The notes beneath the pieces are model-generated. The model was given only the letters and a program-made list of their open reading frames with translations, did not search any database and was not told the origin of the DNA. Positions 1 to 64,000 of a DNA stretch of 64,000 nt are shown one piece after another. The position numbers were made by a program, and so were the translations under genes. Each line of letters starts with the position of its first letter. The stretch's first letter is position 1. Source of the stretch: Armatimonadota bacterium (GTDB taxonomy: Bacteria > Bacteroidota > Ignavibacteria > OLB7); NCBI GenBank assembly GCA_020850315.1, contig JADZEY010000087.1:1-64000 (forward strand). The letters are read 5' to 3'.

Positions 1-899
1 GAGGCGGCCAACGCAACAACAATCATCTCGGTGGTCGGTATCGGAATCTGCATCCCGAGTGCCACAAAAAACAGCGTGACGAAGAAGTCACGGATGCTGA
101 GAACTTTGGCGATCACATCCAAGTTGTACGGGAAGGTGCTGATGCTGACCCCGGCAATCAACGCCCCCATCTCACGCGAGAGGCCCGCGTAGTTTGCCGC
201 CCCCGCCAAAATGAAGCACCACGCCAGCGAAGCTACTAGAACAATCTCCGGCGATTTTGCCACCGATTTGAACAACGTTGGCAGCACATACTTGCTTGCC
301 CCCAACGCCACCACCACCAGTAAAATTCCCATCCCAACCGACTTCAGCAGCGGGAGCAATTCTGGATTCAGCAAGTTGGGCTGCAAGGCCAGCACAAGGA
401 TTGCCCAGATGTCCTGGAACACCAGCACCCCCAGCGTGATCCGCCCCGGCAAGGTGTCAAGCTCGAACTTGTCGTACAGCAGTTTCACCACAATCATGGT
501 GCTGCTTAGCCCCAGACAGATTGCCAGATAGAGGAGGCTGAAATTCCCCTCCCCCATCCCATACCCCAACAAGGCAAAGAAGCCAAGACTGACCCCTACC
601 GTGATCGGAAACTGAAAGATTCCGGGAAGGATCACCGCTTTGCCGGCTGCAAGCAGTTTCTTCAGGTCAATCTCAAGGCCGATGATGAACAGCAGAAGGA
701 TCAACCCAATTTCGGCAACGGTGTGGATGCTGTCGCGGTCCTCCACCAACTTGAATCCAACTTCGGGGCCAATCAGAACCCCAGCAAGCAGGTATGCAAG
801 AATCAGCGGTTGTTTGGTTCGGTGGGCAAGGAAGGCAAGCACTGCGGCGGCTGCCACGCAAATGCCAATGCTGGCAAGAAGGTCAGTATGTCCGTGCAT
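1..899 (-). CDS. Kef-type (CPA2) monovalent cation:proton antiporter, N-terminal part
   Basis: The reading frame is open from an ATG at 899 to the window edge, giving 299 codons of the membrane domain; the rest lies outside. The translation begins MHGHTDLLASIGICVAAAAV and continues with the family-typical phrases LAHRTKQPLILAYLLAGVLIGP and, further on, IGLILLLFIIGLEIDL. Many hydrophobic segments follow one another, as expected for a Na+/H+ exchanger fold that swaps K+ or Na+ for protons across the inner membrane. Any C-terminal TrkA-N/RCK domain, which would separate KefB/C from other CPA2 members, is not visible. The helicase gene lies upstream on the same strand, 178 bp away. The family call is secure; ion specificity is unknown. 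Confidence 0.85.
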   Translation of the reverse strand, partial: MHGHTDLLASIGICVAAAAVLAFLAHRTKQPLILAYLLAGVLIGPEVGFKLVEDRDSIHTVAEIGLILLLFIIGLEIDLKKLLAAGKAVILPGIFQFPITVGVSLGFFALLGYGMGEGNFSLLYLAICLGLSSTMIVVKLLYDKFELDTLPGRITLGVLVFQDIWAILVLALQPNLLNPELLPLLKSVGMGILLVVVALGASKYVLPTLFKSVAKSPEIVLVASLAWCFILAGAANYAGLSREMGALIAGVSISTFPYNLDVIAKVLSIRDFFVTLFFVALGMQIPIPTTEMIVVALAA

Positions 900-1077
900 G
901 AAACTGGAGTTTTTGAACGATGGAGGGCTGTGTCAGAAAGAGGGAAAAAAAGCCACCGGGACGATGGCCGTTGGGAAAAGAATCGCCGCCCCAGCAGGAA
1001 GAAGCTGATGGTGAGATGAGAGATTGCGCGTGACGTACTCCATCAGACTCACATCACCGGGAAGGAGTAGCCGGATG

Positions 1078-3279
1078 CTACGCCCCCTGCTTCTTCCGCC
1101 GTTTTGGTTGTGGCGCAGCTTCTTGTGCTGGCTCGGCGACTGGAGTTTTCTTGCTGGCTTTCTTTGTGTTGGTTTTTCGCGTTTCTGGCTTCGGTTCTAC
1201 ACTGGCTTCTGTGGCTGATGGAGTTGCAGGTTCTGGTTGGTTTTCTGCAGGCTCGGTTCCCTTTTTGCGCCGGGCTGGCTTTGCTGCCGGAGCCGATGCC
1301 GCTTCGGACGTTTCGCTTGTGGATTTTGCTCCCCGTTTTGCCGTTGCTTTTTTCGGCTGTTCGGCTGGGGCGGTTGCTGCGGCAATCTCTGGAGCTTCCG
1401 GCGTTGCAGCTATCGGTTCAGTGGTTGGTTCGGCGGTTGTTCCCCGCGCGGTTTTTCGGCGCGGAGCTTTCTGCTTTGGTGCTGGTGCGGTTGTTGGCTG
1501 TGGTTCGGCTGCCTCCACCACAATTTCAGTTGCCATCTCAGGCTGTGCCAGCTCCATCTGGGCCACGCCTTGCTGCTCGGTTGAGGCTGCGATTGCGTCG
1601 GCAACATTGGTTGCTGCATCGCTTCCCATCCCTTGCAAGGTTCCGCTGGCGGTGGCTTGCTGGTCTCCACGGTTGCGACGGCGTTTCTTTTTCTTCTTTT
1701 TCTTTTTGGCAGGCTCCTGCGGAACCACTTCAGTAGTGTGTGATATCGCTTCGGCGGAGGATTGCCGCTGCTCCGGTTGCTGGGGGTGATCAAATTTCTG
1801 GGAAGCCCCCGTTTGCGAAGGTGTCGCACTCTGTGGCTGGTCGGTTCTCCGCTGCTGCTGGGTGGCCGGTTGAGTGCTTCCACCAGAATGTTTGCTTGTT
1901 GGCCCGGTGGCCACTGCGGCTGCGTGAAATTCATGCTGATAGATTTCATCGAACAGCATCGCCACCAGCATCCATTCATCTTCGGTTTGTGCCAACCCTT
2001 TCACCAGCGATTCAAACCGTGCGATCCGTTCACGGTGCACCTGCTTGGTGATCTTCCGCATCCGTTCTTCTAACAGGTTTATCAATCGCTCGGCAATCCG
2101 TTGCTCCATCTCTTCCTGTGTTGGCAGCTTCATCTCCACAAAATCAACGCTGTAGCGGCGGGAGATTTTATTCAGGTCGGTTTTGTCGGACATATTGGCC
2201 ACCAGTGTCACAACAACGCCAGTGTTCCCAGCGCGTGCGGTGCGCCCGGCGCGGTGCAGGTAGCTTTCGGAATCTTTGGGGACATCGTACTGGAAGACGT
2301 AGGCAAGGTCGCTGATGTCAATGCCGCGCGCGGCAACGTCGGTGGCAACAAGGAATCGGACTTCGTGATTCTTGATGCGGCGCATTGCAGCTTCGCGCTC
2401 CTTCTGGCTAAGATCCCCCGACAGCAAATCGGCGTTGTAGCCACGGCTGCGAAGCGCGCCGGCAACGTATTCCACATCGGTCTTCATGTTGCAGAAGATG
2501 ATGGCCGATTCCGGGTTCTCAAGCTCAATCAACCGCATCAGCATCAAGTCCTTATCCATTGGCGGGACCATGTACCAGCGGTGCTCCATCGTGCTGACGG
2601 TTTCGTGGCCTGCGCTCAGGGTCAAAAACTCCGGCTTGGTCAGAAACTCTTCGGCCAGCAGTTGGACCTTGTAGGGCATGGTGGCCGAGAACATCCAGGA
2701 GATTCGCTTGCGTGGAAGCCACGAACGGATTTCGATCATTGCTGGGTAGAAGCCCATGGAGAGCATCTCATCGGCTTCATCGAAGACAAGCACACGAAGG
2801 TTATTGAAGTTCAGCGAGCGGCGGCCAAGATGGTCGGTGATGCGCCCCGGGGTGCCAATCACCACTTGCGCACCGTCGCGCAGGGCTTGCAGCTGCGGGC
2901 CGTAGCCAACGCCGCCGTAGATCAGCGCGCCCCGCAGCCCAGTCCCCTGCGACAAGGCGACGAACTCCTCATAGACCTGCATAGCAAGCTCGCGCGTGGG
3001 GACCAAGATTAGTGCCTGTGGCGAGCGAAGATTCGGGTCCAGCCGTTGCAGCAGCGGTATCAGAAATGCGCCAGTTTTACCGGAACCGGTGTGCGACTGC
3101 ACAATCATATCCCGCCCAGAAAGCAGATATGGGACAGCTTTCACTTGCACTGGCATGGGATGTTTCCATCCCATAGCGGCAACGTTGCTGGCCAATGGTT
3201 CGGGAAGCTGGTCGAATGTAAAATCGGGAAGCCGATGTTCCGGCTCGGCAAGAATAGTCGGTGTTGTGTTGTTGGTCAT
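1078..3279 (-). CDS. DEAD-box ATP-dependent RNA helicase with long basic C-terminal tail
   Basis: A 733-residue protein. The helicase core shows the Q motif around residues 22-45, motif I HTGSGKT (63-69), PTREL (94-98), TPGR (143-146), DEAD (167-170), SAT (198-200), ATDVAARGID (312-321) and HRAGRTARAG (342-351). These belong to DEAD-box RNA unwinding in ribosome assembly or mRNA turnover. Beyond about residue 440 the protein is low complexity: Gln/Thr-rich, then a run of about eight Lys and four Arg near residues 522-534, then Ala/Pro/Glu/Lys-rich sequence to the end. Such tails usually bind RNA non-specifically. The frame extends upstream, but that part lacks family character, so ATG 3279 is chosen; AGGTGA lies 13 bases before it. 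Close to DeaD/RhlE types, exact orthology not fixed. Confidence 0.93.
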   Translation of the reverse strand: MTNNTTPTILAEPEHRLPDFTFDQLPEPLASNVAAMGWKHPMPVQVKAVPYLLSGRDMIVQSHTGSGKTGAFLIPLLQRLDPNLRSPQALILVPTRELAMQVYEEFVALSQGTGLRGALIYGGVGYGPQLQALRDGAQVVIGTPGRITDHLGRRSLNFNNLRVLVFDEADEMLSMGFYPAMIEIRSWLPRKRISWMFSATMPYKVQLLAEEFLTKPEFLTLSAGHETVSTMEHRWYMVPPMDKDLMLMRLIELENPESAIIFCNMKTDVEYVAGALRSRGYNADLLSGDLSQKEREAAMRRIKNHEVRFLVATDVAARGIDISDLAYVFQYDVPKDSESYLHRAGRTARAGNTGVVVTLVANMSDKTDLNKISRRYSVDFVEMKLPTQEEMEQRIAERLINLLEERMRKITKQVHRERIARFESLVKGLAQTEDEWMLVAMLFDEIYQHEFHAAAVATGPTSKHSGGSTQPATQQQRRTDQPQSATPSQTGASQKFDHPQQPEQRQSSAEAISHTTEVVPQEPAKKKKKKKKRRRNRGDQQATASGTLQGMGSDAATNVADAIAASTEQQGVAQMELAQPEMATEIVVEAAEPQPTTAPAPKQKAPRRKTARGTTAEPTTEPIAATPEAPEIAAATAPAEQPKKATAKRGAKSTSETSEAASAPAAKPARRKKGTEPAENQPEPATPSATEASVEPKPETRKTNTKKASKKTPVAEPAQEAAPQPKRRKKQGA

Positions 3280-3582
3280 GCAGAAATTTTCGTCACCTGA
3301 GCGTAGAAATCCAGAAGTCGTTCGGGGGTATGATAATGGGATAGCTTCCTCAATGTAGCAATCTTCTGCCGACCCCTTTCTACTATCGCAGAAAAAACTC
3401 TCTCTCCCCCCTTGCTGGCTTCCCTGTGCTGTTGCAACTTTGCCGGGGCCGCGTCGTCTGTCCGGCGCGATTGCTGTTTGCGGGTGATACCAACACAATT
3501 CACAGCGAATCTGCCGATGCCGCACTTTTTTTCCCTGACTAGCCCAATGAACGACAACCAACTTCCCTGGAGGAACCGACCG
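3280..3582. other. Divergent intergenic region, helicase / secreted protein
   Basis: About 300 bases separate two divergent genes. Open frames on both strands run across it but have no recognisable protein features. I see no clear promoter hexamers. The only firm signal is the GGAGG at 3569-3573 in front of the rightward gene. Confidence 0.5.
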
Positions 3583-4617
3583 ATGACCATACGCCGAACC
3601 GCCGCACGCCTTGCCGGTGCTTGCGCTGCCTTGTTGGTAGCCGCCGCTCCGCTAACCGCCCAACAACAAACCATTGACGCTGAACAATCCTACAAGGAGT
3701 CGCCGTTAGTTCAGCAGCTGGAACAGCAAATTGGCCAAACCGCACTCAATTTCTGGACCGCAAAACTTAGCGAATACAAGCAACAAATTGACCGCACCCT
3801 TTCGCCTGCCGATCTTGAAACCTTAAACCGCCTTCGTGTCCGCTGGAGCATTCTGACCAGTGAGATGTTGGAACAGGGGAAACAAGAAGCCGAGCGGGTG
3901 GATGAAGATGATGCCACAACCGAACTCAGCATTAAGGAAGAGGGAATGGAGAAGCTGACCGAAGTGTTCTCCATTTTCGGAACGGCAATGGAGATGTCGG
4001 GCCGCTACCGTACGTCGTTGGATGGATTGAAGGAGGGGGTGATGGGCGACCTTGCTACGTTCTTGGGGCAGCTTCAATCGCAGGCCGACCGCTACGTTGC
4101 GGCAAACAAGAACGCAATCATGGCCGACCCGCAAGCAAAACGCCAGCTTATTGACAACCGCGATGACTTCAACGAGGTAATGGCCGATCTGAAATCGGAG
4201 AAAGGGCAGAAAGAAATTGGGGGAGTGTATGACTTCGCTATCGAGCCATTGATTATGCTGTTCAACGGAGCCGACTTGCGTGCGTTGTTCAGCGAATCGT
4301 TGGGGCTGCCGAAACCGGTCACCGGGTTCGAGCTACCGGAAAGCTTGACGCTGAAACAGAACTTCCCGAACCCAGCAACAACAACAACAACCATCGGCTA
4401 CGTGCTGACCGAGCCAGCATCGGAAGTGATGCTTCGCATCTATGATGCCAACGGTGGTTTGGTGCGCACCCTTGACCAGAACGACCAAGCCGCTGGCGAC
4501 CACAGCGTGACGGTGGATGTTTCCGAGCTTGCAACCGGAAGCTACCTGTACCACCTTACCGTCACCACCGCAAAGGGTGAGATGGTCTATTCCAAAGCAA
4601 TGCGGGTGATTCATTAA
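3583..4617 (+). CDS. Secreted protein with C-terminal T9SS type A sorting domain
   Basis: A 344-residue protein. It starts with a signal peptide (MTIRRTAARLAGACAALLVA, cleavage probably after PLTAQ). The central part is helical and polar and I do not recognise it. The last 80 or so residues match a type A sorting domain: LKQNFPNPATTTTTIGY, then LRIYDANGGLVRTL, ATGSYLYHL and a final YSKAMRVIH. In Bacteroidota such domains direct cargo through the type IX secretion system to the surface or medium, so the host very likely has T9SS. ATG 3583 is chosen because GGAGG lies 9 bases upstream and the signal peptide begins there; a longer frame to 3412 is possible but unlikely. Function of the mature part is unknown. 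Confidence 0.85.
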   Translation: MTIRRTAARLAGACAALLVAAAPLTAQQQTIDAEQSYKESPLVQQLEQQIGQTALNFWTAKLSEYKQQIDRTLSPADLETLNRLRVRWSILTSEMLEQGKQEAERVDEDDATTELSIKEEGMEKLTEVFSIFGTAMEMSGRYRTSLDGLKEGVMGDLATFLGQLQSQADRYVAANKNAIMADPQAKRQLIDNRDDFNEVMADLKSEKGQKEIGGVYDFAIEPLIMLFNGADLRALFSESLGLPKPVTGFELPESLTLKQNFPNPATTTTTIGYVLTEPASEVMLRIYDANGGLVRTLDQNDQAAGDHSVTVDVSELATGSYLYHLTVTTAKGEMVYSKAMRVIH

Positions 4618-4642
4618 GAAGCAATTGGTGGGAAGTATCTAT

Positions 4643-4684
4643 CGGCCCCGTTTCAGCTAAGTGCTGAAACGGGGCCGAAGTTTT
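4643..4684 (+). terminator. Rho-independent terminator after the T9SS-sorted protein gene
   Basis: A perfect 14-bp stem (arms 4643-4656 and 4664-4677, CGGCCCCGTTTCAG with its complement) encloses a 7-base loop and is followed by AAG and a T run. It lies 26 bases after the stop codon at 4617. Confidence 0.9.
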
Positions 4685-4757
4685 TGGGGATTGATTGCTC
4701 CACAGCGAACTACTATTTTATCCAACGAACTTCCCAATATCCGCTTCCCTGATTGCC

Positions 4758-6428
4758 ATGAACAGACCGCATTCCAAGCTCCCGATTCCGCAACGCACGC
4801 TGCTGGCGTTGCTTGCCTCGGCGATTGTGCTTGCCGCCTTTATGCTCCCTGATGATGAAGATTACTTTTACAAAGTCAATACCCAGTTGGAGGTGTTCGG
4901 CGAAACCTACCGCGAACTCTCGCGCAGCTATGTGGATAGGCTTGACCCCGAGGAGATGATCACCGCCGCGATTGATGGAATGTTGGAAGAGCTTGACCCC
5001 TACACCGAATATCTGCAGAAGGAGGAAGCGGGTGAGATAGAGCTGTTATCCAGCGGATCGTACGGAGGGATTGGGGTAAGCGTTGGGATGCGCGACAGCA
5101 TGGTGACGATCACCGATGTGATGGATGGCTACTCCGCCCAGCGCGAAGGTATCCGGATTGGGGACAGGATAATGGATATTAACGGCGTGCGGATGCTGAA
5201 CGGCCCAATCGAGCGATTGCGTGAACAAACACGCGGATTGCCGAATACCACAGTGCCAATCACCATCCAGCGTGATGGAGTGGATACGCTGCTCCGTTTT
5301 GTTCTTACCCGCGAGGCGATTCGCGTCCGCAGCATCAGCCACAGCGGCATGGTGGGCGATAGCGTTGGCTACGTGCGGCTAACCCGTTTTAGCACCAACG
5401 CTGGCGACGAGATGCGGGCGGCAATCCTTGATTTGCAACGCCAGGGAATGGAGCGTGGGTTGATTCTTGACCTGCGCGATAACCCCGGCGGAGTGTTAGA
5501 GGCAGCGGTGGATGTTGTCGCCAAGTTTGTCCCTTCCGGCAGCTTGATCGTTTCCACACGGGGCCGCGACACTGCCGAAAGTGAGGAATATCGTTCCACC
5601 GAGGAGCCAATCGCACAAGGCTTGCCCGTGGTGGTGATGGTGGATGGATACTCGGCATCGGCAGCCGAAATCGTTGCTGGGGCAATGCAGGATCTTGATG
5701 TTGGCGTAGTGATGGGGCAGCCCAGTTTTGGAAAAGGCTTGGTGCAATCCACCCGATTGCTTCCCGATGACAACATGCTGAAGATGACCACTGCCCGTTA
5801 CTACACTCCATCGGGGCGTTGCATCCAGAAGATAGATTACACCAACCAGCGTGTTGGCCGCAGCTTGGATACCAGCCATCGCTTATTCCGAACCCGTAGT
5901 GGGCGGCCTGTGTACGACCACGGCGGTGTGCAGCCCGATACGTTGGTGCGGTTGCCCGATACCGCCGCGATTATTGTGCGGTTGCTGGAGTCCAATCTGT
6001 TCTTCCGTTTTGCCAGCCAATTTGCTTCGGGGATGCGCACACTGCCGGAGCGATTTGCCGTAAGCGATTCGCTGTTGCAAGCCTTTTTTCAGTTTTCCAC
6101 CCAGGAATTGAACGAATCGGAGGCACCGGATCCACTGATTGACAACCTTAACCAATTGCACGACGCGGCACGCCGCACACGCCGAAGCACGCAAGTGATA
6201 GAGCAGATTGAGAAGCTGCGGAGCATAGCAAAAGCGGATCAGAAAAATGAGATGGAGCGGCATCGCGAGCAGCTGCGCCATTGGCTGAATGATGAAATCG
6301 CCGCACGCTTTACAAGCCAGCGGGAACGTGCCATCAAAGCAATTCCCGATGATCGCCAAATCACCGCGGCCATTGGCCTGTTGCGTTCCGGCGGGAAGGT
6401 ATATCGGCGATTACTGGCGGTGAAGTGA
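4758..6428 (+). CDS. Carboxyl-terminal processing protease, S41 family
   Basis: A 556-residue periplasmic serine protease. An N-terminal hydrophobic segment (about residues 13-30) acts as signal or anchor. A PDZ domain follows at roughly 95-185 (YGGIGVSVGMRDSMVTITDV onward) and then the S41 catalytic core. By analogy with Prc/CtpA, the catalytic serine is Ser301 in DGYSASAAEI and the general-base lysine is Lys326 in PSFGKGLVQS, 25 residues apart as in the family. These enzymes trim or degrade envelope proteins from the C terminus. ATG 4758 is chosen because it starts the hydrophobic segment; an in-frame start at 4695 would add 21 residues without function. The preceding terminator suggests its own transcription unit. 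Confidence 0.92.
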   Translation: MNRPHSKLPIPQRTLLALLASAIVLAAFMLPDDEDYFYKVNTQLEVFGETYRELSRSYVDRLDPEEMITAAIDGMLEELDPYTEYLQKEEAGEIELLSSGSYGGIGVSVGMRDSMVTITDVMDGYSAQREGIRIGDRIMDINGVRMLNGPIERLREQTRGLPNTTVPITIQRDGVDTLLRFVLTREAIRVRSISHSGMVGDSVGYVRLTRFSTNAGDEMRAAILDLQRQGMERGLILDLRDNPGGVLEAAVDVVAKFVPSGSLIVSTRGRDTAESEEYRSTEEPIAQGLPVVVMVDGYSASAAEIVAGAMQDLDVGVVMGQPSFGKGLVQSTRLLPDDNMLKMTTARYYTPSGRCIQKIDYTNQRVGRSLDTSHRLFRTRSGRPVYDHGGVQPDTLVRLPDTAAIIVRLLESNLFFRFASQFASGMRTLPERFAVSDSLLQAFFQFSTQELNESEAPDPLIDNLNQLHDAARRTRRSTQVIEQIEKLRSIAKADQKNEMERHREQLRHWLNDEIAARFTSQRERAIKAIPDDRQITAAIGLLRSGGKVYRRLLAVK

Positions 6429-6822
6429 TGGTGGCAATCTGTTCAGTGGCCCCGCGATCCCTGAGTAGTGATAGCCCCAAAAGCAGTACAGAGATCAGTC
6501 ATCGCTTCTCCGATCTTGCGATGTTCGCAGAACCTGTAACTTCCCCCCTACGAATCGCGAACGGCGCACTTCCGTTCGCAATTTTTCCCTCCATGCTTTC
6601 TTTTCGGGCGTGTGTATGTGCGCCCGACTTCGTTATATTGGGCTTCGCGTGAAGGCAACCAATCACACTGGCATTTTTGGCAACACGCGGCAATTCTTAC
6701 TGGCCACCCGGCCTCCTTCCCCGATTGAACAACATCCGTTTCTTGAATAGCAAGAAATCTGACTAACGCAGCAAACTAACAGCAGCAACGACAACCCGAA
6801 CCAATCTTTTGGGATATCAGTT
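6429..6822. other. Intergenic region upstream of the opp operon
   Basis: This 394-base gap contains a terminator (6557-6586), a short hairpin CGGGCG/CGCCCG at 6605-6626, and TATATTGG at 6634-6641, one mismatch from the TAnnTTTG -7 element and about 180 bases before the binding-protein gene. A short open frame at 6425-6652 has no protein-like features. I see nothing else. Confidence 0.5.
6557..6586 (+). terminator. Rho-independent terminator downstream of ctp
   Basis: An 8-bp stem GCGAACGG (6557-6564) / CCGTTCGC (6572-6579) with a 7-base loop is followed by AATTTTT. It probably ends the protease transcript before the opp operon begins. Confidence 0.8.
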
Positions 6823-8856
6823 ATGAAGCGAACAATACGGAACAGTGGAGCATGGCTTGCAGCATTGCTCCTAACAGGCATAACAATCGCCGGCTGCGAT
6901 GGCGGCAGCACTCCCGCAGCCAAAGGTGGTGCAGCAATGGCTATCACCACCGAGGATAAATTCAAAGCCCCACCGGGTGCCGACCCCAGCGTCACAGCCG
7001 AACTTGGCGGCAACGGCTTTGAAAAGATTGCGGCGGATAGTGGGTGGAAGACCAACACCATGACACCGGATCAATTCAGCCTGATTTCTGATACTAACGC
7101 AGTAAAAGGTGGGCAAGTAACGTTTCACATGAGCGAATTTCCGGCCACGTTCCGTGCTATGGGGAAAGATGAGAATACAGAGGCAACGCGGTTTATCTAC
7201 GGAATGGTCTATGAGAATTTAATAGGTGTAAACCCATTGAATTATGAGTTCCTTCCGGGGTTAGCTTCTCACTGGAAAGTAGGAGCCGATGGGCAAACAT
7301 ATTGGTTCCGTATTGACCCTCGCGCACGTTTTAGTGATGGACATCCCGTTACTACGGAAGATGTTATAGCCACCTATAAACTGGGACTTGATCCAGGCAT
7401 ACTTTCCCCATACACTAACTCTTTCTATGCTGGATTTGATACACCAGTGGTAGTTAGCAAGTATGTTTTCCATGTTCGCTCGAAAGAGAAAAACTGGAAA
7501 AATATGCTGTATTTCGGGGGTATGACAGTTTTGCCGGCTCATGTTATTGGTGGCGTTAAAGGGGAGGAGTATTTAAAAAAATACCAATATGATATGCCAC
7601 CAGGAACAGGTAACTATGTTGTGTTGTCAGAAGACGTAAAGAAAGGGCAGTCTATCACCTTAACGCGGCGTACAAATTATTGGGGGAAAGATGATCCTTT
7701 GAGCCGTGGATCAAATAATTTTGATAAGATTAAAATTCTCATCATTCAAGATGAAAATTTAGCCTATGAAAAATTCCGTGCTGGTGAATTAGATTTCATG
7801 GTTGTAAGCCGAGCACAGTGGTGGCACACCAAATTTAATTTTGATGAAATCAAAAACGGATGGATCCAGAAACGTAAGGTGTTTACAGATGACCCAGTTG
7901 GCTTCGGAGGCCTAGCATTTAATACGCGTAAAGAACCTTTTAGCGACGAACGCATTCGCGAAGCAATTACGCTGTTGTTCAACCGCAAGCAAATTGTTGA
8001 GAAGGTTCTCTACAACGAGTATCTTATCAACTATTCTTACTACCCAAACTCTCCATATGAAAATCCTAATACCCCGCACCTTGATTACAATCCAGAGCGT
8101 GCCGGCCAGTTGTTAGATGAAGCAGGCTACACGCAGCGCAACGCAGAAGGGTTAAGAATGAAAAATGGAAAACCATTTGTGATTGATTTCCCAACCCTAC
8201 AGCAACTGTCGCATGTGATAACCCCAATTGAAGAAGATTTTCGGAAAGCAGGGGTGAAATTAAACATCCGCTATGTTGACGGAGTAACGCAGTTCAAACT
8301 GATGAACGATCGCAATTTTGATATGATCTATACAAGTTGGGGAGGGTTGCTATTTCCCAACCCAATCAGCTCATTCAAAAGCGATCTTGCTGACAAACCC
8401 AACACAAATAATGTGACTGGAATAAAGAACCCAAGAATTGACGCAATATGCGAAGAAGAACAGGTTACTTTTGATCCAGCTAAACGGATTCGTCTGCTTC
8501 AAGAGTTAGATAGCATTCTTGTTGCTTCAAAGCATTACGCACTGAATTGGTATGCGCCATTCAGCCGATATGTTTATTGGAATAAATTTGGCCACCCTCA
8601 ATGGTATATCGGTAAATTAGGCGACTACAAGTCAATTATCGGAAGTTGGTGGTATGATGCTGAAAAAGCAACAAAATTAGCTGAGGCGAAGAAGAGTGGC
8701 GGGAAGTTAGAGGTCGGACCGTTGGAGGTTAAATTCTGGCCTGAGTATAACAAGCAGCATCCAATGGTTATGGTATCCGATTTTAGTGCGGAGAAAAAAC
8801 CAGAAGGAGCAGCTACTGACACTGCAAGCAATAGTACAAAACCATCCATGAAATAA
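6823..8856 (+). CDS. ABC transporter oligopeptide-binding lipoprotein (SBP family 5)
   Basis: A 677-residue extracytoplasmic solute-binding protein of the OppA/DppA class. The N terminus is a lipoprotein signal with lipobox TIAGC and lipidated Cys25. A Gly/Ala linker follows, then the family fold: TRFIYGMVYENLIGV, FRIDPRARFSDGHPVTTEDV, and GGLAFNTRKEPFSDERIREA, the usual signature before the hinge. It should capture peptides (or similar solutes) for the permeases encoded next. It is somewhat longer than typical OppA proteins. Base composition changes inside this gene: the first 90 or so codons are GC-rich like the surroundings, whereas from about 7150 the gene is AT-rich. A strong stem-loop follows the stop codon. 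The family is certain; the ligand is inferred. Confidence 0.93.
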   Translation: MKRTIRNSGAWLAALLLTGITIAGCDGGSTPAAKGGAAMAITTEDKFKAPPGADPSVTAELGGNGFEKIAADSGWKTNTMTPDQFSLISDTNAVKGGQVTFHMSEFPATFRAMGKDENTEATRFIYGMVYENLIGVNPLNYEFLPGLASHWKVGADGQTYWFRIDPRARFSDGHPVTTEDVIATYKLGLDPGILSPYTNSFYAGFDTPVVVSKYVFHVRSKEKNWKNMLYFGGMTVLPAHVIGGVKGEEYLKKYQYDMPPGTGNYVVLSEDVKKGQSITLTRRTNYWGKDDPLSRGSNNFDKIKILIIQDENLAYEKFRAGELDFMVVSRAQWWHTKFNFDEIKNGWIQKRKVFTDDPVGFGGLAFNTRKEPFSDERIREAITLLFNRKQIVEKVLYNEYLINYSYYPNSPYENPNTPHLDYNPERAGQLLDEAGYTQRNAEGLRMKNGKPFVIDFPTLQQLSHVITPIEEDFRKAGVKLNIRYVDGVTQFKLMNDRNFDMIYTSWGGLLFPNPISSFKSDLADKPNTNNVTGIKNPRIDAICEEEQVTFDPAKRIRLLQELDSILVASKHYALNWYAPFSRYVYWNKFGHPQWYIGKLGDYKSIIGSWWYDAEKATKLAEAKKSGGKLEVGPLEVKFWPEYNKQHPMVMVSDFSAEKKPEGAATDTASNSTKPSMK

Positions 8857-8866
8857 CAGTAGAATA

Positions 8867-8914
8867 AAAGAGCATTCGGGCAAGATCGTGTGATATGCTG
8901 CCCGAATGCTCTTT
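8867..8914 (+). promoter_or_regulatory. Intercistronic stem-loop between binding protein and permease genes
   Basis: A perfect 16-bp inverted repeat (arms 8867-8882 and 8899-8914) with a 16-base loop begins 10 bases after the stop at 8856. It lacks a long T run, so it looks like an mRNA-stabilising or attenuating hairpin rather than a full terminator. Such hairpins behind binding-protein genes are known to raise binding protein over permease output. Confidence 0.75.
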
Positions 8915-8941
8915 CTATCCACATAGCCATCTACCTCGCTC

Positions 8942-9970
8942 ATGTTCCAATACTTCATTCGCCGCATCCTGTTAATGATCCCTACCTTTATCGCTTGTAC
9001 GATAGTGGTATTTCTCATTATTGAGATCACACCCGGGGGGCCATTCGATCAGGCTATTATGAGTGCGCAACAGCAGCAACAGGTATCAGAATCAGGGGGA
9101 AGTGGTGGTAGTGATAAAGGAGGACAGCAAATTCCTGAGGAAGCCAAAGAAGCATTGAAAAAATATTTTAATTTAGATAAGCCATTGCCATTACGTTATT
9201 TGCATTGGTTCGGAAACGTGATGACTGGAGACTTCGGTGAATCGTATAAGTATAGCGAGCCAGCAATTACAGTCATTGCATCTCGTTTCCCAGTCTCTAT
9301 CTATTTTGGTGTCATTGGCTTTGTGCTAGGATATGCTGTCTGCATTCCGTTGGGTCTGTATAAAGCGATTAAACACAACTCAGTATTTGATATTAGCTCA
9401 TCATTATTAGTATTTATCGGCTATGCTATCCCAGGTTTCGCATTCGGCGCGCTGCTATTGGCTGTTTTTGGGCGACAGCTTGGCTGGTTCCCAATTGGGG
9501 GGTTCCGCTCCGAAGGTTGGGAATATCTGGGAACATGGGATAAAGTGGTTGACCAGCTGCATCATACGGTATTACCAATTATATGCTATATGATTGGAAG
9601 CTTTGCTACCTTAACAGTCATTATGAAAAATTCTTTAATGGAAAACTTAGGTCAAGATTATGTGCGTACTGCGTTTGCAAAAGGACTAACCGAGCGAAGA
9701 GTGATTTTTGTTCATGCCTTACGAAATTCGCTGATCCCTATTGTAACTGGGCTTGGTCACGCATTTGGCCTGCTGTTAGCTGGTTCACTGCTTATCGAAA
9801 AAACATTCGGTATTCCAGGTATTGGAATGCTTCAGTATGAGACTGTTTTAAACCGTGATTATACAGTTATTATGGCTTTAACTGTTATAGGGGTTACAAT
9901 CCAGCTCACCGGAAATATATTTAGCGACCTTCTGTATGCTACTGTTGATCCTCGCATTCGCTTCCGATAA
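8942..9970 (+). CDS. Oligopeptide ABC transporter permease, OppB/DppB type
   Basis: A 342-residue inner-membrane permease. It opens with FIRRILLMIPTFIACTIVVF, the standard first helix of OppB proteins, followed by a periplasmic segment carrying a low-complexity QQQQQ/GGSGGS stretch at about residues 44-60, which is unusual. The cytoplasmic EAA loop that contacts the ATPases reads DYVRTAFAKGLTERRVIFVHALRNSLIP (shown here to mark the motif; it spans about residues 239-266). The gene is AT-rich compared with the rest of the window. It would form the heterodimeric pore with the next gene product. Confidence 0.93.
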   Translation: MFQYFIRRILLMIPTFIACTIVVFLIIEITPGGPFDQAIMSAQQQQQVSESGGSGGSDKGGQQIPEEAKEALKKYFNLDKPLPLRYLHWFGNVMTGDFGESYKYSEPAITVIASRFPVSIYFGVIGFVLGYAVCIPLGLYKAIKHNSVFDISSSLLVFIGYAIPGFAFGALLLAVFGRQLGWFPIGGFRSEGWEYLGTWDKVVDQLHHTVLPIICYMIGSFATLTVIMKNSLMENLGQDYVRTAFAKGLTERRVIFVHALRNSLIPIVTGLGHAFGLLLAGSLLIEKTFGIPGIGMLQYETVLNRDYTVIMALTVIGVTIQLTGNIFSDLLYATVDPRIRFR

Positions 9971-10009
9971 CCAAAAAGCATAACCCAGCCTTCATTTTGC
10001 CTATAACCT

Positions 10010-11128
10010 ATGGCTTCATCAATAGCAAACAGCACACCAGCGGGTACACCTACGTCACAAGGGAAATCCCTATCCTTGCTGCAACGGCGAATTAAGAAAT
10101 TTAAATCGCTGAAACGAGGATACTATTCTTTTTTGATTGTGCTGGGTTTGTACGCCTTTTCGTTCATTTTATTATTCTTCATTAATAACAAGGCATTGAT
10201 CGTCCACTACAATGGAGAATACTATTTCCCAGTCTTCAAGGAGTATATTGCGGCTAAAACCTTAGGCATGACAGAAGATGGCGAGGCTCCTGTCAATTTT
10301 CGAAAATTACAAGCGAAATTTGAACAAGAGAATGGAGCTAACTGGCTGGTAATGCCGCCATATCCTTGGGATCCAGATGAGCGCGACCAAGAAACCAAGA
10401 TAGTTGATGAAGCTGGCGAGACGGTTAATTACCCATACCCGCCTTCATCAACACACTGGTTAGGTACTGACCCGTCCGGGCGTGATGTTTTTGCTCGTAT
10501 GGCATACGGGTTCCGTGTATCTATCTCTTTTGCTTTACTCCTAACTATTATCAATTACTCTTTGGGCTCTGCTCTTGGTGGCCTTATGGGGTATTATGGT
10601 AAAAAAATAGATCTATTCGGTCAACGCCTGTTAGAGGTTTGGAGTAATATCCCATTTTTCTTCTTGGTCTTGATCGTTAGCTCAATCATTCAGCCAAGTT
10701 TTATTATCCTGATTTTCCTTCTCTCATTATTTGGCTGGATTGGCATGAGCTATCTTATGCGTGGAGAATTTCTCCGAGAAAAAGCTAAGGACTATGTGTC
10801 AGCAGCTATTTCTTTAGGCGCAAGCGATTCCCAGATTATCTTCAAGCATATTCTGCCAAACTCCCTAACTCCAATTATTGCTACGCTCCCTTTTGCAATT
10901 ATTGGCGGGATAAGCACTTTGGTTGGGCTAGATTATTTGGGCTTTGGCCTGCAGGGGAAATTGCCCAGTTGGGGCGAAATGCTCCAAATCGGCAATGACA
11001 ACAAAGAGCATTTATGGCTGCTTCTATCTCCGATTGGGGCGATGTTCATCACACTGCTGTTGATGACCTTCATCGGCGAAGCCCTCCGCGAAGCCTTTGA
11101 TCCTAAGGAGTACTCGCGATTGCGGTAG
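10010..11128 (+). CDS. Oligopeptide ABC transporter permease, OppC/DppC type
   Basis: A 372-residue inner-membrane permease, the partner of the OppB-like protein 39 bases upstream. It has a cytoplasmic N-terminal tail, a first membrane helix near residues 40-62, then a large periplasmic insert of about 90 residues before HWLGTDPSGRDVFARMAYG, the hallmark OppC motif. The EAA loop is KDYVSAAISLGASDSQIIFK. The protein ends LREAFDPKEYSRLR, also typical. Most of the gene is AT-rich, and the composition returns to the host level within roughly its last 30 codons. The following nuclease gene starts within a few bases of its stop. Confidence 0.93.
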   Translation: MASSIANSTPAGTPTSQGKSLSLLQRRIKKFKSLKRGYYSFLIVLGLYAFSFILLFFINNKALIVHYNGEYYFPVFKEYIAAKTLGMTEDGEAPVNFRKLQAKFEQENGANWLVMPPYPWDPDERDQETKIVDEAGETVNYPYPPSSTHWLGTDPSGRDVFARMAYGFRVSISFALLLTIINYSLGSALGGLMGYYGKKIDLFGQRLLEVWSNIPFFFLVLIVSSIIQPSFIILIFLLSLFGWIGMSYLMRGEFLREKAKDYVSAAISLGASDSQIIFKHILPNSLTPIIATLPFAIIGGISTLVGLDYLGFGLQGKLPSWGEMLQIGNDNKEHLWLLLSPIGAMFITLLLMTFIGEALREAFDPKEYSRLR

Positions 11129-11133
11129 GTGCT

Positions 11134-12114
11134 GTGATAAGCGAAAACGCAATGGATTTTGATACCCCATGGAAAGATGTTGTGGAAGGCTATTTCCCAG
11201 AATTTATGGCCTTCTTTTTCCCACAGGCATATGCGGGAATTAATTGGAGCCGTGGGCACGAATTTTTGGATAAGGAGTTCCAGCAAATTATCCGCGAATC
11301 CAAGTTCGGGCGGCGATATGTTGATAAGCTGGTGAAAGTATGGACGCAAGATGACAAGGAATAGTGGGTGCTATTGCATATTGAGGTGCAAGCACAGCAG
11401 GATGCCGATTTTGCTGAGCGGATGTACATCTATAGCAATCGTATTTACGACCGTTATGCACGCCCCGTTGCCAGCCTTGCAGTCTTTACAGATGAATCGG
11501 CCCGGTGGCAACCCGACCGATTTGAATACACGTTGTGGGGATGCCATGTGTTGTTAGAGTTCCCCTCGGTAAAACTTAATGATTATCGCGATCGCGAGCA
11601 GGAATTAGAAAACAGTCGCAATCCTTTCGCTGTGGTCATACAATCACATCTGCGGACTATTGCTTCGCGCAAAAACGCCGACTTGCGATTGCAATGGAAA
11701 ATAGAGCTATCACGTGCTTTATTCCGAAAAGGGTATGCTCGCCAAGAAATCATTGATTTATTACGGTTTATTGATTGGGTTATGATGCTACCAGAAAACC
11801 TTGATAATCATTTCTGGAATACACTTCAACATCTTGATGAGGTAAAAACCATGCCATATCTCACTAGCTTTGAACGCAAAGCCATACAGCGTGGCCACGA
11901 TGAAGGATTGCAGCAGGGTCGTCAGGAAGGCCTGCAACAGGGGCTACAAAAGAGCATTGTAACACTGCTGATTTTTCGCTTCGGTGCATTGCCCGAAACA
12001 ATTACTGCAACAATTACTGCTATTCGCTCAACAGAGCAGCTTGAACAGCTAATGGCATCGGCCCTGAAATCCGAATCATTGGAAGCCTTTACCGCGCAAA
12101 TACCGAATACCTGA
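11134..12114 (+). pseudogene. Rpn/transposase-like PD-(D/E)XK nuclease gene with in-frame amber codon
   Basis: Two stretches in one frame, 11134-11364 and 11365-12114, are separated only by a TAG at 11362-11364; together they read as one protein of about 320 residues. The first part has the family phrases DFDTPWKDVVEGYFPEFMAF, FLDKEFQQ and RYVDKLVKVW, and the second resumes WVLLHIEVQAQ. The likely metal-binding acidic residues (in DKEFQ, VDKLVKV and the EVQ motif) therefore sit on both sides of the stop. The C-terminal part has a Gln/Gly repeat (EGLQQGRQEGLQQGLQ) and a helical end typical of the family. Starts are GTG 11134 or ATG 11152. The gene sits between oppC and oppD, on the operon strand. 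The frame is otherwise intact, so the mutation may be recent, or the stop may be read through. Confidence 0.75.
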
Positions 12115-12158
12115 TTCTACAGCAGAACTCTTCCTTCTACTTCTGTCCGGATACTACA

Positions 12159-13136
12159 TTGACCCAGGAAAAACTTCTCGAAGTCCGTGATCTGCGGACC
12201 TATTTTAAGACTGGCGGCGGCACTGCGAAAGCGGTGGACGGGGTCACGTTCGATATTTTTAAGGATGAAGTCCTTGGTATCGTGGGGGAATCCGGCTCCG
12301 GTAAATCGGTGACGGCACTCTCCTTAATGCGCTTGATCCCGAACCCTCCTGGCGATATCGTTGGTGGCTCCATCACTATGAATGGTAAAGACCTGCTGAA
12401 ATTGTCGTTGCCGGAAATGCGAAAAATGCGTGGCAACGACATCGGCATGATTTTTCAGGAGCCGATGACCTCGCTAAATCCAGTGTTCAAAATTGGATTT
12501 CAGGTGATGGAAACTATCCTGAACCATGAACCAGTGAATAAACAGGAGGCGTTTGACCGTGGGGTGAAAATGCTGGAGCTTGTGGGAATTCCCGATGCGC
12601 GCAAGCGGATGGACGATTATCCGCACCAGTTCAGCGGTGGAATGCGCCAGCGTGTGATGATCGCCATGGCGCTAAGCTGCAACCCGCAGCTGCTGATTGC
12701 CGACGAGCCAACCACTGCCCTTGATGTCACTATCCAAGCTCAGATCCTGGAGCTGATGATGCGGCTAAAAGAGGAACGGAAAGACTCCGCCATTGTGATG
12801 ATTACCCACGACCTTGCTGTGGTTGCCGAAACCTGCAACCGCGTGATTGTGATGTATGGTGGGAAAATTCAAGAGGTTGGGGATGTCCGGCAGATTTTTA
12901 ATAATCCGCTGCACCCCTATACTCAGGGATTGTTGGCTTCTATTCCACACCCGGTAAAAGGGCATCGCGAGCATCGGCTGAAGGCAATCCCAGGAATGGT
13001 GCCGAATATCTTGCAAATGCCTGCTGCCTGTAAATTCAATACCCGCTGCGAGCGCGCCTTCGATAAATGCTTTGCCGAGGAGCCGCCGTTGATTGAAATG
13101 GAGCCAGGGCATTTTGTCCGATGCCATTTGTACTAA
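12159..13136 (+). CDS. Oligopeptide ABC transporter ATP-binding protein, OppD/DppD type
   Basis: A 325-residue cytoplasmic ATPase that energises the peptide permeases. It shows Walker A GESGSGKS (about residues 43-50), the Q-loop segment [14 protein letters not shown], the ABC signature [12 protein letters not shown], Walker [13 protein letters not shown], and the H-loop [11 protein letters not shown]. The C-terminal extension ([16 protein letters not shown] and the Cys-containing end [14 protein letters not shown]) is the oligopeptide-transporter domain, whose cysteines bind an Fe-S cluster in related proteins. The start is TTG 12159; no in-frame ATG or GTG lies near the first conserved strand. 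Base composition here is back to host level. Confidence 0.93.
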
Positions 13137-13241
13137 CAATGGCGGCAAGTGGTTGGGAAAGAAATTATCCTCCAACCTTCTGATGAACGGCGAACTTCCA
13201 ACATCTTTTTTGCAACTGCCCACTGATCTGCTTCTCTTCTC

Positions 13242-14249
13242 ATGACCAACGATATCCTGTTAGAAGTCAAAGATCTAAAAGTTCACTTCCCCATTTTTGG
13301 GGGCATCTTCCAACGGAAGGTTGCCTCTGTTAAAGCAGTGGATGGTGTGTCGTTTACGATGCGCCGTGGGGAGACGTTAGGGCTGGTGGGGGAATCGGGA
13401 TGCGGCAAAACAACGGTTGGCCGTGCGTTGATTAACATCACGCGAATTATGAGTCCCGATGCCCAAGTGGAAGGGGAAATTCTGTTCCATTTGCCCGATG
13501 GAAAAGTGGTGGATTTTGCCAAGCTCTCAAAAAGTGAGATGCGCCCCTATCGCTCCCGTATCCAGATGATTTTCCAAGATCCGTTCAGCTCGCTGAATCC
13601 CAGAATGACGGTCTCGCAAATTATCGAGGAGCCGCTGCGAATCCATACGAAGATGTCGAAATCTGAAATGAAAGAACGGGTGATGTGGCTGCTGAATAAA
13701 GTAGGAATGCAGCCGGAGCAAGCAGGGCGTTATCCCCACGAATTTAGCGGCGGGCAGCGTCAGCGTGTTGGAATTGCGCGTGCCCTTGCCACCAACCCCG
13801 ATTTAATTGTCTGCGACGAGCCAGTTTCCGCCCTTGATGTTTCTATCCAAGCACAGGTTATTAATCTGATGCAGGATATTCAGGATGAATTTGGAGTGTC
13901 GTTCCTGTTTATTGCGCATGATTTATCTGTGGTTGAGCATATCAGCGCACGAATTGCGGTGATGTATTTAGGAAATATGGTGGAGTATGGCGAAGCAGAG
14001 CAAGTATTTTTTGAGCCAAAACATCCCTACAGCCGCGCACTGTTGTCGGCGGTGCCGGTGGCAAATCCTGATAGTGGCCGTGGCACCCGAACTGCGTTGC
14101 AGGGTGATGTTCCCACACCCCTTGCAAAACCCAGCGGTTGCCCCTTCCGCACCCGCTGCCCCATTGCGCGCCCAGATTGCGCCAACAATTTCCCGCCATT
14201 CCGCCAGATGGGAGCGGGGCATTATGTGGCTTGTCCCTACACCGAATAG
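13242..14249 (+). CDS. Oligopeptide ABC transporter ATP-binding protein, OppF/DppF type
   Basis: A 335-residue ATPase, the heterodimer partner of the OppD-like protein. It has Walker A GESGCGKT, MIFQDPFSSLNPRM, the signature FSGGQRQRVGIARAL, Walker B LIVCDEPVSALD, and the H-loop FIAHDLSVVEHIS. The C terminus again carries HPYSRALLSAVPVANPD and a cysteine cluster (CPFRTRCPIARPDC). The gap to the upstream ATPase is 105 bases with no visible terminator. The operon ends here, with a terminator about 40 bases downstream. Confidence 0.93.
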   Translation: MTNDILLEVKDLKVHFPIFGGIFQRKVASVKAVDGVSFTMRRGETLGLVGESGCGKTTVGRALINITRIMSPDAQVEGEILFHLPDGKVVDFAKLSKSEMRPYRSRIQMIFQDPFSSLNPRMTVSQIIEEPLRIHTKMSKSEMKERVMWLLNKVGMQPEQAGRYPHEFSGGQRQRVGIARALATNPDLIVCDEPVSALDVSIQAQVINLMQDIQDEFGVSFLFIAHDLSVVEHISARIAVMYLGNMVEYGEAEQVFFEPKHPYSRALLSAVPVANPDSGRGTRTALQGDVPTPLAKPSGCPFRTRCPIARPDCANNFPPFRQMGAGHYVACPYTE

Positions 14250-14286
14250 TTGAGAAAATAGCACCCAATAAATACCCCAAATAGTG

Positions 14287-14322
14287 AAATGGATTGCAGC
14301 CGCTGCAATCCATTTTTTTTTG
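14287..14322 (+). terminator. Rho-independent terminator of the opp operon
   Basis: A 13-bp stem (14287-14299 / 14303-14315) closes on a 3-base loop CCG and runs into a T tract of about ten. It follows the OppF stop codon at 14249 by 37 bases. Confidence 0.9.
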
Positions 14323-14348
14323 AGCTTTGGATACGTGCAATGAATCTG

Positions 14349-14380
14349 AAAAAAAAACGGGCCACAAAAAATGTGGCCCG
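14349..14380 (-). terminator. Rho-independent terminator of the OmpA-domain gene (leftward)
   Basis: On the minus strand a stem CGGGCCAC/GTGGCCCG (14380-14373 with 14365-14358) is followed by a run of T (A run at 14349-14357 on the plus strand). It lies just past the stop codon at 14435, back to back with the opp terminator. Confidence 0.85.
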
Positions 14381-14434
14381 CTCTCTTGAAGGGGGTGTTG
14401 GCCTACAGGGATGAAATTGACGTGTTAGCGTAGG

Positions 14435-14899
14435 CTACGGACAATCTGTGGGTGCGTCGGTAATCACTTGAACAGTGCGGTTGTACAACCGACCCTCGGG
14501 AAGAAAATTGGTATAAATTGGCGCGCTCTCACCAACGGCTTTCACTGTTAGCGTGGCAATGCTTTCGGGAAGTGCAGTGCTGCGAATTCCGCTGGCTACG
14601 TTGGTTGCGCGAGCCTTGGTTAGCTGCAAGTTGTGGTCATCCAAGCCGACAATATCTGTGTGACCAATCACCTCAATTGCAGTTCCGGGCGCAATCTCGG
14701 GATAAATATGTTCTCGCAAAACTCTCTGGTTCATTGCGCCAATTCGGTCGCTGTCAAAATCGAATAATATCAGCGAGTACCGCCCAATGAATCGCCCGCA
14801 CGGAACGCTGTTCGGTGCGGTTGTTTGTGCAGCCACCGTGACAACGGAGCAGATCATGATGGCCGTAGTCATCAGCCAGACAAGGCGCAGAGCTATCAT
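14435..14899 (-). CDS. Small secreted protein with OmpA-like peptidoglycan-binding domain
   Basis: A 154-residue protein. Residues 1-24 form a signal peptide (MIALRLVWLMTTAIMICSVV, then AAQ). The remainder is one OmpA-C-like domain: YSLILFDFDSDRI, then IEVIGHTDIVGLDDHNLQLTKARATNV, in which the Asp and Arg of the peptidoglycan-diaminopimelate pocket appear as HTD and KAR. It probably anchors to the cell wall from the periplasm; no lipobox or barrel is visible. The in-frame region upstream of ATG 14899 (up to 15031) contains no signal-like sequence, so 14899 is preferred. It converges on the opp operon. Confidence 0.8.
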   Translation of the reverse strand: MIALRLVWLMTTAIMICSVVTVAAQTTAPNSVPCGRFIGRYSLILFDFDSDRIGAMNQRVLREHIYPEIAPGTAIEVIGHTDIVGLDDHNLQLTKARATNVASGIRSTALPESIATLTVKAVGESAPIYTNFLPEGRLYNRTVQVITDAPTDCP

Positions 14900-15106
14900 G
14901 GCGTTGGCTCCAGAATGGAGATGAATGATGTTGATCCAGCAGCAGTTCCATATCCGGCCAAAGTAGGCGGTACTTCTTGCCGCTGTGCATAACAAGAGTC
15001 TGTAAATCTTGCAATGTCGCAGCTGTGCCAAAATTTTGGGAACTCACCTTCAGCGGATACCACTATTTGATTCCACATTTGACATTCGCCGCAAGCCATT
15101 CCCCCG

Positions 15107-15114
15107 TATCTTCG
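15107..15114 (+). promoter_or_regulatory. Possible -7 promoter element upstream of the phosphohexomutase gene
   Basis: TATCTTCG differs by one base from the Bacteroidota-type -7 consensus TAnnTTTG. ATTCG lies 18 bases upstream as a weak -33 match. The predicted leader would be about 85 bases long. Confidence 0.35.
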
Positions 15115-15205
15115 TGCCTTGATGATTGGTTCGACTGGCTTCCGGCCACCACCATCAACAAAAAACGACCCTTACCAACAGTTCATAACCTGACGATCCT
15201 TCAAC

Positions 15206-16600
15206 ATGGCACTGATTCGTTCAATTTCTGGCCTGCGCGGCACGCTTGGCGATGGCCTTACCCCAATCACTGTTTCCCACTACACAGCGGCGTTTGCCGA
15301 GTACTTGGGTGGTGGCCCAATTGTGGTTGGCCGCGATGGCCGCCCAAGCGGCGAGTGGATTGAGGAAATCGTGGTGGGAACCCTACGCGCACGCGGCATC
15401 CCCGTTTGGACTTTGGGGATTGTGCCAACCCCAACCGTCCAGTTTGTGGCCCAGCACTCAAACGCCGCTGGGGGAATTTCCATCAGTGCCTCGCACAACC
15501 CGGCGGAGTGGAACGGGCTGAAATTTCTTGGCAGCGATGGAACGTTCCTGGATAACGATGCTTGCCGCGAATTTTTTACGGTGGCCGACCGTGGCCCAGC
15601 TAAACCCAGCAGCGACACCCCCGTAGGGCAGCGCCACCAAATTACCGGCGCGGTGGAACGCCACGTTGAATCGGTGCTGACGCTTCCATTTGTCAATCTG
15701 GAAGGGCTGCGCCAGCGGGCGTTTACGGTGGTGGTGGATGCTGTGAATGCTGCCGGATCGTGGGTGGTTCCGGCCATGCTGGAAGCCTGCGGCTGCCGGG
15801 TGATCCGCTTGTTCTGCGATGGCACGGGGATATTCCCTCATCTTCCCGAACCGCTTCCGCAAAACCTGACGGCACTGAGCGAAGCAGTGATTGCCAACGG
15901 TGCCGATCTTGGCATTGCCGTTGATCCCGATGCCGACCGCTTGGTGCTGATTGATGAACAAGGAAACCCAATCGGCGAAGAGTACACAATCGCTGCTGTT
16001 GTTGATTTTGTGCTTGGCTGGGAACGCCAGCGGGACCCAATCTCCAACCTTTCGGCAGTGATTAACCTTTCCACAACGCGGGCGGTGGAGGACGTTGCCG
16101 CACGCTACGGAGCCACGGTGTTCCGCACGCCGGTTGGGGAGATTAACGTGGCCAAGAAGATGCGGGAAGTTGGCGCGATTATCGGCGGCGAAGGCTCGGG
16201 CGGGGTGATACTTCCGGCATCGCACTACGGGCGTGATGCGTTGGTAGGGATTGCCATTCTGTTAAGCCACTTGCTGCAACGGGGGGAAACGCTGAGTCAA
16301 CTTCGGGCATCGTTGCCAAGCTATGAGATTGTGAAGAAGCGGGCCGAACGCCCCGCAAACGTAAAAGCTGTGGACGTTCTGAAACGTGTGCTGCGGAATC
16401 ATGCTAACGGCGCAGCATGGAACGGGCAAGATGGATTGCGGTTAGAGTTCCAGCAATCGTGGGTGCACCTGCGTGGCTCCAACACCGAGCCGATCATCCG
16501 GGTGATTGCCGAAGCCGCCACCGCGAAGGAAGCAGAGCAACTTGCCAGCAAGTACCTTCGCCACACCGAAAAAATTGCTGCAGAAATGGCAGCGAAATAG
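15206..16600 (+). CDS. Phosphohexomutase (phosphoglucosamine mutase / phosphomannomutase family)
   Basis: A 464-residue alpha-D-phosphohexomutase. The catalytic phosphoserine lies in ISASHNP (Ser96), the Mg2+ loop is DPDADR at about residue 238, the sugar-binding loop is GGEGSGGVI near 330, and the phosphate-binding loop is RGSNTEPIIRV near the C terminus. The active-site sequences and start (MALIRSISGLRGTLGDGLTP) fit the GlmM-like group that converts glucosamine-6-phosphate to glucosamine-1-phosphate for peptidoglycan, but family members with phosphomannomutase or phosphoglucomutase activity look very similar. It stands alone between convergent neighbours and has its own terminator. Confidence 0.88.
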   Translation: MALIRSISGLRGTLGDGLTPITVSHYTAAFAEYLGGGPIVVGRDGRPSGEWIEEIVVGTLRARGIPVWTLGIVPTPTVQFVAQHSNAAGGISISASHNPAEWNGLKFLGSDGTFLDNDACREFFTVADRGPAKPSSDTPVGQRHQITGAVERHVESVLTLPFVNLEGLRQRAFTVVVDAVNAAGSWVVPAMLEACGCRVIRLFCDGTGIFPHLPEPLPQNLTALSEAVIANGADLGIAVDPDADRLVLIDEQGNPIGEEYTIAAVVDFVLGWERQRDPISNLSAVINLSTTRAVEDVAARYGATVFRTPVGEINVAKKMREVGAIIGGEGSGGVILPASHYGRDALVGIAILLSHLLQRGETLSQLRASLPSYEIVKKRAERPANVKAVDVLKRVLRNHANGAAWNGQDGLRLEFQQSWVHLRGSNTEPIIRVIAEAATAKEAEQLASKYLRHTEKIAAEMAAK

Positions 16601-16634
16601 CACCACGCCAGCCGAACAGAGAAGAAACATTGAA

Positions 16635-16687
16635 GGGGCATACAGCAGGCAGAGAGAGCATCAGCCTGTTGTAGCCCCTTCTTTTTT
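16635..16687 (+). terminator. Rho-independent terminator after the phosphohexomutase gene
   Basis: An imperfect stem (GGGGCATACAGCAGGC at 16635-16650 with GCCTGTTGTAGCCCC at 16664-16678, one bulge) is followed by TTCTTTTTT. It follows the stop at 16600. Confidence 0.8.
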
Positions 16688-16709
16688 GCCTATCCCCTGT
16701 ATCTGCGGC

Positions 16710-18536
16710 TTATTCCCCCATCCATTTTTTGCGCGATTTTTTTTGGACGGCTGTTGCTTCTTTGCTTAGCTCCATCCGGAAGGGGCGGGTATCCTGTTCG
16801 GTGGTCTGAACCGTGAATGTGAGCAGCCGCGGGCCGCGGAATGCAGTAATCTGAAGCACGTCGCCGGGGCGTTTTAATTCTAACACTGGCGTAAGAGTGT
16901 TGGCGTCCACCCGCTCTCCATCAATTGCAATCAGCGTGTCGCCTGCGCTTAGTCCGGCAAGTTCAGCGGGGGAGTTTTGGAGCACGTTGGTCAGCGTCAC
17001 GAACTCATGGCCTCCATGCTTCCGTTCTGGCATCACCATTCCAGTAAAAATCTTTGATGGTTCTGGCTCCGACGGTTTCGGTTCGCGCCCACGCCTGATG
17101 TTCACTCCCACCCGCGCCAATGGTTCGGCATATTCCCATTCTTCGCGGCTATCAATCAACCAAAGCAGATAGAGTTCGGCTTCCACCCCGGCAAGGTCGC
17201 GCACGGCATCGCGCACGTCGCGTTCGGTGTATCCGTTTCCCCGCAGGAAGTAATGTTCGACGGGTTGTTCGGCGTAGGTCTGCTGATAGAGTTTGCGTAT
17301 CAGATCATCGAGTGAGTATCGGTCCCGAGTGAGTCGGCGAAGCTCAAGGTCCAGCAGCAACGCCGCAACGGCTCCTTTGAAATAGTAGTTCACGTAGGTG
17401 TTGCGGAAGTTGCTGACGGTTGCCATCGGGCTGCGCGCACCCGCCATCAGCCACGTGTCGAAGCTGGACTCGCGCAGGTTCCGGTGAAACCGCCCAGGGG
17501 AGCGGTCAACCCTGTTGATTTCAGCAGCTAATTCTTTGAAAAATTGACGACTATCCCACACCCCAGCACGGCGAAGCATCAGGTGGCCGTAGTATTGGGT
17601 GAACCCTTCGGCAAGCCAGAGCAACGTGGTGTGTTGCTCGCGGGTGTAGTCGAACGGGCCAAGCTCGGCAGGGCGCATCCGCTTTACGTTCCAGATATGG
17701 AAAAACTCGTGCGACATCACCCCAACAAGGTCATCGTAGCGGTCGCGGTCGGTGATATGCCCATCTATCACCAGCCGCGTGGAAGCAAGGTGTTCCATCC
17801 CATCGCCGTTCGGGGCGTAGGGGTCAAGGTTCACCAAAAACCAGTAGGCATCGAACTCAGGCTTGCCGAAGGTGGAAACGTAGGCGGCAACGGTCTTCTC
17901 GGTATCTGCCACAAACTGGTCAATCTTGTCGGCAAGCTGGCGGCTGGCGCGGGTGGTTTGGCTGCTGGCATTATCAATAACAATCCAGTAGGTGATCCCT
18001 TCAATCGTAAACTTCCGCACGGTTGGGGTGCCAACTTCGATTGGGGAATCAATCAGAACATCATAGTTCTGGGCAACCAGCAGCTTGCGCCCGGCGCGGC
18101 GGCGTTGTTTCAGTGAGGAGTAGGCTTTCCAAGTTGTTGGGGCTGTAATCTCCAACTCAATCGCTTCCTCCTTCCTTCCCACGATGTACCCAAACACTGA
18201 TGCCCCATTGATTGCGGCGTGGCGGTCATCAAGCTGGCTGAAGGTTCCGCTTAGAGTGTCGCCAAACATCTGGTAGCCGATTGTTAGCTGGGCCGCCCCC
18301 GCTGTGTGAATTCTCCACCTCCCTTTCTCCATCCGTTCAATCCGAAGGGCTTCCCCGGTGGGATTGGTGGCGCGCAGGTCTTGCACGTTGCGGGCAAAGT
18401 CGTAGATGTAATATCGCCCGGGCGACCAAGCAGGGAACTCCAAATCAAGATGTTTGGCCCCGTTCGTTTGGGCGGTGATGGAAACCCCAAACAGGTGCGT
18501 GGAAGGGCGCGTAAGGTCAAGTGAGTACTGCAGCAT
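16710..18536 (-). CDS. M61 family (glycyl aminopeptidase-type) metallopeptidase with PDZ domain
   Basis: A 608-residue zinc peptidase. The N-terminal beta-rich domain includes FPAWSPGRYYIYDFARNV. The zinc site is SHEFFHIWNVKRMRP near residue 270, with the third ligand in WLAEGFTQYYG about 30 residues on. A PDZ domain lies near the C terminus (LQNSPAELAGLSAGDTLIAIDG, within about residues 490-580). M61 enzymes remove N-terminal glycine or alanine and are often periplasmic, but no signal peptide is visible here, so cytoplasmic location is likely. ATG 18536 (MLQYSLDL) matches the usual family start; an in-frame TTG at 18596 would add 20 residues. It is divergent from the sigma factor gene. Confidence 0.9.
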   Translation of the reverse strand: MLQYSLDLTRPSTHLFGVSITAQTNGAKHLDLEFPAWSPGRYYIYDFARNVQDLRATNPTGEALRIERMEKGRWRIHTAGAAQLTIGYQMFGDTLSGTFSQLDDRHAAINGASVFGYIVGRKEEAIELEITAPTTWKAYSSLKQRRRAGRKLLVAQNYDVLIDSPIEVGTPTVRKFTIEGITYWIVIDNASSQTTRASRQLADKIDQFVADTEKTVAAYVSTFGKPEFDAYWFLVNLDPYAPNGDGMEHLASTRLVIDGHITDRDRYDDLVGVMSHEFFHIWNVKRMRPAELGPFDYTREQHTTLLWLAEGFTQYYGHLMLRRAGVWDSRQFFKELAAEINRVDRSPGRFHRNLRESSFDTWLMAGARSPMATVSNFRNTYVNYYFKGAVAALLLDLELRRLTRDRYSLDDLIRKLYQQTYAEQPVEHYFLRGNGYTERDVRDAVRDLAGVEAELYLLWLIDSREEWEYAEPLARVGVNIRRGREPKPSEPEPSKIFTGMVMPERKHGGHEFVTLTNVLQNSPAELAGLSAGDTLIAIDGERVDANTLTPVLELKRPGDVLQITAFRGPRLLTFTVQTTEQDTRPFRMELSKEATAVQKKSRKKWMGE

Positions 18537-18663
18537 TTGCGTTGTTGAGTTGAACGATGCTTCAAATATCGGGGAAGAAATTGGTCTGGTGTGCAACTGA
18601 AGTAATCTGCAAGAAGGAAATTTTTTGGAGGCCGTTACTTCCGTTGGCGTGCTGTGTCATGGG

Positions 18664-18727
18664 GTGAGTCGTCTCTGAGGTTCCTAAACTATGTTGACCC
18701 AGAGCCATTCCTTCCCACACGACTCAC
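18664..18727. repeat. Inverted repeat in the leader of the sigma factor gene
   Basis: GTGAGTCGT (18664-18672) and ACGACTCAC (18719-18727) are perfect 9-base inverted arms separated by 46 bases, ending 16 bases before the sigma factor ATG. They could form an mRNA stem or two half-sites for a regulator. Function is unknown. Confidence 0.45.
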
Positions 18728-18743
18728 ACGCTGGTCGAAGCCT

Positions 18744-19406
18744 ATGTCAATCCCGACGTTCCCGACCAATCAGCCGTTGCAGGCATTCAGCGATGCTGAT
18801 CTATTCGCGCAGTTTCTTGCCCATCGCGACGAAGCGTTCACCGCACTCTATCACCGATATGCGGCGCGCTTGCTGGGGTATATTCACTCCATTCTGGGGG
18901 AATCGGAGTTTGCCTGCGATGACATTTTTCAAGAATCATTCTTGCGATTGTTCCGCGAGCGGAAGAACTACGCCGCGCCAAATCCCCCCGAACCGATCCG
19001 GAATGTTGGGGGCTGGTTGTTCCGGGTTGCGCGGAACCTGATGCTGAACCATCTCCGTTCCCGCAACTACCTGGCCGAGCTTGATGCCTCGTTCGATGAA
19101 CGCCTCCTTTTCCCGGTTGAGGAAGCCTTCCCAACCCTGTTCGGCGACCATGCCGACCGTGCCGACGATGCGATGCTGTTAGAGGCGGTGAATGCTGTGG
19201 TGAAAACCCTTCCGGCCAATCTGCGCGAAGCCTTTGTGCTGCGCGAAGTCAACGGGCTAAGCTACCAGGAAACAGCAAGCCTGATGGGATGCAGTCAGGA
19301 AGCCGCCCGAATGCGGTTAAGCCGCGCACGCAGCGCGATCCGCAGCGCGTTGCAGCCGCTGTTGCAGGGGACATGGCGCGCTGGGGAAGAAAGCAATCGA
19401 ACATAG
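18744..19406 (+). CDS. ECF-type RNA polymerase sigma factor
   Basis: A 220-residue sigma-70 family factor. Region 2 spans about residues 15-105: FTALYHRYAARLLGYIHSIL, DDIFQESFLRLFRE and GGWLFRVARNLMLNHLRS. Region 4 is about 150-205: LPANLREAFVLREVNGLSYQ, then ETASLMGCSQEAARMRLSRAR, a standard helix-turn-helix. There is no region 1.1 or 3, which defines the extracytoplasmic-function class. ATG 18744 is chosen because the conserved fold begins shortly after it; an upstream in-frame start at 18654 would add unrelated residues. The next gene follows after 6 bases and looks like its anti-sigma partner, so the pair probably forms an envelope-sensing switch. Confidence 0.92.
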   Translation: MSIPTFPTNQPLQAFSDADLFAQFLAHRDEAFTALYHRYAARLLGYIHSILGESEFACDDIFQESFLRLFRERKNYAAPNPPEPIRNVGGWLFRVARNLMLNHLRSRNYLAELDASFDERLLFPVEEAFPTLFGDHADRADDAMLLEAVNAVVKTLPANLREAFVLREVNGLSYQETASLMGCSQEAARMRLSRARSAIRSALQPLLQGTWRAGEESNRT

Positions 19407-19412
19407 AGTACG

Positions 19413-20816
19413 TTGAAACCAAATCTTGATGATATCATTTCGCGCCACCTTGATGGCGAGCTAACGCCAGCCGAACAGGCATGGCTATTCGCTGCAATTT
19501 CTGAATCGCCCGAGCTTGCTGCCCAGGTGCATGATGCCGTGCTGACTGCACGCGCTGCGCGCCGCACCCCAGCCTTGCATCAGCCTTTGCCACAGGTTAC
19601 GAACACGCTGTTCCAACGGCTTGCTGCCGAAGGGTTGAATCGGGGATTGCCGGTTTCTGTTCCCGCTATTTCTGCGTCCCCGCAACGCCGCCGGATCTTC
19701 TATCCTCGCCTATCAATTCGCACCGCATCGCTGGCGGTGGTGTTCGGGTTGTTTGCGGCAATCGTTGTTGACGATGGAGTATTCAACAGAACTTTCAACG
19801 GAGCGTTCAACGCCCCCCTCACTGATCGAGCTGGCCGTGAAGCAATGGTTGCGGCGGCGATTCCTCCGGTTGCTATTTCCAATCCGCAGCTGGTGGACTC
19901 ACCTGTTCCGCTCACATCAGCCAATGTGCGGACGGATGCCAAACCAGAAAAAGATGCTGTGTGGGAAGCTATCCCAACGGCTTCAGAACAACCAACCGTT
20001 GCCCAACAGATTCAGCCGGAGATGGAGCGTGGCAATGATGGAGATGGAGAATATCTCACATCCGATTTGCCAACCCCAACCCCAACGCTGGCAACGGCAG
20101 TATCACAGCAAGGGATGAAGCCTTCATCGGAAGTGAATCCCAAGCCGCCCCAGCAATCCCCCGCCAGCCAAGTGAGTCAGGAACGCGAGCAGGAACAAGC
20201 CGGGGGGATCAGCGTTGCGGCCTCGAGCGGGGTGTCCTATCTGCTGAAGGGAGCTGGTGTCACACGGCAGGAGACAGCAATCAAAGTTGCGATAGCCTTC
20301 AACAACAATCACTCCATCTCGGTTGTTGGCGGCTACTCGCCTGGGCTGCGCAAGGTGGATGACGCTCTTGCTGTGGCCTCGGAATTTCAATCAACCTCCA
20401 CCACTTCCTCGACCGACAACACCGAATCGGTGAACACCGGCGGGCTGCAACGCGACAGCAAAGCAGCAACGCAGCACGCAGCGGAAAACTCTGAGCCGTG
20501 GATAGGTGTTGGCTACAACTACAGCATGGCACTCTACCGTGATATTGCGGTTGCGCCTGGTGTTGTGGCGGGGGCTGCGGCCACATCGTGGCGTGTTGGG
20601 GCCGAGCTTCCGGTGCGGTATCGTTTGGCCAGAACGGTATCGTTGGAGCTTGTTGCTGCAGCAAGCTACGTTCGCCCCTATCCGGAGCAAGGTGGGGGAT
20701 TTGATTTCACCGACGACGCAAACCGCTACCATTACTACGGCACACCGGATCAAGCAGCATTCACTGCAGTTGGAGTCCGGTTGGGGGTGGTGGTGAAGAT
20801 GCACGGGAGCAATTAA
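19413..20816 (+). CDS. Anti-sigma-like membrane protein with large extracytoplasmic C-terminal domain
   Basis: A 467-residue protein starting at TTG 19413, 6 bases after the sigma gene. The N-terminal 50 residues (DDIISRHLDGELTPAEQAWL and ESPELAAQVHDAV) resemble the helical sigma-binding part of anti-sigma factors, although the Cys/His zinc motif is absent. One membrane helix lies at about residues 103-119. A Pro/Gln/Ser-rich linker runs to about 265, and the last 200 residues (GVSYLLKGAGV, WIGVGYNYSMALY, LELVAAASYVRPYPEQ) have the alternating pattern of outer-membrane barrel strands. An anti-sigma head joined to a barrel-like domain is not an arrangement I know. Position and N terminus support the anti-sigma role; the C-terminal role is inference. 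Confidence 0.65.
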   Translation: MKPNLDDIISRHLDGELTPAEQAWLFAAISESPELAAQVHDAVLTARAARRTPALHQPLPQVTNTLFQRLAAEGLNRGLPVSVPAISASPQRRRIFYPRLSIRTASLAVVFGLFAAIVVDDGVFNRTFNGAFNAPLTDRAGREAMVAAAIPPVAISNPQLVDSPVPLTSANVRTDAKPEKDAVWEAIPTASEQPTVAQQIQPEMERGNDGDGEYLTSDLPTPTPTLATAVSQQGMKPSSEVNPKPPQQSPASQVSQEREQEQAGGISVAASSGVSYLLKGAGVTRQETAIKVAIAFNNNHSISVVGGYSPGLRKVDDALAVASEFQSTSTTSSTDNTESVNTGGLQRDSKAATQHAAENSEPWIGVGYNYSMALYRDIAVAPGVVAGAAATSWRVGAELPVRYRLARTVSLELVAAASYVRPYPEQGGGFDFTDDANRYHYYGTPDQAAFTAVGVRLGVVVKMHGSN

Positions 20817-20924
20817 TTCATTTCTGTTGCTCCATTCCACACTTTCCCTTTCCCCTTTTCTTCTCTCCTTCGTAGCTTCGCCACTGGTTGTGAACAACAA
20901 ACCTACATTTTCCTTCAGGCGAAT

Positions 20925-22634
20925 ATGCGCGTGCGGCTTCGTTGGCAGTTTCCTTCTTTTGCCCTGATCGCTATGCTGGCGTTTGCTGGGTGCGTTACCA
21001 CGGCCCGGTTTGGCGAGCGGGGCAAATTGGAGTGTCCGGTTCCGCCGGTGATTTGCCAGCCGGGGGCATTCGACCAAACCATTCTTGACACCAGTAGCAG
21101 CCCGCTGATCCGAACCCGGCATTACCTTTCCATTGTTCGGGTGCAGGGGCTAAACACCGAGGCGGATGAGTTCGGCGTTGCCTTCCCGAATGAAGGGGAT
21201 GGCCGCGCTGGGATGGCCACCATCCGGAACAACCGCGCTGGCGACCGCCGCAATCAACTGCTGACCACAACGTTTTCCACTATCACCAATGCCACTGTTG
21301 GAACCAACGTTCCAACGGGCAATGCCTTCAGTTCGGTGGGGCGCGGCGTGGCGGCCCAGGGGACGCTTCACGTTGCCGCGCGCCAGGGAGGGGTGATTGA
21401 TGGAGTTGATGGGATATCCGTTGTTGGCGATTACGATCTGTTTACGGTTCCAACCGCAACCCGAAACCAAGTTGCAGCGGCGCGCAACTCCATTTCCGCT
21501 GTGGTCAGTTGGGATGCCCAGCCCGCGCTTACCCCCGACGGGCGCACCCTCTACTTTGCCAGCACCCGCCCGGGTGGATATGGCGGGGCCGACCTTTGGG
21601 TAAGCCAGTTGGGGAGCAATGGAAATTGGAGCGAGCCGAAAAATCTTGGCCCGGGAATCAACACCCCGTGCGACGAGCTTTCACCCTGGGTTAGCGGCAA
21701 CGGGCGGTGGCTGTACTTTGCTTCGATGGGCCACCAAACCGTTGGTGGCTACGACCTGTTCCGCGCCCCAATCAGCAACAACCAGCTTGGCGGCGTGCAA
21801 AATCTTGGCAAGCCAATCAACACCCCCCGCGACGAAATTTTCCCATCGGCTCCGTTCACTGCCGACCCCGACACTCTCCTCTATTACAGCTCCGACCAAG
21901 AAGGTTCGCGCCTGTTCGATGTCTATGTTCTGCACAAGCGGAAGCGGATGGTGAAAGGGGAAATCGCCGAAGGGCTTCCCCCAAAACTGGTGCGGCTGAA
22001 AGGAACCGTGGAAACCGAGCAAGGGGAGCCAGTGGACAGCGCGATTGTGAAGTTAGAACAGAAAGACCCGCCAGGGCGGAAGGATTCCACCCGCAGCGGA
22101 AACGATGGCGGATATGAGTTCCAGATTGAGCAAGGGAAAGATTACGTTCTGACCGCCGGAACCGACAGCACACTGTTTGGCCAGCAGGAAGTGAGCGTTC
22201 CCGCCAACAGCGACAGCACCGTTGTGGTTCGGAATGTGGTAATCCCCGACACCGTCACCTTCCGGGTGAACTTCCCATTCAACAACGCCACCGACCCCTA
22301 CGAATTCACGCTGGACGACCGCGGGCTTCCCAGCGACCAGCGATGGTTGGATATGATTGACCGCGCTGCGGGATTCCTGCGAACCATCACTTCCCCATCG
22401 GCAAACATTGAGATTGTGGGGCATACCGATCCGGCTGGGTCGGATGAGTTCAACATTGGGTTGGGGCGGCGGCGGGCCGAGTTTATCCGGCGCGAGCTTA
22501 TCAAACGGGGCGTTCCGGAACGGCTGCTGACGGTTCGAACCGAAGGGGAACGCCGCCCGCTTGCCGAGCGTGCCAACGAACCCCAAGACCTGTACCACGC
22601 CCGCTTACGCCGTGTGGAGTTGATTAAACGATGA
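20925..22634 (+). CDS. OmpA-family lipoprotein with PD40 repeats and carboxypeptidase-regulatory-like domain
   Basis: A 569-residue protein. The signal peptide ends in a lipobox with Cys23 (MLAFAGC). Residues about 185-335 carry PD40/WD40-like beta-propeller repeats (LTPDGRTLYFASTRPGGYGG, VSGNGRWLYFASMGH, LLYYSSDQEG). A carboxypeptidase-regulatory-like fold follows at about 345-430 (GTVETEQGEPVDSAIVKLEQ). The C-terminal 120 residues are an OmpA peptidoglycan-binding domain (IEIVGHTDPAGSDEFNIGLG, RRRAEFIRRELIKRG). This propeller-CRD-OmpA order resembles the T9SS-associated protein PorE, but the N-terminal TPR region of PorE is missing. It likely ties an outer-membrane assembly to peptidoglycan. 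Confidence 0.82.
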   Translation: MRVRLRWQFPSFALIAMLAFAGCVTTARFGERGKLECPVPPVICQPGAFDQTILDTSSSPLIRTRHYLSIVRVQGLNTEADEFGVAFPNEGDGRAGMATIRNNRAGDRRNQLLTTTFSTITNATVGTNVPTGNAFSSVGRGVAAQGTLHVAARQGGVIDGVDGISVVGDYDLFTVPTATRNQVAAARNSISAVVSWDAQPALTPDGRTLYFASTRPGGYGGADLWVSQLGSNGNWSEPKNLGPGINTPCDELSPWVSGNGRWLYFASMGHQTVGGYDLFRAPISNNQLGGVQNLGKPINTPRDEIFPSAPFTADPDTLLYYSSDQEGSRLFDVYVLHKRKRMVKGEIAEGLPPKLVRLKGTVETEQGEPVDSAIVKLEQKDPPGRKDSTRSGNDGGYEFQIEQGKDYVLTAGTDSTLFGQQEVSVPANSDSTVVVRNVVIPDTVTFRVNFPFNNATDPYEFTLDDRGLPSDQRWLDMIDRAAGFLRTITSPSANIEIVGHTDPAGSDEFNIGLGRRRAEFIRRELIKRGVPERLLTVRTEGERRPLAERANEPQDLYHARLRRVELIKR

Positions 22635-22652
22635 GGAGGAGAATGTAGAATG

Positions 22653-22694
22653 GAGAATAGAGAATAGAGAATAGAGAATAGAGAATAGAGAATA
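22653..22694 (+). repeat. Tandem heptamer array (GAGAATA)x6
   Basis: Six exact copies of the 7-base unit GAGAATA lie end to end just after the OmpA-family stop codon, preceded by a degenerate copy. The second array at 22705 follows after 10 bases. Confidence 0.95.
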
Positions 22695-22704
22695 GGCTCT
22701 TCAC

Positions 22705-22782
22705 TAATGACCAATGACCAATGACCAATGACTAATGGCCACTGACCTTGCCACTGACCACGGACAACTGACAACTGACAAC
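22705..22782 (+). repeat. Tandem heptamer array of (T/C)AATGAC and (A/C)ACTGAC units
   Basis: The order is TAATGAC, three CAATGAC, TAATGGC, CACTGAC, a 5-base break, CACTGAC, CACGGAC, then AACTGAC twice, and part of another unit. The array ends 7 bases before the ATG of the next lipoprotein gene. It resembles the short tandemly repeated heptanucleotides known from cyanobacterial genomes. Confidence 0.9.
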
Positions 22783-22788
22783 TCTCCC

Positions 22789-24228
22789 ATGATACAACGC
22801 TACAACCAACGATTCTTGCAGCTGCTGGCACTGGCTTTTCTTCTTTTCACTGTGGGGGGATGCTACACCGTTACCCGGGTGGAGCGGGAGAAGTACACCG
22901 TCACACAGCGCGACACCACCGTGCGCGAAAGCGCGCAAAATGTGCCGGGTGAGCGGGAGAACGGTACGGTCTATCCATCGTCGCGCCAGGTGGAGATCAC
23001 CCGGACGTATGTGCAGCGGGATTCCACGGTGGAACGCTTCTACCCAGCCTTCCTGCGGTATGGCGGCGTTGAGGCTGCCAGCTTTATCGGCACCGGCGGA
23101 AGCACCGATGGCGGCGGGCTTGGGCTGTTTGGGCTCTACGATCTGCTGACAGTGAAACGCCCCACCGACACAAAACTGTTTACCGCCCAGATGTACCGGA
23201 TTATGCCCTACGAGTGGCGGCTGCGCTGGTTCGATGATGCCGTCAACTGGACGTTCGGAGTTTCGGCGGTGGAGATTTTTGTCAACAACCGCGACAGCAG
23301 TGCCGAAAGCTCCCCCGGCGAGCGGTTGGTGGGGATTGCCAGCCCCTACTTCCGCAAACGGTTCTTTCTTCGCGATCAGCCGCCGTACGTCATGGTGGTT
23401 CCGTTTGTGGGTTTTGGGTTGTTGCCGTCGCAGTATATCAACCTTGGCGCAACGTTCGATGTTGGCTCCTTTGGTGGCTTCAATCTGCGGGCCTATGCCG
23501 GCTACATCAGCGGAACCTCGGCTATGCTGAAAGAAGATAACGACCCACAAAATGCTGACTTCAGCGTCACCTTCCCCTACTTTGGCGTTGGGGTTTCGGC
23601 ACTGGATTTTGTGAACAAAACCGAAGAATTGTTCATTGAATGGAAAGATCACAAGCACAATGCTATCGAGGTGAACGCGGTGAATTTCGATATGGTCTAT
23701 TCCACCAACACCGATGCCGGATCGTGGTTCAACCCGGGAACTGGTTCGGCAAGCAACGTCTATCCAACCGGGTTTGTGCTGAAATTCGCATCGGCCAACT
23801 ACCCACTTCCGTTTGCCGATGGCAACGTCTTTGTGGGGACTTCACTCTTCAATGCAATGATCATCTCCAAAGAAGAGATTGCGCTCGGCTGGCTTCCGCT
23901 GCGTGCCGGCTACCGGATGAACCTGATGAAAAACGACCTGACGTTCGAGCCGTATGCCGAGGCGATGTACTACCCCAAAACCACTATCCACCTTGCCGCA
24001 CGCCTTTCGGTGAAGCTGCCGGAGTGGACTATGCCGTTGCTGAACTTCCCGATTCCGATGCGGATTAACGCAGTTGCTGGCTACGTCAACGGGACCGCGA
24101 ACAATGATGTTGTGACGGGATTCGAAGACCTGATTGCCCCGCAAGATTTCTCCACAACCTACGTTGGCTTCGGCATTGGCATTGGCGATGGATTGTTCAC
24201 CATGGATCAAGTAAGGAAATGGTGGTAG
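22789..24228 (+). CDS. Lipoprotein of unknown function
   Basis: A 479-residue protein. It begins with a lipoprotein signal peptide (MIQRYNQRFLQLLALAFLLF, lipobox TVGGC) and continues with aromatic-rich beta-strand segments. Recurrent phrases such as LSVKLPEWTMPLLNFPIPM and the many Gly-Phe/Tyr alternations suggest a beta structure at the outer membrane, but I recognise no family. ATG 22789 is chosen because the signal peptide starts there; an in-frame ATG at 22735 would translate part of the heptamer array (MATDLATDHGQLTTDNSP), which is unlikely. The next gene overlaps its end or begins directly after it, so the two are probably co-translated. Confidence 0.7.
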   Translation: MIQRYNQRFLQLLALAFLLFTVGGCYTVTRVEREKYTVTQRDTTVRESAQNVPGERENGTVYPSSRQVEITRTYVQRDSTVERFYPAFLRYGGVEAASFIGTGGSTDGGGLGLFGLYDLLTVKRPTDTKLFTAQMYRIMPYEWRLRWFDDAVNWTFGVSAVEIFVNNRDSSAESSPGERLVGIASPYFRKRFFLRDQPPYVMVVPFVGFGLLPSQYINLGATFDVGSFGGFNLRAYAGYISGTSAMLKEDNDPQNADFSVTFPYFGVGVSALDFVNKTEELFIEWKDHKHNAIEVNAVNFDMVYSTNTDAGSWFNPGTGSASNVYPTGFVLKFASANYPLPFADGNVFVGTSLFNAMIISKEEIALGWLPLRAGYRMNLMKNDLTFEPYAEAMYYPKTTIHLAARLSVKLPEWTMPLLNFPIPMRINAVAGYVNGTANNDVVTGFEDLIAPQDFSTTYVGFGIGIGDGLFTMDQVRKWW

Positions 24229-24821
24229 ATATGATAAGGTCAGGCGTGTGTTTTCTGCTTCTGCTGGTTGGCGTAACCGGCTGCAAGGTGGCCAACCTTC
24301 CCACCAACATGGGCCGCGATTACGAGCGGATAGATATCACCATGGGGGACGACATCTACACAGGGCGTATCCTTACCGACCGCCATGATGTTGAGGTGAC
24401 AAGCAACGGAATTCTGCTGAAGCCCGGGGCGCGGTTTGCGATCAAAACGCTGGATGTGACGGAATTCCTGGGGCAGTTCGATGTGAGCATCGTTTCCGGG
24501 CAAGGGGTTACTGCCTACTTGCGCACCGTCCCCTACCAGTTCGATTCCACCCACGGCATTGCCTTCCGCTACGCCGTTGATGGATGCCAGCTTCGCTATC
24601 CCAATGGCCGAACAATCCCGATAGAGTACAACGCCGAAACCGAAACCGGAACTATCAGCCTGTACAACGAGGCCGCCCGACTTGCCGTATCCGTCAACTG
24701 CCAGCAACTGTACGAGGAGGACACCAATCTTCCTGGGACTGAGTATGTAATTTTCGAGCCGCTTCCAGGAAGCACGGTGGAGCTTCGGCACGTTGCCTAT
24801 TTCAACACGGATACGGAGTAA
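24219..24821 (+). CDS. Small lipoprotein of unknown function
   Basis: A protein of up to 200 residues with a lipoprotein signal (MIRSGVCFLLLLVGVTGC). The remainder is beta-rich and polar without a known domain. Two starts are possible: ATG 24219, overlapping the upstream stop by 10 bases, and ATG 24231, where the signal peptide proper begins. The overlap implies translational coupling with the preceding lipoprotein. Together the two genes form a small unit flanked on both sides by heptamer repeat arrays in opposite orientation. Confidence 0.65.
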   Translation: MVVDMIRSGVCFLLLLVGVTGCKVANLPTNMGRDYERIDITMGDDIYTGRILTDRHDVEVTSNGILLKPGARFAIKTLDVTEFLGQFDVSIVSGQGVTAYLRTVPYQFDSTHGIAFRYAVDGCQLRYPNGRTIPIEYNAETETGTISLYNEAARLAVSVNCQQLYEEDTNLPGTEYVIFEPLPGSTVELRHVAYFNTDTE

Positions 24822-24842
24822 CTCACCTTACGCAAAGCCAAG

Positions 24843-24877
24843 GTCAGTGGTCAGTTGTCAGTGGTCAGTTGTCACTC
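24843..24877 (-). repeat. Tandem heptamer array (GTCAGTG/GTCAGTT)x4
   Basis: Alternating GTCAGTG and GTCAGTT units are followed by GTCACTC. Read on the minus strand they become CACTGAC and AACTGAC, the same units as in the array at 22705-22782, so the two arrays are inverted copies around the lipoprotein pair. Confidence 0.92.
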
Positions 24878-24944
24878 ACCTTACGCAGATGAAGATTTGC
24901 TGGCTCAGTGGCTTGCTTCGATGCTCTTCTCTTCGGCTTTGGCT

Positions 24945-25013
24945 CCCTCTCCCACCCGATCAATGGAGTGGAAGCAGTAGCATCACCTGTTTGGGAGAGG
25001 GCTGGGGTGAGGG
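24945..25013. repeat. REP-like palindrome, CCCTCTCCCA ... TGGGAGAGGGCTGGGGTGAGGG type
   Basis: A perfect 10-base inverted repeat (24945-24954 / 24992-25001) with a 37-base centre is followed by CTGGGGTGAGGG. This sequence type is familiar from scattered intergenic repeats in many bacterial genomes, mainly Proteobacteria. Confidence 0.7.
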
Positions 25014-25098
25014 CTGGCAGCGAACGAGGGCAGGTGCGTAAGATCAGTAACTGACTTTACGCAGAGTTTGAATAGTGCAAGATTGCCTGTGCGGTGGT

Positions 25099-25134
25099 TC
25101 CGCTCATATTTCGACGGGGCTCAGCATGAGCGGA
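25099..25134. repeat. REP-like palindrome, CCGCTCAT ... TTCGACGGGGCTCAGCATGAGCGG type
   Basis: TCCGCTCAT (25099-25107) pairs with ATGAGCGGA (25126-25134). The TTTCGAC-GGCTCAGCATGAGCGG core resembles a well-known dispersed palindromic repeat of Alphaproteobacteria and others. Confidence 0.65.
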
Positions 25135-25200
25135 GGGTGATGTCCGGCGGGAAAACCAAAGCATGGAAATCTCTCGTATCCAACTGGCGTTACGCAAGGT

Positions 25201-25228
25201 GAGTAAGAATCACTGAGTAAGAATCACA
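25201..25228 (+). repeat. 14-base tandem duplication before the NAD-binding protein gene
   Basis: GAGTAAGAATCACT is followed at once by GAGTAAGAATCACA, one base different. The pair ends 3 bases before the ATG at 25232 and abuts a TTACGCA repeat. Confidence 0.85.
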
Positions 25229-25231
25229 GCA

Positions 25232-25897
25232 ATGGCCGCACGCATTTTTATCACAGGGGGAACCGGCTACATTGGGGGGCGGCTGATTCCGGCGCTGATC
25301 CAGCGGGGCCACAGTGTGCGGGCGTTGGTGCGGGAGTCATCGGCAAGCAAGCTGGCCGCCGGGGCGGTTCCGGTGGTTGGGAACGCGCTGGATGCCAGCA
25401 CGTTTTTTGGCGCAATCAGCCCCGATGAAACGGTGATTCACTTGGTTGGCACGCCACACCCAGGGCCGGGAAAAGGGGAAGAGTTTCGGAAGGTTGATTT
25501 GGCCTCGATTCAGGCATCAGTGAAGGTTGCGGCGGCGGGTGGTGTGGCCCAATTCATCTACCTAAGCGTTGGCCAGCCCGCGCCGGTGATGAAGGAGTAT
25601 ATCGCTGTTCGCGCCCAGGGGGAGCGGCTGATTCAGGAAGCGGGGCTGACGGCCACAATGTTGCGCCCGTGGTACGTGCTTGGCCCCGGCCACCGCTGGC
25701 CAATTATCCTGAAACCAATCTATGCGGTTGCTTCCCTGATTCCGGCAACACGCCCCGGCGCGCAACGGCTTGGTATGGTGACGTTGGATCAGATGGTGCG
25801 GGCAATTCTTCATGCCGTAGAACACCCACCACCAACCGGAAGCTCAGTGATTGTTGATGCCCACCAGATTGGGCAGCGGGCGATGCAGCTTGGATAG
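25232..25897 (+). CDS. NAD(P)-binding epimerase-like protein (atypical short-chain dehydrogenase)
   Basis: A 221-residue single-domain Rossmann protein. The dinucleotide loop is ITGGTGYIGGRLIPALIQRG at residues 5-24; HLVGTPHPG marks the fourth strand. It matches the NmrA/NAD(P)H-binding atypical SDR group (complex I assembly factor NDUFA9-like, YwnB-like) more than classical epimerases, and the YxxxK catalytic pair is not evident. Substrate is unknown. It converges on mutS, with about 45 bases between stops. Confidence 0.82.
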   Translation: MAARIFITGGTGYIGGRLIPALIQRGHSVRALVRESSASKLAAGAVPVVGNALDASTFFGAISPDETVIHLVGTPHPGPGKGEEFRKVDLASIQASVKVAAAGGVAQFIYLSVGQPAPVMKEYIAVRAQGERLIQEAGLTATMLRPWYVLGPGHRWPIILKPIYAVASLIPATRPGAQRLGMVTLDQMVRAILHAVEHPPPTGSSVIVDAHQIGQRAMQLG

Positions 25898-25943
25898 ATT
25901 TCTGAGGATAGATTTCTGAGTGAAAGTCTCCCGTTTGCCCGTC

Positions 25944-28640
25944 TCATCCCCCCTTCGCTTTCTTCTGCAATTTCTCCAACTCCATCATTGCTTGCAGCGG
26001 GGTGATGGAGTACAAGTCCAGTTCTTGCAGCATGTGGCGAAGCTCTTCGGCGATTGGGTCGCTTGCGGGGGGCGGGGCCGAAAGCTCGAACAGTGAAACT
26101 TGCGGCGATGGCGCGGCGATTGCCCCGCTGTGGGCGCGCCGTGTGGTTGGGCCGTTCTGGGGCGGGCGGGTGTTGCCGTGAGCTTCAGCCGCCAACGCTG
26201 CTTCGGTTCCACCAATCGGTTTCTCCTCCGACGCGCTTTCTAACTGTGCCAAAATCTCCTTTGCCCGTTGCGTCACCTCTTCCGGCAGCCCCGCCATTTG
26301 CGCCACCTGAATACCGTAGGAGTGATCCGCCGAGCCCGGGGTGACTTTCCGCAGAAAGATCACTTGGTCGTCATGCTCGCGCACCTCCACTTTGTAGTTG
26401 CAGATATGTTGGAACCGTTCGGCCAGTGCGTTCAGTTCGTGGTAGTGGGTTGCGAACAAGGTTCGTGCGCCGATTCGTTCATGCAGATATTCGGTCATGG
26501 ACCATGCGATGGAGATGCCGTCGAAGGTGGAGGTTCCGCGGCCAACTTCATCCAACAGAATCAGGCTGCGGCGGGTGGCGTTGTTCAGGATGTTCGCCGC
26601 CTCGTGCATCTCCACAAGGAAAGTGCTTTCCCCCGCAGCAAGGTTATCCTGCGCCCCGACGCGGGTGAAAATTTTATCCACCACACCAATCTGTGCGCGT
26701 TCCGCCGGAACAAACGATCCAACTTGCGCCATCAGCACAATCAACCCGGTTTGGCGCAGATAGCTTGATTTGCCCGACATATTCGGACCGGTGATAATGG
26801 CGATCATATCGCCGTCGGTTTCCAGCAGTGTGTCGTTCGGGACGTAGCGTTCGCCGGGGGGAAGCAAGGTTTCCACAACGGGATGCCGCCCGCCAACAAT
26901 CTCCAGCACGGTTGTGTCATCCACCTGTGGCCGGGTGTATTCCCGCTCGCGCGCAACCCGGGCAAATCCAACAAAGCAATCCAGCATTGCCAGCAGCTGC
27001 GCGTTCCGCAGTATCGGCTCGCTGAACTCGGCGGTGTAGGTTTGTAGTTCGGCGAACAACTCCCGCTCCAGCGTGGCAATTTTTTCTTCGGCGTGCAGCA
27101 CCTTCTCCTCGTACTCTTTCAGTTCGGGGGTGATGTAGCGTTCGGCGTTGGCCAGCGTTTGCTTGCGGGTGTAGTCGTTCGGGACGCGGTCGCGGTTGGC
27201 GTTGCTGATCTCGATGTAGTAACCGAACACGTTGTTGAACCCCACCTTCAGCGACCCGATGTTGGTTCGTGCGCGCTCCCGTTCTTGCAGCCCTTCAATG
27301 TAGCTTTTGCCGCTGGCGCGAAGGTCCCGCAGCTCATCCAATTCTGGCGAGTAGCCGTTGCGGATTGCTCCGCCATCGTTCAGCGTGGCTGGGGGTTCGT
27401 CGGGAAGTGCGCGGGCAAGCCGTTCCACAAGCTCGGTGGGGTGATTCAGCCCACGGCCAATGGTGGAAAGCGTGGAAGAATTGCACCGCCCCAGAAGCTC
27501 CATCAGTCGCGGAAGCCGTTCCAGCGTCAGCCGGACGTTCCCCAGGTCGCGGGGGGTTGCGCGGGCGGTGGCAACGCGCGCCATCATCCGCTCAAGGTCG
27601 CTAACCGAACGGAGTTCTTTCTCCAGCTCGGCAGCGATTGCCGGATCATCGAACAGCGCCCCAACGGCGTTCAATCGTTTCTCAATCTGCTCGCGCGATT
27701 TCAGCGGGTGCACCATCCACCGTTTCAGCAGGCGGCCACCCATCGGGGTGGAGGTTCGGTCAATCACGGCCACCAGCGACCCGTGACGGCCACCGTCGTT
27801 GGTGGAGAAAAGGATTTCCAGATTCCGTTTGGTTGCCGGATCCAGCGCGATGTAGTCCCCGTGGGAGTAGTGGCTGATGCGGCGGATATGGCTAAGTCGG
27901 GCGCGCTGCGTTTCCATTAGGTAGTGCATCGCGCCGCCGGCGGCGATTGTTGCCAGCCGAAACTCCTCAATCCCAAACCCTTTCAGCGAGTGGGTTCCGA
28001 AATGTTCGCGCAGGCGTTCGCCGGCGTAGTGGTGGTCAAAGACCCACTCCTCCAGCTTGGTGATGCGTGGTTCGCTGCTGATTCGGCGGCTGCTGAACTG
28101 CTCCTTCTGCCCACGGCTCACAATGATTTCCGCAGGGCCGATTGACTCCAGAATTTCGTTCAGTTCGGAAAGGTGGTTTTCGGTTGCGGAGAACTCGCCG
28201 GTGGAGATGTCGCAGAAGGCAATGCCAACGTGGTCGCGTTCGATAAAGACCGATGCCAAGTAGTTGTTCCGCCCGGCTTCCAGAAGTTTTTCGTTCATGG
28301 CCACGCCCGGGGTCACAACCTCAATCACGTCGCGGCGGACGATTCCGCGCGCAAGTTTGGGGTCTTCCAGCTGTTCGCAGACGGCCACGCGGTATCCGGC
28401 TTTCACCAGTTTGGGGAGGTAGTTATCCAGTTGGTGGTAGGGGAATCCGGCAAGCGGGGTTTCTTCCTCGGCTCCGTTGTTTCGGCGCGTTAGGGTGATG
28501 CCGCAGACCCGCGCAGTGATCTTTGCGTCGTCCTCGAACGTCTCGTAGAAATCGCCCAATCGGAACAGCAGAACCGTGTCGGGATACTTGGCTTTGATTT
28601 GGTGATACTGCCGCATCAGCGGCGTGCGTTGCTTGCTCAT
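25944..28640 (-). CDS. mutS: DNA mismatch repair protein MutS
   Basis: An 898-residue protein of normal MutS length. The N-terminal mismatch-binding domain contains KYPDTVLLFRLGDFYETFED, holding the Phe and Glu (FYE) that read the mispair. The C-terminal ATPase has Walker A GPNMSGKSS near residue 620, Walker B LILLDEVGRGTSTFDG, and ATHYHELN. It recognises mismatches and small loops and recruits MutL. A perfect TATCTTTG promoter element lies about 20 bases upstream, giving a very short leader. The gene is separate from rsgA and the secreted protein upstream. Confidence 0.97.
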   Translation of the reverse strand: MSKQRTPLMRQYHQIKAKYPDTVLLFRLGDFYETFEDDAKITARVCGITLTRRNNGAEEETPLAGFPYHQLDNYLPKLVKAGYRVAVCEQLEDPKLARGIVRRDVIEVVTPGVAMNEKLLEAGRNNYLASVFIERDHVGIAFCDISTGEFSATENHLSELNEILESIGPAEIIVSRGQKEQFSSRRISSEPRITKLEEWVFDHHYAGERLREHFGTHSLKGFGIEEFRLATIAAGGAMHYLMETQRARLSHIRRISHYSHGDYIALDPATKRNLEILFSTNDGGRHGSLVAVIDRTSTPMGGRLLKRWMVHPLKSREQIEKRLNAVGALFDDPAIAAELEKELRSVSDLERMMARVATARATPRDLGNVRLTLERLPRLMELLGRCNSSTLSTIGRGLNHPTELVERLARALPDEPPATLNDGGAIRNGYSPELDELRDLRASGKSYIEGLQERERARTNIGSLKVGFNNVFGYYIEISNANRDRVPNDYTRKQTLANAERYITPELKEYEEKVLHAEEKIATLERELFAELQTYTAEFSEPILRNAQLLAMLDCFVGFARVAREREYTRPQVDDTTVLEIVGGRHPVVETLLPPGERYVPNDTLLETDGDMIAIITGPNMSGKSSYLRQTGLIVLMAQVGSFVPAERAQIGVVDKIFTRVGAQDNLAAGESTFLVEMHEAANILNNATRRSLILLDEVGRGTSTFDGISIAWSMTEYLHERIGARTLFATHYHELNALAERFQHICNYKVEVREHDDQVIFLRKVTPGSADHSYGIQVAQMAGLPEEVTQRAKEILAQLESASEEKPIGGTEAALAAEAHGNTRPPQNGPTTRRAHSGAIAAPSPQVSLFELSAPPPASDPIAEELRHMLQELDLYSITPLQAMMELEKLQKKAKGG

Positions 28641-28660
28641 GGCCTGGGTTTTTGGAACCC

Positions 28661-28668
28661 CAAAGATA
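28661..28668 (-). promoter_or_regulatory. Promoter -7 element of mutS (TATCTTTG)
   Basis: On the minus strand TATCTTTG is an exact TAnnTTTG match, the element used by the Bacteroidota primary sigma factor. Transcription would start near 28655, about 15 bases before the ATG at 28640. A clear -33 TTTG is not visible. Confidence 0.6.
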
Positions 28669-28776
28669 CAACGCCGATCTGTGTGGGAACGGAGGAGGAG
28701 TGTGATAAAAAAATGTAGAAGGGAGTAGAAAACAATTCACGTAGAGGAAGGGGGTGATATGGCTTCCCGTGGCGGG

Positions 28777-29277
28777 TTATTCCAGCCGCAATGTTCCGTG
28801 CCGGACGGAGTATTGTTGGGTTCCGGCTTGGCTCCCCGTCAGCACCACTTTCCGGTTGGCGATGGCTACGTGGGTTGCCACTGTTTCCGGCTGAAGTTTC
28901 CGCCCGCTACATCTCCAAGCCATGATCTGCCAGCGTTCTTCCCCTCCATTGTTCCGCAGGACGTACAGCCGTTGCTCCCATCCGCTGCCGCCGTATTCCC
29001 ACGTCACCAACGCAGCTGCGTCGGGGTTGCGGTCACCATCAAGATCACCGAAGATGATCGGGTAGTTTTCATCAAAAAAATAGACGGTGCGGTTGTTGCG
29101 CACTTGATCCTTGGCGCGGTCAAGTTCCAGCAGCCGCCGAATGGATTGCTCCATCGTAAACGTATCCAGCGGCGCGATTGATTGCGGTGATTGCGGCACG
29201 GCGGTGGGCCACGCAAGGCCAACAGCAGAAAGCAGAACGATAGCCGCAGCAGCAGAAAGGCAAAGTCGTGAGTTCAT
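28777..29277 (-). CDS. Small secreted protein with FG-GAP-like segment
   Basis: A 166-residue protein. A signal peptide (MNSRLCLSAAAAIVLLSAVG, cleavage near LAWPTA) is followed by a helical stretch and then IIFGDLDGDRNPDAAALVTW, which resembles an FG-GAP/VCBS calcium-binding strand-loop. Only one such unit is present, so a propeller is not formed by this protein alone. Function is unknown. It lies between rsgA and mutS on the same strand. Confidence 0.7.
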   Translation of the reverse strand: MNSRLCLSAAAAIVLLSAVGLAWPTAVPQSPQSIAPLDTFTMEQSIRRLLELDRAKDQVRNNRTVYFFDENYPIIFGDLDGDRNPDAAALVTWEYGGSGWEQRLYVLRNNGGEERWQIMAWRCSGRKLQPETVATHVAIANRKVVLTGSQAGTQQYSVRHGTLRLE

Positions 29278-29386
29278 ACAATGGCAGAAGGTTAGTTGCA
29301 GGATTGTGCGCTTGGCGGTCGCTTGGTATCACATACCAGCAAGTGGTTTATCAGGAAGAAAAGTCGTGGCGGGGCAGGCGTTCGTG

Positions 29387-30463
29387 CTACCGGAGTGAGT
29401 CAAAAATGGAGAGATAGCTGGCGTAGCGTCCGGGGTCAATCAGCCCTGACTCCACGGCCTTGCGGACGGCACAGTTCGGTTCGTGGGTGTGGGTGCAGGG
29501 AAGGTAGCGGCAGTTGCGCAGATGCTCCAGAAATTCGGTGAAATATCCATCTAATTCTTCCGGCTGAAGGTCCCAGATACCGAACTCACGAATTCCCGGC
29601 GTATCAATCAACCGCCCCCCGGTTGGTAGCAGATGTAGCACCGAGTCCACGGTGGTGTGCACCCCACGGCGGTCGTTGTGGCGGACTTCGGCGGTGCGGC
29701 GAAGTTCGTTGCCAAGCAGCCTGTTCATCACGGTAGATTTCCCAACCCCCGATTGCCCGGCAAGCACTGCGGTGTTCCCCGCTATCAGTTCTTGCAGCTT
29801 CTCCATCCCCTCTCCGCTCTGTGCACTGATGCTCAACACCGGGTAGCCAAGCGTGAGATAGACCGCTACTTCATCGGCAAGGATTTCGCGAATCTCTGGG
29901 TTGGCGGTGTCAATTTTGTTCACCACAACCACCGGGCGCAGCTTCCCCAGAAGGGCCGCAACGATAAAGCGATCAATGATTGTTCGTCGGAAGTCGGGGC
30001 GGTCGGCGGCCACAATGCAAAGCAACAGATCGGCGTTGGCGGCAATCACCTGTTCGATGCCGCGCTCCCCTGCCCCCTTCCGCCCCAACCAGGTGGCACG
30101 CTCGGCAACGTGAAGGATCACTCCTTCGGTGTCGTTCATCGGCTGTATCTGCACACGGTCGCCAATCGCCACCAATGTAGTGTTGGGGTTGTCGGTGGTG
30201 ATCCCCCGCTTTGTGCGGCAAACGAATGTCCTGCCCGAATCCCGCAGCTGCACGTGGTAGTGGCCGCTCCGCACCTGGATAACTTCCCCATGCTCCCCTT
30301 CTGCCGTTTGGCTGGTGATTGTTATCTCCTTGGGGCGCATTGCCTCATGTCCGGTTCCAACATGTTCATCGTCGGCATCAACGTTGCGTTGGCGTTTGCG
30401 TTCGCCTTTCACCCAGTCGCGATGCGGGCGGTTGCTCTGGCGGGTGCGGCGTTGGGAAGGCAT
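29387..30463 (-). CDS. rsgA: Ribosome small subunit-dependent GTPase RsgA (YjeQ)
   Basis: A 358-residue circularly permuted GTPase that helps mature the 30S subunit. The N-terminal OB fold follows a basic tail (RQSNRPHRDWVKGERKRQRN). The GTPase motifs come in the permuted order: G4 VVVNKID, G5 ISAQSGEG, G1 GQSGVGKST, G3 DTPG. The zinc-binding tail is CRYLPCTHTHEPNC. ATG 30463 is used because basic N-terminal tails occur in related RsgA proteins; an internal Met (MRPKEITI) is an alternative start. Confidence 0.95.
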   Translation of the reverse strand: MPSQRRTRQSNRPHRDWVKGERKRQRNVDADDEHVGTGHEAMRPKEITITSQTAEGEHGEVIQVRSGHYHVQLRDSGRTFVCRTKRGITTDNPNTTLVAIGDRVQIQPMNDTEGVILHVAERATWLGRKGAGERGIEQVIAANADLLLCIVAADRPDFRRTIIDRFIVAALLGKLRPVVVVNKIDTANPEIREILADEVAVYLTLGYPVLSISAQSGEGMEKLQELIAGNTAVLAGQSGVGKSTVMNRLLGNELRRTAEVRHNDRRGVHTTVDSVLHLLPTGGRLIDTPGIREFGIWDLQPEELDGYFTEFLEHLRNCRYLPCTHTHEPNCAVRKAVESGLIDPGRYASYLSIFDSLR

Positions 30464-30556
30464 AGGTGTGTGTGTGTGTCGGATCCAAATGGATAGATGC
30501 TTCGGCTGGCAATATACCTCCGTATCTGGAGGTAGCGTGAGCGGATGGCAACGCGA

Positions 30557-30594
30557 AGAAGCCTAACTGTGTTGATTCAGTTAGGCTTCTTTTG
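30557..30594 (-). terminator. Terminator hairpin downstream of susD
   Basis: A 13-bp stem AGAAGCCTAACTG (30557-30569) / CAGTTAGGCTTCT (30578-30590) with an 8-base loop stands between the susD stop and rsgA. Both neighbours are leftward, so it most likely ends the susCD transcript, though the better T run is on the plus strand. Confidence 0.65.
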
Positions 30595-30642
30595 TGGCCC
30601 GCGTGCCACCCGTTCGGTTGTTGCAATGATGGTAAGAGCTTT

Positions 30643-32022
30643 TTACGGCCCCACCAACGTGCTGACCAACGCATCGGCATCGGCCGGCGTGTTCGGGTTG
30701 GCGTTCTTTTCGCTTTGCGGATAGATCCAACGCTTGGGAACCCGCGATTCCGGCAGCGTTCCGGTGCGGCGCATGTCGTGGTAGGCTTGCCCTTCCAGGA
30801 ACAGCTCCATGTACTTCTGCTTCAACACTTCGGCAATGGTTGCCGTTGCGTCGCTGGAGCTAAAGTCCGCAAGACCCGCTGCCGTGCGGATTTTGTTTAG
30901 CTCGGTCACGGCAGTCCCAACGCTTCCCACGCGGGCTTCGCACTCGGCAATAATCAGCGTGTTCTCCTCGAAGGAGATCATCGGGAACTCATCGGCATAC
31001 TGGCCATATTTTCGTAGGCTGGAAGCCTTTGTTGGGTCTTGCTCATCGGCAGTGGCGTTTGCTTGGCCATGGGCGGCAAGCCCCACAAAATTGCCATCGG
31101 CATTTGGCGTGAAGTACTCGGCACGGCGTGTGTCGTTGCTGTCGGCGGCCAACAAGTTCATCAGCGTTTTTTCCACAACAATTGGCTGCTCGCCTGGGAT
31201 ACCTTCGGTCAGTGACCAGTGGCCCCAGGGTGAGTACTCACCAACGATATCAGTGTAGATGGCAAACAGGTTCCCGTCGGCGGCTGCAATGCCTTGTTTG
31301 GCTTCGGCAAGCGATTCGGCGTATTTCTTGACGTGCAAGAAGTAGCGGGCCTTCAGCGAGTGACAGACGGCAGTCCACCTGGCACCGTCACCACCAAAAT
31401 TCAGATCCTGGCCAAGTCCACCGGCCTTCGCAAAATGCCCCAACGCTTCGCTCAGCAAGGCTTGCACCTTATCGTAAGCGGCGGCTTGGGTGACAAATGG
31501 AGATGGATCAAGCCCGTTGATCTCGATCGGAATTGAGCCGTACATCGCAGCAAGCTCGCCGAACACCAGCGCCTTCAATGCTTTGGCAATGCCCAACGCT
31601 GCTTGGTTTTCCCCTTCGGAACCCAAGTTCACTTCGGGGGCATACTTCAGGATGTCGTTGGCGATGCGCACGGCGCGGTAGCCGTTCAGCCAGTTGTCGT
31701 CGCTTGGGCCGTCTTCGGATTGGACGTAATCGTTCCAAGCCACCGGTTGCGGGCGGGCCAAGCCAGACCCGCACATCTGCCAAGTCCAGATGCTGTTCAC
31801 CCGCGAACGGTCGCCGGAGTAGAAGTCCCCGGTGATGCTTTGCAAGCCCACCAGCAACCCTAGCACACCATCCTTTGATTTCAGTTTTGCTTCGTTAATG
31901 CCGTTGGGATCCTCGTTGATGGCTTCATCAATGGTGCAACCACCAATCCCGGCCACCATCGCCAGCAGAAAGGCTCCGCCGATGATGCCTGCTATCCTCT
32001 GTTTTATCTGTGTGTGTTTCAT
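30643..32022 (-). CDS. SusD/RagB-like outer-membrane nutrient-binding lipoprotein
   Basis: A 459-residue lipoprotein; lipobox GIGGC follows the signal peptide. The early segment TIDEAINEDPNGINEA and the repeated helical hairpins (NDYVQSEDGPSDDNWLNGYRAV, AAYDKVQALLSEALGHFAKA) fit the SusD tetratricopeptide fold, as does the C-terminal MELFLEGQAYHDMRRTG, a common SusD ending. It caps a TonB-dependent transporter and hands over glycans or peptides. The gap to the upstream susC gene is only 15 bases. The substrate cannot be told, because no glycoside hydrolase or peptidase gene is adjacent. Confidence 0.92.
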   Translation of the reverse strand: MKHTQIKQRIAGIIGGAFLLAMVAGIGGCTIDEAINEDPNGINEAKLKSKDGVLGLLVGLQSITGDFYSGDRSRVNSIWTWQMCGSGLARPQPVAWNDYVQSEDGPSDDNWLNGYRAVRIANDILKYAPEVNLGSEGENQAALGIAKALKALVFGELAAMYGSIPIEINGLDPSPFVTQAAAYDKVQALLSEALGHFAKAGGLGQDLNFGGDGARWTAVCHSLKARYFLHVKKYAESLAEAKQGIAAADGNLFAIYTDIVGEYSPWGHWSLTEGIPGEQPIVVEKTLMNLLAADSNDTRRAEYFTPNADGNFVGLAAHGQANATADEQDPTKASSLRKYGQYADEFPMISFEENTLIIAECEARVGSVGTAVTELNKIRTAAGLADFSSSDATATIAEVLKQKYMELFLEGQAYHDMRRTGTLPESRVPKRWIYPQSEKNANPNTPADADALVSTLVGP

Positions 32023-32037
32023 GGTTGCCTCAATGGG

Positions 32038-35000
32038 TTAGTAAGTAAGCGACAGGTTGAACCGGAGCGAGCGCGTTTGCGGCAGCGTGAAGTAATCGAA
32101 CCCACGCCCTTCGGCTTGCTGGAAGTTGTTGACTTCGGGATCGTAGCCGCTGTAGTCGCTGATGGTCAGCAGGTTGCGGATTGCCACGCCGATGGTTGCT
32201 TGGCTGATTGGAATGCCCCAATCGGGCAGCCCATCGAACGTGTACTCGGCATGGACTTCGCGCAGCTTGATGTACGACCCGTCTTCCATGTGCGCTTCGT
32301 CGGCACCTTCCAGGAAGCTGTTGGCATACTGGCGGTAGTAGGCTTTGCGTGTGATCTGGAAGGTGGAGTCGGACCTGGTGATATCCATCACTTTGTCGCC
32401 ACGGTCGTTCACCCACAGCTCATCGCGGTCTTTGGTGTCGCCATGCGTGCCGAAGTTGTAGAGCGCGCCGCGTGTTCCGTTCCACACATCTTGCCCGAAT
32501 GAGGCATCGAACAAGAACCCGAAACTGAGGTTTTTGAACAAGGTGAAATCACTGCTCCAAGAAACCTGGAAATCAGGGTCGGTGTAGCCAACAATCTGAA
32601 GCTCGGGGTCAATCAACGGCGCGCCCTTGTACGGGTTCCCGAAGAAGTCCTCGGCGGTGTCAAGATTGCCGTTTTTGTCGGTGTAGATGTCGCCGGAATA
32701 GACGCGGTTTCCGTTGATGTCGCGCAGCCATGCGGTGGCACGCATTGCCCCCAGCGGCTTCCCTTCTACCCCGATATTGACTGCCCCAGTGAACCCACCT
32801 TCCAACTGCACAAATTCAGCCCCCGTAAGTTTGGTTACTTGGTTCCGATTGCGGGAATAGTTGATGTTAGTAGTCCACGTGAAATCCTCCGTCCGGACTG
32901 GGACCGCGCTCAGGCCAATCTCAATCCCTTCGTTCCACATCTCGGCACTGTTCCGCAGCTGTTGGTCAAATCCGGAGGAACCGGGAACCGGCGTGTACAG
33001 GATCATGTTGGTGATGTCGCTGTGATAGAAAGTGGCTTCCAGGCCGATCATGTCGTTCAAGAAACCAAGATCAATGCCGAATTCATATTCCGTGTTCCGT
33101 TCCGGCTCGATGTTAGTGTTGCCGGTGGTGACAAACGCTGTGTAATCGCCGGGGCCTTGTTTGATACCGATCTGCCCGTCGCGTCCGGCCGATGTTTGGC
33201 GGCTCCACGGCTCGGGAAATCCTTGCGTGTTGTACAGCACGTTGGTGGCATATGCCCCCGGAAGCGATGGCGATCCGGCTGCGCCATAGGATCCACGCAG
33301 CCGCAGGTTGCTGATAATGTCCTTTGTCCCTTCCATAAAGGACTCATCCGAAAGCGTGTAAGCAAGGCTGGCTTTGGGATAGGTATGGAATTGCTTGGAG
33401 GTTCCGAACGTCGAGCTTCCGTCGCGGCGGATTGCCAGCGTCAGGCTAAGGCGATCCATCAAGGTTGCCGTTGCTTGCGCGAACAATCCAACCGTTTTCG
33501 ACTCGGCTGTTGACGATTCGGCATCAATGCTGGCACCGGCTTTCACTTCATCAAAGAAGGAGAGCGTTTGGATGGATTTGCTTACATCGCTGGTCCCTTT
33601 TCCCCACAGTATCTGGCTTCCCAGGGTCAGTTCCACCAACAGATCATCGGTGAACTTGTAGTCCAAGTTCGCGGTCATGTCAAGGTTGATGTTGCTGGTG
33701 GAGAAATTGAAATGCCGGATTTGCCCCAGCCGCCCATCGCTTGCCGCGCTTCCCACAGCAAGACGTTCAAGGTTACGGTGATCGTAGCGGTCAACCCCCA
33801 ACACACCACCCAAGTTCAGCCAATCGAACATGTCAATGGAGACCTTGGAGCTGTGGATAAACCGGTTGATGTTGGTGTTGAACTTGTTGTTGTATTGGGT
33901 CCAGATTGGGTTGTCGTACGCCGCATAACGGCGTTGCGTGCCATCTGGCTCCAAGTAGTCTAGGTTGTTGAATGCTGGCGTAGTACGCAGCCCACCCAAC
34001 AGAATACCGGCGGTGTTGCTTCCGTTTTGCGGAAGGTCGTTATCAATCTGGATGTAGTTCGTGTTGGATTGCAGCGTGACGTTCGGCAGAATTTCCGTGC
34101 CGATATTCATCCGCACGCTTTTGCGGTCAAGTTCGGAGCCAACCACAAAGCCTTCTTGATCGAGCCAGGTGCCGGAGATCAAGTAGTTGGTTAGCCCCGC
34201 CCCGCCCGACACCGAAAGGGAGGATTCCCACGATTCGCCAGTGCGGAAGACATCGCTGCTGTGGTCGAACGTTGGTGTGCCATCGGCCAGTTTCGCGCCG
34301 TAGGATTGCGAGCTTCCTGGGGTTCCTGGTTCACCATTTGCCCCCGGCTTGTAGGGGGTTGTTTGGCCGTAGATACGTTGCAGCGGAACCTCTCCAACTT
34401 TGTTGTCGGATTGATAGGATGTGGAAAGCGTCACCTTCGGTTTGTCGCCGATTGCTTTCCCTTTTTTTGTGGTGATAACTACCACGCCGTTGGCCGCCAA
34501 CGACCCGTAAATGGCCGCTGCCGATGCCCCTTTCAGAATCTCCATGGACTCAATGTCGCTGGGGTTGATGTCCACCGCACGGTTGCTAAGTTGGACGTTC
34601 CCACCTTGGAACAGATCGCCTTGTTGGGAGCTGTTATCAATCACCACTCCATCCACCACATACAGCGGTTCGGAGCTGCCGGAGATTGTTTTGCGGCCAC
34701 GAATGGTGACGTAGGTTCCCGCGCCCGGAACGCCGTTGGTGCGGGTGACGGTAACGCCACTAACCCGCCCGGAAATTGCGTCAATCGCGCTGGGTGTCAC
34801 CGCACGCGCCACTTGCTCACCTTCCACCGAACCGATTGCGTTCCCCAATTTTTTCCGTTCGGTTGCGCCGCTTAGGCCAACCACCACAATCTCATTTTGC
34901 TGCAACGCAACGCCACGCAAACTGAAACTGAGGTCGGCGGTTTCCCCCGACTTCACCTCGGCTGCTTTGGCCATTTTGGTGTAGCCGATTGCGCGTGCTT

Positions 35001-35295
35001 CCACGCTGACTTTCCCGGATGGGACGTTGCGGATGGTGAATTTTCCGTTGCGGTCGGTGATGGCACCGATCTTCTGGCCAACCACCTGGACGGTTGCGCC
35101 GGTTACCGGACTTTTGGTATCGGCATCGCTAACCGTACCCTGGATTGTTCCGGTGTTTTGGGCCTGAAGCCCAGTTGCTGCAAGGAACAGCAGCGCGGCA
35201 ACGCCTACTGCGCGCCGGACGCTTGTTGTCCTATGAACGTTAGTGGCCACCGTGGTCACCTTCGTCGAACTGCACAATGTTCGCCGATAGCTCAT
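32038..35295 (-). CDS. SusC/RagA-type TonB-dependent outer-membrane transporter
   Basis: A 1085-residue barrel. After the signal peptide (ending LFLAATGLQAQ) comes the carboxypeptidase-regulatory-like domain (GTIQGTVSDADTKSPVTGAT), then the plug (DAISGRVSGVTVTRTNGVPG, and MEILKGASAAAIYGSLAANG) and about 800 residues of barrel ending in SLRFNLSLTY, whose terminal aromatic is the usual sorting signal. It imports large nutrients with energy from TonB. ATG 35295 is chosen because GAGGAG lies 6 bases upstream; the in-frame extension to 35379 has no signal character. It is cotranscribed with susD. Confidence 0.94.
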   Translation of the reverse strand: MSYRRTLCSSTKVTTVATNVHRTTSVRRAVGVAALLFLAATGLQAQNTGTIQGTVSDADTKSPVTGATVQVVGQKIGAITDRNGKFTIRNVPSGKVSVEARAIGYTKMAKAAEVKSGETADLSFSLRGVALQQNEIVVVGLSGATERKKLGNAIGSVEGEQVARAVTPSAIDAISGRVSGVTVTRTNGVPGAGTYVTIRGRKTISGSSEPLYVVDGVVIDNSSQQGDLFQGGNVQLSNRAVDINPSDIESMEILKGASAAAIYGSLAANGVVVITTKKGKAIGDKPKVTLSTSYQSDNKVGEVPLQRIYGQTTPYKPGANGEPGTPGSSQSYGAKLADGTPTFDHSSDVFRTGESWESSLSVSGGAGLTNYLISGTWLDQEGFVVGSELDRKSVRMNIGTEILPNVTLQSNTNYIQIDNDLPQNGSNTAGILLGGLRTTPAFNNLDYLEPDGTQRRYAAYDNPIWTQYNNKFNTNINRFIHSSKVSIDMFDWLNLGGVLGVDRYDHRNLERLAVGSAASDGRLGQIRHFNFSTSNINLDMTANLDYKFTDDLLVELTLGSQILWGKGTSDVSKSIQTLSFFDEVKAGASIDAESSTAESKTVGLFAQATATLMDRLSLTLAIRRDGSSTFGTSKQFHTYPKASLAYTLSDESFMEGTKDIISNLRLRGSYGAAGSPSLPGAYATNVLYNTQGFPEPWSRQTSAGRDGQIGIKQGPGDYTAFVTTGNTNIEPERNTEYEFGIDLGFLNDMIGLEATFYHSDITNMILYTPVPGSSGFDQQLRNSAEMWNEGIEIGLSAVPVRTEDFTWTTNINYSRNRNQVTKLTGAEFVQLEGGFTGAVNIGVEGKPLGAMRATAWLRDINGNRVYSGDIYTDKNGNLDTAEDFFGNPYKGAPLIDPELQIVGYTDPDFQVSWSSDFTLFKNLSFGFLFDASFGQDVWNGTRGALYNFGTHGDTKDRDELWVNDRGDKVMDITRSDSTFQITRKAYYRQYANSFLEGADEAHMEDGSYIKLREVHAEYTFDGLPDWGIPISQATIGVAIRNLLTISDYSGYDPEVNNFQQAEGRGFDYFTLPQTRSLRFNLSLTY

Positions 35296-35846
35296 GAGGT
35301 ACTCCTCTGTTAAGTTTTTGGAAAACGGGATTGATGTATATCTGTTGAGACCAGCATTCGTCATGCAAAAAGCATTCACCCCGCCACGGCAGGCAACGCC
35401 GTGTGCGTGTGGTGCAAAAGGTCTCGCGGTTGGGAACTACAGGATTAGCCGATTACCCTCCTTTGGTCAACGTGGTTGATAGCTGCCCAAACGGGCAACA
35501 GGAAGCGCGACAGATGCAGACAATGGAAGAGAACGAAGCAGAGAGAGAGAGAAGGCAAGTACCAGCAAAACAGTTGATGTGGGCTGTGTTGCAAGAATGC
35601 CAAGACGTTGCGGCCGGGTGCGGCCATAACGTGGAAGAAATGCAAGGTGAAAAAAAGAAGGCACTGAAGTTCAGATCACTCCTCCCTTTTTTCAGTATCG
35701 GCAGAATGGCAGATACCATCTGAGTTGGCTTGCCATCTGCTGCTGCGAAAGTAATACCATGCCCCCGCAAAACCAAGAGGGAAAAACAAAGGATATGGCA
35801 GAAATGAAAAAGAAATCGCGGTTGCGCTGTTCAGATTGTGCGCGGT
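35296..35846. other. Long intergenic region upstream of susC
   Basis: These 551 bases separate two leftward genes. The minus strand has TACTTTCG at 35753-35746, one mismatch from TAnnTTTG, with CTTG 20 bases further upstream, so a promoter about 450 bases before susC is possible. A GCAGAT/ATCTGC hairpin follows. The short open frames here lack protein character. The middle part is purine/pyrimidine biased and I cannot assign it. Confidence 0.5.
35746..35777 (-). promoter_or_regulatory. Candidate promoter for the susCD transcript
   Basis: On the minus strand CTTG (35777-35774), a 20-base spacer, and TACTTTCG (35753-35746) resemble the Bacteroidota -33/-7 arrangement. If used, the leader before susC would be about 440 bases. 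Confidence 0.35.
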
Positions 35847-38800
35847 TCACCCAAGCTCAAGCTGGCTGCGAAGCCGTATCCGTTCGGCCTCGGCGCGGCG
35901 GCCGGATTGGATTAGGGATTGGCACAGCAACTCCCCAAGCTCCTCATCGTCCGGCAACCAATCGAACCCAATAGCCAGCACCTGCTCGGACCCGACAGGA
36001 TCCCCTTCGCGTAGTAACGTCTTTCCGACTTCCACAATCAAGGCTCGCATCCGTGTCTCCAAATCTTCCCGCAGGGCCTCAAAGTATTCCTCGTACAATC
36101 CGGGGAACGGAACTTCCCCAGCAAACATTGCAGCAGCGATTATCACCTGCTCGCGGGCGTGTCCGTAGGCCCGTTCACGAAGCAGTGACTCCACCAATTT
36201 CATCACTTCGTGAACCCGCACTACGTCCACTTGCACCCGCTGGAAATTCAGTCTGATCGTCTCGTCGTCCCGCAGGAAGGCATCGTCGCCAATCATTTTC
36301 CGCAAGCTGGCAATGGCCATGTTGACGGTTTTGCGGGCAAGCTCAAAATCTTTCCCTTCCTCGGCTGCGGCCATGCGGTAAAATTCTTGCTTTGTTAGCG
36401 GGCGGCGGGCGATGCGGTCGGCGGCAAGCAGCCCCAAGATTGTTTTCATCCGTCCGCCACGCACTGGTTGCCGTGGCTGGCCGGGGTGGGTGTACTCCAC
36501 CCGTCCAATCAGGGTTATCGCAATTTTTTCTTTGACAGTTGGCCCGGTCTGCTCTGCGGGGTGTTGGTTGCGGTGTTCGGCGGCCATTCCGTGGGCATCC
36601 TTCTGCCAGGTGGCGGCGGTGCGGTGGTCTATCAGATGGCCAAAACGCTGGAGCAAATGGAGTACTGCCGGGAACATCTTCCGCTCGGCCAGCCAGCCAA
36701 ACGCTGCCAACAGTGCCAGTTCGGCACTCCCCTCCAGTGGGGAATACTCTTGCCGCAGTGTGCCATCGTTGTTGGTGATAAGGGTCATCACCGCGCCAAC
36801 ATCCAGAATTTGCTCGATGCGAACGGGTGGCTTTGCAAGAAGGTTGTTGGCGATTGCTACGCCTGCGGCTGCATCCCCTTCGGCGCGGGCAGCAACCAGT
36901 GGGCGGATTGGCGAGTAGCGGAACCGTTCATCCTGAAGCAACTCCGCAAAACCAGTATCATGGCTTCCCACCAGCAGCATCACCGCTAATTGTGGGTAGT
37001 GATGTTGGAAGGTGAACTGCTCGGCAATCATTGCAGCAACATCCCCCGCCCCAACAAGCCATGCTACCCCGGCCGCAATGCTGTTGTTAATCAGCCGCTG
37101 CTGGGTTGCCGAAAGTTGATGGTGGAACTCGATCAGTTCCTTCACCCCAACTGCGGGGTCGCTTCCGGTAAGCCACAGCGCGCATTGGCGGATCATGGCT
37201 GATTCCCAAGCATACTCCAACACTTGTCGTTCCGTGGCGTGCCGGATAAAGTTATCGCACATCGGGATCAGCGTGCGAACCGCACCGATGGAGTAGTGAA
37301 GCCGAATCCCCATCATCGGTGTGGAAAGATTCAGCCCCGCACCAATTTCCTCCACCTGCCGCAGCATCGCGAACGCTTCTTCCAGTTCTTGGGTGGTTTC
37401 AAACATCAAAATGAACAAGGGGAGGATGTTGCGGCGCACGCCGTTGCGGTACGTGTCTGAAGTTGCCGGATTGGCCAGTGCCTGGTCAATCGTCTGCTTC
37501 AGTTGCCGCAGCCCTGCGTGGTTTCCGCTTCCCTGGCATACCATGCCTATCAAGTACGCATACCGAAGGTAGCTTTCGTGGCGTGCCAATTCTGGATGAT
37601 CGCTCAGAAGACGCTCGGCTACTTCTTTGGCGATTTGTTGTTCCGGTGGATAGCCCCGGTTGTTTTCCAGTGCCAACCGGAAATTGATTGCCAACAATCG
37701 CCAATGCAGCAGTTCGGTGGCCTCCAAACTCATGGCAATCTGCCAGTATTTCAGGATATACTCCTCCCACTCTGGGGCATCGTTGTCGCGGCGGAGCGAA
37801 CGGATCAGGCAGTTAAGGTAGATCAGCCAAGCTTGGGCATGGTCGGTTGGTTCCCAGCGAATCTGGCTTTGTTCTAACAATACCAGCATTGCCTTGCCAA
37901 CCGCAGGCGCAAGCCGCCAATCGGAGGTGTAGTCAAGTTCTAGATAGACCCACGAGAGCGATCCATGAAATGCCTGCAATGCCAGATTGCTGCTGGACTT
38001 CACCTGATGGCTGTTGGTGGCAAGCAGCTGGAATGGCAGGATGGAGTAGAGAGGGGTGTGCTGGGAACATAGCTCCATCAACCGCTCAATCGGCATCTGG
38101 GCATTGTCGGCAAGGTGGCGATGCAGCAGGGTGTGGGTGAACGCCAGCAGTGGTTTGCGGCTGGCGTTCTGGGTAAGATGCTTGGCAATCGTGTGAGAGG
38201 TTGCCAGCACCCCCTTAAAAATTAGTTGACCAATCAGCAGATCGGCGTTCTCAATCAGCCCATGTGCGGTTTCGTGCGCGAACACTTCTCCCAGAACCGC
38301 TAACTGTTCGGCGGCGTGGCGTTCGTCGGGGCTAAGATGTGCGGTCATTCCTTCCGAGAGCAGCCTCACGTTCCGCTCCAGTGTTCCGATGAAGCCCGAA
38401 CGGTCGAACTGCAACCAGACTTCCTCTCTCCCTGCTACTTGCTCCATCCGGACGGCACTGCGAAGCGCGGAACGGAGTGCCAGCGGGTTTCCCAGCGTGC
38501 GGTGGCGAAGCTGTGCGATAAGCTCTGGGTCATCGCTGCGGCTAAATAATCGTTGCCACATCTGCTCGGTTTCCTGGTGGCTTAGCCCGTGAAGCTCTAG
38601 TTCCAGGGTCAAGTATGGCTCGATAACGCCACGCACCGGAAGTTCCAGCGGGCGTGCCGACAGCAGAAGGGCAATCGGCTCATCGGCAATGGCACCGACC
38701 AACATGGCAAATTCCCGCACCGAGTCGCCGGCCAGCAGATGAACATCTTCCAGAGCCACCATCACACGGCGCAGCCGGGAAAGGCGTTGCAGCGAGGCAC

Positions 38801-39134
38801 TAACCGATGCAGCGGATCCTTCCGGCTCCTTTTTTAGCAATGCCCGCAATTCGGGCGATAGCCAGAGCGACCGTGCAAGCAGTGGAAAAACAGAAGTTGC
38901 CCCCCCAGGATGAAATTTTGCCCGCACCACTACCCCACCACCCTCTTCGATTGCTGGCAGCAGTTCATCGAACAGTCGTGACTTCCCCACGCCTGCTTCC
39001 CCAACCACCAGCGCAGCCCGCAGCGTTTGTACATCGCTGGCTCTGTTCCAAAAAGCCATAATCTGAGCCCGTTCCTGCTTGCGCCCGGTGAACGGAAGAA
39101 GGCCGTGGTTTGCAAAATCAAGTAGTGCCTGCAT
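35847..39134 (-). CDS. Giant ATPase transcriptional regulator with C-terminal winged helix and BTAD domain
   Basis: A 1095-residue protein. The N terminus is an AAA/NB-ARC-like ATPase: FTGRKQERAQ, Walker A GEAGVGKS (residues 45-52), Walker B VMVALEDVHLL (about 124-134). The middle 600 residues are helical and TPR-like. The last 230 residues start IAITLIGRVEYTHPGQPRQP and contain a winged helix (ILGLLAADRIARRPLTKQEF, then ARKTVNMAIASLRKMIGDDA) followed by a bacterial transcriptional activation domain (BTAD). Classic SARP/AfsR regulators carry this DNA-binding module at the N terminus, so here the order is reversed. ATG 39134 is chosen as the start of the ATPase domain; the 126 in-frame residues upstream look non-coding. 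It probably integrates a signal through ATP-dependent oligomerisation. Confidence 0.8.
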   Translation of the reverse strand: MQALLDFANHGLLPFTGRKQERAQIMAFWNRASDVQTLRAALVVGEAGVGKSRLFDELLPAIEEGGGVVVRAKFHPGGATSVFPLLARSLWLSPELRALLKKEPEGSAASVSASLQRLSRLRRVMVALEDVHLLAGDSVREFAMLVGAIADEPIALLLSARPLELPVRGVIEPYLTLELELHGLSHQETEQMWQRLFSRSDDPELIAQLRHRTLGNPLALRSALRSAVRMEQVAGREEVWLQFDRSGFIGTLERNVRLLSEGMTAHLSPDERHAAEQLAVLGEVFAHETAHGLIENADLLIGQLIFKGVLATSHTIAKHLTQNASRKPLLAFTHTLLHRHLADNAQMPIERLMELCSQHTPLYSILPFQLLATNSHQVKSSSNLALQAFHGSLSWVYLELDYTSDWRLAPAVGKAMLVLLEQSQIRWEPTDHAQAWLIYLNCLIRSLRRDNDAPEWEEYILKYWQIAMSLEATELLHWRLLAINFRLALENNRGYPPEQQIAKEVAERLLSDHPELARHESYLRYAYLIGMVCQGSGNHAGLRQLKQTIDQALANPATSDTYRNGVRRNILPLFILMFETTQELEEAFAMLRQVEEIGAGLNLSTPMMGIRLHYSIGAVRTLIPMCDNFIRHATERQVLEYAWESAMIRQCALWLTGSDPAVGVKELIEFHHQLSATQQRLINNSIAAGVAWLVGAGDVAAMIAEQFTFQHHYPQLAVMLLVGSHDTGFAELLQDERFRYSPIRPLVAARAEGDAAAGVAIANNLLAKPPVRIEQILDVGAVMTLITNNDGTLRQEYSPLEGSAELALLAAFGWLAERKMFPAVLHLLQRFGHLIDHRTAATWQKDAHGMAAEHRNQHPAEQTGPTVKEKIAITLIGRVEYTHPGQPRQPVRGGRMKTILGLLAADRIARRPLTKQEFYRMAAAEEGKDFELARKTVNMAIASLRKMIGDDAFLRDDETIRLNFQRVQVDVVRVHEVMKLVESLLRERAYGHAREQVIIAAAMFAGEVPFPGLYEEYFEALREDLETRMRALIVEVGKTLLREGDPVGSEQVLAIGFDWLPDDEELGELLCQSLIQSGRRAEAERIRLRSQLELG

Positions 39135-39144
39135 CTGGGGAGTG

Positions 39145-39165
39145 TCGAATGTTGAATGTCGAATG
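39145..39165 (+). repeat. Three tandem heptamers TCGAATG TTGAATG TCGAATG
   Basis: Three 7-base units lie 10 bases upstream of the regulator's ATG on the minus strand, in the same relation to a start codon as the arrays before 22789. Confidence 0.85.
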
Positions 39166-39206
39166 GAAGGAGCGGGAGAAACTGTTGCTGGCCGATTGCC
39201 CACACG

Positions 39207-39247
39207 CCGCAAACTGTAATCACCCCAACCGCAAACTGTAATCACCC
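39207..39247. promoter_or_regulatory. Pair of 19-base direct repeats at 22-base period (possible operator)
   Basis: CCGCAAACTGTAATCACCC occurs at 39207-39225 and again at 39229-39247 without mismatch. The start-to-start distance of 22 bases is two helical turns, placing both copies on one DNA face about 75-115 bases before the regulator's start. Confidence 0.6.
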
Positions 39248-39404
39248 ACCGATATCTTGAAATCAGAAGTTCAGAGCAAGGGTTTGCAAAGGGGGCAGCA
39301 CTTCGATTATCGCTGCTGGCGTATAAAATTAAAGGATGCGCCACAACCAGTTCACCAACTGCTTCTTGCAAAGAAAATCTGAAGAAAAAATAGCAGAAAG
39401 GAAA

Positions 39405-39435
39405 TCTTGGCACGATTTGTCGGAGTTCTTGGCAC
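39405..39435. promoter_or_regulatory. Pair of 9-base direct repeats at 22-base period (possible operator)
   Basis: TCTTGGCAC occurs at 39405-39413 and 39427-39435, again 22 bases apart. It lies about 150 bases before the zinc-ribbon gene. Confidence 0.45.
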
Positions 39436-39581
39436 AGCACGGATAGATTGATCACGGGTGAAATCCGCCGCAGCGAACAACCTCTCCATGGGGGGATCAA
39501 GCAGTGGAACATCCAAATCCCGAAGCATCATTCGCGGGTTGGCGTGCAGCCAGAACGCGCAACCGGGGGAGAGCAATCCAG

Positions 39582-39839
39582 ATGGCCAACGAATCCGATA
39601 GCGAACGCCCAATGAACCAACAATTCACCGCCGCGCGACCCGGCGAGCAGTACATCCTGACAGCACGCCGTTGCCACCAATGCGGCACGCTGGCCTTGCG
39701 GACTGAGAACTATTGCCCTTGCTGTGGCGGATCGCTACGGCCAAGCTGCCAACATTGTGGAGTGGTAATCCCCCATGCGATTGCCTTCTACTGCCCACAG
39801 TGCGGAGGCGATTTGAAGAAGCCAACGGATAGCGCGTAA
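39582..39839 (+). CDS. Small double zinc-ribbon protein
   Basis: An 85-residue protein with two CxxC-type ribbons: CHQCG with CPCCGG, and CQHCG with CPQCGG. Each pair would bind one zinc. Such proteins act as adaptor or nucleic-acid-binding modules; the exact role is unknown. ATG 39582 has GGGGGAGAG 8 bases upstream, which supports it over the earlier ATG 39504 or the later ATG 39612. The gene lies directly before the giant repeat protein and is divergent from the BTAD regulator. Confidence 0.75.
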   Translation: MANESDSERPMNQQFTAARPGEQYILTARRCHQCGTLALRTENYCPCCGGSLRPSCQHCGVVIPHAIAFYCPQCGGDLKKPTDSA

Positions 39840-39928
39840 ATCATCCAACAACGGTTATACAGCCACAGGCAACAAGAAGACCAGGCTACAAGAACATAGA
39901 AACCTTGATCAACTAACTACCAACCACC

Positions 39929-42900
39929 ATGAAACGTTCGCGCATTGCTTATGCCGCCACGCTTGCCGCCGCACTGTTTGCCGCACAGCAGGGGGTGGCT
40001 CAGATTCCCGGGCAGATGACCTATCAGGGGTTGCTCACCAACAGCAACGGCACCCCCTTCCCCGATGGCCCGGTGACGATGACTTTTAATATCTACGAAG
40101 GAGCAACCCCTATCTGGTCCGAAACGCAAAGCGTGCAGATCAGCAAGGGATTGTTCAACGTGACGCTGGGGCAAGGCACCTCGCTCAGCTCACTGAAATT
40201 CGATAAACCGTACCAGCTTGGCGTAACCATTGGCGGAACTGAGCTAACCCGCACGCCGCTGGTTTCGGCACCGTACGCACTAAGCGCCGCCAGCGCGCTG
40301 ACCGTTCCGAACGGTGCAATCACCACCGACAAATTGGCAAACGGCGCGGTGACGCTGGATAAACTTTCGCCAACGCTGCTGCAAAGTTTGGGAAGCACTG
40401 TTATCAATCAAATCCCCGATGGCTCAATCAACCCAAGCAAGCTAAGCACCGAAGGGAGCAGCAACGGGCAGGTGTTGGTAGTCAATAATGGCACACCACA
40501 GTGGCAAACGCTGAACAGCACAGGCGGGGGTGATATCACAGGGGTGATTGCTGGCGACGGGCTTGGCGGCGGCGGAACCAACGGCGATGTGACGTTGTTC
40601 ATCCGCCCGAACGGCATCCAAACGCCGATGATCCAGGCCAACGCCATCACCCCAGAAAAACTGGTGAACTCCGGCGTGCTGGCCGGAAACTACGGCGGCA
40701 ACACGAAGGTGGCCAAAATTACCGTTGACGCAAAAGGACGGGTAACAAACGCCCAAGAAGTTGACATTGCCGGGGCACAACCAGCCGGCCCGGCTGGCGG
40801 CGATCTGACAGATTTCTACCCGACCCCAAAGGTAGCGGGGCTGCGGGGTGTTCCCGTTTCGGCAACTGCGCCAGCCAATGGTGAGGTGCTTCGGTACAAC
40901 AGCACAACCGGACGTTGGGAGCCATCCACCGATGGCTCCAGCTTGGTGAATATCAACTCATCCAACCTTGTCGGCCCGGTCTCGCCAACCAATCTACCAA
41001 ACGCTTCCGGCGATGTGACCGGCCCACTCAGCAATCTAACAACGGCACGCATCCGCGGGACAGCCGTTTCGCTAACCGCGCCAACGACCACCGGCCAGAT
41101 GCTCCGCTACAACAACACGGCTGGACAGTGGGAGCCATCCACCGACGGTTCGGCCTTGACCAATCTGAATGCTGGACATCTGACAGGGAACTTGCCAGCG
41201 TTGAACGGTGCAAGCATCACCAACATCAACGCCACGAATATCACTACCGGAACCGTTCCGCCAGCCAACTTGCCGAACGCCGCTGGTGATGTGACCGGCC
41301 CGATCAGCAATTTGACAACGGCGCGGATTCGCGGAACGAACGTCTCCCCAACCGCGCCAACGACCACGGGGCAGATGCTCCGCTACAACAACACGGCTGG
41401 CCAGTGGGAACCATCCACCGACGGCTCGGCCTTGACCAATCTGAATGCTGGAAATCTGACAGGGAACTTGCCAGCAATCAACGGCGGAAACATTACGAAC
41501 ATCAACGCTACGAACATCACCACCGGAACCGTTCCGCCAGCCAACTTGCCGAACGCCGCTGGTGATGTGACCGGACCAATCAGCAACCTGACCACCGCAC
41601 GGATTCGCGGAACGAACGTAGCAGCAACCACGCCAACCAACGGCCAAGTCCTGAAGTTCGACGGAACCAACTGGGCACCCGCTGCCGATAACGCCGGACT
41701 CGGAACCGTCACCTCCGTTGGCCTTGCGATGCCTTCGATCTTCAACGTCAGCGGCAGCCCCGTCACCACCAACGGCACACTGGCCGCAACGCTTGCCAGC
41801 CAAACACAGAACACCGTGTTTGCCGCACCAGATGGCACAAACGGAACACCAAGTTTCCGCAACCTTGCGGCTGCTGATCTTCCCGATGCCGATGGAGATG
41901 TGACCGGAAGCTACGATGATTTGGAGTTGGAAGCCACTGGCGTAACCGCCGGAACCTACGGCAGCGCAACACAGGTCCCAACGTTTACTGTGGACGGCAA
42001 AGGCCGCTTGACCGCAGCCGGCAGCGCGACCATCACGGGCGTGACACCAGGCGGCGCAGCGGGTGGCGATCTCACCGGAAACTATCCAAGCCCGGCAGTT
42101 GCCCCGAACGCTATCACCAGCGCAAAAATTTTGGATGGAGCCGTGGGCAATGGCGACATCGCCGACGATGCCGTTACTGCCAGCAAAATTGCCGCAAACG
42201 CAGTGAGCTCTAGCGAGATTGCTACCGATGCTGTTGGAGCGAGCGAGATTGCAACAGGCGCAGTCACTACCACCGAGATTCTGGATGGTACAATTTTGGC
42301 GATTGATATGGCCCCAGGGGTAATCCCAACAACGCTTCCGCCAAGCGGTGCAGCGGGTGGCGATCTCACCGGAAGCTACCCGAACCCAACCGTGGCCAAA
42401 CTTCGCGGAACCAACGTCTCCACAACCGCGCCAACCGCTACTGGGCAGATCCTTCGATACAACAACACGCTGACCCAATGGGAGCCCTCCACCGATGGCT
42501 CATCGCTGACCAATCTGAACGCAGCGAACATCAGCGGAACCATTAATGCTGCCAATCTGCCGAACGCCGCTGGCGATGTCACCGGACCAATCAGCAACCT
42601 GACCACCGCGCGGATTCGCGGGACAAACGTAGCAGCAACCACGCCAGCCAACGGCCAAGTGCTGAAGTTCGACGGAACCAATTGGGCACCCGCTGCCGAT
42701 AACGCCGGACTCGGAACCGTCACCTCCGTTGGTCTTGCGATGCCTTCGATCTTCAACGTCAGCGGCAGCCCTGTTACCACCAACGGCACACTGACCGCAG
42801 GGCTTGCCAGCCAGACGCAGAACACCGTGTTTGCCGCACCAAACGGCGCAAACGGAACACCAAGTTTCCGAAGCCTTGTTGCTGGCGATCTTCCCGATGC

Positions 42901-45900
42901 CGATGGAGATGTGACCGGAGCCTACGATGATTTGGAGTTGGAAGCCACTGGCGTAACCCCCGGAACCTACGGCACAGCAACGCAAGTCCCAACGTTCACC
43001 GTGGACAGCAAAGGCCGCTTGACCGCAGCCGGAAGCGCGACCATCACGGGCGTGACACCAGGCGGCGCAGCTGGCGGAGATTTGGGTGGGACCTACCCGA
43101 ACCCATCGGTGACGAAGCTGCGCGGAACGAACGTGGCCGCAACCGCACCAGCCAACGGGCAAGTCCTGAAGTTCGACGGAACCAACTGGGCACCCGCTGC
43201 CGATAATGCTGGAACCGGAACCGTGACCTCGGTTGGACTTGCGATGCCTTCGATCTTCAACGTCAGCGGCAGCCCTGTTACCACCAACGGAACACTTTCT
43301 ACAACACTTGCCAGCCAAGCAGCGAACCTCTTCTTTGCATCGCCAAACGGCGCAACCGGCACACCAACCTTCCGTGGCATAATGGCCGATGACCTTCCCG
43401 ATGCCGATGGAGATGTGACCGGAGCCTACGATGATTTGGAGTTGGAAGCCACTGGCGTAACCGCCGGAACCTACGGCAGCGCAACGCAAGTCCCAACGTT
43501 CACCGTGGACGGCAAAGGCCGCTTGACCGCAGCCGGCAGCGCGACCATCACCGGCGTGACACCAGGCGGCGCGGCGGGTGGCGATTTGGGTGGAACCTAC
43601 CCGAACCCATCGGTGACGAAATTGCAAGGGACAGGCGTAGCAGCAACCACACCAGCCAACGGGCAAGTGCTGAAATTTGACGGAACCAATTGGGCACCAG
43701 CAACCGACAACGCCGGAGCTGGGACGGTGACCTCGGTTGGTCTATCAATGCCTTCGATATTCACGGTAAGCGGAAGCCCAGTCACCAGCAGTGGGACACT
43801 TTCAACAACGCTTGCCAGCCAAGGGGCGAACCTGTTTTTAGCATCACCGGATGGATCAACAGGCACACCAAGTTTCCGTGGGATCAGTTCGAATGATCTT
43901 CCCGATGCTGATGGTGATGTCAGCGGACCATATGATGATTTGGAGTTGGCGGCGACGGGAGTGAGCGCAGGTAGCTACGGGAGCGCGACGCAAGTGGCAA
44001 CGTTCACCGTGGACGACAAAGGGCGGTTGACAGCGGCGGGGAACGTGGCGATCAGCGGAGTTGCGCCGGGCGGCGCAGCGGGCGGGGATTTGGAGGGGAC
44101 ATACCCGGATCCCACCGTGAAAGCCAACGCGATCACCAGCGGAAAAATTGCCGATGGAGCGGTGGGCAATGGCGACTTGGCCGACGATGCCGTCACTGCC
44201 AGCAAGATTGCGGCAAACGCGGTGAACTCTAGCGAGATAGCCAGCGATGCGGTAGGGGCAAGTGAGATCGCAACAGGTGGAGTGACCACCACCGAGATTT
44301 TGGACGGGACAATTTTGGCCATTGACATGGCAGCGGGGGTGATCCCCACAACACTACCACCAAGCGGGGCAGCGGGTGGCGATTTGGGTGGAACATACCC
44401 GAACCCATCGGTGATGAAAATCCGTGGGACAAGCGTTTCCAACGCCACGCCAAGCACCGGCCAAGCATTGGTGTTCGACGGAACCAACTGGACACCCAGT
44501 AGTTCGGTTAGCCCGGGCGGCACAGCAGGCGGCGATTTGGGTGGAACATACCCGAACCCATCGGTGATGAAAATCCGTGGGACGAGCGTTTCCAACGCAC
44601 TCCCAAGCACCGGCCAAGTGTTGAGGTTCGATGGCGCCAACTGGGCACCAAGCAGTTCAATTACCCCAGGCGGCGCAGCGGGTGGCGATTTGAGTGGGAC
44701 GTATCCAAACCCAACCGTTGACAAGCTACAAGGGGTGAACGTTTCCAACGCTGGGCCAAGCACTGGTCAAGTGTTGAGATTCGACGGCGCCAGCTGGGCA
44801 CCAAGCAGTTCAATTACCCCGGGCGGCGCAGCGGGTGGCGATTTAGGTGGGACATATCCGAACCCATCGGTGACGAAGATTCGTGGGGTGAACGTGGCCA
44901 ACGTTGGACCCAGCACTGGCCAAGCATTGGTGTTTGACGGAGCCAATTGGACACCAAGCAATGCTGTTCCGGGCGGCACAGCAGGTGGAGATTTAGGTGG
45001 GACATATCCGAACCCGTCGGTGACGAAACTTCGTGGGGTGAACGTTGCCAACGTTGGACCCAGCACTGGTCAAGTGCTGAAATTTGACGGAGCCAACTGG
45101 ACACCGAGCGCCGATAACGGCCTCATCCTTCCGTTCAGCGGATCGGCAAGTTCGTCGCCAGCGGCGGTGTTCGATGTGACCAACAGCAATGGCAGTGGCC
45201 CCGGCATTCGTGTCCGCTCGCAGAACACTTCATCAAGCGTGACCAGCGGCGTTGCATTGGATGCCGAAAGCGGAACAGCCAGCACACTGCGCGCACGCAA
45301 CAACGGCAGCGGAGCAACCATTGATGCCAGCAACAGCGGAACCGGGAACGTGATTCTTGCAGCCGCCAGCGCCAATGCTGCAACCGGGAACGTGGTGCAG
45401 ATTGACAAATCGGGAACCTCCGCATCCACCGCTGGCGTTGGATTGCAGGTGAACATGAACGGCCGCGCCACCGGAACCGGTATTGATGTCAGCATACCGA
45501 ACGACCTGAACGTGACGAACAAAGGAATTGGGGTGAACGTCAACACGGCCGACGTTACCACCACCAACGAAACCATGAAGCTGAACCACGATGGAACCGG
45601 AACCACAGCACCGGCATTGACCATCACCCGTGGCACAGCAGCATATTCGCTGAAGACCTACAGCTCAAGCACAGCAATCACGCTTGATCCAGCGTACACC
45701 GTGCATGAGATCACGCCGCTCGACACACTATCGGTGACGCTGCCAACACCAGCCGATCTGGCAGTGGGAAGCCTGTTGATTGTGGTGAATGCCTACAACG
45801 ACACAGCGTTCCGCACCATCACCATCAGCGGCACAAGCGTGAACAAGACCGTCAGCATTGCCAAGAACCAGACAGCAATGTTTGTGCGTGGCAACAGCGG

Positions 45901-45928
45901 CAAGTGGCACGTGATGAGCTTGGAGTAA
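39929..45928 (+). CDS. Giant secreted repeat protein, tail-fibre/adhesin-like
   Basis: A 1999-residue protein. A signal peptide (MKRSRIAYAATLAAALFAAQ, then GVAQ) leads into a beta domain (TYQGLLTNSNGTPFPDGPVT) common at the start of such surface proteins. The body is built of three module types: about eleven copies of GGDLxGxYPxPxVxKLRG followed by GQxLxFDGxxWxPS; four copies of a 110-residue unit starting GTVTSVGLAMPSIFNVSGSP (DNA at about 41700, 42713, 43216 and 43720); and two copies of an 80-residue unit starting AITSAKILDGAVGNGD (about 42110 and 44125). Copies are nearly identical in DNA. The C-terminal 250 residues form a different beta domain ending in KWHVMSLE. No T9SS sorting domain is visible, so the export route past the periplasm is unclear. 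Confidence 0.85.
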   Translation: MKRSRIAYAATLAAALFAAQQGVAQIPGQMTYQGLLTNSNGTPFPDGPVTMTFNIYEGATPIWSETQSVQISKGLFNVTLGQGTSLSSLKFDKPYQLGVTIGGTELTRTPLVSAPYALSAASALTVPNGAITTDKLANGAVTLDKLSPTLLQSLGSTVINQIPDGSINPSKLSTEGSSNGQVLVVNNGTPQWQTLNSTGGGDITGVIAGDGLGGGGTNGDVTLFIRPNGIQTPMIQANAITPEKLVNSGVLAGNYGGNTKVAKITVDAKGRVTNAQEVDIAGAQPAGPAGGDLTDFYPTPKVAGLRGVPVSATAPANGEVLRYNSTTGRWEPSTDGSSLVNINSSNLVGPVSPTNLPNASGDVTGPLSNLTTARIRGTAVSLTAPTTTGQMLRYNNTAGQWEPSTDGSALTNLNAGHLTGNLPALNGASITNINATNITTGTVPPANLPNAAGDVTGPISNLTTARIRGTNVSPTAPTTTGQMLRYNNTAGQWEPSTDGSALTNLNAGNLTGNLPAINGGNITNINATNITTGTVPPANLPNAAGDVTGPISNLTTARIRGTNVAATTPTNGQVLKFDGTNWAPAADNAGLGTVTSVGLAMPSIFNVSGSPVTTNGTLAATLASQTQNTVFAAPDGTNGTPSFRNLAAADLPDADGDVTGSYDDLELEATGVTAGTYGSATQVPTFTVDGKGRLTAAGSATITGVTPGGAAGGDLTGNYPSPAVAPNAITSAKILDGAVGNGDIADDAVTASKIAANAVSSSEIATDAVGASEIATGAVTTTEILDGTILAIDMAPGVIPTTLPPSGAAGGDLTGSYPNPTVAKLRGTNVSTTAPTATGQILRYNNTLTQWEPSTDGSSLTNLNAANISGTINAANLPNAAGDVTGPISNLTTARIRGTNVAATTPANGQVLKFDGTNWAPAADNAGLGTVTSVGLAMPSIFNVSGSPVTTNGTLTAGLASQTQNTVFAAPNGANGTPSFRSLVAGDLPDADGDVTGAYDDLELEATGVTPGTYGTATQVPTFTVDSKGRLTAAGSATITGVTPGGAAGGDLGGTYPNPSVTKLRGTNVAATAPANGQVLKFDGTNWAPAADNAGTGTVTSVGLAMPSIFNVSGSPVTTNGTLSTTLASQAANLFFASPNGATGTPTFRGIMADDLPDADGDVTGAYDDLELEATGVTAGTYGSATQVPTFTVDGKGRLTAAGSATITGVTPGGAAGGDLGGTYPNPSVTKLQGTGVAATTPANGQVLKFDGTNWAPATDNAGAGTVTSVGLSMPSIFTVSGSPVTSSGTLSTTLASQGANLFLASPDGSTGTPSFRGISSNDLPDADGDVSGPYDDLELAATGVSAGSYGSATQVATFTVDDKGRLTAAGNVAISGVAPGGAAGGDLEGTYPDPTVKANAITSGKIADGAVGNGDLADDAVTASKIAANAVNSSEIASDAVGASEIATGGVTTTEILDGTILAIDMAAGVIPTTLPPSGAAGGDLGGTYPNPSVMKIRGTSVSNATPSTGQALVFDGTNWTPSSSVSPGGTAGGDLGGTYPNPSVMKIRGTSVSNALPSTGQVLRFDGANWAPSSSITPGGAAGGDLSGTYPNPTVDKLQGVNVSNAGPSTGQVLRFDGASWAPSSSITPGGAAGGDLGGTYPNPSVTKIRGVNVANVGPSTGQALVFDGANWTPSNAVPGGTAGGDLGGTYPNPSVTKLRGVNVANVGPSTGQVLKFDGANWTPSADNGLILPFSGSASSSPAAVFDVTNSNGSGPGIRVRSQNTSSSVTSGVALDAESGTASTLRARNNGSGATIDASNSGTGNVILAAASANAATGNVVQIDKSGTSASTAGVGLQVNMNGRATGTGIDVSIPNDLNVTNKGIGVNVNTADVTTTNETMKLNHDGTGTTAPALTITRGTAAYSLKTYSSSTAITLDPAYTVHEITPLDTLSVTLPTPADLAVGSLLIVVNAYNDTAFRTITISGTSVNKTVSIAKNQTAMFVRGNSGKWHVMSLE

Positions 45929-45969
45929 CAGGGGCATTCGGCAGCAAATCGCACCGATCACACAACAGC

Positions 45970-46009
45970 AAACGCGGGATGCAGCAATGCACTCCCGCGT
46001 TTGTATTTT
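45970..46009 (+). terminator. Rho-independent terminator after the giant repeat protein gene
   Basis: A 10-bp stem AAACGCGGGA (45970-45979) / TCCCGCGTTT (45993-46002) is followed by GTATTTTGG. It begins 42 bases after the stop codon. Confidence 0.75.
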
Positions 46010-46051
46010 GGCGAAGTATCTGCGTCCGCTCACAATCAACACGCAACAGCC

Positions 46052-46741
46052 ATGACAACATCCATGACGGCAGCGGAAGTCCTTCAGCAATTGGAATCGT
46101 TCGGCACCGAACAGAACCGGAATATCTACCGGAAGCATGGTGTTGGGGGAACCATGTACGGGGTCAGCTACGGCAATCTTCGGGCATTGCAAAAGAAATT
46201 GAAAACCAACCACCCGTTGGCGTTGGAGCTATGGAGCAGTGGCAACCACGATGCCCGAATCCTTGCCACCATGATTGCCGACCCAGCCCAGCTTGACAGC
46301 AAAACCCTTGATGCCTGGGCAACGGATTTGGATAACTATCCACTGGCCGATGCCTTCGCGAGCATTGCAGTAGGGACTTCACAGGGAGCAAAAAAATCGG
46401 AGAAGTGGAGGAAGTCAGGCAAGGAATGGGTAAGCCGTGCTGGCTGGTTGATAGCCGCACAACAAGCCGGAAACTCTGCCGTGGCCGACGACTACTGCGC
46501 AGCATTCCTTCCCATTATTGAAGCCACCATCCACACAGCAAAAAACCGAACGCGTGATGCCATGAACATGGCGTTGATCTCCATTGGCCTGCGCCCCGGT
46601 TTGCGCCAGCAGGCCATCGCCATCGCGCGGGCAATCGGCAAGGTGGAGGTTGACCACGGCCAAACCAGCTGCACAACACCCGACGCTGAAGCGTACATCC
46701 TGAAGACGTTGGACTATCGGGAGAAGAAGGGGAAGGGGTAG
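46052..46741 (+). CDS. DNA alkylation repair (AlkD-like) protein
   Basis: A 229-residue all-helical protein. GTMYGVSYGNLRALQKKLKT and LALELWSSGNHDARILATMI match the HEAT-like repeats of the AlkD/AlkC family, DNA glycosylases that remove positively charged alkylated bases. The family's key residues were not checked one by one. ATG 46052 is chosen; ATG 46064 (MTAAEVLQ) is also possible. It follows the giant gene's terminator and converges on the thioredoxin-fold gene. Confidence 0.85.
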   Translation: MTTSMTAAEVLQQLESFGTEQNRNIYRKHGVGGTMYGVSYGNLRALQKKLKTNHPLALELWSSGNHDARILATMIADPAQLDSKTLDAWATDLDNYPLADAFASIAVGTSQGAKKSEKWRKSGKEWVSRAGWLIAAQQAGNSAVADDYCAAFLPIIEATIHTAKNRTRDAMNMALISIGLRPGLRQQAIAIARAIGKVEVDHGQTSCTTPDAEAYILKTLDYREKKGKG

Positions 46742-46777
46742 CCTCGGAAGCCCTGCATTGGCCTACCGGCATAAGCA

Positions 46778-47770
46778 TTATTTCCGCCATTGCTGAAGCA
46801 GCGCATGTATCCTTGTGGGGTCGTAGCTTTGGCCAATCTGCATCGCGGAAACTTCACTGGCATGGCGTGGTGTTCCGTTGGAATCCACCACCATCAGCAC
46901 CGGCAATCCCAACTGCCACGGGTCGCCAAGTTGTTGGTTCAATTCTTGGTAATCGGGGCCGCTTAGGTTCACTGGCACCAGGTGGAAATCTTGTTCCAGT
47001 ATCTGTGCGATGGTGGAATCATTCATCATCAGATCATACAGGCTATCGCAACGGGTACACCATGCCGCACCCAACAGCAACAGAGGGCGTTTGCCACTTT
47101 TGGCCGCGCTATCTATCCCCCGCCGCAACTGTTCGTGGCCGTTGGCTTTGTTATCAATAATGGGCGGTCGGCCGGGCTCCTCGGGCGATCGTACTCCAAT
47201 CCACACAAACTCCGATTGGCGTGGCAACGGATTGGGATACCTGATGGTTGTTGAAAGCAGAGTTGGATTGCTGAATGTGATGCTGATGTTGATGGTATCG
47301 GTAGGCCATTGTAGTCGCGCAAAGGTGGTATCAATATCGGCTCCACTACTCTTCAGGCCGTAGCGGTCAGAGAGGAGTGTGAGCAATGCTTGGAACTGCG
47401 AAGCATGAACAAATTCCACAGTTGCCGAGTCGGGTCGAAGCCCTTCGGTTGTTTGCTCCAGCAACCCTGGCCCTGTTTTCCAAATGAACGCCACCAACCG
47501 CTCCAACGAATCGAACTGAAACTCCGCTTGGCCTGTTCGCTCCAGCAGTGCGTAGGGGCTGCATTGCACAGCATCCAACAATCCATCCAGTGTGTCCTGC
47601 GCCTCTCCCTCGCCAACAAATCGCTGAAGATGTGCCGAGTCACGGTATCGCCCTGATAGCAGCGTCATTGTGCTATCGCGTGTGATAAGGAGGGGGAGGA
47701 ATTGGCTGTGGAGCGGTACCATCGCTCCGCTCCACAGCAGCATCATTACCACAAAGCCGTTTCGGCGCAT
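46778..47770 (-). CDS. Periplasmic protein with C-terminal thioredoxin-like domain
   Basis: A 330-residue secreted protein (signal peptide MRRNGFVVMMLLWSGAMVPL). The N-terminal 200 residues are not recognised. The C-terminal 110 residues are a thioredoxin fold: KRPLLLLGAAWCTRCDSLYD carries the redox-active WCxxC, and the cis-Pro segment is LGLPVLMVVDSNGT. The Thr-Arg pair between the cysteines differs from thioredoxin (Gly-Pro), suggesting a DsbD-gamma or SoxW-like disulfide reductase role. Substrate unknown. Confidence 0.8.
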   Translation of the reverse strand: MRRNGFVVMMLLWSGAMVPLHSQFLPLLITRDSTMTLLSGRYRDSAHLQRFVGEGEAQDTLDGLLDAVQCSPYALLERTGQAEFQFDSLERLVAFIWKTGPGLLEQTTEGLRPDSATVEFVHASQFQALLTLLSDRYGLKSSGADIDTTFARLQWPTDTINISITFSNPTLLSTTIRYPNPLPRQSEFVWIGVRSPEEPGRPPIIDNKANGHEQLRRGIDSAAKSGKRPLLLLGAAWCTRCDSLYDLMMNDSTIAQILEQDFHLVPVNLSGPDYQELNQQLGDPWQLGLPVLMVVDSNGTPRHASEVSAMQIGQSYDPTRIHALLQQWRK

Positions 47771-47953
47771 AGCTTGGGATTATTTCGGTGTTCGGTACTT
47801 CTTCATCCAACTGGTGAAGGTTCTACACTTGCAAGAATTGAGATTGCGAAATCATAGTCAGGTAAATGTGCTGCCAACTTATCTCACCCAAGTATAACGT
47901 CAACAAAGTCAGTTAAATCTTACATCTGAGCAAGGGGCTGCTTGGGAAGATTG

Positions 47954-47966
47954 TTGCATCAGTGAT
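47954..47966. promoter_or_regulatory. Short palindrome upstream of the DUF481 gene
   Basis: GCATCAGTGATGC is a palindrome with a 1-base centre, about 25 bases before the ATG at 47990. It could be an operator for a dimeric regulator. Confidence 0.3.
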
Positions 47967-47989
47967 GCGCAATCGCGTAGCTTGCCCCC

Positions 47990-48787
47990 ATGATGCGAAG
48001 CTCACAACGATTCCGAAGCTGGAAGAGCGTAGCCCCGGCAGTGGGGATGATGTTGTTGCTATCCCACGGCCTGTGGGCGCAAGTGAACGCTGAATCTATG
48101 CGGCGGGAATGGGGGGGCGAAGGAGTGCATGGGCAAGCAGGGGTGAATCTTGCGTTGCAGCAGGGGAACTCACCCTACCTCCGCTTAGGTTTGGGGGCGC
48201 GGATTGATTATCTGGCCAACCCCTTCTACACCTTTCTTGTGGCCAACTGGCAGCGACGCACCGATGCCGGAGCGTTGAAGCAGCATGATGGTTTCCTGCA
48301 TGGCCGTGTTGTTTATACAGCGACCCCAACCGTGAAGGCCGAAGGGTTCGCGCAGAAAGAGTTCAATGACTTCATCAAGCTGAAGGATCGGAATTTGCTT
48401 GGGGCTGGGGTGCGGCTTACCCTTGCCGAAACCAACACTGACAGCTTCCTGTTGACGGTGCATTGTGGAATCGGGGCCATGTACGAACGTGAGTTGCTGG
48501 ACCTTCAGCCAACCGACGAACGGCAACGCCTGATCCGTTCCACCAACTACCTCACGGTTGCGTGGCGGGTTCGGAAAACGTTCTCGGTGACAACCACCAC
48601 CTACTACCAGCCAGCGTTCAGCTCTCCTCGCGATTTCCGCGTGCTAAGCAACCTAACCGGAACCTTCTCCATTAGTGATCTTCTCAATTTCAACGTAGCG
48701 TTGAACTACCGCTACGACCATCAACCTCCCCCAACTGTAAAGCCGTACGACCTCACCATCAGCAATGGGGTGACGGTTGGGTTTTAG
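47990..48787 (+). CDS. DUF481-family outer-membrane beta-barrel protein
   Basis: A 265-residue protein with a signal peptide (ending LLLSHGLWAQ). WGGEGVHGQAGVNLALQQGN is the characteristic opening of DUF481 (YdiY-like) proteins, followed by regularly spaced amphipathic strands: LRLGLGARIDYLANPFYTFL and GRVVYTATPTVKAEGFAQKE. The chain ends with aromatic Phe (GVTVGF), the barrel assembly signal. Some relatives are induced by salt or acid; function is otherwise unknown. Confidence 0.8.
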   Translation: MMRSSQRFRSWKSVAPAVGMMLLLSHGLWAQVNAESMRREWGGEGVHGQAGVNLALQQGNSPYLRLGLGARIDYLANPFYTFLVANWQRRTDAGALKQHDGFLHGRVVYTATPTVKAEGFAQKEFNDFIKLKDRNLLGAGVRLTLAETNTDSFLLTVHCGIGAMYERELLDLQPTDERQRLIRSTNYLTVAWRVRKTFSVTTTTYYQPAFSSPRDFRVLSNLTGTFSISDLLNFNVALNYRYDHQPPPTVKPYDLTISNGVTVGF

Positions 48788-48837
48788 CGCAGTGGATGGG
48801 GCCGTACAACGCAGCAATCCTAACCGTGCAATCAAGT

Positions 48838-48957
48838 ATGAACTCACCGTCGAACAACTCCAACTCCCCGTGGCGGCTTATCCTGTGGGGCCTTCTCTTC
48901 TTTGTTGTCACCATTGGTGGCGCGTTGCTTCTGTTCCGCAGCTTTTTTGGCCGTTAG
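48838..48957 (+). CDS. 39-residue single-pass membrane protein
   Basis: ATG 48838 to TAG 48957 encodes a 39-residue peptide: a polar, Asn/Ser-rich N terminus (MNSPSNNSNSPWR), one hydrophobic helix of about 20 residues (LILWGLLFFVVTIGGALLLF), and a short basic end RSFFGR. The charge pattern fits an inner-membrane microprotein. No clear ribosome binding site precedes it, and it lies 50 bases after the DUF481 gene, so it may be cotranscribed. I recognise no family, and chance cannot be excluded. Confidence 0.5.
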   Translation: MNSPSNNSNSPWRLILWGLLFFVVTIGGALLLFRSFFGR

Positions 48958-49062
48958 CCAAGGGGGCTGGCAGTGTGGGAGCAAGAGACCGCAAATCTTT
49001 CAGCGCAGCATATCCGTTGCATTCCCTCTCTCCCCCCCCCCCTTGTTTCTGGTCAGCAAGCA

Positions 49063-50250
49063 CTACTTATAGGGCGTTGATAGGAACCCTTTGGCTTTGG
49101 CGTGCGAGCCGCTGTACTCCTCCATATCCAACACATCTTCATACTGGGCGGTTGCTTTTTTGCGGTCGCCCAGGGCATCATAGACGTTCCCCAATTTCAA
49201 CGTAGCCTGCACAATCCAACTGGTCTCATCTTCGCCGATTCGCCCGCTTTGCTTTGCGGCTTCTTCAAAGAATTTGCGAGCATCTTCCAGCTTCCCCTGG
49301 CGCAGGCGAATATCACCCAAGTAGTACAGCCCCTGGCGTGCCAGCGTGATCTCATACCCCGATGTCCGGCGTTTCACTCGACGTAGAATCTCAGTCCAAG
49401 CCGAGTCGGCGTTGGTGAAGTCGCTGGTCATGTAGTAGTTCTTGGCCAGGTATTTATGGAACACCGGATTGAACGGATACTGGGCGTACAATTCCTTTGC
49501 AACCTCTAAGCCTGCTGGGTAATCCTTCTCGAAGTTGGAGAGAATTTCCATCAGCGAGTAGCGTGCTTCCACGTTTGCGTAGGCGGCGCGTTTGCCGGAG
49601 ATACGGAGCATCTGGATGCCAAGCTGACGGTCGCCAGGACCCAAAAAACTGACAAAGCTTTTTGCCCAGGGATATTGTTCCGGGATGTAGGCTGCCATGT
49701 AGTTGTACAGGCCGGAACCGAGCAGAACATCGCTGTTGCTGGGGGCCATCCGCTGGCATTGCAGGATGATGTCGTATGCCTCCTTCCCGTCGGTGATTGC
49801 CGCGATGGTTGTTGGGCTGAAGCTTTTGCTGACGTTCAGCCGTGCACGGTATCCCAGCGCGCTTCCTTTGAAGAACAGCCCCACAATGTCAATCGGATTT
49901 TTGTCTAATCGCTTCTCGCAGATTTCTAGCGTCCGGTCAATCCGTTTGTTAAAGGATTCGGAGTAGCGCTCCACCTTGGAGTCAACGTCAATATTCGGGA
50001 CAATCCGCCACCAATCCACCAACGCTAGCAGGAAGTAGCCGGCGGGGTGTTCGGGGTAGAGTTTTATCATGGAGTTGAAGATGCTATCGGCCTGCTGGTA
50101 GCGAAGGTTGTAGGTGGCATCAAGGCCATGCCGAACGATTGTGTCGGCGCGGGCATCCAGTAGCGCCCACTGGGACTCCGCACGGTTGGGAAACAGCAGC
50201 AGTGCAGCCACGGCAGCGGTGAGAAGAGTGATACGAGCTATCTGGTTCAT
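49063..50250 (-). CDS. Secreted tetratricopeptide-repeat protein
   Basis: A 395-residue protein. A signal peptide (MNQIARITLLTAAVAALLLF, cleavage near NRAESQ) precedes TPR-like helical repeats, for instance RYQQADSIFNSMIKLYPEHP and, near the C terminus, RLRQGKLEDARKFFEEAAKQ and LGNVYDALGDRKKATAQYED. ATG 50250 has GGAG 9 bases upstream and starts the signal peptide. It probably serves as a scaffold in the periplasm. Specific partners are unknown. Confidence 0.82.
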   Translation of the reverse strand: MNQIARITLLTAAVAALLLFPNRAESQWALLDARADTIVRHGLDATYNLRYQQADSIFNSMIKLYPEHPAGYFLLALVDWWRIVPNIDVDSKVERYSESFNKRIDRTLEICEKRLDKNPIDIVGLFFKGSALGYRARLNVSKSFSPTTIAAITDGKEAYDIILQCQRMAPSNSDVLLGSGLYNYMAAYIPEQYPWAKSFVSFLGPGDRQLGIQMLRISGKRAAYANVEARYSLMEILSNFEKDYPAGLEVAKELYAQYPFNPVFHKYLAKNYYMTSDFTNADSAWTEILRRVKRRTSGYEITLARQGLYYLGDIRLRQGKLEDARKFFEEAAKQSGRIGEDETSWIVQATLKLGNVYDALGDRKKATAQYEDVLDMEEYSGSHAKAKGFLSTPYK

Positions 50251-50368
50251 CGTCAGGTTCTCCGAAAAATTAGTTGATCGTTTCCGCACGCACCATGCTG
50301 CGATTTCCGGAAACGGAACGGCGGCTGTGACCAATTCATGAACGCGAAGGTTGCACCCCGCCTCTGTA

Positions 50369-51238
50369 TCACGTTGGCGATTGCTTCACCCCTGAGCCTT
50401 CCCAAAAACGGGCGGCATAGATGTACGGTGAACGTTTCACCAGCGGCGAAAACAGCACCACCCCGCCAGCCACCAACGCGATTGTTGCAACAAGCCCTCC
50501 TTCTGGACCAAACGCCCCACCTGTAAAAACTGAGGCTACGTTGTTGCTGGTGTGCAACAGTGATTCCCCGAAGTCTATCCCGCTTACTGGCATTCCAACG
50601 CCCCGCGCCACCGTTACGTTCCATGCCGCATGGGCCGCCATCGGAAGCCAAAGCGAGCCAGTGCGAAGATAGCAGAGCGAGAAGAAGATGCTGGCCAGCG
50701 ATACATTCACCAACCCCATTGCCGTTACCTCCGGGTTCTGCAGATGCGCCAGCGCAAACAGCAGGGCCATCAGCAGTGTGGAAATGGTGATGCCCAACAA
50801 CTCGTTCAGCCGCTGGTAGAAGTAGCCACGGAACAGCAGCTCCTCCCCCGCTGCCGACAGCACCATGTAGCCGGCCCCAACCGCCAGTTGATCCCAAGCC
50901 ACCGCATGGTTGATAGAAACCGCACCCAACAGCGCGCACGGTATCCATGCAAGCAACGCCATCCCGGCCCCAAGCAACGCGCCGGTTGCAAGCTCGCGCA
51001 GTAGCCAGCGGTGGCGGCCCAATCCCACCCACATGGCGTTGCGGTGGTCGTGGTAGCGGGCGGTGAGAAGTGTAGTGGCGCACAGCAATGCGTACCAGAT
51101 CAGCCGCGAGGTTCCGGCAAAGGAATCATCTATCACACCGATTGCTGCGGCAACCCAGGTTGCGGCAATCGTGGCGGCGGCAAACAGGCCAATGCCAAGA
51201 ACGTTGACTACCGCCGTGCGGCGTTCCCAATACTCCAT
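50369..51238 (-). CDS. CPBP-family intramembrane glutamic endopeptidase
   Basis: A 289-residue inner-membrane protein with about eight hydrophobic segments. Motif 1 is GEELLFRGYFYQRL (EExxxR), motif 2 is FALAHLQNP and motif 3 is HAAWN, the three conserved elements of CPBP/Rce1-like proteases, holding the catalytic Glu and His residues. Bacterial members act in envelope stress or peptide maturation. A TACCTTTG element ends only 4 bases before the ATG, so the transcript is probably leaderless. Confidence 0.9.
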   Translation of the reverse strand: MEYWERRTAVVNVLGIGLFAAATIAATWVAAAIGVIDDSFAGTSRLIWYALLCATTLLTARYHDHRNAMWVGLGRHRWLLRELATGALLGAGMALLAWIPCALLGAVSINHAVAWDQLAVGAGYMVLSAAGEELLFRGYFYQRLNELLGITISTLLMALLFALAHLQNPEVTAMGLVNVSLASIFFSLCYLRTGSLWLPMAAHAAWNVTVARGVGMPVSGIDFGESLLHTSNNVASVFTGGAFGPEGGLVATIALVAGGVVLFSPLVKRSPYIYAARFWEGSGVKQSPT

Positions 51239-51242
51239 GCCG

Positions 51243-51250
51243 CAAAGGTA
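51243..51250 (-). promoter_or_regulatory. Promoter -7 element of the CPBP gene (TACCTTTG)
   Basis: An exact TAnnTTTG match on the minus strand directly before the start codon at 51238. Initiation 5-7 bases downstream would fall at or next to the A of the ATG, implying a leaderless mRNA. Confidence 0.55.
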
Positions 51251-51338
51251 GGAAATGAATCGAACGAAATGAACCGCAGCCGGGCCGCAACTCCATCACA
51301 AAAAAAACTACTCTCCACCATTTCTTCCCTCGCATAAT

Positions 51339-52250
51339 TTGCTGCGGGTGAGTAGGTTCGCCGCTGTGAACACTATCTTTGCAAGCCTTCTTCTTCCCAC
51401 AATTCTCTCCATTCTGGTTCTGCTTCCCTTACCACTGCTGGGGCGTGGTGCTTGGAACCGGAAGCCTGATGGATACTACATCAAACTTGGCCCCACGTTT
51501 CTGACGGCATACCAAGAGCATGATCTGCAGGGGGAGCTGCGCGACATTTTCAACGACCCCATCAACTTCCGTAACCCGTCGTTCGGGATCACCAATATCG
51601 GTTTCTATGCCGAGCTTGGCCTTACCGATTGGCTGACCGGAACCCTTTCCACTCAATACTCCGTTGCCGTCCGCCAGGCAACGTTGCCGAACGGTGTGGA
51701 CACTTCGCAATCGGCAAGCGGGTTGGGGGATATTTGGCTTGGCGGACGGATGCGGCTGCTGCCGGATGGCGGGGCCATTGTTGGAGCCATCACGCTGGGG
51801 GTGAAGCTGCCGACCGGAAGCCCAAACCAAGAAATCCCGCTGGGAACGGGGGTGGTTGATTACGAAGGAGCAGTGGCGTTTGGCGGCCCCCTTGCGCTGG
51901 CGGGGATGCAAGGATATTGGCAATCAAGCGGTGGCTATCGTTTTCGGAGTCGTGGTGCGGACGAGTTAACCTACCAAGCTGAAGTTGGAGTAAGCATTGC
52001 CGAAACGCTGACGCTGCAAGGGGTGGTTGATGGTGTCCGTTCCTTTGCCGATTTTGACGGCGCAAGCGGCGTTGGTGGCGCGATGGTCAGCACCGTCAGC
52101 AGCGACCAATCGTTTGCGCGCTGGAACGCCAGCTTCATCTACGCACTGGCTCCCGACACCGACTTGAACGTGGGCTACGGCCACACGTTTGCTGGGCGTA
52201 ACGCCTTATCGGCAGGGGCGTTTGGCGTGGGGGTGGCGTGGAAGCAGTAG
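51339..52250 (+). CDS. Outer-membrane beta-barrel protein of unknown function
   Basis: A protein of about 303 residues. A hydrophobic N terminus (LLLPTILSILVLLPLPLLGR) acts as signal peptide. The rest is alternating strand sequence (GFYAELGLTDWLTGTLSTQY, GDIWLGGRMRLLPDGGAIVG) ending in FGVGVAWKQ, typical of transporter-like barrels. The start is uncertain: TTG 51339 or GTG 51366, with no in-frame ATG nearby. It is divergent from the CPBP gene. Confidence 0.7.
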   Translation: MLRVSRFAAVNTIFASLLLPTILSILVLLPLPLLGRGAWNRKPDGYYIKLGPTFLTAYQEHDLQGELRDIFNDPINFRNPSFGITNIGFYAELGLTDWLTGTLSTQYSVAVRQATLPNGVDTSQSASGLGDIWLGGRMRLLPDGGAIVGAITLGVKLPTGSPNQEIPLGTGVVDYEGAVAFGGPLALAGMQGYWQSSGGYRFRSRGADELTYQAEVGVSIAETLTLQGVVDGVRSFADFDGASGVGGAMVSTVSSDQSFARWNASFIYALAPDTDLNVGYGHTFAGRNALSAGAFGVGVAWKQ

Positions 52251-52303
52251 CCGACAGAATCGTTCAACTGTTCACGGAATAACTCAACTGGGAGAGATCA
52301 ACC

Positions 52304-52708
52304 ATGCCAAAACCAATTCGCATTATCCTGTTCATCGTGCTTGGCCTTGTGGTGTTCATCGGGGGTATTTTTGGCATTGTGATGTTTGCTACTTCCGGCG
52401 TGACCGATGCTGGCGACAAATTCCTGAACGCACTGAAAGCGCGTGACTACACCACTGCCTGGAATCTTTGCACCCAGGAAGTTCATGCCGATATTCCCAC
52501 CGCCAAAGGCTTGGAGGAGTTAATCACCGGGCAGCAAGTGGAGCCGGTTGAATGGTCCTACAGTTCGCGCAGCATAGAGAACAGCGAAGGTGAACTTGCC
52601 GGAACCGTCACCTTTGCGAACAAGAAAACAGGGACGCTAAGCCTTGTGCTACGGAAGGTGGAAGGGGAGTGGATGATCCGTGGATTCCACCTGAAGGAAG
52701 GGGATTAG
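52304..52708 (+). CDS. Small membrane-anchored protein with DUF4878/DUF4864-like fold
   Basis: A 134-residue protein. One membrane helix (IRIILFIVLGLVVFIGGIFG) anchors an extracytoplasmic domain of about 100 residues: FLNALKARDYTTAWNLCTQE is the helical start and GTLSLVLRKVEGEWMIRGFH the terminal strands of an NTF2/lumazine-binding-like fold. ATG 52304 has GGGAGAG 8 bases before it. Function is unknown. Confidence 0.72.
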   Translation: MPKPIRIILFIVLGLVVFIGGIFGIVMFATSGVTDAGDKFLNALKARDYTTAWNLCTQEVHADIPTAKGLEELITGQQVEPVEWSYSSRSIENSEGELAGTVTFANKKTGTLSLVLRKVEGEWMIRGFHLKEGD

Positions 52709-52898
52709 GCCAACAAGGTCTGCGTTGCAATGCTGAAGCAAGGTGATGCTTCGGCGGCATTGCATATGCGTTCTCTGGTTTTTCCGCCCTCCAAAAAAAA
52801 TCGTTGTTTCCGATTGTGTGGCGCAGCATTTTTGCGCCGCACACCGCTTGATGCTTCTGGTATCAAGCATCCCTTCCACCATCATCATCTGTTCTGTT

Positions 52899-55274
52899 AT
52901 GCTACCCTTGCGATTCTTCTACTGCTTGTTGCTGGTCTGCTTGGCAGCAACTTCCCCTCTACTTCTGGCACAGCCCAGCGGCAGCGCAAAACCAAACGAA
53001 GTCCACACCCTTCGCACCCTTGTTGACAGCTTCCGCATGGACCCAACCCGCATTGCCGATGTCTCCGGAATGATCCTGCAACGTGAGGTCGGTTCCTTCT
53101 CGTTCGAGCAAGGGACACTCTATTTCTGCACCTCGCTGAAAGGGACTATCGGTGCGGCACTGTTTGTGGGGCAGGGTGAGTTCATCTTTGCGCCACCCAC
53201 CACAGTGGAGAAAGGGCAGTTGAAACGATTTTTTGGCCAGGAGATGATGCAGCAACCGTTCACTTCGGTGCTGATGGTGTTCAGCGATTCCACCATGCAG
53301 GAGATCAGCCCTGGGCTGACGTTCCGGCAGGGGACTATCCCCGACGATGTTGCCAAAACATTCCAAGCATCGCACCGGTGGTTGTTTGCCAGCGCAGGCT
53401 ACACCTTCAACTACGAGTGCTTGAAGCTGCTGACCGCCAGCAAACCGAAGGAGATGTTTGTTGCCTGCGTCAACCCGCCAAAGCAACGCCCGGTGGTTTT
53501 TGCGGTAAACCCGTTCGAGGATGAGGAGGTGATGCTGTTCCGAAGCGATGACAACCCAAGTTTGGGTGGAAAATTTTTAGAAGTGGTCAACCAATTCCAC
53601 ACTCTGCGCGAGTACGAGGAAGGGGTTCGGCTACTTTCCGAGCATGATGAGTTAGCCGTTGACTCCTGCGTGGTTGATTGCCGTTTCCAGGATGACCTTG
53701 CCGTGCAGGTGGCTTCCAAGCTCAGTTTCCGCGTGCTGCATCCCAACCAGAAGTGGCTGACGTTCGAACTGTTCCCGGGCCTAAGTGTGGACTCGGTGCT
53801 GTGGGGCGATGGCAGCCCTGCCGATTTTTACTGGAACAATGAAGGAAATCTGTGGGTGCGGAACACACCAAACCCTGCGGTTGGCGCGGCGATTCCCGTC
53901 CGTATCCACTACCACGGCAAATTGATTGCTCGCCAGCAGGATTGGTTCATCCCCCTCTCCTCCATTGGTTGGTATCCGCAGCATGGCTACAAGCAGAAAT
54001 CCTACTTCGATCTCACGTTCCACTATCCATCCAACTATCTTCTTGCAAGCGTTGGGGAGCGGGTGATGAATCAGGAGAGCAATGATATCACCACCACCCG
54101 TTGGATTCCAGGCGGCCCGATACGGAATGCCTCGTTCAATATTGGGTTGTTCAAGGAGTACGACATCAAGATGGACAACCTGCCACCGATTACCATTCTG
54201 ATGTCTAGATCGGGACACAAGGATGCCGCAGCGCAGTTGATCCAGCAAGGCTACACGCTGGGGTCTAATATGCACGAGCAAGTGGCCGAGGATGTTGGGA
54301 ATAGCTTCCTGATGTTCACGCGGGTGTTCGGCGAGCTTCCGGTGAAGCGATTCTACGCCACCGAGATCTACGATTCGCACGGGGAGGCCTTCCCCGGGAT
54401 GCTGCACCTTGCTTGGACTACTTTTTTGCGGAACGAGGAGGAAGGGTTCGATCATATTTTCCGCGCCCACGAAGTTGCCCACCAGTGGTGGGGAATCGGC
54501 GTTGATTTTGCCAGCTACCACGACCAATGGTTAAGCGAAGGTTTTGCTGAATACTCTGGGCTGATCTATTTGCAAGCGGCACTAAAGGACAAGGATCTGT
54601 TCTTAAGCTGGATGAAAAAATTCCGCAAGCAACTGATGGGGAACCGGAAATCAATGTTCGGGAAGGGGACCGAAGGCGGGCCAATCTGGCTGGGGTATCG
54701 GACACAATCCAGCCTTACCGAAGGGGACTACGACCTTATTATCTACCTGAAAGGTGCGTGGATTCTGCACATGATTCGCAACCTTGTGATGGATCCGATG
54801 ACCATGAAAGATGACAAGTTCATGGCCATCATTCGCGATTTCTTCCAAAGCTACGTTGGCAAAGAAGCCACCACCGAGGACTTCCAACGGGTTGTAGAAA
54901 AGCATGTTGGAGTTGACATGAATTGGTTTTTCCAGCAGTGGGTGTATGGCACCGAAATCCCCACCTATCGTTTTGCCTACACGGTTTCCGACACCGTGAT
55001 CAACGAGCCGGACGCGCCCAACAAGAAGATGTACAAAATCCGCTGCCACATTCGGGCAAAGGATGTTAGCCCAACTTTCAAGATGTACGTGCCGATTCGG
55101 GTGACGTTCGATAAGGAGCGGGTGATACGAACCCGAATGGCTGTGCAAGGTGAGGTTACGGAAATCGAGCTGCCGCTGCTTCCAGAAAAACCGGAGGAGG
55201 TGATCCTGAACGATCTGGAATCGGTGCTTTGCGAAGTGGAGGCGATTGACTGGGATGAGCGGATGGAGAAGTAA
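52899..55274 (+). CDS. M1-family metallopeptidase (aminopeptidase N-like)
   Basis: A 791-residue secreted zinc peptidase with a signal peptide (MLPLRFFYCLLLVCLAATSP). The catalytic site is HEVAHQWW at about residue 525, and the third ligand Glu is in DQWLSEGFAEYSG, the HExxH-18-E spacing of clan MA. The GAMEN exopeptidase loop is replaced by PGMLHLAWTTF, so substrate handling may differ from true aminopeptidases. ATG 52899 is chosen as the start of the signal; the in-frame region back to 52743 looks non-coding. The rsmA leader follows downstream. Confidence 0.88.
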   Translation: MLPLRFFYCLLLVCLAATSPLLLAQPSGSAKPNEVHTLRTLVDSFRMDPTRIADVSGMILQREVGSFSFEQGTLYFCTSLKGTIGAALFVGQGEFIFAPPTTVEKGQLKRFFGQEMMQQPFTSVLMVFSDSTMQEISPGLTFRQGTIPDDVAKTFQASHRWLFASAGYTFNYECLKLLTASKPKEMFVACVNPPKQRPVVFAVNPFEDEEVMLFRSDDNPSLGGKFLEVVNQFHTLREYEEGVRLLSEHDELAVDSCVVDCRFQDDLAVQVASKLSFRVLHPNQKWLTFELFPGLSVDSVLWGDGSPADFYWNNEGNLWVRNTPNPAVGAAIPVRIHYHGKLIARQQDWFIPLSSIGWYPQHGYKQKSYFDLTFHYPSNYLLASVGERVMNQESNDITTTRWIPGGPIRNASFNIGLFKEYDIKMDNLPPITILMSRSGHKDAAAQLIQQGYTLGSNMHEQVAEDVGNSFLMFTRVFGELPVKRFYATEIYDSHGEAFPGMLHLAWTTFLRNEEEGFDHIFRAHEVAHQWWGIGVDFASYHDQWLSEGFAEYSGLIYLQAALKDKDLFLSWMKKFRKQLMGNRKSMFGKGTEGGPIWLGYRTQSSLTEGDYDLIIYLKGAWILHMIRNLVMDPMTMKDDKFMAIIRDFFQSYVGKEATTEDFQRVVEKHVGVDMNWFFQQWVYGTEIPTYRFAYTVSDTVINEPDAPNKKMYKIRCHIRAKDVSPTFKMYVPIRVTFDKERVIRTRMAVQGEVTEIELPLLPEKPEEVILNDLESVLCEVEAIDWDERMEK

Positions 55275-55318
55275 GCGCACGCGGGAAACGGCCTTGTAAA
55301 ATTATTTTTTACACCCCC

Positions 55319-55347
55319 TTGTGCTTCCACGTTGATGGGGCTATATT
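55319..55347 (+). promoter_or_regulatory. Predicted sigma70-type promoter of the rsmA leader
   Basis: TTGTGC (55319-55324), a 17-base spacer and TATATT (55342-55347) form a reasonable -35/-10 pair. Transcription would begin near 55354. Confidence 0.5.
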
Positions 55348-55420
55348 GCTCCCCGTAATTGTGCTGCGCCGGGGGTACTGTCAGGGAGGCTTCGGGCGCG
55401 AATCATGGTTCCCTGCAAAC

Positions 55421-55495
55421 AAGGAGGTGATCCCATGTCTGATAGTAGTATGACGTGGGCCTCCTTCCTGAATCGCTAGCACCGTTTTCAGGAGG
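55421..55495 (+). promoter_or_regulatory. Overlapping alternative hairpins controlling the leader ribosome binding site
   Basis: In form A, AAGGAGG (55421-55427) pairs with CCTCCTT (55460-55466), extended by CCCAT (55432-55436) with GTGGG (55455-55459), hiding the ribosome binding site and start codon. In form B, CTTCCTGAA (55464-55472) pairs with TTCAGGAGG (55487-55495). The two share 55464-55466 and cannot coexist. Confidence 0.6.
55435..55479 (+). CDS. 14-codon leader peptide ORF upstream of rsmA
   Basis: ATG 55435 to TAG 55479 encodes MSDSSMTWASFLNR. It is preceded by AAGGAGGTGATCC (55421-55433), the full complement of the 16S rRNA 3' end, so ribosome recruitment would be very strong when the site is exposed. 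Its stop codon falls in the loop of form B. A regulatory leader peptide is the likely reading; a stand-alone microprotein or chance is possible. Confidence 0.5.
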   Translation: MSDSSMTWASFLNR

Positions 55496-55513
55496 AAGCT
55501 GCTACGGAATTCG

Positions 55514-55554
55514 AAGCCCCGTTCGGCAATGCCGGGCGGGGCTTTGTGTTGTTT
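55514..55554 (+). terminator. Terminator-like hairpin between leader peptide and rsmA
   Basis: AAGCCCCG (55514-55521) pairs with CGGGGCTT (55537-55544), with an inner CGGC/GCCG stem (55524-55527 / 55531-55534). TGTGTTGTTTT follows. It could terminate the leader transcript conditionally. Confidence 0.6.
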
Positions 55555-55617
55555 TGGTAGTGCAGGTTTTGCGGCGCACCTCCCTTTGCTCAATGTGCTA
55601 TTTTGCCCCAAAGCATT

Positions 55618-56439
55618 ATGGAACGGATACTCCCCAAAAAATCTCTTGGCCAACATTTTCTGACCGACCGGAACATTGCCGAAAAAATCGTGCGTGGGTT
55701 CGACCCGAAGCCAGGCGACGTTGTGGTGGAGATTGGCCCCGGCGAAGGCGCGCTGACCGGTCTGCTTTGCCAGCAAGGATGCCGCCTGATTGCGGTGGAA
55801 TTAGACCCCCGCGCTGCCGCCCGAATCCGAGCAGAGTATCAGGGGAACGTGGAAGTGATTGAGCAAGATTTCCTGACGGTTGACCTTGCGCAGATTGCTT
55901 CCCGCAGTGGCGTTGAACAGCTGCGTGTGATTGGGAATATCCCCTACTACATCACCAGCCCCATCCTGTTCCACCTGATTGATGCCGGTGCCACGGTTAG
56001 CGATGCCACGTTAATGATGCAGCTTGAAGTGGCCGAGCGGCTGGTGGCGCGGCCACGCACAAAGGAGTATGGAATCCTTGCCGTGGCACTACAAACCCAC
56101 GCTGAAGTGAGGAAGCTGTTCAATGTTGGCCCACGCTGTTTCCACCCGCCGCCGAACGTGAACTCGGCAGTGGTGGGATTGCAGTTTACCAAGCGGCCTG
56201 AGCTTGAAGGCATTGCAAAACAGCACCGGCAGATTGTTCGCGCAGCGTTTGGCCAGCGGCGCAAAACATTGCGCAACTCGTTAGCCCAATTGATCGGAAA
56301 TCCAGAGCATCGTGAAGAGCTTCTCAGAACCGCAGGAATCGGCCCCCAACAACGGGCCGAAGAACTTAGCATCGAAGACTTCCTTCGCCTCGCCCGCGTA
56401 TTCGCGCAGGCGGCGGCGGGTGGTGGCGGGAAATCGTGA
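55618..56439 (+). CDS. rsmA: 16S rRNA (adenine1518/1519-N6)-dimethyltransferase RsmA/KsgA
   Basis: A 273-residue methyltransferase that dimethylates two adjacent adenines in helix 45 at the 3' end of 16S rRNA late in 30S assembly. KKSLGQHFLTDRNIAEKIV is the family N terminus. VVEIGPGEGALTGLL is SAM motif I and VIGNIPYYITSPILFHL is the catalytic NxPY region. The C-terminal helical domain follows. ATG 55618 is used; an in-frame TTG at 55603 would add five residues. The next gene overlaps its end by about 20 bases. Confidence 0.96.
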   Translation: MERILPKKSLGQHFLTDRNIAEKIVRGFDPKPGDVVVEIGPGEGALTGLLCQQGCRLIAVELDPRAAARIRAEYQGNVEVIEQDFLTVDLAQIASRSGVEQLRVIGNIPYYITSPILFHLIDAGATVSDATLMMQLEVAERLVARPRTKEYGILAVALQTHAEVRKLFNVGPRCFHPPPNVNSAVVGLQFTKRPELEGIAKQHRQIVRAAFGQRRKTLRNSLAQLIGNPEHREELLRTAGIGPQQRAEELSIEDFLRLARVFAQAAAGGGGKS

Positions 56440-57376
56440 GCGGGAGAATCTGTGGGGGGCGTTGCGCCACGCGCTGTGGAGCACGGAGTACATGACGTTG
56501 TTCATGCTACTGGTTTATACTGTTCTCTGCCTGATCTTTCTTTCCAGGGTTACATCTCCATTTGCAATCCTGCAGCTGAACCTTCTGGTTGCAGTGGCAA
56601 CGGTTGCTATTCCACTTTGGTACGACCAGACGGGTGGGCGGCTGGCGCACATCTTCCGTTCGTTCTACGTGCTGCCAATCGGCTACATGTTTTATGCCCA
56701 AATCCACAACTACATTCCACTGGTTCACCCCGTGAACTACGATGATGTTTTGGCGGCCTGGGATCACGCCTTGTTTGGGGTGAATCCAACCGAATGGATA
56801 CACCGCTTTGCCAACCCATTCCTGACAGAGTACTTGCAGGTGTGGTATAACTTCTTTCAGTTGATGTTGGTGTTCCCGGCGGTTGGTTTTTATCGCCAAA
56901 ACCGGATGCGGGAGTTCCGTGTGTATTCGATGGTGCTGCTGTTCGGGTTCTTCGTAAGCTACCTGTGCTATTTCGCGATGCCAGCGATTGGACCACGGTT
57001 CCAAATCCATGATTTCTATTCTATTGACCGCGAGCTTCCGGGGATTGTGCTAACCGAGCCGTTCCGTGCTTTTATCAATGCGGGGAACAACATCACCCCC
57101 GCAATGACCGATCCCTACGCCGTTGTCAACCGCGACTGTATGCCAAGCGGCCACACGATGATGTCGGTGCTGGGGATATTAATGGCGTGGCGGCTTCGTT
57201 CGCGCTGGCGTTGGTTTGTCACCGTTGGTGGGGTTAGCGTGGTGGTCTCCACCATCTATCTTCGCTACCATTACATGGTGGATATGATGGCCGGAACCGC
57301 GCTTGCCTTCCTTGTTTTCTGGACTTATCCCTGGGTTGTGAAGTTGTGGGAGGAGCGATGGAAAGTGAGGGTGTAG
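56420..57376 (+). CDS. PAP2-superfamily integral membrane protein
   Basis: About 318 residues with some six membrane segments. MPSGHTMMSVLGILMAW holds the PSGH motif, and STIYLRYHYMVDMMAGTALA holds the final His/Asp motif of the PAP2_3/inositol-phosphorylceramide-synthase-like group; the first KxxxxxxRP motif is not evident. It may transfer or remove phosphate head groups on lipids. GTG 56420 gives a 20-base overlap with rsmA; the frame is open further upstream inside rsmA (to ATG 56312), and ATG 56492 is also possible. The overlap indicates coexpression with rsmA. Confidence 0.8.
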   Translation: MVAGNRERENLWGALRHALWSTEYMTLFMLLVYTVLCLIFLSRVTSPFAILQLNLLVAVATVAIPLWYDQTGGRLAHIFRSFYVLPIGYMFYAQIHNYIPLVHPVNYDDVLAAWDHALFGVNPTEWIHRFANPFLTEYLQVWYNFFQLMLVFPAVGFYRQNRMREFRVYSMVLLFGFFVSYLCYFAMPAIGPRFQIHDFYSIDRELPGIVLTEPFRAFINAGNNITPAMTDPYAVVNRDCMPSGHTMMSVLGILMAWRLRSRWRWFVTVGGVSVVVSTIYLRYHYMVDMMAGTALAFLVFWTYPWVVKLWEERWKVRV

Positions 57377-57409
57377 CCGATTGACGCGGGCGAAATCAGC
57401 AGTAAAAAC

Positions 57410-57456
57410 AATGCCCTTCGGATTGTTGAACATCCGAAGGGCATTCTTTATTTTTT
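57410..57456 (+). terminator. Rho-independent terminator after the rsmA-PAP2 operon
   Basis: A 14-bp stem AATGCCCTTCGGAT (57410-57423) / ATCCGAAGGGCATT (57432-57445) is followed by CTTTATTTTTTC. Confidence 0.9.
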
Positions 57457-57457
57457 C

Positions 57458-57482
57458 AGCCTGTTGTAGGCTTTATTTTTTT
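57458..57482 (+). terminator. Second, tandem terminator hairpin
   Basis: AGCCT (57458-57462) and AGGCT (57468-57472) with a 5-base loop are followed by TTATTTTTTT. It backs up the preceding terminator and abuts the stop codon of the convergent rhodanese gene. Confidence 0.7.
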
Positions 57483-57927
57483 AGCTGTTGCTGCTCCAGT
57501 CGGCCCAACCACCTTTATAGACCATCACGTTGGTGTAGCCTTGCTCCACAGCTTTCTTGGCTGCCTTTCCTGCGGCTGGGCAGCGGACGCCGCCGCAATA
57601 GAAGACCAGTGCGGAGTTCTTATCAGCCGGAAGCTGAAGCGATGCAAAGTTTACTGCACCATCAATGTGGCCAGCGGCATAGCTGTCGGCATCGCGGGCA
57701 TCCACCACTGTTGTGGCGTTGGCTTTCAGCATTGCGGTCAGATCATCCTTTGTGATCTCTTTGATCTGGCCAATGGATGGTTGCTGTTGGTTCATTTTCT
57801 TTTTTGCGCAGCAGGATCCGGCTTTTTCTGCATCGGAGCAGGATTTCTCCCCTTGCTGGGCGTGTACGCTTTGTGCGCCAACGAACATCGCTGCCGCAGT
57901 TGCCATCATTACAAGTCGTTTGAGCAT
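57481..57927 (-). CDS. Secreted rhodanese-like sulfurtransferase
   Basis: A 148-residue protein with a signal peptide (MLKRLVMMATAAAMFVGAQS, then VHAQ). A Cys/Lys-rich segment (KSCSDAEKAGSCCAKKK) precedes one rhodanese domain: TTVVDARDADSYAAGHIDGA and ALVFYCGGVRCPA, whose first Cys is the probable persulfide-forming residue. It may move sulfur or sense redox in the periplasm. ATG 57927 has GGAG 8 bases upstream; the in-frame TTG at 57942 lacks that support. Confidence 0.88.
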   Translation of the reverse strand: MLKRLVMMATAAAMFVGAQSVHAQQGEKSCSDAEKAGSCCAKKKMNQQQPSIGQIKEITKDDLTAMLKANATTVVDARDADSYAAGHIDGAVNFASLQLPADKNSALVFYCGGVRCPAAGKAAKKAVEQGYTNVMVYKGGWADWSSNS

Positions 57928-57939
57928 CGGAGTGTTCTC

Positions 57940-57947
57940 CAAAGTTA
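57940..57947 (-). promoter_or_regulatory. Possible -7 element of the rhodanese gene (TAACTTTG)
   Basis: An exact TAnnTTTG on the minus strand 12 bases before the ATG. It overlaps the ribosome binding site region, so if used the leader would be only about 6 bases; a chance match is possible. Confidence 0.35.
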
Positions 57948-58018
57948 GTTAAGGTTATGAATGAGTTGTTGTGTTGAACGGATAGCTGTTGGCTGTTATT
58001 GTGAGAATCGGGAAGAAA

Positions 58019-58414
58019 TTATAACTCAACCGCAGTGTTCAGTGCGATTTCCTCCAGAACGCCGCTGGCTTTCAGGCACTCTGCCATCTCACCTTCATAC
58101 ACACAAGCCAATCCGCGCGTATGAACCTCGTGGGCGTATTCTTCGGCCTGGATAGATGAGCAGTGTACCGCCTTTATCAGTTGCGAAATAACTTCATCGA
58201 ACGTGTGGATCTGATCGTTGTAAAGGATCACTTTGGCGGGAAGCAGGATTTCCACATCATCCATCAGGAGCGTTTCGGTATCCGGCGAACCTAACGCGGT
58301 CATGCTGAAATCCCCCCCTGCTATTCCAATCGGAGCCACAAAATTGCTTCCCATAAACGCGCGGCGCATGCTCTGGATAATGCCGCGTGATACTGTTTTC
58401 ATTCTGCCAAACAT
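58019..58414 (-). CDS. clpS: ATP-dependent Clp protease adaptor ClpS
   Basis: About 131 residues; the C-terminal 75 are ClpS: AKVILYNDQIHTFDEVISQL and AEEYAHEVHTRGLACVYEGE. The N-degron pocket has the conserved Asn-Asp and the His of AHEVHTRG, but the second Asp of the E. coli NDD motif is Gln here. ClpS delivers N-end rule substrates to ClpAP. The N-terminal extension is longer than usual (about 50 residues); ATG 58414 is taken, with ATG 58402 or inner Met codons as alternatives. clpA is not nearby. Confidence 0.85.
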   Translation of the reverse strand: MFGRMKTVSRGIIQSMRRAFMGSNFVAPIGIAGGDFSMTALGSPDTETLLMDDVEILLPAKVILYNDQIHTFDEVISQLIKAVHCSSIQAEEYAHEVHTRGLACVYEGEMAECLKASGVLEEIALNTAVEL

Positions 58415-58550
58415 TGCGCTGGTCTGTGTTGAGTATTGCCAGTTAGTTGCGGCAAAAATATGCAATTAGAGGAATCCAGTTACCAGTAGGCCACCCTCAG
58501 TTAGGAAAAAGGTGGCCACCCCTGAATCCTTTGCACGCCCTTCCATCGCC

Positions 58551-59855
58551 TTACTTACTGAAGGCGTAGATAACGCCGTTTACGTCGTCGGTAACGTAGA
58601 ACGTATTTCCATCGTTGGAAATTGCAATGCCCACTGGGCGGGCCCAAATTGTTCCGTCGGCCTCGCGGAAGCCAGTTACTACGTCGGCTTGCACTGCTCC
58701 TGTTCCGTCGTTGTTTGCGCGCAGGCGCATCACTTTGCAGCCTTCGGTTGTGCCGGAGATTTTCCGTTCGCCGTAGCTGGTCATTAGCAAGGCGTTGCGC
58801 CAGTCGGCACCGAACGTTGTGCCAGTGTAGAAGGCCATATCGGTGATCTCAAGGTGCGCTTGCAGTTCGGCCACCGGGGTTGTTAGGCCGCTTGTGTGGG
58901 ATTTATCCTCAACGCGATCTGGGTCAACAAGGTTTTGCGAATAGAGTTTTGGCCAACCGTAATGCTTGTTCGGTTTCAGGATATTCAGCTCTTCCGGCGG
59001 GTTGTCAAGCGACATGTAGTCGGTCCCGTTATCAATTCCCCACATCTCTCCGGTTTCTGGGTGAACAGCCATTGCCACCGTGTTCCGCAATCCACGAATT
59101 GCCGTGACAGGAAGGTCCCCTTTTTTGTCGTTCATCCGGAGCACAACCGCGCTGGATAGATCATCTTCCGGCGTGTTGTTTGTGGTGGAGGTGACGGAGA
59201 TATAGATTTTTTTATCGGCTGGCATCCAACGGATTGTGCGGGTGTAGTGGTAGCCGCCATCGGTGATTTTATCGGTCAGCATAGTGGAGGTTCCCGTCAC
59301 CGCAGTCGGCGTGGCAAAGTCAAATCGGAACACCCGATTTTCATCACAGTAGTACAGCACTCCTTGGTGAAAATCAAGGCCAAAGGGGGAGCTTAATCCG
59401 TCGGCAATCATGGTCTTTGTGCCGTCGGGTGATAGCGCCATAACCTTGCCGCCGTCCATATCACTGTAGAAGAGCGTTCCATCATCCCGCAGCACAATGT
59501 CCGCTGGGCGGCCAAGATCGTAGGCATACACCCGCGCTTTGAAGCCTGGCGGAACCATTAAGGTTCGGGGTTTATCGAACGGCGCAGTGGTTAGCCCTGA
59601 CGGAACCTCTACTGGAGTCTCGCGCAACCCTATCATCTCCACCGGGGTCAGCTTCACGATGCCGTTGATGCTGTCTTGTGGGTTTTGCACTGTGGTGCGC
59701 GTGATCCCGCCAGCAACCGTGTCGCGGCGGATTGCGGGGGTGTTTCGGTTTTGGTACAAAAACTGTGCAGCACCACCGCATCCTTCCAGCAGCCCGGCGG
59801 CCAGCAGGCAGGTAAGTGTAAGGATGGGAAAGAAGAATCGTGTGTGTACGGTCAT
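58551..59855 (-). CDS. PQQ-dependent sugar dehydrogenase-like lipoprotein
   Basis: A 434-residue lipoprotein (lipobox LLEGC). The fold is the six-bladed propeller of the glucose/sorbosone dehydrogenase family: PPGFKARVYAYDLGRPADIV, then ADGLSSPFGLDFHQGVLYYC, AIRGLRNTVAMAVHPETGEM, WGIDNGTDYMSLDNPPEELN and WARPVGIAISNDGNTFYVTD. Members use PQQ to oxidise sugars, but many of unknown substrate exist. ATG 59855 begins the lipoprotein signal; the in-frame stretch to 60014 has no signal character. A G9 tract lies about 135 bases upstream (59990-59998). Confidence 0.86.
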   Translation of the reverse strand: MTVHTRFFFPILTLTCLLAAGLLEGCGGAAQFLYQNRNTPAIRRDTVAGGITRTTVQNPQDSINGIVKLTPVEMIGLRETPVEVPSGLTTAPFDKPRTLMVPPGFKARVYAYDLGRPADIVLRDDGTLFYSDMDGGKVMALSPDGTKTMIADGLSSPFGLDFHQGVLYYCDENRVFRFDFATPTAVTGTSTMLTDKITDGGYHYTRTIRWMPADKKIYISVTSTTNNTPEDDLSSAVVLRMNDKKGDLPVTAIRGLRNTVAMAVHPETGEMWGIDNGTDYMSLDNPPEELNILKPNKHYGWPKLYSQNLVDPDRVEDKSHTSGLTTPVAELQAHLEITDMAFYTGTTFGADWRNALLMTSYGERKISGTTEGCKVMRLRANNDGTGAVQADVVTGFREADGTIWARPVGIAISNDGNTFYVTDDVNGVIYAFSK

Positions 59856-60076
59856 GGTCAAGCGAAAAGCGAAGTTGAACATCCAGCAGTTGCAAAATCT
59901 ACCACGGGAAGGATTGCAACGCTCCGTTGGCAGAAGCAGTAGCAGTGCGGTAGAGGGGGGCAATCTAACCGATTCCGGCGGGTTGGCAAGGGGGGGGGCA
60001 GAAGGGATGAACACCTATGCCGGATGCGTCACAGTTCGCTTTCTGCTCTCACCTTCCCTTCTTTCCAGAGGAAGAA

Positions 60077-60793
60077 TTACCCCCCCAACCCCCTTCCGTC
60101 ATCGTTCCACTGGAACTCACCCAGGATTGCATCAACCCGAAGGGGGAAGTTCTTCTCCCCTTTCTTCTGCACCACTACTACATAAAATGCTTTTGTGGTG
60201 GCATGAACGCTAAGGCAGGCATACCCTTCCGTTTCCTTTCCGGCAAAAGCGTAGGTTTCGGCCCCCCAGACGCAATGGGGAAATGGTTGCGGCGGTGCCG
60301 TCACCTTGAACTTGTACTGTTCGGCTAATCCATCCGAACCAAGCAGCGCTCCGGTTAAGTCCATCAGTGTGGTCGCCTCGTTCGGAACGTAGATTTCGGC
60401 CCACGAGCCACGATTGACTTTTCCCTTTGGGGCGTTGTAAATCCGTAGCCGCGTCCCCTTGGGGCTGGCAGTGTCCCGCTCGGCAACCATGTCTTCGGGA
60501 ATGTACAGGCTGTACGGAATGTCCTTGTACATCAGCGTCATGGCAACGGTGATGGAACCATTGGCTGTTGCAATCGTCCCGCTTTTGGTGTCAGGCCGTC
60601 CGGGGTGCCACTCCCCCGGTTTCCCTGTCACAGTATTGGAATTTCCTCCGTTTCCCTTGCCGGAATCGGTCTGGGTGCTGGCGGATATTTTTTGGGATGA
60701 AGGGGTGTTCTGTGGTGCGTCCTGCTTGCTGCACCCGGCAAAAAGCAGAACCATGGCCACGATTATTCTCAGGCTCATTCTGAAAGATGACAT
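60077..60793 (-). CDS. Lipoprotein of unknown function
   Basis: A 238-residue protein with lipobox LLFAGC. A Ser/Thr/Gly/Asn-rich linker runs to about residue 65, then a compact domain (ANGSITVAMTLMYKDIPYSL, GSWAEIYVPNEATTLMDLTG, ACLSVHATTKAFYVVVVQKK) of mixed alpha/beta pattern that I do not recognise. ATG 60793 is chosen; ATG 60778 is an alternative. It is upstream of the sugar dehydrogenase on the same strand and may share its transcript. Confidence 0.65.
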   Translation of the reverse strand: MSSFRMSLRIIVAMVLLFAGCSKQDAPQNTPSSQKISASTQTDSGKGNGGNSNTVTGKPGEWHPGRPDTKSGTIATANGSITVAMTLMYKDIPYSLYIPEDMVAERDTASPKGTRLRIYNAPKGKVNRGSWAEIYVPNEATTLMDLTGALLGSDGLAEQYKFKVTAPPQPFPHCVWGAETYAFAGKETEGYACLSVHATTKAFYVVVVQKKGEKNFPLRVDAILGEFQWNDDGRGLGG

Positions 60794-60891
60794 TGCTTGA
60801 TTGGTTGGTTTGTTGCGCAAATTGCATATCGGCACGGTAGTAATGCAAGTGCTGGGGAGGAACGGGGTATTTTGGAAGGGGGGGATAGTTC

Positions 60892-60934
60892 ACGCAAAGG
60901 CGCAACGTGAAGGGACGCAAAGAGCGCGAAGAAG
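60892..60934 (+). repeat. Degenerate (CGCAAAG)-type repeat
   Basis: ACGCAAAGG, CGCAACG, ACGCAAAGAG and CGCGAAGAA follow each other with near 7-base steps. Similar CGCAAAG arrays occur between genes in several bacterial groups. It lies about 75 bases before the ATPase gene. Confidence 0.5.
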
Positions 60935-61006
60935 AGGAAGAAGGAGGAGAAGCAGTTGGCAGAGGTTTTTCTACATCACAAACTACGTTGATCCAAATAG
61001 AACACT

Positions 61007-61798
61007 ATGATTGTTGTTGAGAATCTTCATAAATCGTTTGGCCCGAAACAGGTTCTGCGGGGGGTCTCGTTCAGAATTGAGACGGGGGAAACTGTTGCCA
61101 TTATTGGGCGGTCGGGAACTGGGAAAAGTGTGCTGCTGAAGCTGATTGTGGGGTTGCTGCAACCCGATCAAGGGGTTGTGACGCTGGATGGGAAACGGGT
61201 TGACCAAATGAGCGAGAAGGAGCTGTACCAGATGCGCCGAAGCATCGGCTATGTGTTCCAAGGGGCCGCACTGTTCGATTCGCTAACCGTTGCCCAGAAC
61301 ATTGTGCTTGGGCTGCATGAACATGGCGAGCGCGACCAACAGGTGCTGGATCAAGAAATACGCCGCAACCTGATGAACGTTGGCTTGCTCCCCGACCCCA
61401 AACAGATTCCCCCTGACCAGTTTGAGGAGGCTTACCGGATTATCACCAACAAAAAACCAGCCGAGCTTTCCGGCGGAATGCGCAAACGGGTTGGCGTTGC
61501 GCGTGCGCTTGTTGGCCAGCCGCGCTACATCTTCTACGATGAACCAACCACTGGGCTGGACCCGATCACCAGCGAGCAGATTGATAACCTTGTTCGCGAC
61601 CTTGCCAGCAAGTTAGATGTCACCTCAGTTCTTATCACCCACGATCTCTTCTCGGTGTACAAGGCTGCCGACCGCGCAATTTTTTTGGAGGAAGGGCTGA
61701 TACGGTTTATCGGCACGCCGCAGGAATTGCGCAACAGCGATGACCCCGTTGTTCGGGGGTTTATCGAGCGGTACAACGTGCAAGGGGCGGTGGCCTAA
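61007..61798 (+). CDS. MlaF-like ABC transporter ATP-binding protein
   Basis: A 263-residue ATPase. Walker A GRSGTGKS, the Q-loop GYVFQGAALFDSLTVAQNI (the QGAALFDS form is typical of MlaF/phospholipid-type ATPases), the signature ELSGGMRKRVGVARAL, Walker B YIFYDEPTTGLDP and the H-loop LITHDLFSV are all present. MlaF drives lipid traffic between the membranes with MlaE and MlaD. Neither partner is encoded next to it here, as the following gene is an SBBP protein. It may act with partners elsewhere. Confidence 0.88.
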   Translation: MIVVENLHKSFGPKQVLRGVSFRIETGETVAIIGRSGTGKSVLLKLIVGLLQPDQGVVTLDGKRVDQMSEKELYQMRRSIGYVFQGAALFDSLTVAQNIVLGLHEHGERDQQVLDQEIRRNLMNVGLLPDPKQIPPDQFEEAYRIITNKKPAELSGGMRKRVGVARALVGQPRYIFYDEPTTGLDPITSEQIDNLVRDLASKLDVTSVLITHDLFSVYKAADRAIFLEEGLIRFIGTPQELRNSDDPVVRGFIERYNVQGAVA

Positions 61799-62038
61799 AG
61801 CCCGTTGGATTGCTCACAGCGTATTACCGAAATGTCATTCCGCGTGGGCTATCTGGCGGGCTGGCAGCGTGTAACTTTGGCCTGCTTGCGGGTGTAATTC
61901 TCGCGGGCGTAAGGCATACAACGCCGTTACTTCTTTCACTCACTCACGCTCTCTTCCCTTTTAGCTGTTCATTCTCTTGTGTGATCTATCACCAAGTTGT
62001 GTGTTGTTGGTTCAGCGACCTCTATCCCGAAGGCACCG

Positions 62039-64000
62039 ATGCGATTCTTTCGATTCCTCCTTTTACCGTTAGCACTGATTCCCCTTCTGGGCGAACTCCA
62101 TTCCCAACAACGCACACCCCAAGTTGCTACCGCCGCAACGGGCGCGTTCATCTTTGCCGAAAACGTTGGCCAGTGGCCCAGCGATGCCTTGTTCCAGGGG
62201 CGCGCCGATGCTGCCAGCTTCCGGTTCCGCCGTAGTGGGGTGGATTTTTTCTACATCACCGATTCGCTTCACGGTCGTAACGCCACCGCTGCCAATAGCC
62301 GTCACCGCACGTTGTCGGGCTATCTGCTGGCCACCAATTTTGTTGGTGCGCGTGCCGATGTTGCCGTTGTTGGCCAGCGTCCAACCGGAACCCGATTCAA
62401 CTACTACGGGCTTGCCAGCAATCAGGGTCAGCATTCCGGAGCAGATGGGTTCCAGCTGGTCCGCTACCGCAACCTGTACGATGGGATTGATGCCCTTTAC
62501 TACGGCCAAGATGGCGCGATGAAATATGACTTCATCCTTGCCCCCGGCAGCAACCACCGCACCATCTGTCTCCGCTACGACGGTGCCGACAGCCTGACCA
62601 TCAGCCGCGAAGGATTTCTGGAAGTTCACACTCCATTTGGTGTGGTTCGCGAAGCACCTCCATACTGCTATCAAGAACTTGGCGGGAAGCGTGTGCGGGT
62701 TCGTGGTGAGTATCGGCTGATGGGGGATAATCAATATGGGTTCACCGTGGGGAGCTATCGGCGCGATCTTCCGCTGGTGATTGACCCTTGCCTTTCGGTG
62801 GAGTACGTCAGCTACTTGGGCGGCGGCGGCTACGATGTCATCTCCGCAATGGCCATTGATTCCAGCGGCAACACCTACCTCACTGGTTTCACCAACGCCC
62901 CTGATTTCCCGATTCGTCCGGGGGCTGGCGCGCTCCCTGCTGGGAACTACGTCTTCGTCAGCAAACTCAGCAGCGACGGTAGCCAGCTGCTGTACTCCAC
63001 CGTGGTTGGCCGTCCGTATAATGGCAGCTACATCGTCACGGGGTTGGGGGAAATTTTTTACGAGGCGATTGGCGAAGATGTGGAAGTCACTTCTGCAGGG
63101 GAAGCAATTGTGGGGTTCACCACCAACATCCCCAACCTTGCCACCACCTCCAGTGCCGTAAGCCCCACAAAACAGCCCAACAATCTTGACACCCGCTGCG
63201 GCCCGCCAGTCACCGAAAACTTTGACTTCTACGTTGCGCGATTGACCGCCAACGGGGAGCTGAAATGGGGAACCTATCTGGGTGGCAAACAGAACGATTA
63301 TTTGGCAGACCTTGCCCTTGACAACAGCGGCAACGTCTGCATCACCGGCACAACCTACGCGCCGGAGTGTGGCAATGGTGACACACTGATGTTCCCCTTC
63401 ACCGCCAACAAAAATGATTTCAGTTCCGGCGATCAGTTCAGCGGTTTCCAGGCCGTTGCCGTGCGGCTTAGCGCGGGGGGGGATAGGCTTCAGTTTAGCG
63501 CGCCGTTGGGGGGCCGTGGCAACGAGTTCGCCGGGCGGATTGCCGTGGATCAAGCCGGAAACATCATCACGCTGGGAAGCACCAACTCCAACAATTTTCT
63601 CACCACGTCAAACGCTTTCCAAGCCACCCCGCGCCCCGGAATTGGCGGCGGTGTGTACGACCTCTATCTGGCCCAAATCAACCCCACCACCGGAACGCTT
63701 CTCTACAGCACCTACATTGCCGACAACGGCGCGCAGGGAAGGACCGGATTGGGGTTCGGTGGATACACCGCACGCCAGTTCGAGCCGCTGATAGGATATG
63801 GCGACCAAGCCCGTCGGCAGGGGTTAGTTGTCAGCAACAGCGATGGCACGTTGTTGATTGGCGGAACCACCCGAAGCCGCACTCTTCCGGTAAGCTCGGG
63901 TGCGTTCCAGGGGGGGGCATCCGGCGGAGCCAACGCTTTTGTGATTCGGTTCGACATCCCCGCTAATCGCATTGTTGCCGCCACCTACGTGGGTGGTTCG
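62039..64000 (+). CDS. Secreted SBBP beta-propeller repeat protein, N-terminal part
   Basis: The frame is open from ATG 62039 to the window end (654 codons). A signal peptide (MRFFRFLLLPLALIPLLGEL, then HSQ) is followed by GAFIFAENVGQWPSDALFQG, the opening of the domain that precedes SBBP repeats, and by propeller repeats such as VSYLGGGGYDVISAMAIDSS, KWGTYLGGKQNDYLADLALD and GGRGNEFAGRIAVDQAGNII. Such proteins are surface or secreted and usually end in a T9SS sorting domain, which would be outside. G8 and G7 tracts occur in the coding sequence near 63475 and 63911. Confidence 0.88.
   Translation, partial: MRFFRFLLLPLALIPLLGELHSQQRTPQVATAATGAFIFAENVGQWPSDALFQGRADAASFRFRRSGVDFFYITDSLHGRNATAANSRHRTLSGYLLATNFVGARADVAVVGQRPTGTRFNYYGLASNQGQHSGADGFQLVRYRNLYDGIDALYYGQDGAMKYDFILAPGSNHRTICLRYDGADSLTISREGFLEVHTPFGVVREAPPYCYQELGGKRVRVRGEYRLMGDNQYGFTVGSYRRDLPLVIDPCLSVEYVSYLGGGGYDVISAMAIDSSGNTYLTGFTNAPDFPIRPGAGALPAGNYVFVSKLSSDGSQLLYSTVVGRPYNGSYIVTGLGEIFYEAIGEDVEVTSAGEAIVGFTTNIPNLATTSSAVSPTKQPNNLDTRCGPPVTENFDFYVARLTANGELKWGTYLGGKQNDYLADLALDNSGNVCITGTTYAPECGNGDTLMFPFTANKNDFSSGDQFSGFQAVAVRLSAGGDRLQFSAPLGGRGNEFAGRIAVDQAGNIITLGSTNSNNFLTTSNAFQATPRPGIGGGVYDLYLAQINPTTGTLLYSTYIADNGAQGRTGLGFGGYTARQFEPLIGYGDQARRQGLVVSNSDGTLLIGGTTRSRTLPVSSGAFQGGASGGANAFVIRFDIPANRIVAATYVGGS

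Follow-up and report, generated by a model that had tools for sequence, protein, structure and literature searches.

The window, the 64,000-nucleotide stretch of DNA that was analyzed, carries an rpn-like frame at positions 11134–12114 of the forward strand, flanked by transporter genes on the same strand. Upstream lies a peptide ABC-transporter permease gene (10010–11128), presumably dppC-like, which ends in TAG while its orthologue in the sister species (genome G001) ends in TAA. Downstream lies an ABC-transporter ATPase gene (12159–13136), which we take to be dppD-like. A promoter scan of positions 11000–12300 returned no forward promoter-like site. The first three transporter genes (6823–11128) have a GC content of 42–44%, compared with 55% for the window, and the two ATPase genes behind the rpn-like gene have 52%. 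The lower GC content of the rpn-like gene (about 46%) does not point to a foreign origin, because the upstream transporter genes are equally low.

Translation of 11134–12114 confirmed the original prediction of a single amber codon in an otherwise intact Rpn-like gene: TAG at 11362–11364 is the sole in-frame internal stop, the frame is open on both sides, and neither a second stop nor a frameshift occurs anywhere in it. The N-terminal part of the rpnL-like frame (11134–11361, starting at GTG 11134 or ATG 11152) contains the conserved D of FDTPWK (11161–11163), FLDKE and the Asp of YVDKL (11323–11325). The downstream half begins with TGG, and the remainder of the RpnL-only part (11365–11850) stays open up to an internal start and contains the ExQ motif of HIEVQ (11383–11391). 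The amber codon occupies a variable column, which holds V, A, S, K, T, C or I in 32 intact relatives and a stop in none of them. Comparison with paralogues in the same genome had been proposed as a check, and an intact copy (G000:C133, 328 aa, 50–51% identity, aligned over residues 4–323) aligns straight through the site of the TAG, in agreement with the claim that no residues are missing at the stop. The stop does separate the predicted active-site motifs, as had been suggested, since the Asp of YVDKL precedes it and the ExQ of HIEVQ follows it. All 32 intact relatives share the D, E and Q of these motifs without exception, and the window frame has them too, on opposite sides of the stop. Judged by their homology to intact relatives, both halves of the interrupted frame are coding.

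Against the TIGR01784 model, the C-terminal part of the window gene scored 23.5 bits and the paralogue 18.4 bits (cut-off 52.1), and the paralogue scored 13.4 bits against PF04754 (Transposase_31; cut-off 21). Because these scores lie below both cut-offs, we refer to the gene as Rpn-like rather than Rpn. The active-site pattern D...ExQ is shared with the Rpn (YhgA-like, COG5464) nucleases as described in excerpts of Kingston et al. 2017 (PMC5350276), which also report that the substitutions D63A, E82A and Q84K in Escherichia coli RpnA lead to loss of activity. In an hhalign comparison, D63 and the E-x-Q of RpnA were paired with the window family at an E-value of 0.0023, with a probability of only 12.5%. 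From motif spacing together with this weak profile match, the D, E and Q of the window family may tentatively be equated with D63, E82 and Q84 of RpnA.

We examined whether TAG acts as a genuine stop in the source genome. Release factor 1 is present (a prfA match above the cut-off), and no tRNA with anticodon CUA was found among the 43 tRNAs of the genome. When window genes were compared with their G001 counterparts, retaining only frames aligned to their end, 9 of 18 terminated in TAG at the conserved end, and three of these nine have TAA in G001. Given these three observations, TAG is an ordinary terminator in this genome. On the same grounds, stop-codon reassignment and the amber suppression listed in the original prediction found no support.

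The original prediction had also raised an internal-start two-part protein, with an in-frame GTG at 11368–11370 (forward strand) as the candidate start. The idea of an internal start holds in kind, but for another site. GTG 11368 is preceded by AAGGAA at a distance of 6 nt; its column holds GTG in only 2 of 32 relatives, and it is therefore no ancestral start. The same column reads ATA, ATC or ATT in 23 of the 32, and a product initiated there would be without the catalytic Asp. The conserved site is ATG 11851, a column that holds ATG in 22 and GTG in 10 of the 32 intact relatives, of which 25 come from one genus and thus do not represent 32 independent cases. No other column holds a start codon in every one of the 32 sequences. 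Wherever Val occurs there, the codon is GTG (10 of 10), compared with 196 of 699 Val codons over the whole genes. Five codons upstream of this start, 31 of 32 relatives have GAG, which yields GAGGAG or a similar motif. The Shine-Dalgarno score summed over 33 sequences exceeded all 500 synonymous resamplings. The window itself has a Shine-Dalgarno-like GAGGT (11839–11843, forward strand) 7 nt before ATG 11851, a match that is unremarkable on its own, as a fraction of 0.446 of 500 synonymous resamplings reached the same score. The internal start codon is supported by the paralogue pair and by the Calothrix pair, and in the paralogue AAGGAG lies six bases ahead of the ATG, the same as in E. coli rpnA. 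ATG 11851 has the place and form expected for an RpnS antitoxin start according to Zhong et al. 2023. We consider the stop, its position, the ordinary use of TAG and the conserved internal start to be established.

From this start, an open reading frame of 87 residues (11851–12114, forward strand) encodes a predicted RpnS-like antitoxin with DUF4351-like sequence and four-residue repeats. It scored 24.3 bits against the DUF4351 profile (cut-off 25), and a relative (L070) passed this cut-off with 34.2 bits. The RpnS part of the window gene departs from none of 9 strongly conserved columns, compared with 6 of 28 and 9 of 49 in the upstream parts, where Calothrix relatives depart at only 1 and 4 columns, respectively. 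Apart from the stop, the score of the gene falls in the range seen for distant intact relatives. An AlphaFold2 model of the RpnS part consisted of helices only (pLDDT 78) and gave no significant Foldseek match and only low VIA-align values; the RpnA-S structure (PDB 7TH0) was not among the matches listed. A sequence search of the PDB yielded nothing useful, leaving the RpnS part without a tie to that solved structure. A model of the full-length Calothrix relative was too poor for use (pLDDT 53).

The rpn-like gene is missing from the corresponding place in G001. Homology with the sister species extends to where the upstream transporter gene ends and restarts at 12118, so that the stretch 11129–12117 (forward strand) is absent there, and a short unrelated spacer lies between the two flanking transporter genes. 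No relative of the window gene was found anywhere in genomes G002–G004. The intact paralogue has an orthologue between the same neighbors in G001. Because G001 lacks the gene at this place, the window copy was probably gained in the lineage of the window, or else lost in G001. Gain and loss of rpn genes as single genes without terminal repeats is described in excerpts of Zhong et al. 2023 (PMC10327210). The suggestion of a very recent loss is supported by the lack of a second stop or frameshift; at a neutral divergence of about 0.064 per site, the gene would have acquired a second stop with 95% probability. This value serves as a 95% upper bound on the neutral change since the nonsense event and is well under the synonymous difference between the two sister species at the paralogue (pS 0.41, RpnL part).

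We also surveyed broken copies among relatives of the gene. In a related genus (that of genome G117), at least 42 of 65 genomes have rpn matches, many of them partial. For the decay count, 74 loci that were partial or contained a stop were picked among the matches listed, not every such match being included. After L101 and L105 were left out as belonging to other genera than the references, 72 loci were scored: 2 intact, 12 cut only by contig ends and 58 broken, 41 of these uncensored. Among the matches listed, the RpnS part was intact in 27 of these 41 uncensored copies, and the three successive thirds of RpnL in 4, 11 and 15. Copies with a broken first RpnL third and an intact RpnS outnumbered the reverse by 25 to 2, and the comparison of the last RpnL third with RpnS, which is of similar length, gave 14 to 2, again among the matches listed. 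Of the 27 broken copies with intact RpnS in this set, 26 have retained ATG or GTG as the start codon (the other has ATA), and a Shine-Dalgarno-like motif likewise persists in 26. Many of the copies L100–L112 and L116–L175, which come mostly from the genus of G117, show this pattern of 5' breakage with RpnS retained. L090, a relative of near full length with a single stop near the start and an intact RpnS part, closely parallels the window gene. Several contigs of the G117 genus also end inside rpn copies (L130, L131, L135–L137, L140, L142 and others), which suggests that assembly in this genus is made difficult by rpn genes being multicopy.

These counts suggest that rpn genes may decay from the toxin end. 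The retention of RpnS in broken copies is a pattern and not proof of selection, because some copies have a breakpoint in common with those of related species and do not count as separate events, no control family proved usable, and selection could not be told apart from recent breakage by dN/dS. The transposase family PF00872, taken from the same genus as a control for 5'-biased decay, provided only 10 rows, which is too few. In broken copies, dN/dS was 0.19 for the RpnS part and 0.15 for the RpnL part, against 0.23 and 0.11 in intact pairs, giving no sign that RpnS stays under selection. A bias in nonsense position was also considered across 14 broken loci and set aside: most stops lie before the internal start, but about three quarters of the gene lies there. 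Numerous further inactivating mutations in relatives had been named as evidence that would speak against the original prediction. Such mutations do occur and are common in the related genus, but they do not refute the stop. Since broken copies are common there, the stop in the window is an ordinary event for this family.

We interpret the locus as a recently arisen nonsense allele of a gene-within-a-gene toxin-antitoxin (RpnL/RpnS) in which the antitoxin frame has been spared, and assign this reading a probability of roughly 0.6. RpnL, a PD-(D/E)XK endonuclease, would be truncated at codon 77, ahead of the ExQ part of its active site, and no active nuclease would be made; judged by the motifs, the amber should thus abolish RpnL nuclease. 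ATG 11851 and the 87-residue RpnS-like protein would be untouched by the amber, and from its conservation RpnS should remain translatable. By analogy with related systems, in which RpnS is the antidote, we infer an antitoxin role for this protein. The locus would then encode a predicted antitoxin-like protein without its toxin.

Among the other explanations, we would give about one chance in five to a plain decaying pseudogene, in which the gene was knocked out by the amber and no product, not even RpnS, is still produced or maintained by selection. Broken rpn copies are indeed common in the phylum, the dN/dS values fit such a reading, and the window gene departs from conserved upstream columns more than the Calothrix relatives do. 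However, the frame is fully open past the stop, the RpnS part has retained its start and its conserved columns, and broken copies elsewhere preferentially keep RpnS. Somewhat less probable is a sequencing, assembly or strain-consensus error, with the gene intact in the organism. In favor of such an error, the genome is a draft (4.24 Mb in 138 contigs), changing one codon would be enough to open the whole frame, and the remainder scores like distant intact relatives; yet the gene has no second defect, and 18 neighboring frames end where their G001 counterparts do, in a comparison that retained only frames aligned to their end.

The two remaining explanations, in which the nuclease would survive the amber, appear highly improbable. 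Translation could restart at GTG 11368 and the two pieces assemble, as the AAGGAA adjoining the stop might suggest, but this motif simply corresponds to Lys-Glu codons, the start is poorly conserved, and the product would be without the Asp required in RpnA. Slightly less credible still is suppression or readthrough of the TAG to yield full-length RpnL: the frame is intact on both sides, but the tRNA complement, release factor 1 and the frequent use of TAG as a terminator all stand against it. Some leaky readthrough at a low level may nevertheless occur.

Taken as a young nonsense allele with a spared antitoxin frame, the window copy of this bacterial DNA-cutting defense gene would represent a commonplace, recent loss of function of the kind met many times in the gene family, and by itself it adds to the broken copies of a gene that is often found broken. 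As an apparently clean natural "RpnL off, RpnS on" allele, it may matter a little. On sequence grounds, the comparative data would add a divergent Rpn-like subfamily of the source phylum and of Calothrix to the known range of the intragenic RpnS start. More speculatively, and we think improbably, rpn alleles with a dead toxin and a kept antitoxin could be a selected end state, in which RpnS protects against related RpnL and the window amber marks an early stage. If so, RpnS would provide protection against the RpnL of its own paralogue or against incoming RpnL, and rpn genes would decay from the toxin end while the start, Shine-Dalgarno motif and RpnS frame are kept. A limited literature search, judged by titles, found nothing on amber rpn alleles or on decay from the toxin end.

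The RpnL/RpnS intragenic toxin-antitoxins presented in excerpts of Zhong et al. 2023 (PMC10327210) share with the window gene a C-terminal domain with four-residue repeats, of a putative DUF4351-like kind in the window, that begins just behind an internal start preceded by a ribosome-binding site, as well as single-gene presence or absence between neighbors. Unlike those systems, RpnL in the window is cut by an amber codon, and the family falls under the TIGR01784 and Transposase_31 cut-offs. The same excerpts describe stand-alone RpnS/DUF4351 genes, that is, RpnS without an active RpnL of its own, as would result in the window. Those examples sit downstream of an rpn gene, whereas the window RpnS lies within a dead rpnL. 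L002 and L008, intact orthologues of the two sister species, differ in how many four-residue repeats their RpnS helix contains, and such variation has likewise been reported for Rpn of other species.

Follow-up and report, generated by a model that had tools for sequence, protein, structure and literature searches.

A predicted small-RNA unit upstream of rsmA

In the window, that is, the whole 64,000-nucleotide stretch of DNA analysed here, the rsmA (ksgA) gene is preceded on the same strand by a compact series of promoter, structural and coding elements. The window's genome is denoted G000, and G001 (JAEUSP010000132.1, Chlorobiota MAG-306) is the sole other genome of the same genus that was compared. 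The features read or predicted at the locus are the following.

55319–55349, plus strand: predicted promoter of the small RNA, with TTG at 55319–55321, a 20-nt spacer and TATATTGC at 55342–55349
55336–55511, plus strand: block of conservation in the comparison with G001
55356–55550, plus strand: predicted small-RNA transcript, its start inferred about 7 nt past the -7 box and its end given by the terminator
55366–55399, plus strand: predicted pseudoknot stem S1, GCGCCGGGG (55366–55374) with CUUCGGGCGC (55390–55399)
55382–55415, plus strand: predicted pseudoknot stem S2, CAGGGA (55382–55387, inside the S1 loop) with UCCCUG (55410–55415)
55421–55433, plus strand: extended Shine-Dalgarno (SD) sequence AAGGAGGUGAUCC, complementary to the 16S 3' tail at all 13 positions
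55421–55466, plus strand: predicted hairpin A, masking the SD, 55421–55427 with 55460–55466 (7 bp) and 55432–55439 with 55452–55459 (8 bp)
55435–55479, plus strand: micro-ORF of 14 codons, MSDSSMTWASFLNR and a stop, also in frame in G001, where it is one codon shorter
55464–55495, plus strand: predicted hairpin B, competing with A, 55464–55472 with 55487–55495 (9 bp), the stop codon lying in its loop
55512–55546, plus strand: predicted intrinsic terminator of the small RNA, 16 pairs, 11 of them G-C, then TGTTGTTTT
55618–56439, plus strand: rsmA (ksgA), a neighbour outside the element, with a probable -7 box of its own, TATTTTGC, at 55599–55606

The predicted promoter exhibits the Bacteroidota-type form TTG-N19/20-TAnnTTG, in agreement with an earlier note on this DNA that had proposed a plausible promoter here, and no sigma-70 site was found in the small-RNA promoter region. 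All 13 copies of the element described below have a promoter region of this type immediately upstream; nine carry a clear TAnnTTG-like -7 box 13–14 nt before the conserved GCTG/S1 start, often with TTG 19–20 nt farther up, and the box is less clear in the copies of families f57, f61 and f68.

Re-reading of the window located AAGGAGGTGATCC at 55421–55433, followed by ATG at 55435, and in many genomes of the window's class, G004 of the same family among them, the 16S gene has a tail matching the complement of AAGGAGGTGATCC. The anti-16S SD described in the earlier note is thereby recovered, and it is conserved in the homologues. The terminator-like stem that the note had placed before rsmA corresponds to the predicted intrinsic terminator, and homologues have a terminator at the equivalent place. 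The fold of the window's RNA lies 4.45 standard deviations below those of dinucleotide shuffles.

Within the genus, no substitution separates G001 from the window over the 173 aligned nucleotides before the terminator, where the rate observed in rsmA predicts 18.7 (P = 7e-9). G001 differs there only by one extra nucleotide ahead of the SD and by the in-frame loss of 3 nt from the micro-ORF. Their identity amounts to 89.2% in rsmA, 69% in the upstream flank and 80% in the spacer between the terminator and rsmA.

Homologues in two classes

Homologues were sought stepwise with covariance models, whose E-values are rough. A model based solely on the near-identical pair of copies from the window's genus (g1) retrieved G002 (E 4.5e-15) and G004 (E 1.5e-10), and because this two-copy model recovers both, the relationship is regarded as homology that goes beyond a shared SD. 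A model from four copies (the g1 pair, G002 and G004) led to G025, G101, G486 and G459 in other families, and a pattern search added G592 and G595. The R2 matches L185–L191 were discarded since the terminator was mainly what had been matched; for that reason the third model, R3, was built without the terminator. R3 recovered all earlier copies and also G149, G260 and G766, which were absent from its alignment when found, at E 4e-21 to 2e-23.

The total is 13 copies, one per genome, comprising the window's and 12 homologues. They fall into five families and two classes (f1 and f12 in the window's class; f57, f61 and f68 in another), the lineages of the compared genomes having been assigned by kinship only. 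The spread is patchy, with copies in 9 of 391 genomes of the window's class and 4 of 245 of the other class. Searches of plasmids, phages and viral contigs with the element yielded nothing convincing.

Several other matches were set aside. The sequence AAGGAGGTGATCCCCATG at G025:C3:20250, with a 4-codon frame, has no homologous anatomy and was taken as chance; matches to the AGGAGGTGATCC-start pattern in other genomes of the class lie mostly within coding sequence; and many exact AAGGAGGTGATCC matches come from the opposite strand of the 16S gene. The window's genome contains just one further AAGGAGGTGATCC (G000:C10:59974; L061 75–87), which has no start codon after it and lies within a stretch conserved in G001 (G001:C86:6198; L062 99–111) that is apparently coding. 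AGGAGGTGATCC is also present at 55194–55207, in the last part of the peptidase gene that lies upstream (codons ..EEVILN..), where it looks like chance because G001 has AAAGAGGTAATCC at that place. Elsewhere in the window, the same 35-nt stretch is found twice on the minus strand, at 41716 and 42727, 1011 bp apart, apparently as a repeated segment.

Relation of the element to rsmA

The earlier note had interpreted the element as a regulatory leader of rsmA that senses immature 30S subunits and attenuates rsmA transcription at the terminator. The two share a strand, only 71 nt separate the terminator from the rsmA start, and the arrangement is kept in both same-genus genomes. Against this interpretation, no such leader precedes rsmA in G002, G003 or G004, which belong to the same family, and G002 and G004 carry the small RNA at sites away from rsmA. 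The spacer that would join a leader to its gene is also only 80% identical between the congeners.

rsmA is the neighbour only in the two same-genus copies; the other 11 of the 13 lie elsewhere, three of them (G002, G595 and G766) facing a convergent downstream gene. As assigned by reading translations, without a family search, the neighbours other than rsmA are a LytTR regulator with an ion channel, an alpha/beta hydrolase, a GNAT gene and a sulfatase; recG and a NUDIX gene each lie upstream of a copy, and the convergent genes encode a lipoprotein (at the recG locus), a TonB receptor and an amidohydrolase. The location of homologues away from rsmA had been overlooked in the earlier note, as had the pseudoknot upstream of the SD.

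A box resembling TATTTTGC lies 9–11 nt before the rsmA ATG in G000 and in G002–G004, which suggests that rsmA is transcribed, nearly leaderless, from a promoter of its own past the terminator. The earlier note had itself named such a downstream start of rsmA as evidence against its model. We therefore consider control of rsmA by this element very improbable. Since the neighbourhoods differ, the promoter position is fixed and rsmA has a -7-like box of its own, the RNA is best taken as its own gene: almost certainly a free-standing transcription unit, predicted at about 190 nt, beside rsmA. On the comparison of neighbourhoods, its adjacency to rsmA is an apparent accident of position.

One further element of the leader model involved CACCTCC, which is indeed present at 55577–55583. 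Its proposed pairing with GGAGGTG is not conserved, as G001 has GCGCGCC.

A pseudoknot and a masked Shine-Dalgarno sequence

Comparison of the copies shows a predicted H-type pseudoknot upstream of the SD, at a distance of 5–8 nt, as part of their common anatomy. In stem S1, four pairs have changed on both sides over the 13 sequences, for example from C-G to U-A in four of them. Stem S2 retains GGG/CCC in all 13, and its fourth pair is A-U in some and C-G in the f57–f68 group, as judged by eye and without scoring, the stem being nearly invariant. For S1 and hairpin A, paired cells reach 94%, against 41–58% in slid controls; such pair counts depend on model-fitted alignments of 13 related sequences, and the slid controls provide the firmer comparison.

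Hairpin A, proposed in the earlier note as hiding the SD, is present and larger than claimed (7 + 8 bp), and its masking is conserved. Its 3' arm is an anti-SD within the micro-ORF (GCCUC), and the GAGG/CCUC pairing occurs in 13 of 13 copies. In folding without pseudoknots, the mean unpaired probability of the SD ranges from 0.11 to 0.42 across the 13 homologues, so that a masked SD is predicted in every one. The competing hairpin B is likewise present, with corresponding stems in homologues, and overlaps hairpin A by just 3 nt in the window. Its counterpart in most other lineages is GGGAGCC/GGCUCCC around the stop codon, from which the window's 9 pairs differ.

With such a record, the probability that chance similarity and ordinary intergenic folding account for the element is virtually nil; that reading is refuted by the independent recovery of homologues, by the covariation and pairing, and by the 0 substitutions in 173 nt.

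The micro-ORF and its predicted peptide

The 14-codon frame reported in the earlier note was found at 55435–55479, and a micro-ORF of 12–14 codons with an in-frame stop occurs in 13 of 13 copies, starting with ATG, GTG or TTG. Its translation is probable on this comparative evidence. A 24-codon version from an in-frame upstream ATG at 55405 was rejected: it is open in G000, and the extra nucleotide of G001 disrupts it there. In other lineages the predicted peptides are MSDMQKGASGDAC, MSSNLLGASGDAC, MKINIGASGKAC and MNNTFMGASAAC, each followed by a stop, and also MKTNIGASGEAW.

These data could indicate that the gene's product is a functional short peptide (a signal, a regulator or a weak toxin) and that the RNA structure serves only to control its synthesis. 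The usual C-terminus is GASGx(A)C, with GASG in 10 of the 11 non-g1 copies and GASGxAC in seven; the Ser and Gly of GASG show third-position changes only, and MSDMQK is common to three families. Moreover, the masked SD and upstream pseudoknot recall the tisB mRNA as presented in the available part of PMC7708055. The window's genus, on the other hand, is an exception, with a C-terminus lacking GASG (MTWASFLNR) even though its RNA is strictly conserved; the product, of 12–14 residues, has no evident membrane segment or signal; and GASG is partly forced, because the GCCUC encoding part of it is the anti-SD. We consider a dedicated peptide gene possible, if rather unlikely.

A second alternative is a trans-acting small regulatory RNA that pairs with mRNAs or binds a protein and whose SD and ORF tune its stability. 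Such a role would suit a strictly conserved, strongly paired RNA that is free-standing, with promoter and terminator, and an orphan in many contexts. It would fit poorly with the best-kept segment across lineages, which consists of the SD, start codon and anti-SD rather than an exposed seed, or with the retention of the ORF's length and in-frame stop by 13 of 13 copies, and it appears decidedly unlikely.

A proposed mode of action

We favour, with a probability of roughly 0.4, a self-masked micro-mRNA on which initiation would come mainly from 30S subunits with their 16S tail exposed, and whose translation would open its own SD. The SD/16S-tail duplex of the window is predicted at -24.4 kcal/mol, compared with -17.4 kcal/mol for rpsU of the same genome, which is encoded separately and has an extended SD of its own, AAAGGGAGGTGA (G000:C45; L169 1480–1500). 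In G000, G004 and G002 (family f1) the duplex lies at -23 to -24 kcal/mol and the SD has the form GAGGUGAU(C/U)C; in all three, the pairing is stronger than the -13 kcal/mol expected of clients of bS21-less or tail-exposed ribosomes, as computed with an energy routine that differs from that of the source paper.

In Bacteroidota, SD sequences are almost absent, the 16S tail is hidden, and ribosomes for the most part disregard SDs. In Flavobacterium johnsoniae, according to the available part of PMC9976891, bS21, bS18 and bS6 sequester the 16S tail. The same part of that source describes ribosomes lacking bS21 as favouring mRNAs with extended SDs, rpsU being the known client, and reports an extended-SD rpsU in all members of the class Chlorobia (PMC9976891). 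In the window, none of 37 genes has GGAGG or AGGAG upstream of its start, a rough count in that longest-ORF starts were used, and no other strong 7-mer SD was found before a start codon. As most mRNAs of the lineage do without an SD, a near full-length complement of the 16S tail would earmark the RNA for 30S subunits with an accessible tail, either bS21-less or immature. This dependence on tail-exposed 30S is put forward tentatively, from the strength of the SD and on the assumption that the tail is sequestered in this lineage too.

In the proposed sequence of events, the 5' pseudoknot, acting as a standby platform or a factor-binding site, would keep the RNA open beside the masked SD. The first ribosome to enter would translate through the anti-SD, opening the SD for the next, and hairpin B would then hold the anti-SD away. 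With unmasking by the first ribosome and this hold combined, translation would respond in a switch-like manner to how much tail-exposed 30S is present. Either the short peptide could be the output, or the RNA itself through its occupancy and stability.

The sensing of free or immature 30S subunits advanced in the earlier note thus fares differently in its two parts: a link to 30S with an accessible tail stays plausible, whereas its operation through an rsmA leader is unsupported. Against a ribosome-sensor reading, the patchy spread is odd for a basic sensor of ribosomes. A broader form of the micro-mRNA proposal, in which a stand-alone RNA class of Bacteroidota/Chlorobiota, with an alphaproteobacterial analogue, would bind or count exposed-tail 30S as a second dedicated client besides rpsU, is speculative and, in our estimation, unlikely.

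Comparison with known systems

The erm leader peptides combine a short ORF with alternative hairpins, and the Erm enzymes are relatives of RsmA. The small RNA differs in that most copies have no dependent downstream gene and the terminator closes the unit.

Searches against Rfam 15 assigned no family in the window at the gathering cut-off, and relaxed E-values gave only weak matches besides CC2171 (RF01867), a family of Caulobacter and other Alphaproteobacteria. Distant membership of that family was considered, given a common logic: an AAGGAGGUGAUCCnRUGUCU-AU start region, in which a (near-)full anti-16S SD directly precedes RUGUCU, a short ORF, orphan loci and a terminator. In some CC2171 copies an anti-SD lies near the ORF end, plasmid copies among them having GCCUCCGG there, and weak model matches coincide with the element in G000, G001, G004 and G595. 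The scores, however, reach 22–29 bits (26.7 in the window) against a cut-off of 75 and derive largely from the 16S complement and a generic terminator, and the CC2171 model placed 0 of 61 relatives over the cut-off. The reciprocal R3 search of CC2171 loci gave only local matches (E 0.11–0.2), the best of them confined to the SD region. The pseudoknot region has no match there, no equivalent of S1/S2 was seen, and the ORF is longer (24–26 codons in the copies read). The likeness thus appears to be one of outline, in a shared architecture of anti-16S SD, short ORF, orphan position and terminator, and distant membership of CC2171 seems quite improbable.

CC2171 copies on plasmids or chromids of Methylobacterium, Azospirillum and Skermanella (L171, L172, L174 and L178) have short ORFs after a (near-)perfect anti-16S SD (VSHCLNQPLTSAYRTWNVASGAHA, VSHCSKPRSSFTVTKVFASGGIYA); despite such ORFs, CC2171 is classified as a non-coding sRNA, and the literature searched held nothing on its function beyond lists. 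On Azospirillum plasmids (L175, L177 and L179, from 1503), a 57–59 residue ORF (MSHGA(S/K)PV..) has the same start region, AAAGGAGGTGATCCNATGTCTCATGGAGCC, and is followed in two of the three by a carbonic anhydrase gene. On a Methylobacterium radiotolerans plasmid (L170 2557–3037), the CC2171 copy is followed at a distance of about 0.9 kb by a 16S rRNA gene.

In the tisB toxin mRNA, as described in the available part of PMC7708055, a 5' pseudoknot enables translation from a masked ribosome-binding site. The structured 5' end, with a pseudoknot upstream of the masked site of a small ORF, is a shared trait; the standby site of tisB lies about 100 nt from the ribosome-binding site (PMC7708055), compared with 5–8 nt between pseudoknot and SD here, and no toxin-like peptide was seen in the small RNA.

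The rpsU mRNA of Bacteroidota, through whose extended SD bS21 controls its own synthesis, resembles the small RNA in its exceptionally strong SD, which can pair with as many as 13 nt of the 16S tail, and in being transcribed alone (PMC9976891, available part). It differs in encoding bS21 rather than a product of 12–14 residues, and that part of the source mentions neither a pseudoknot nor a self-masking anti-SD. The previously undescribed small RNA gene adds to the known repertoire an RNA outside Rfam 15 and an ORF of 12–14 residues that annotation pipelines skip. As a separate gene with an SD stronger than that of rpsU, it would offer a second handle on whether exposed-tail ribosomes have dedicated clients.
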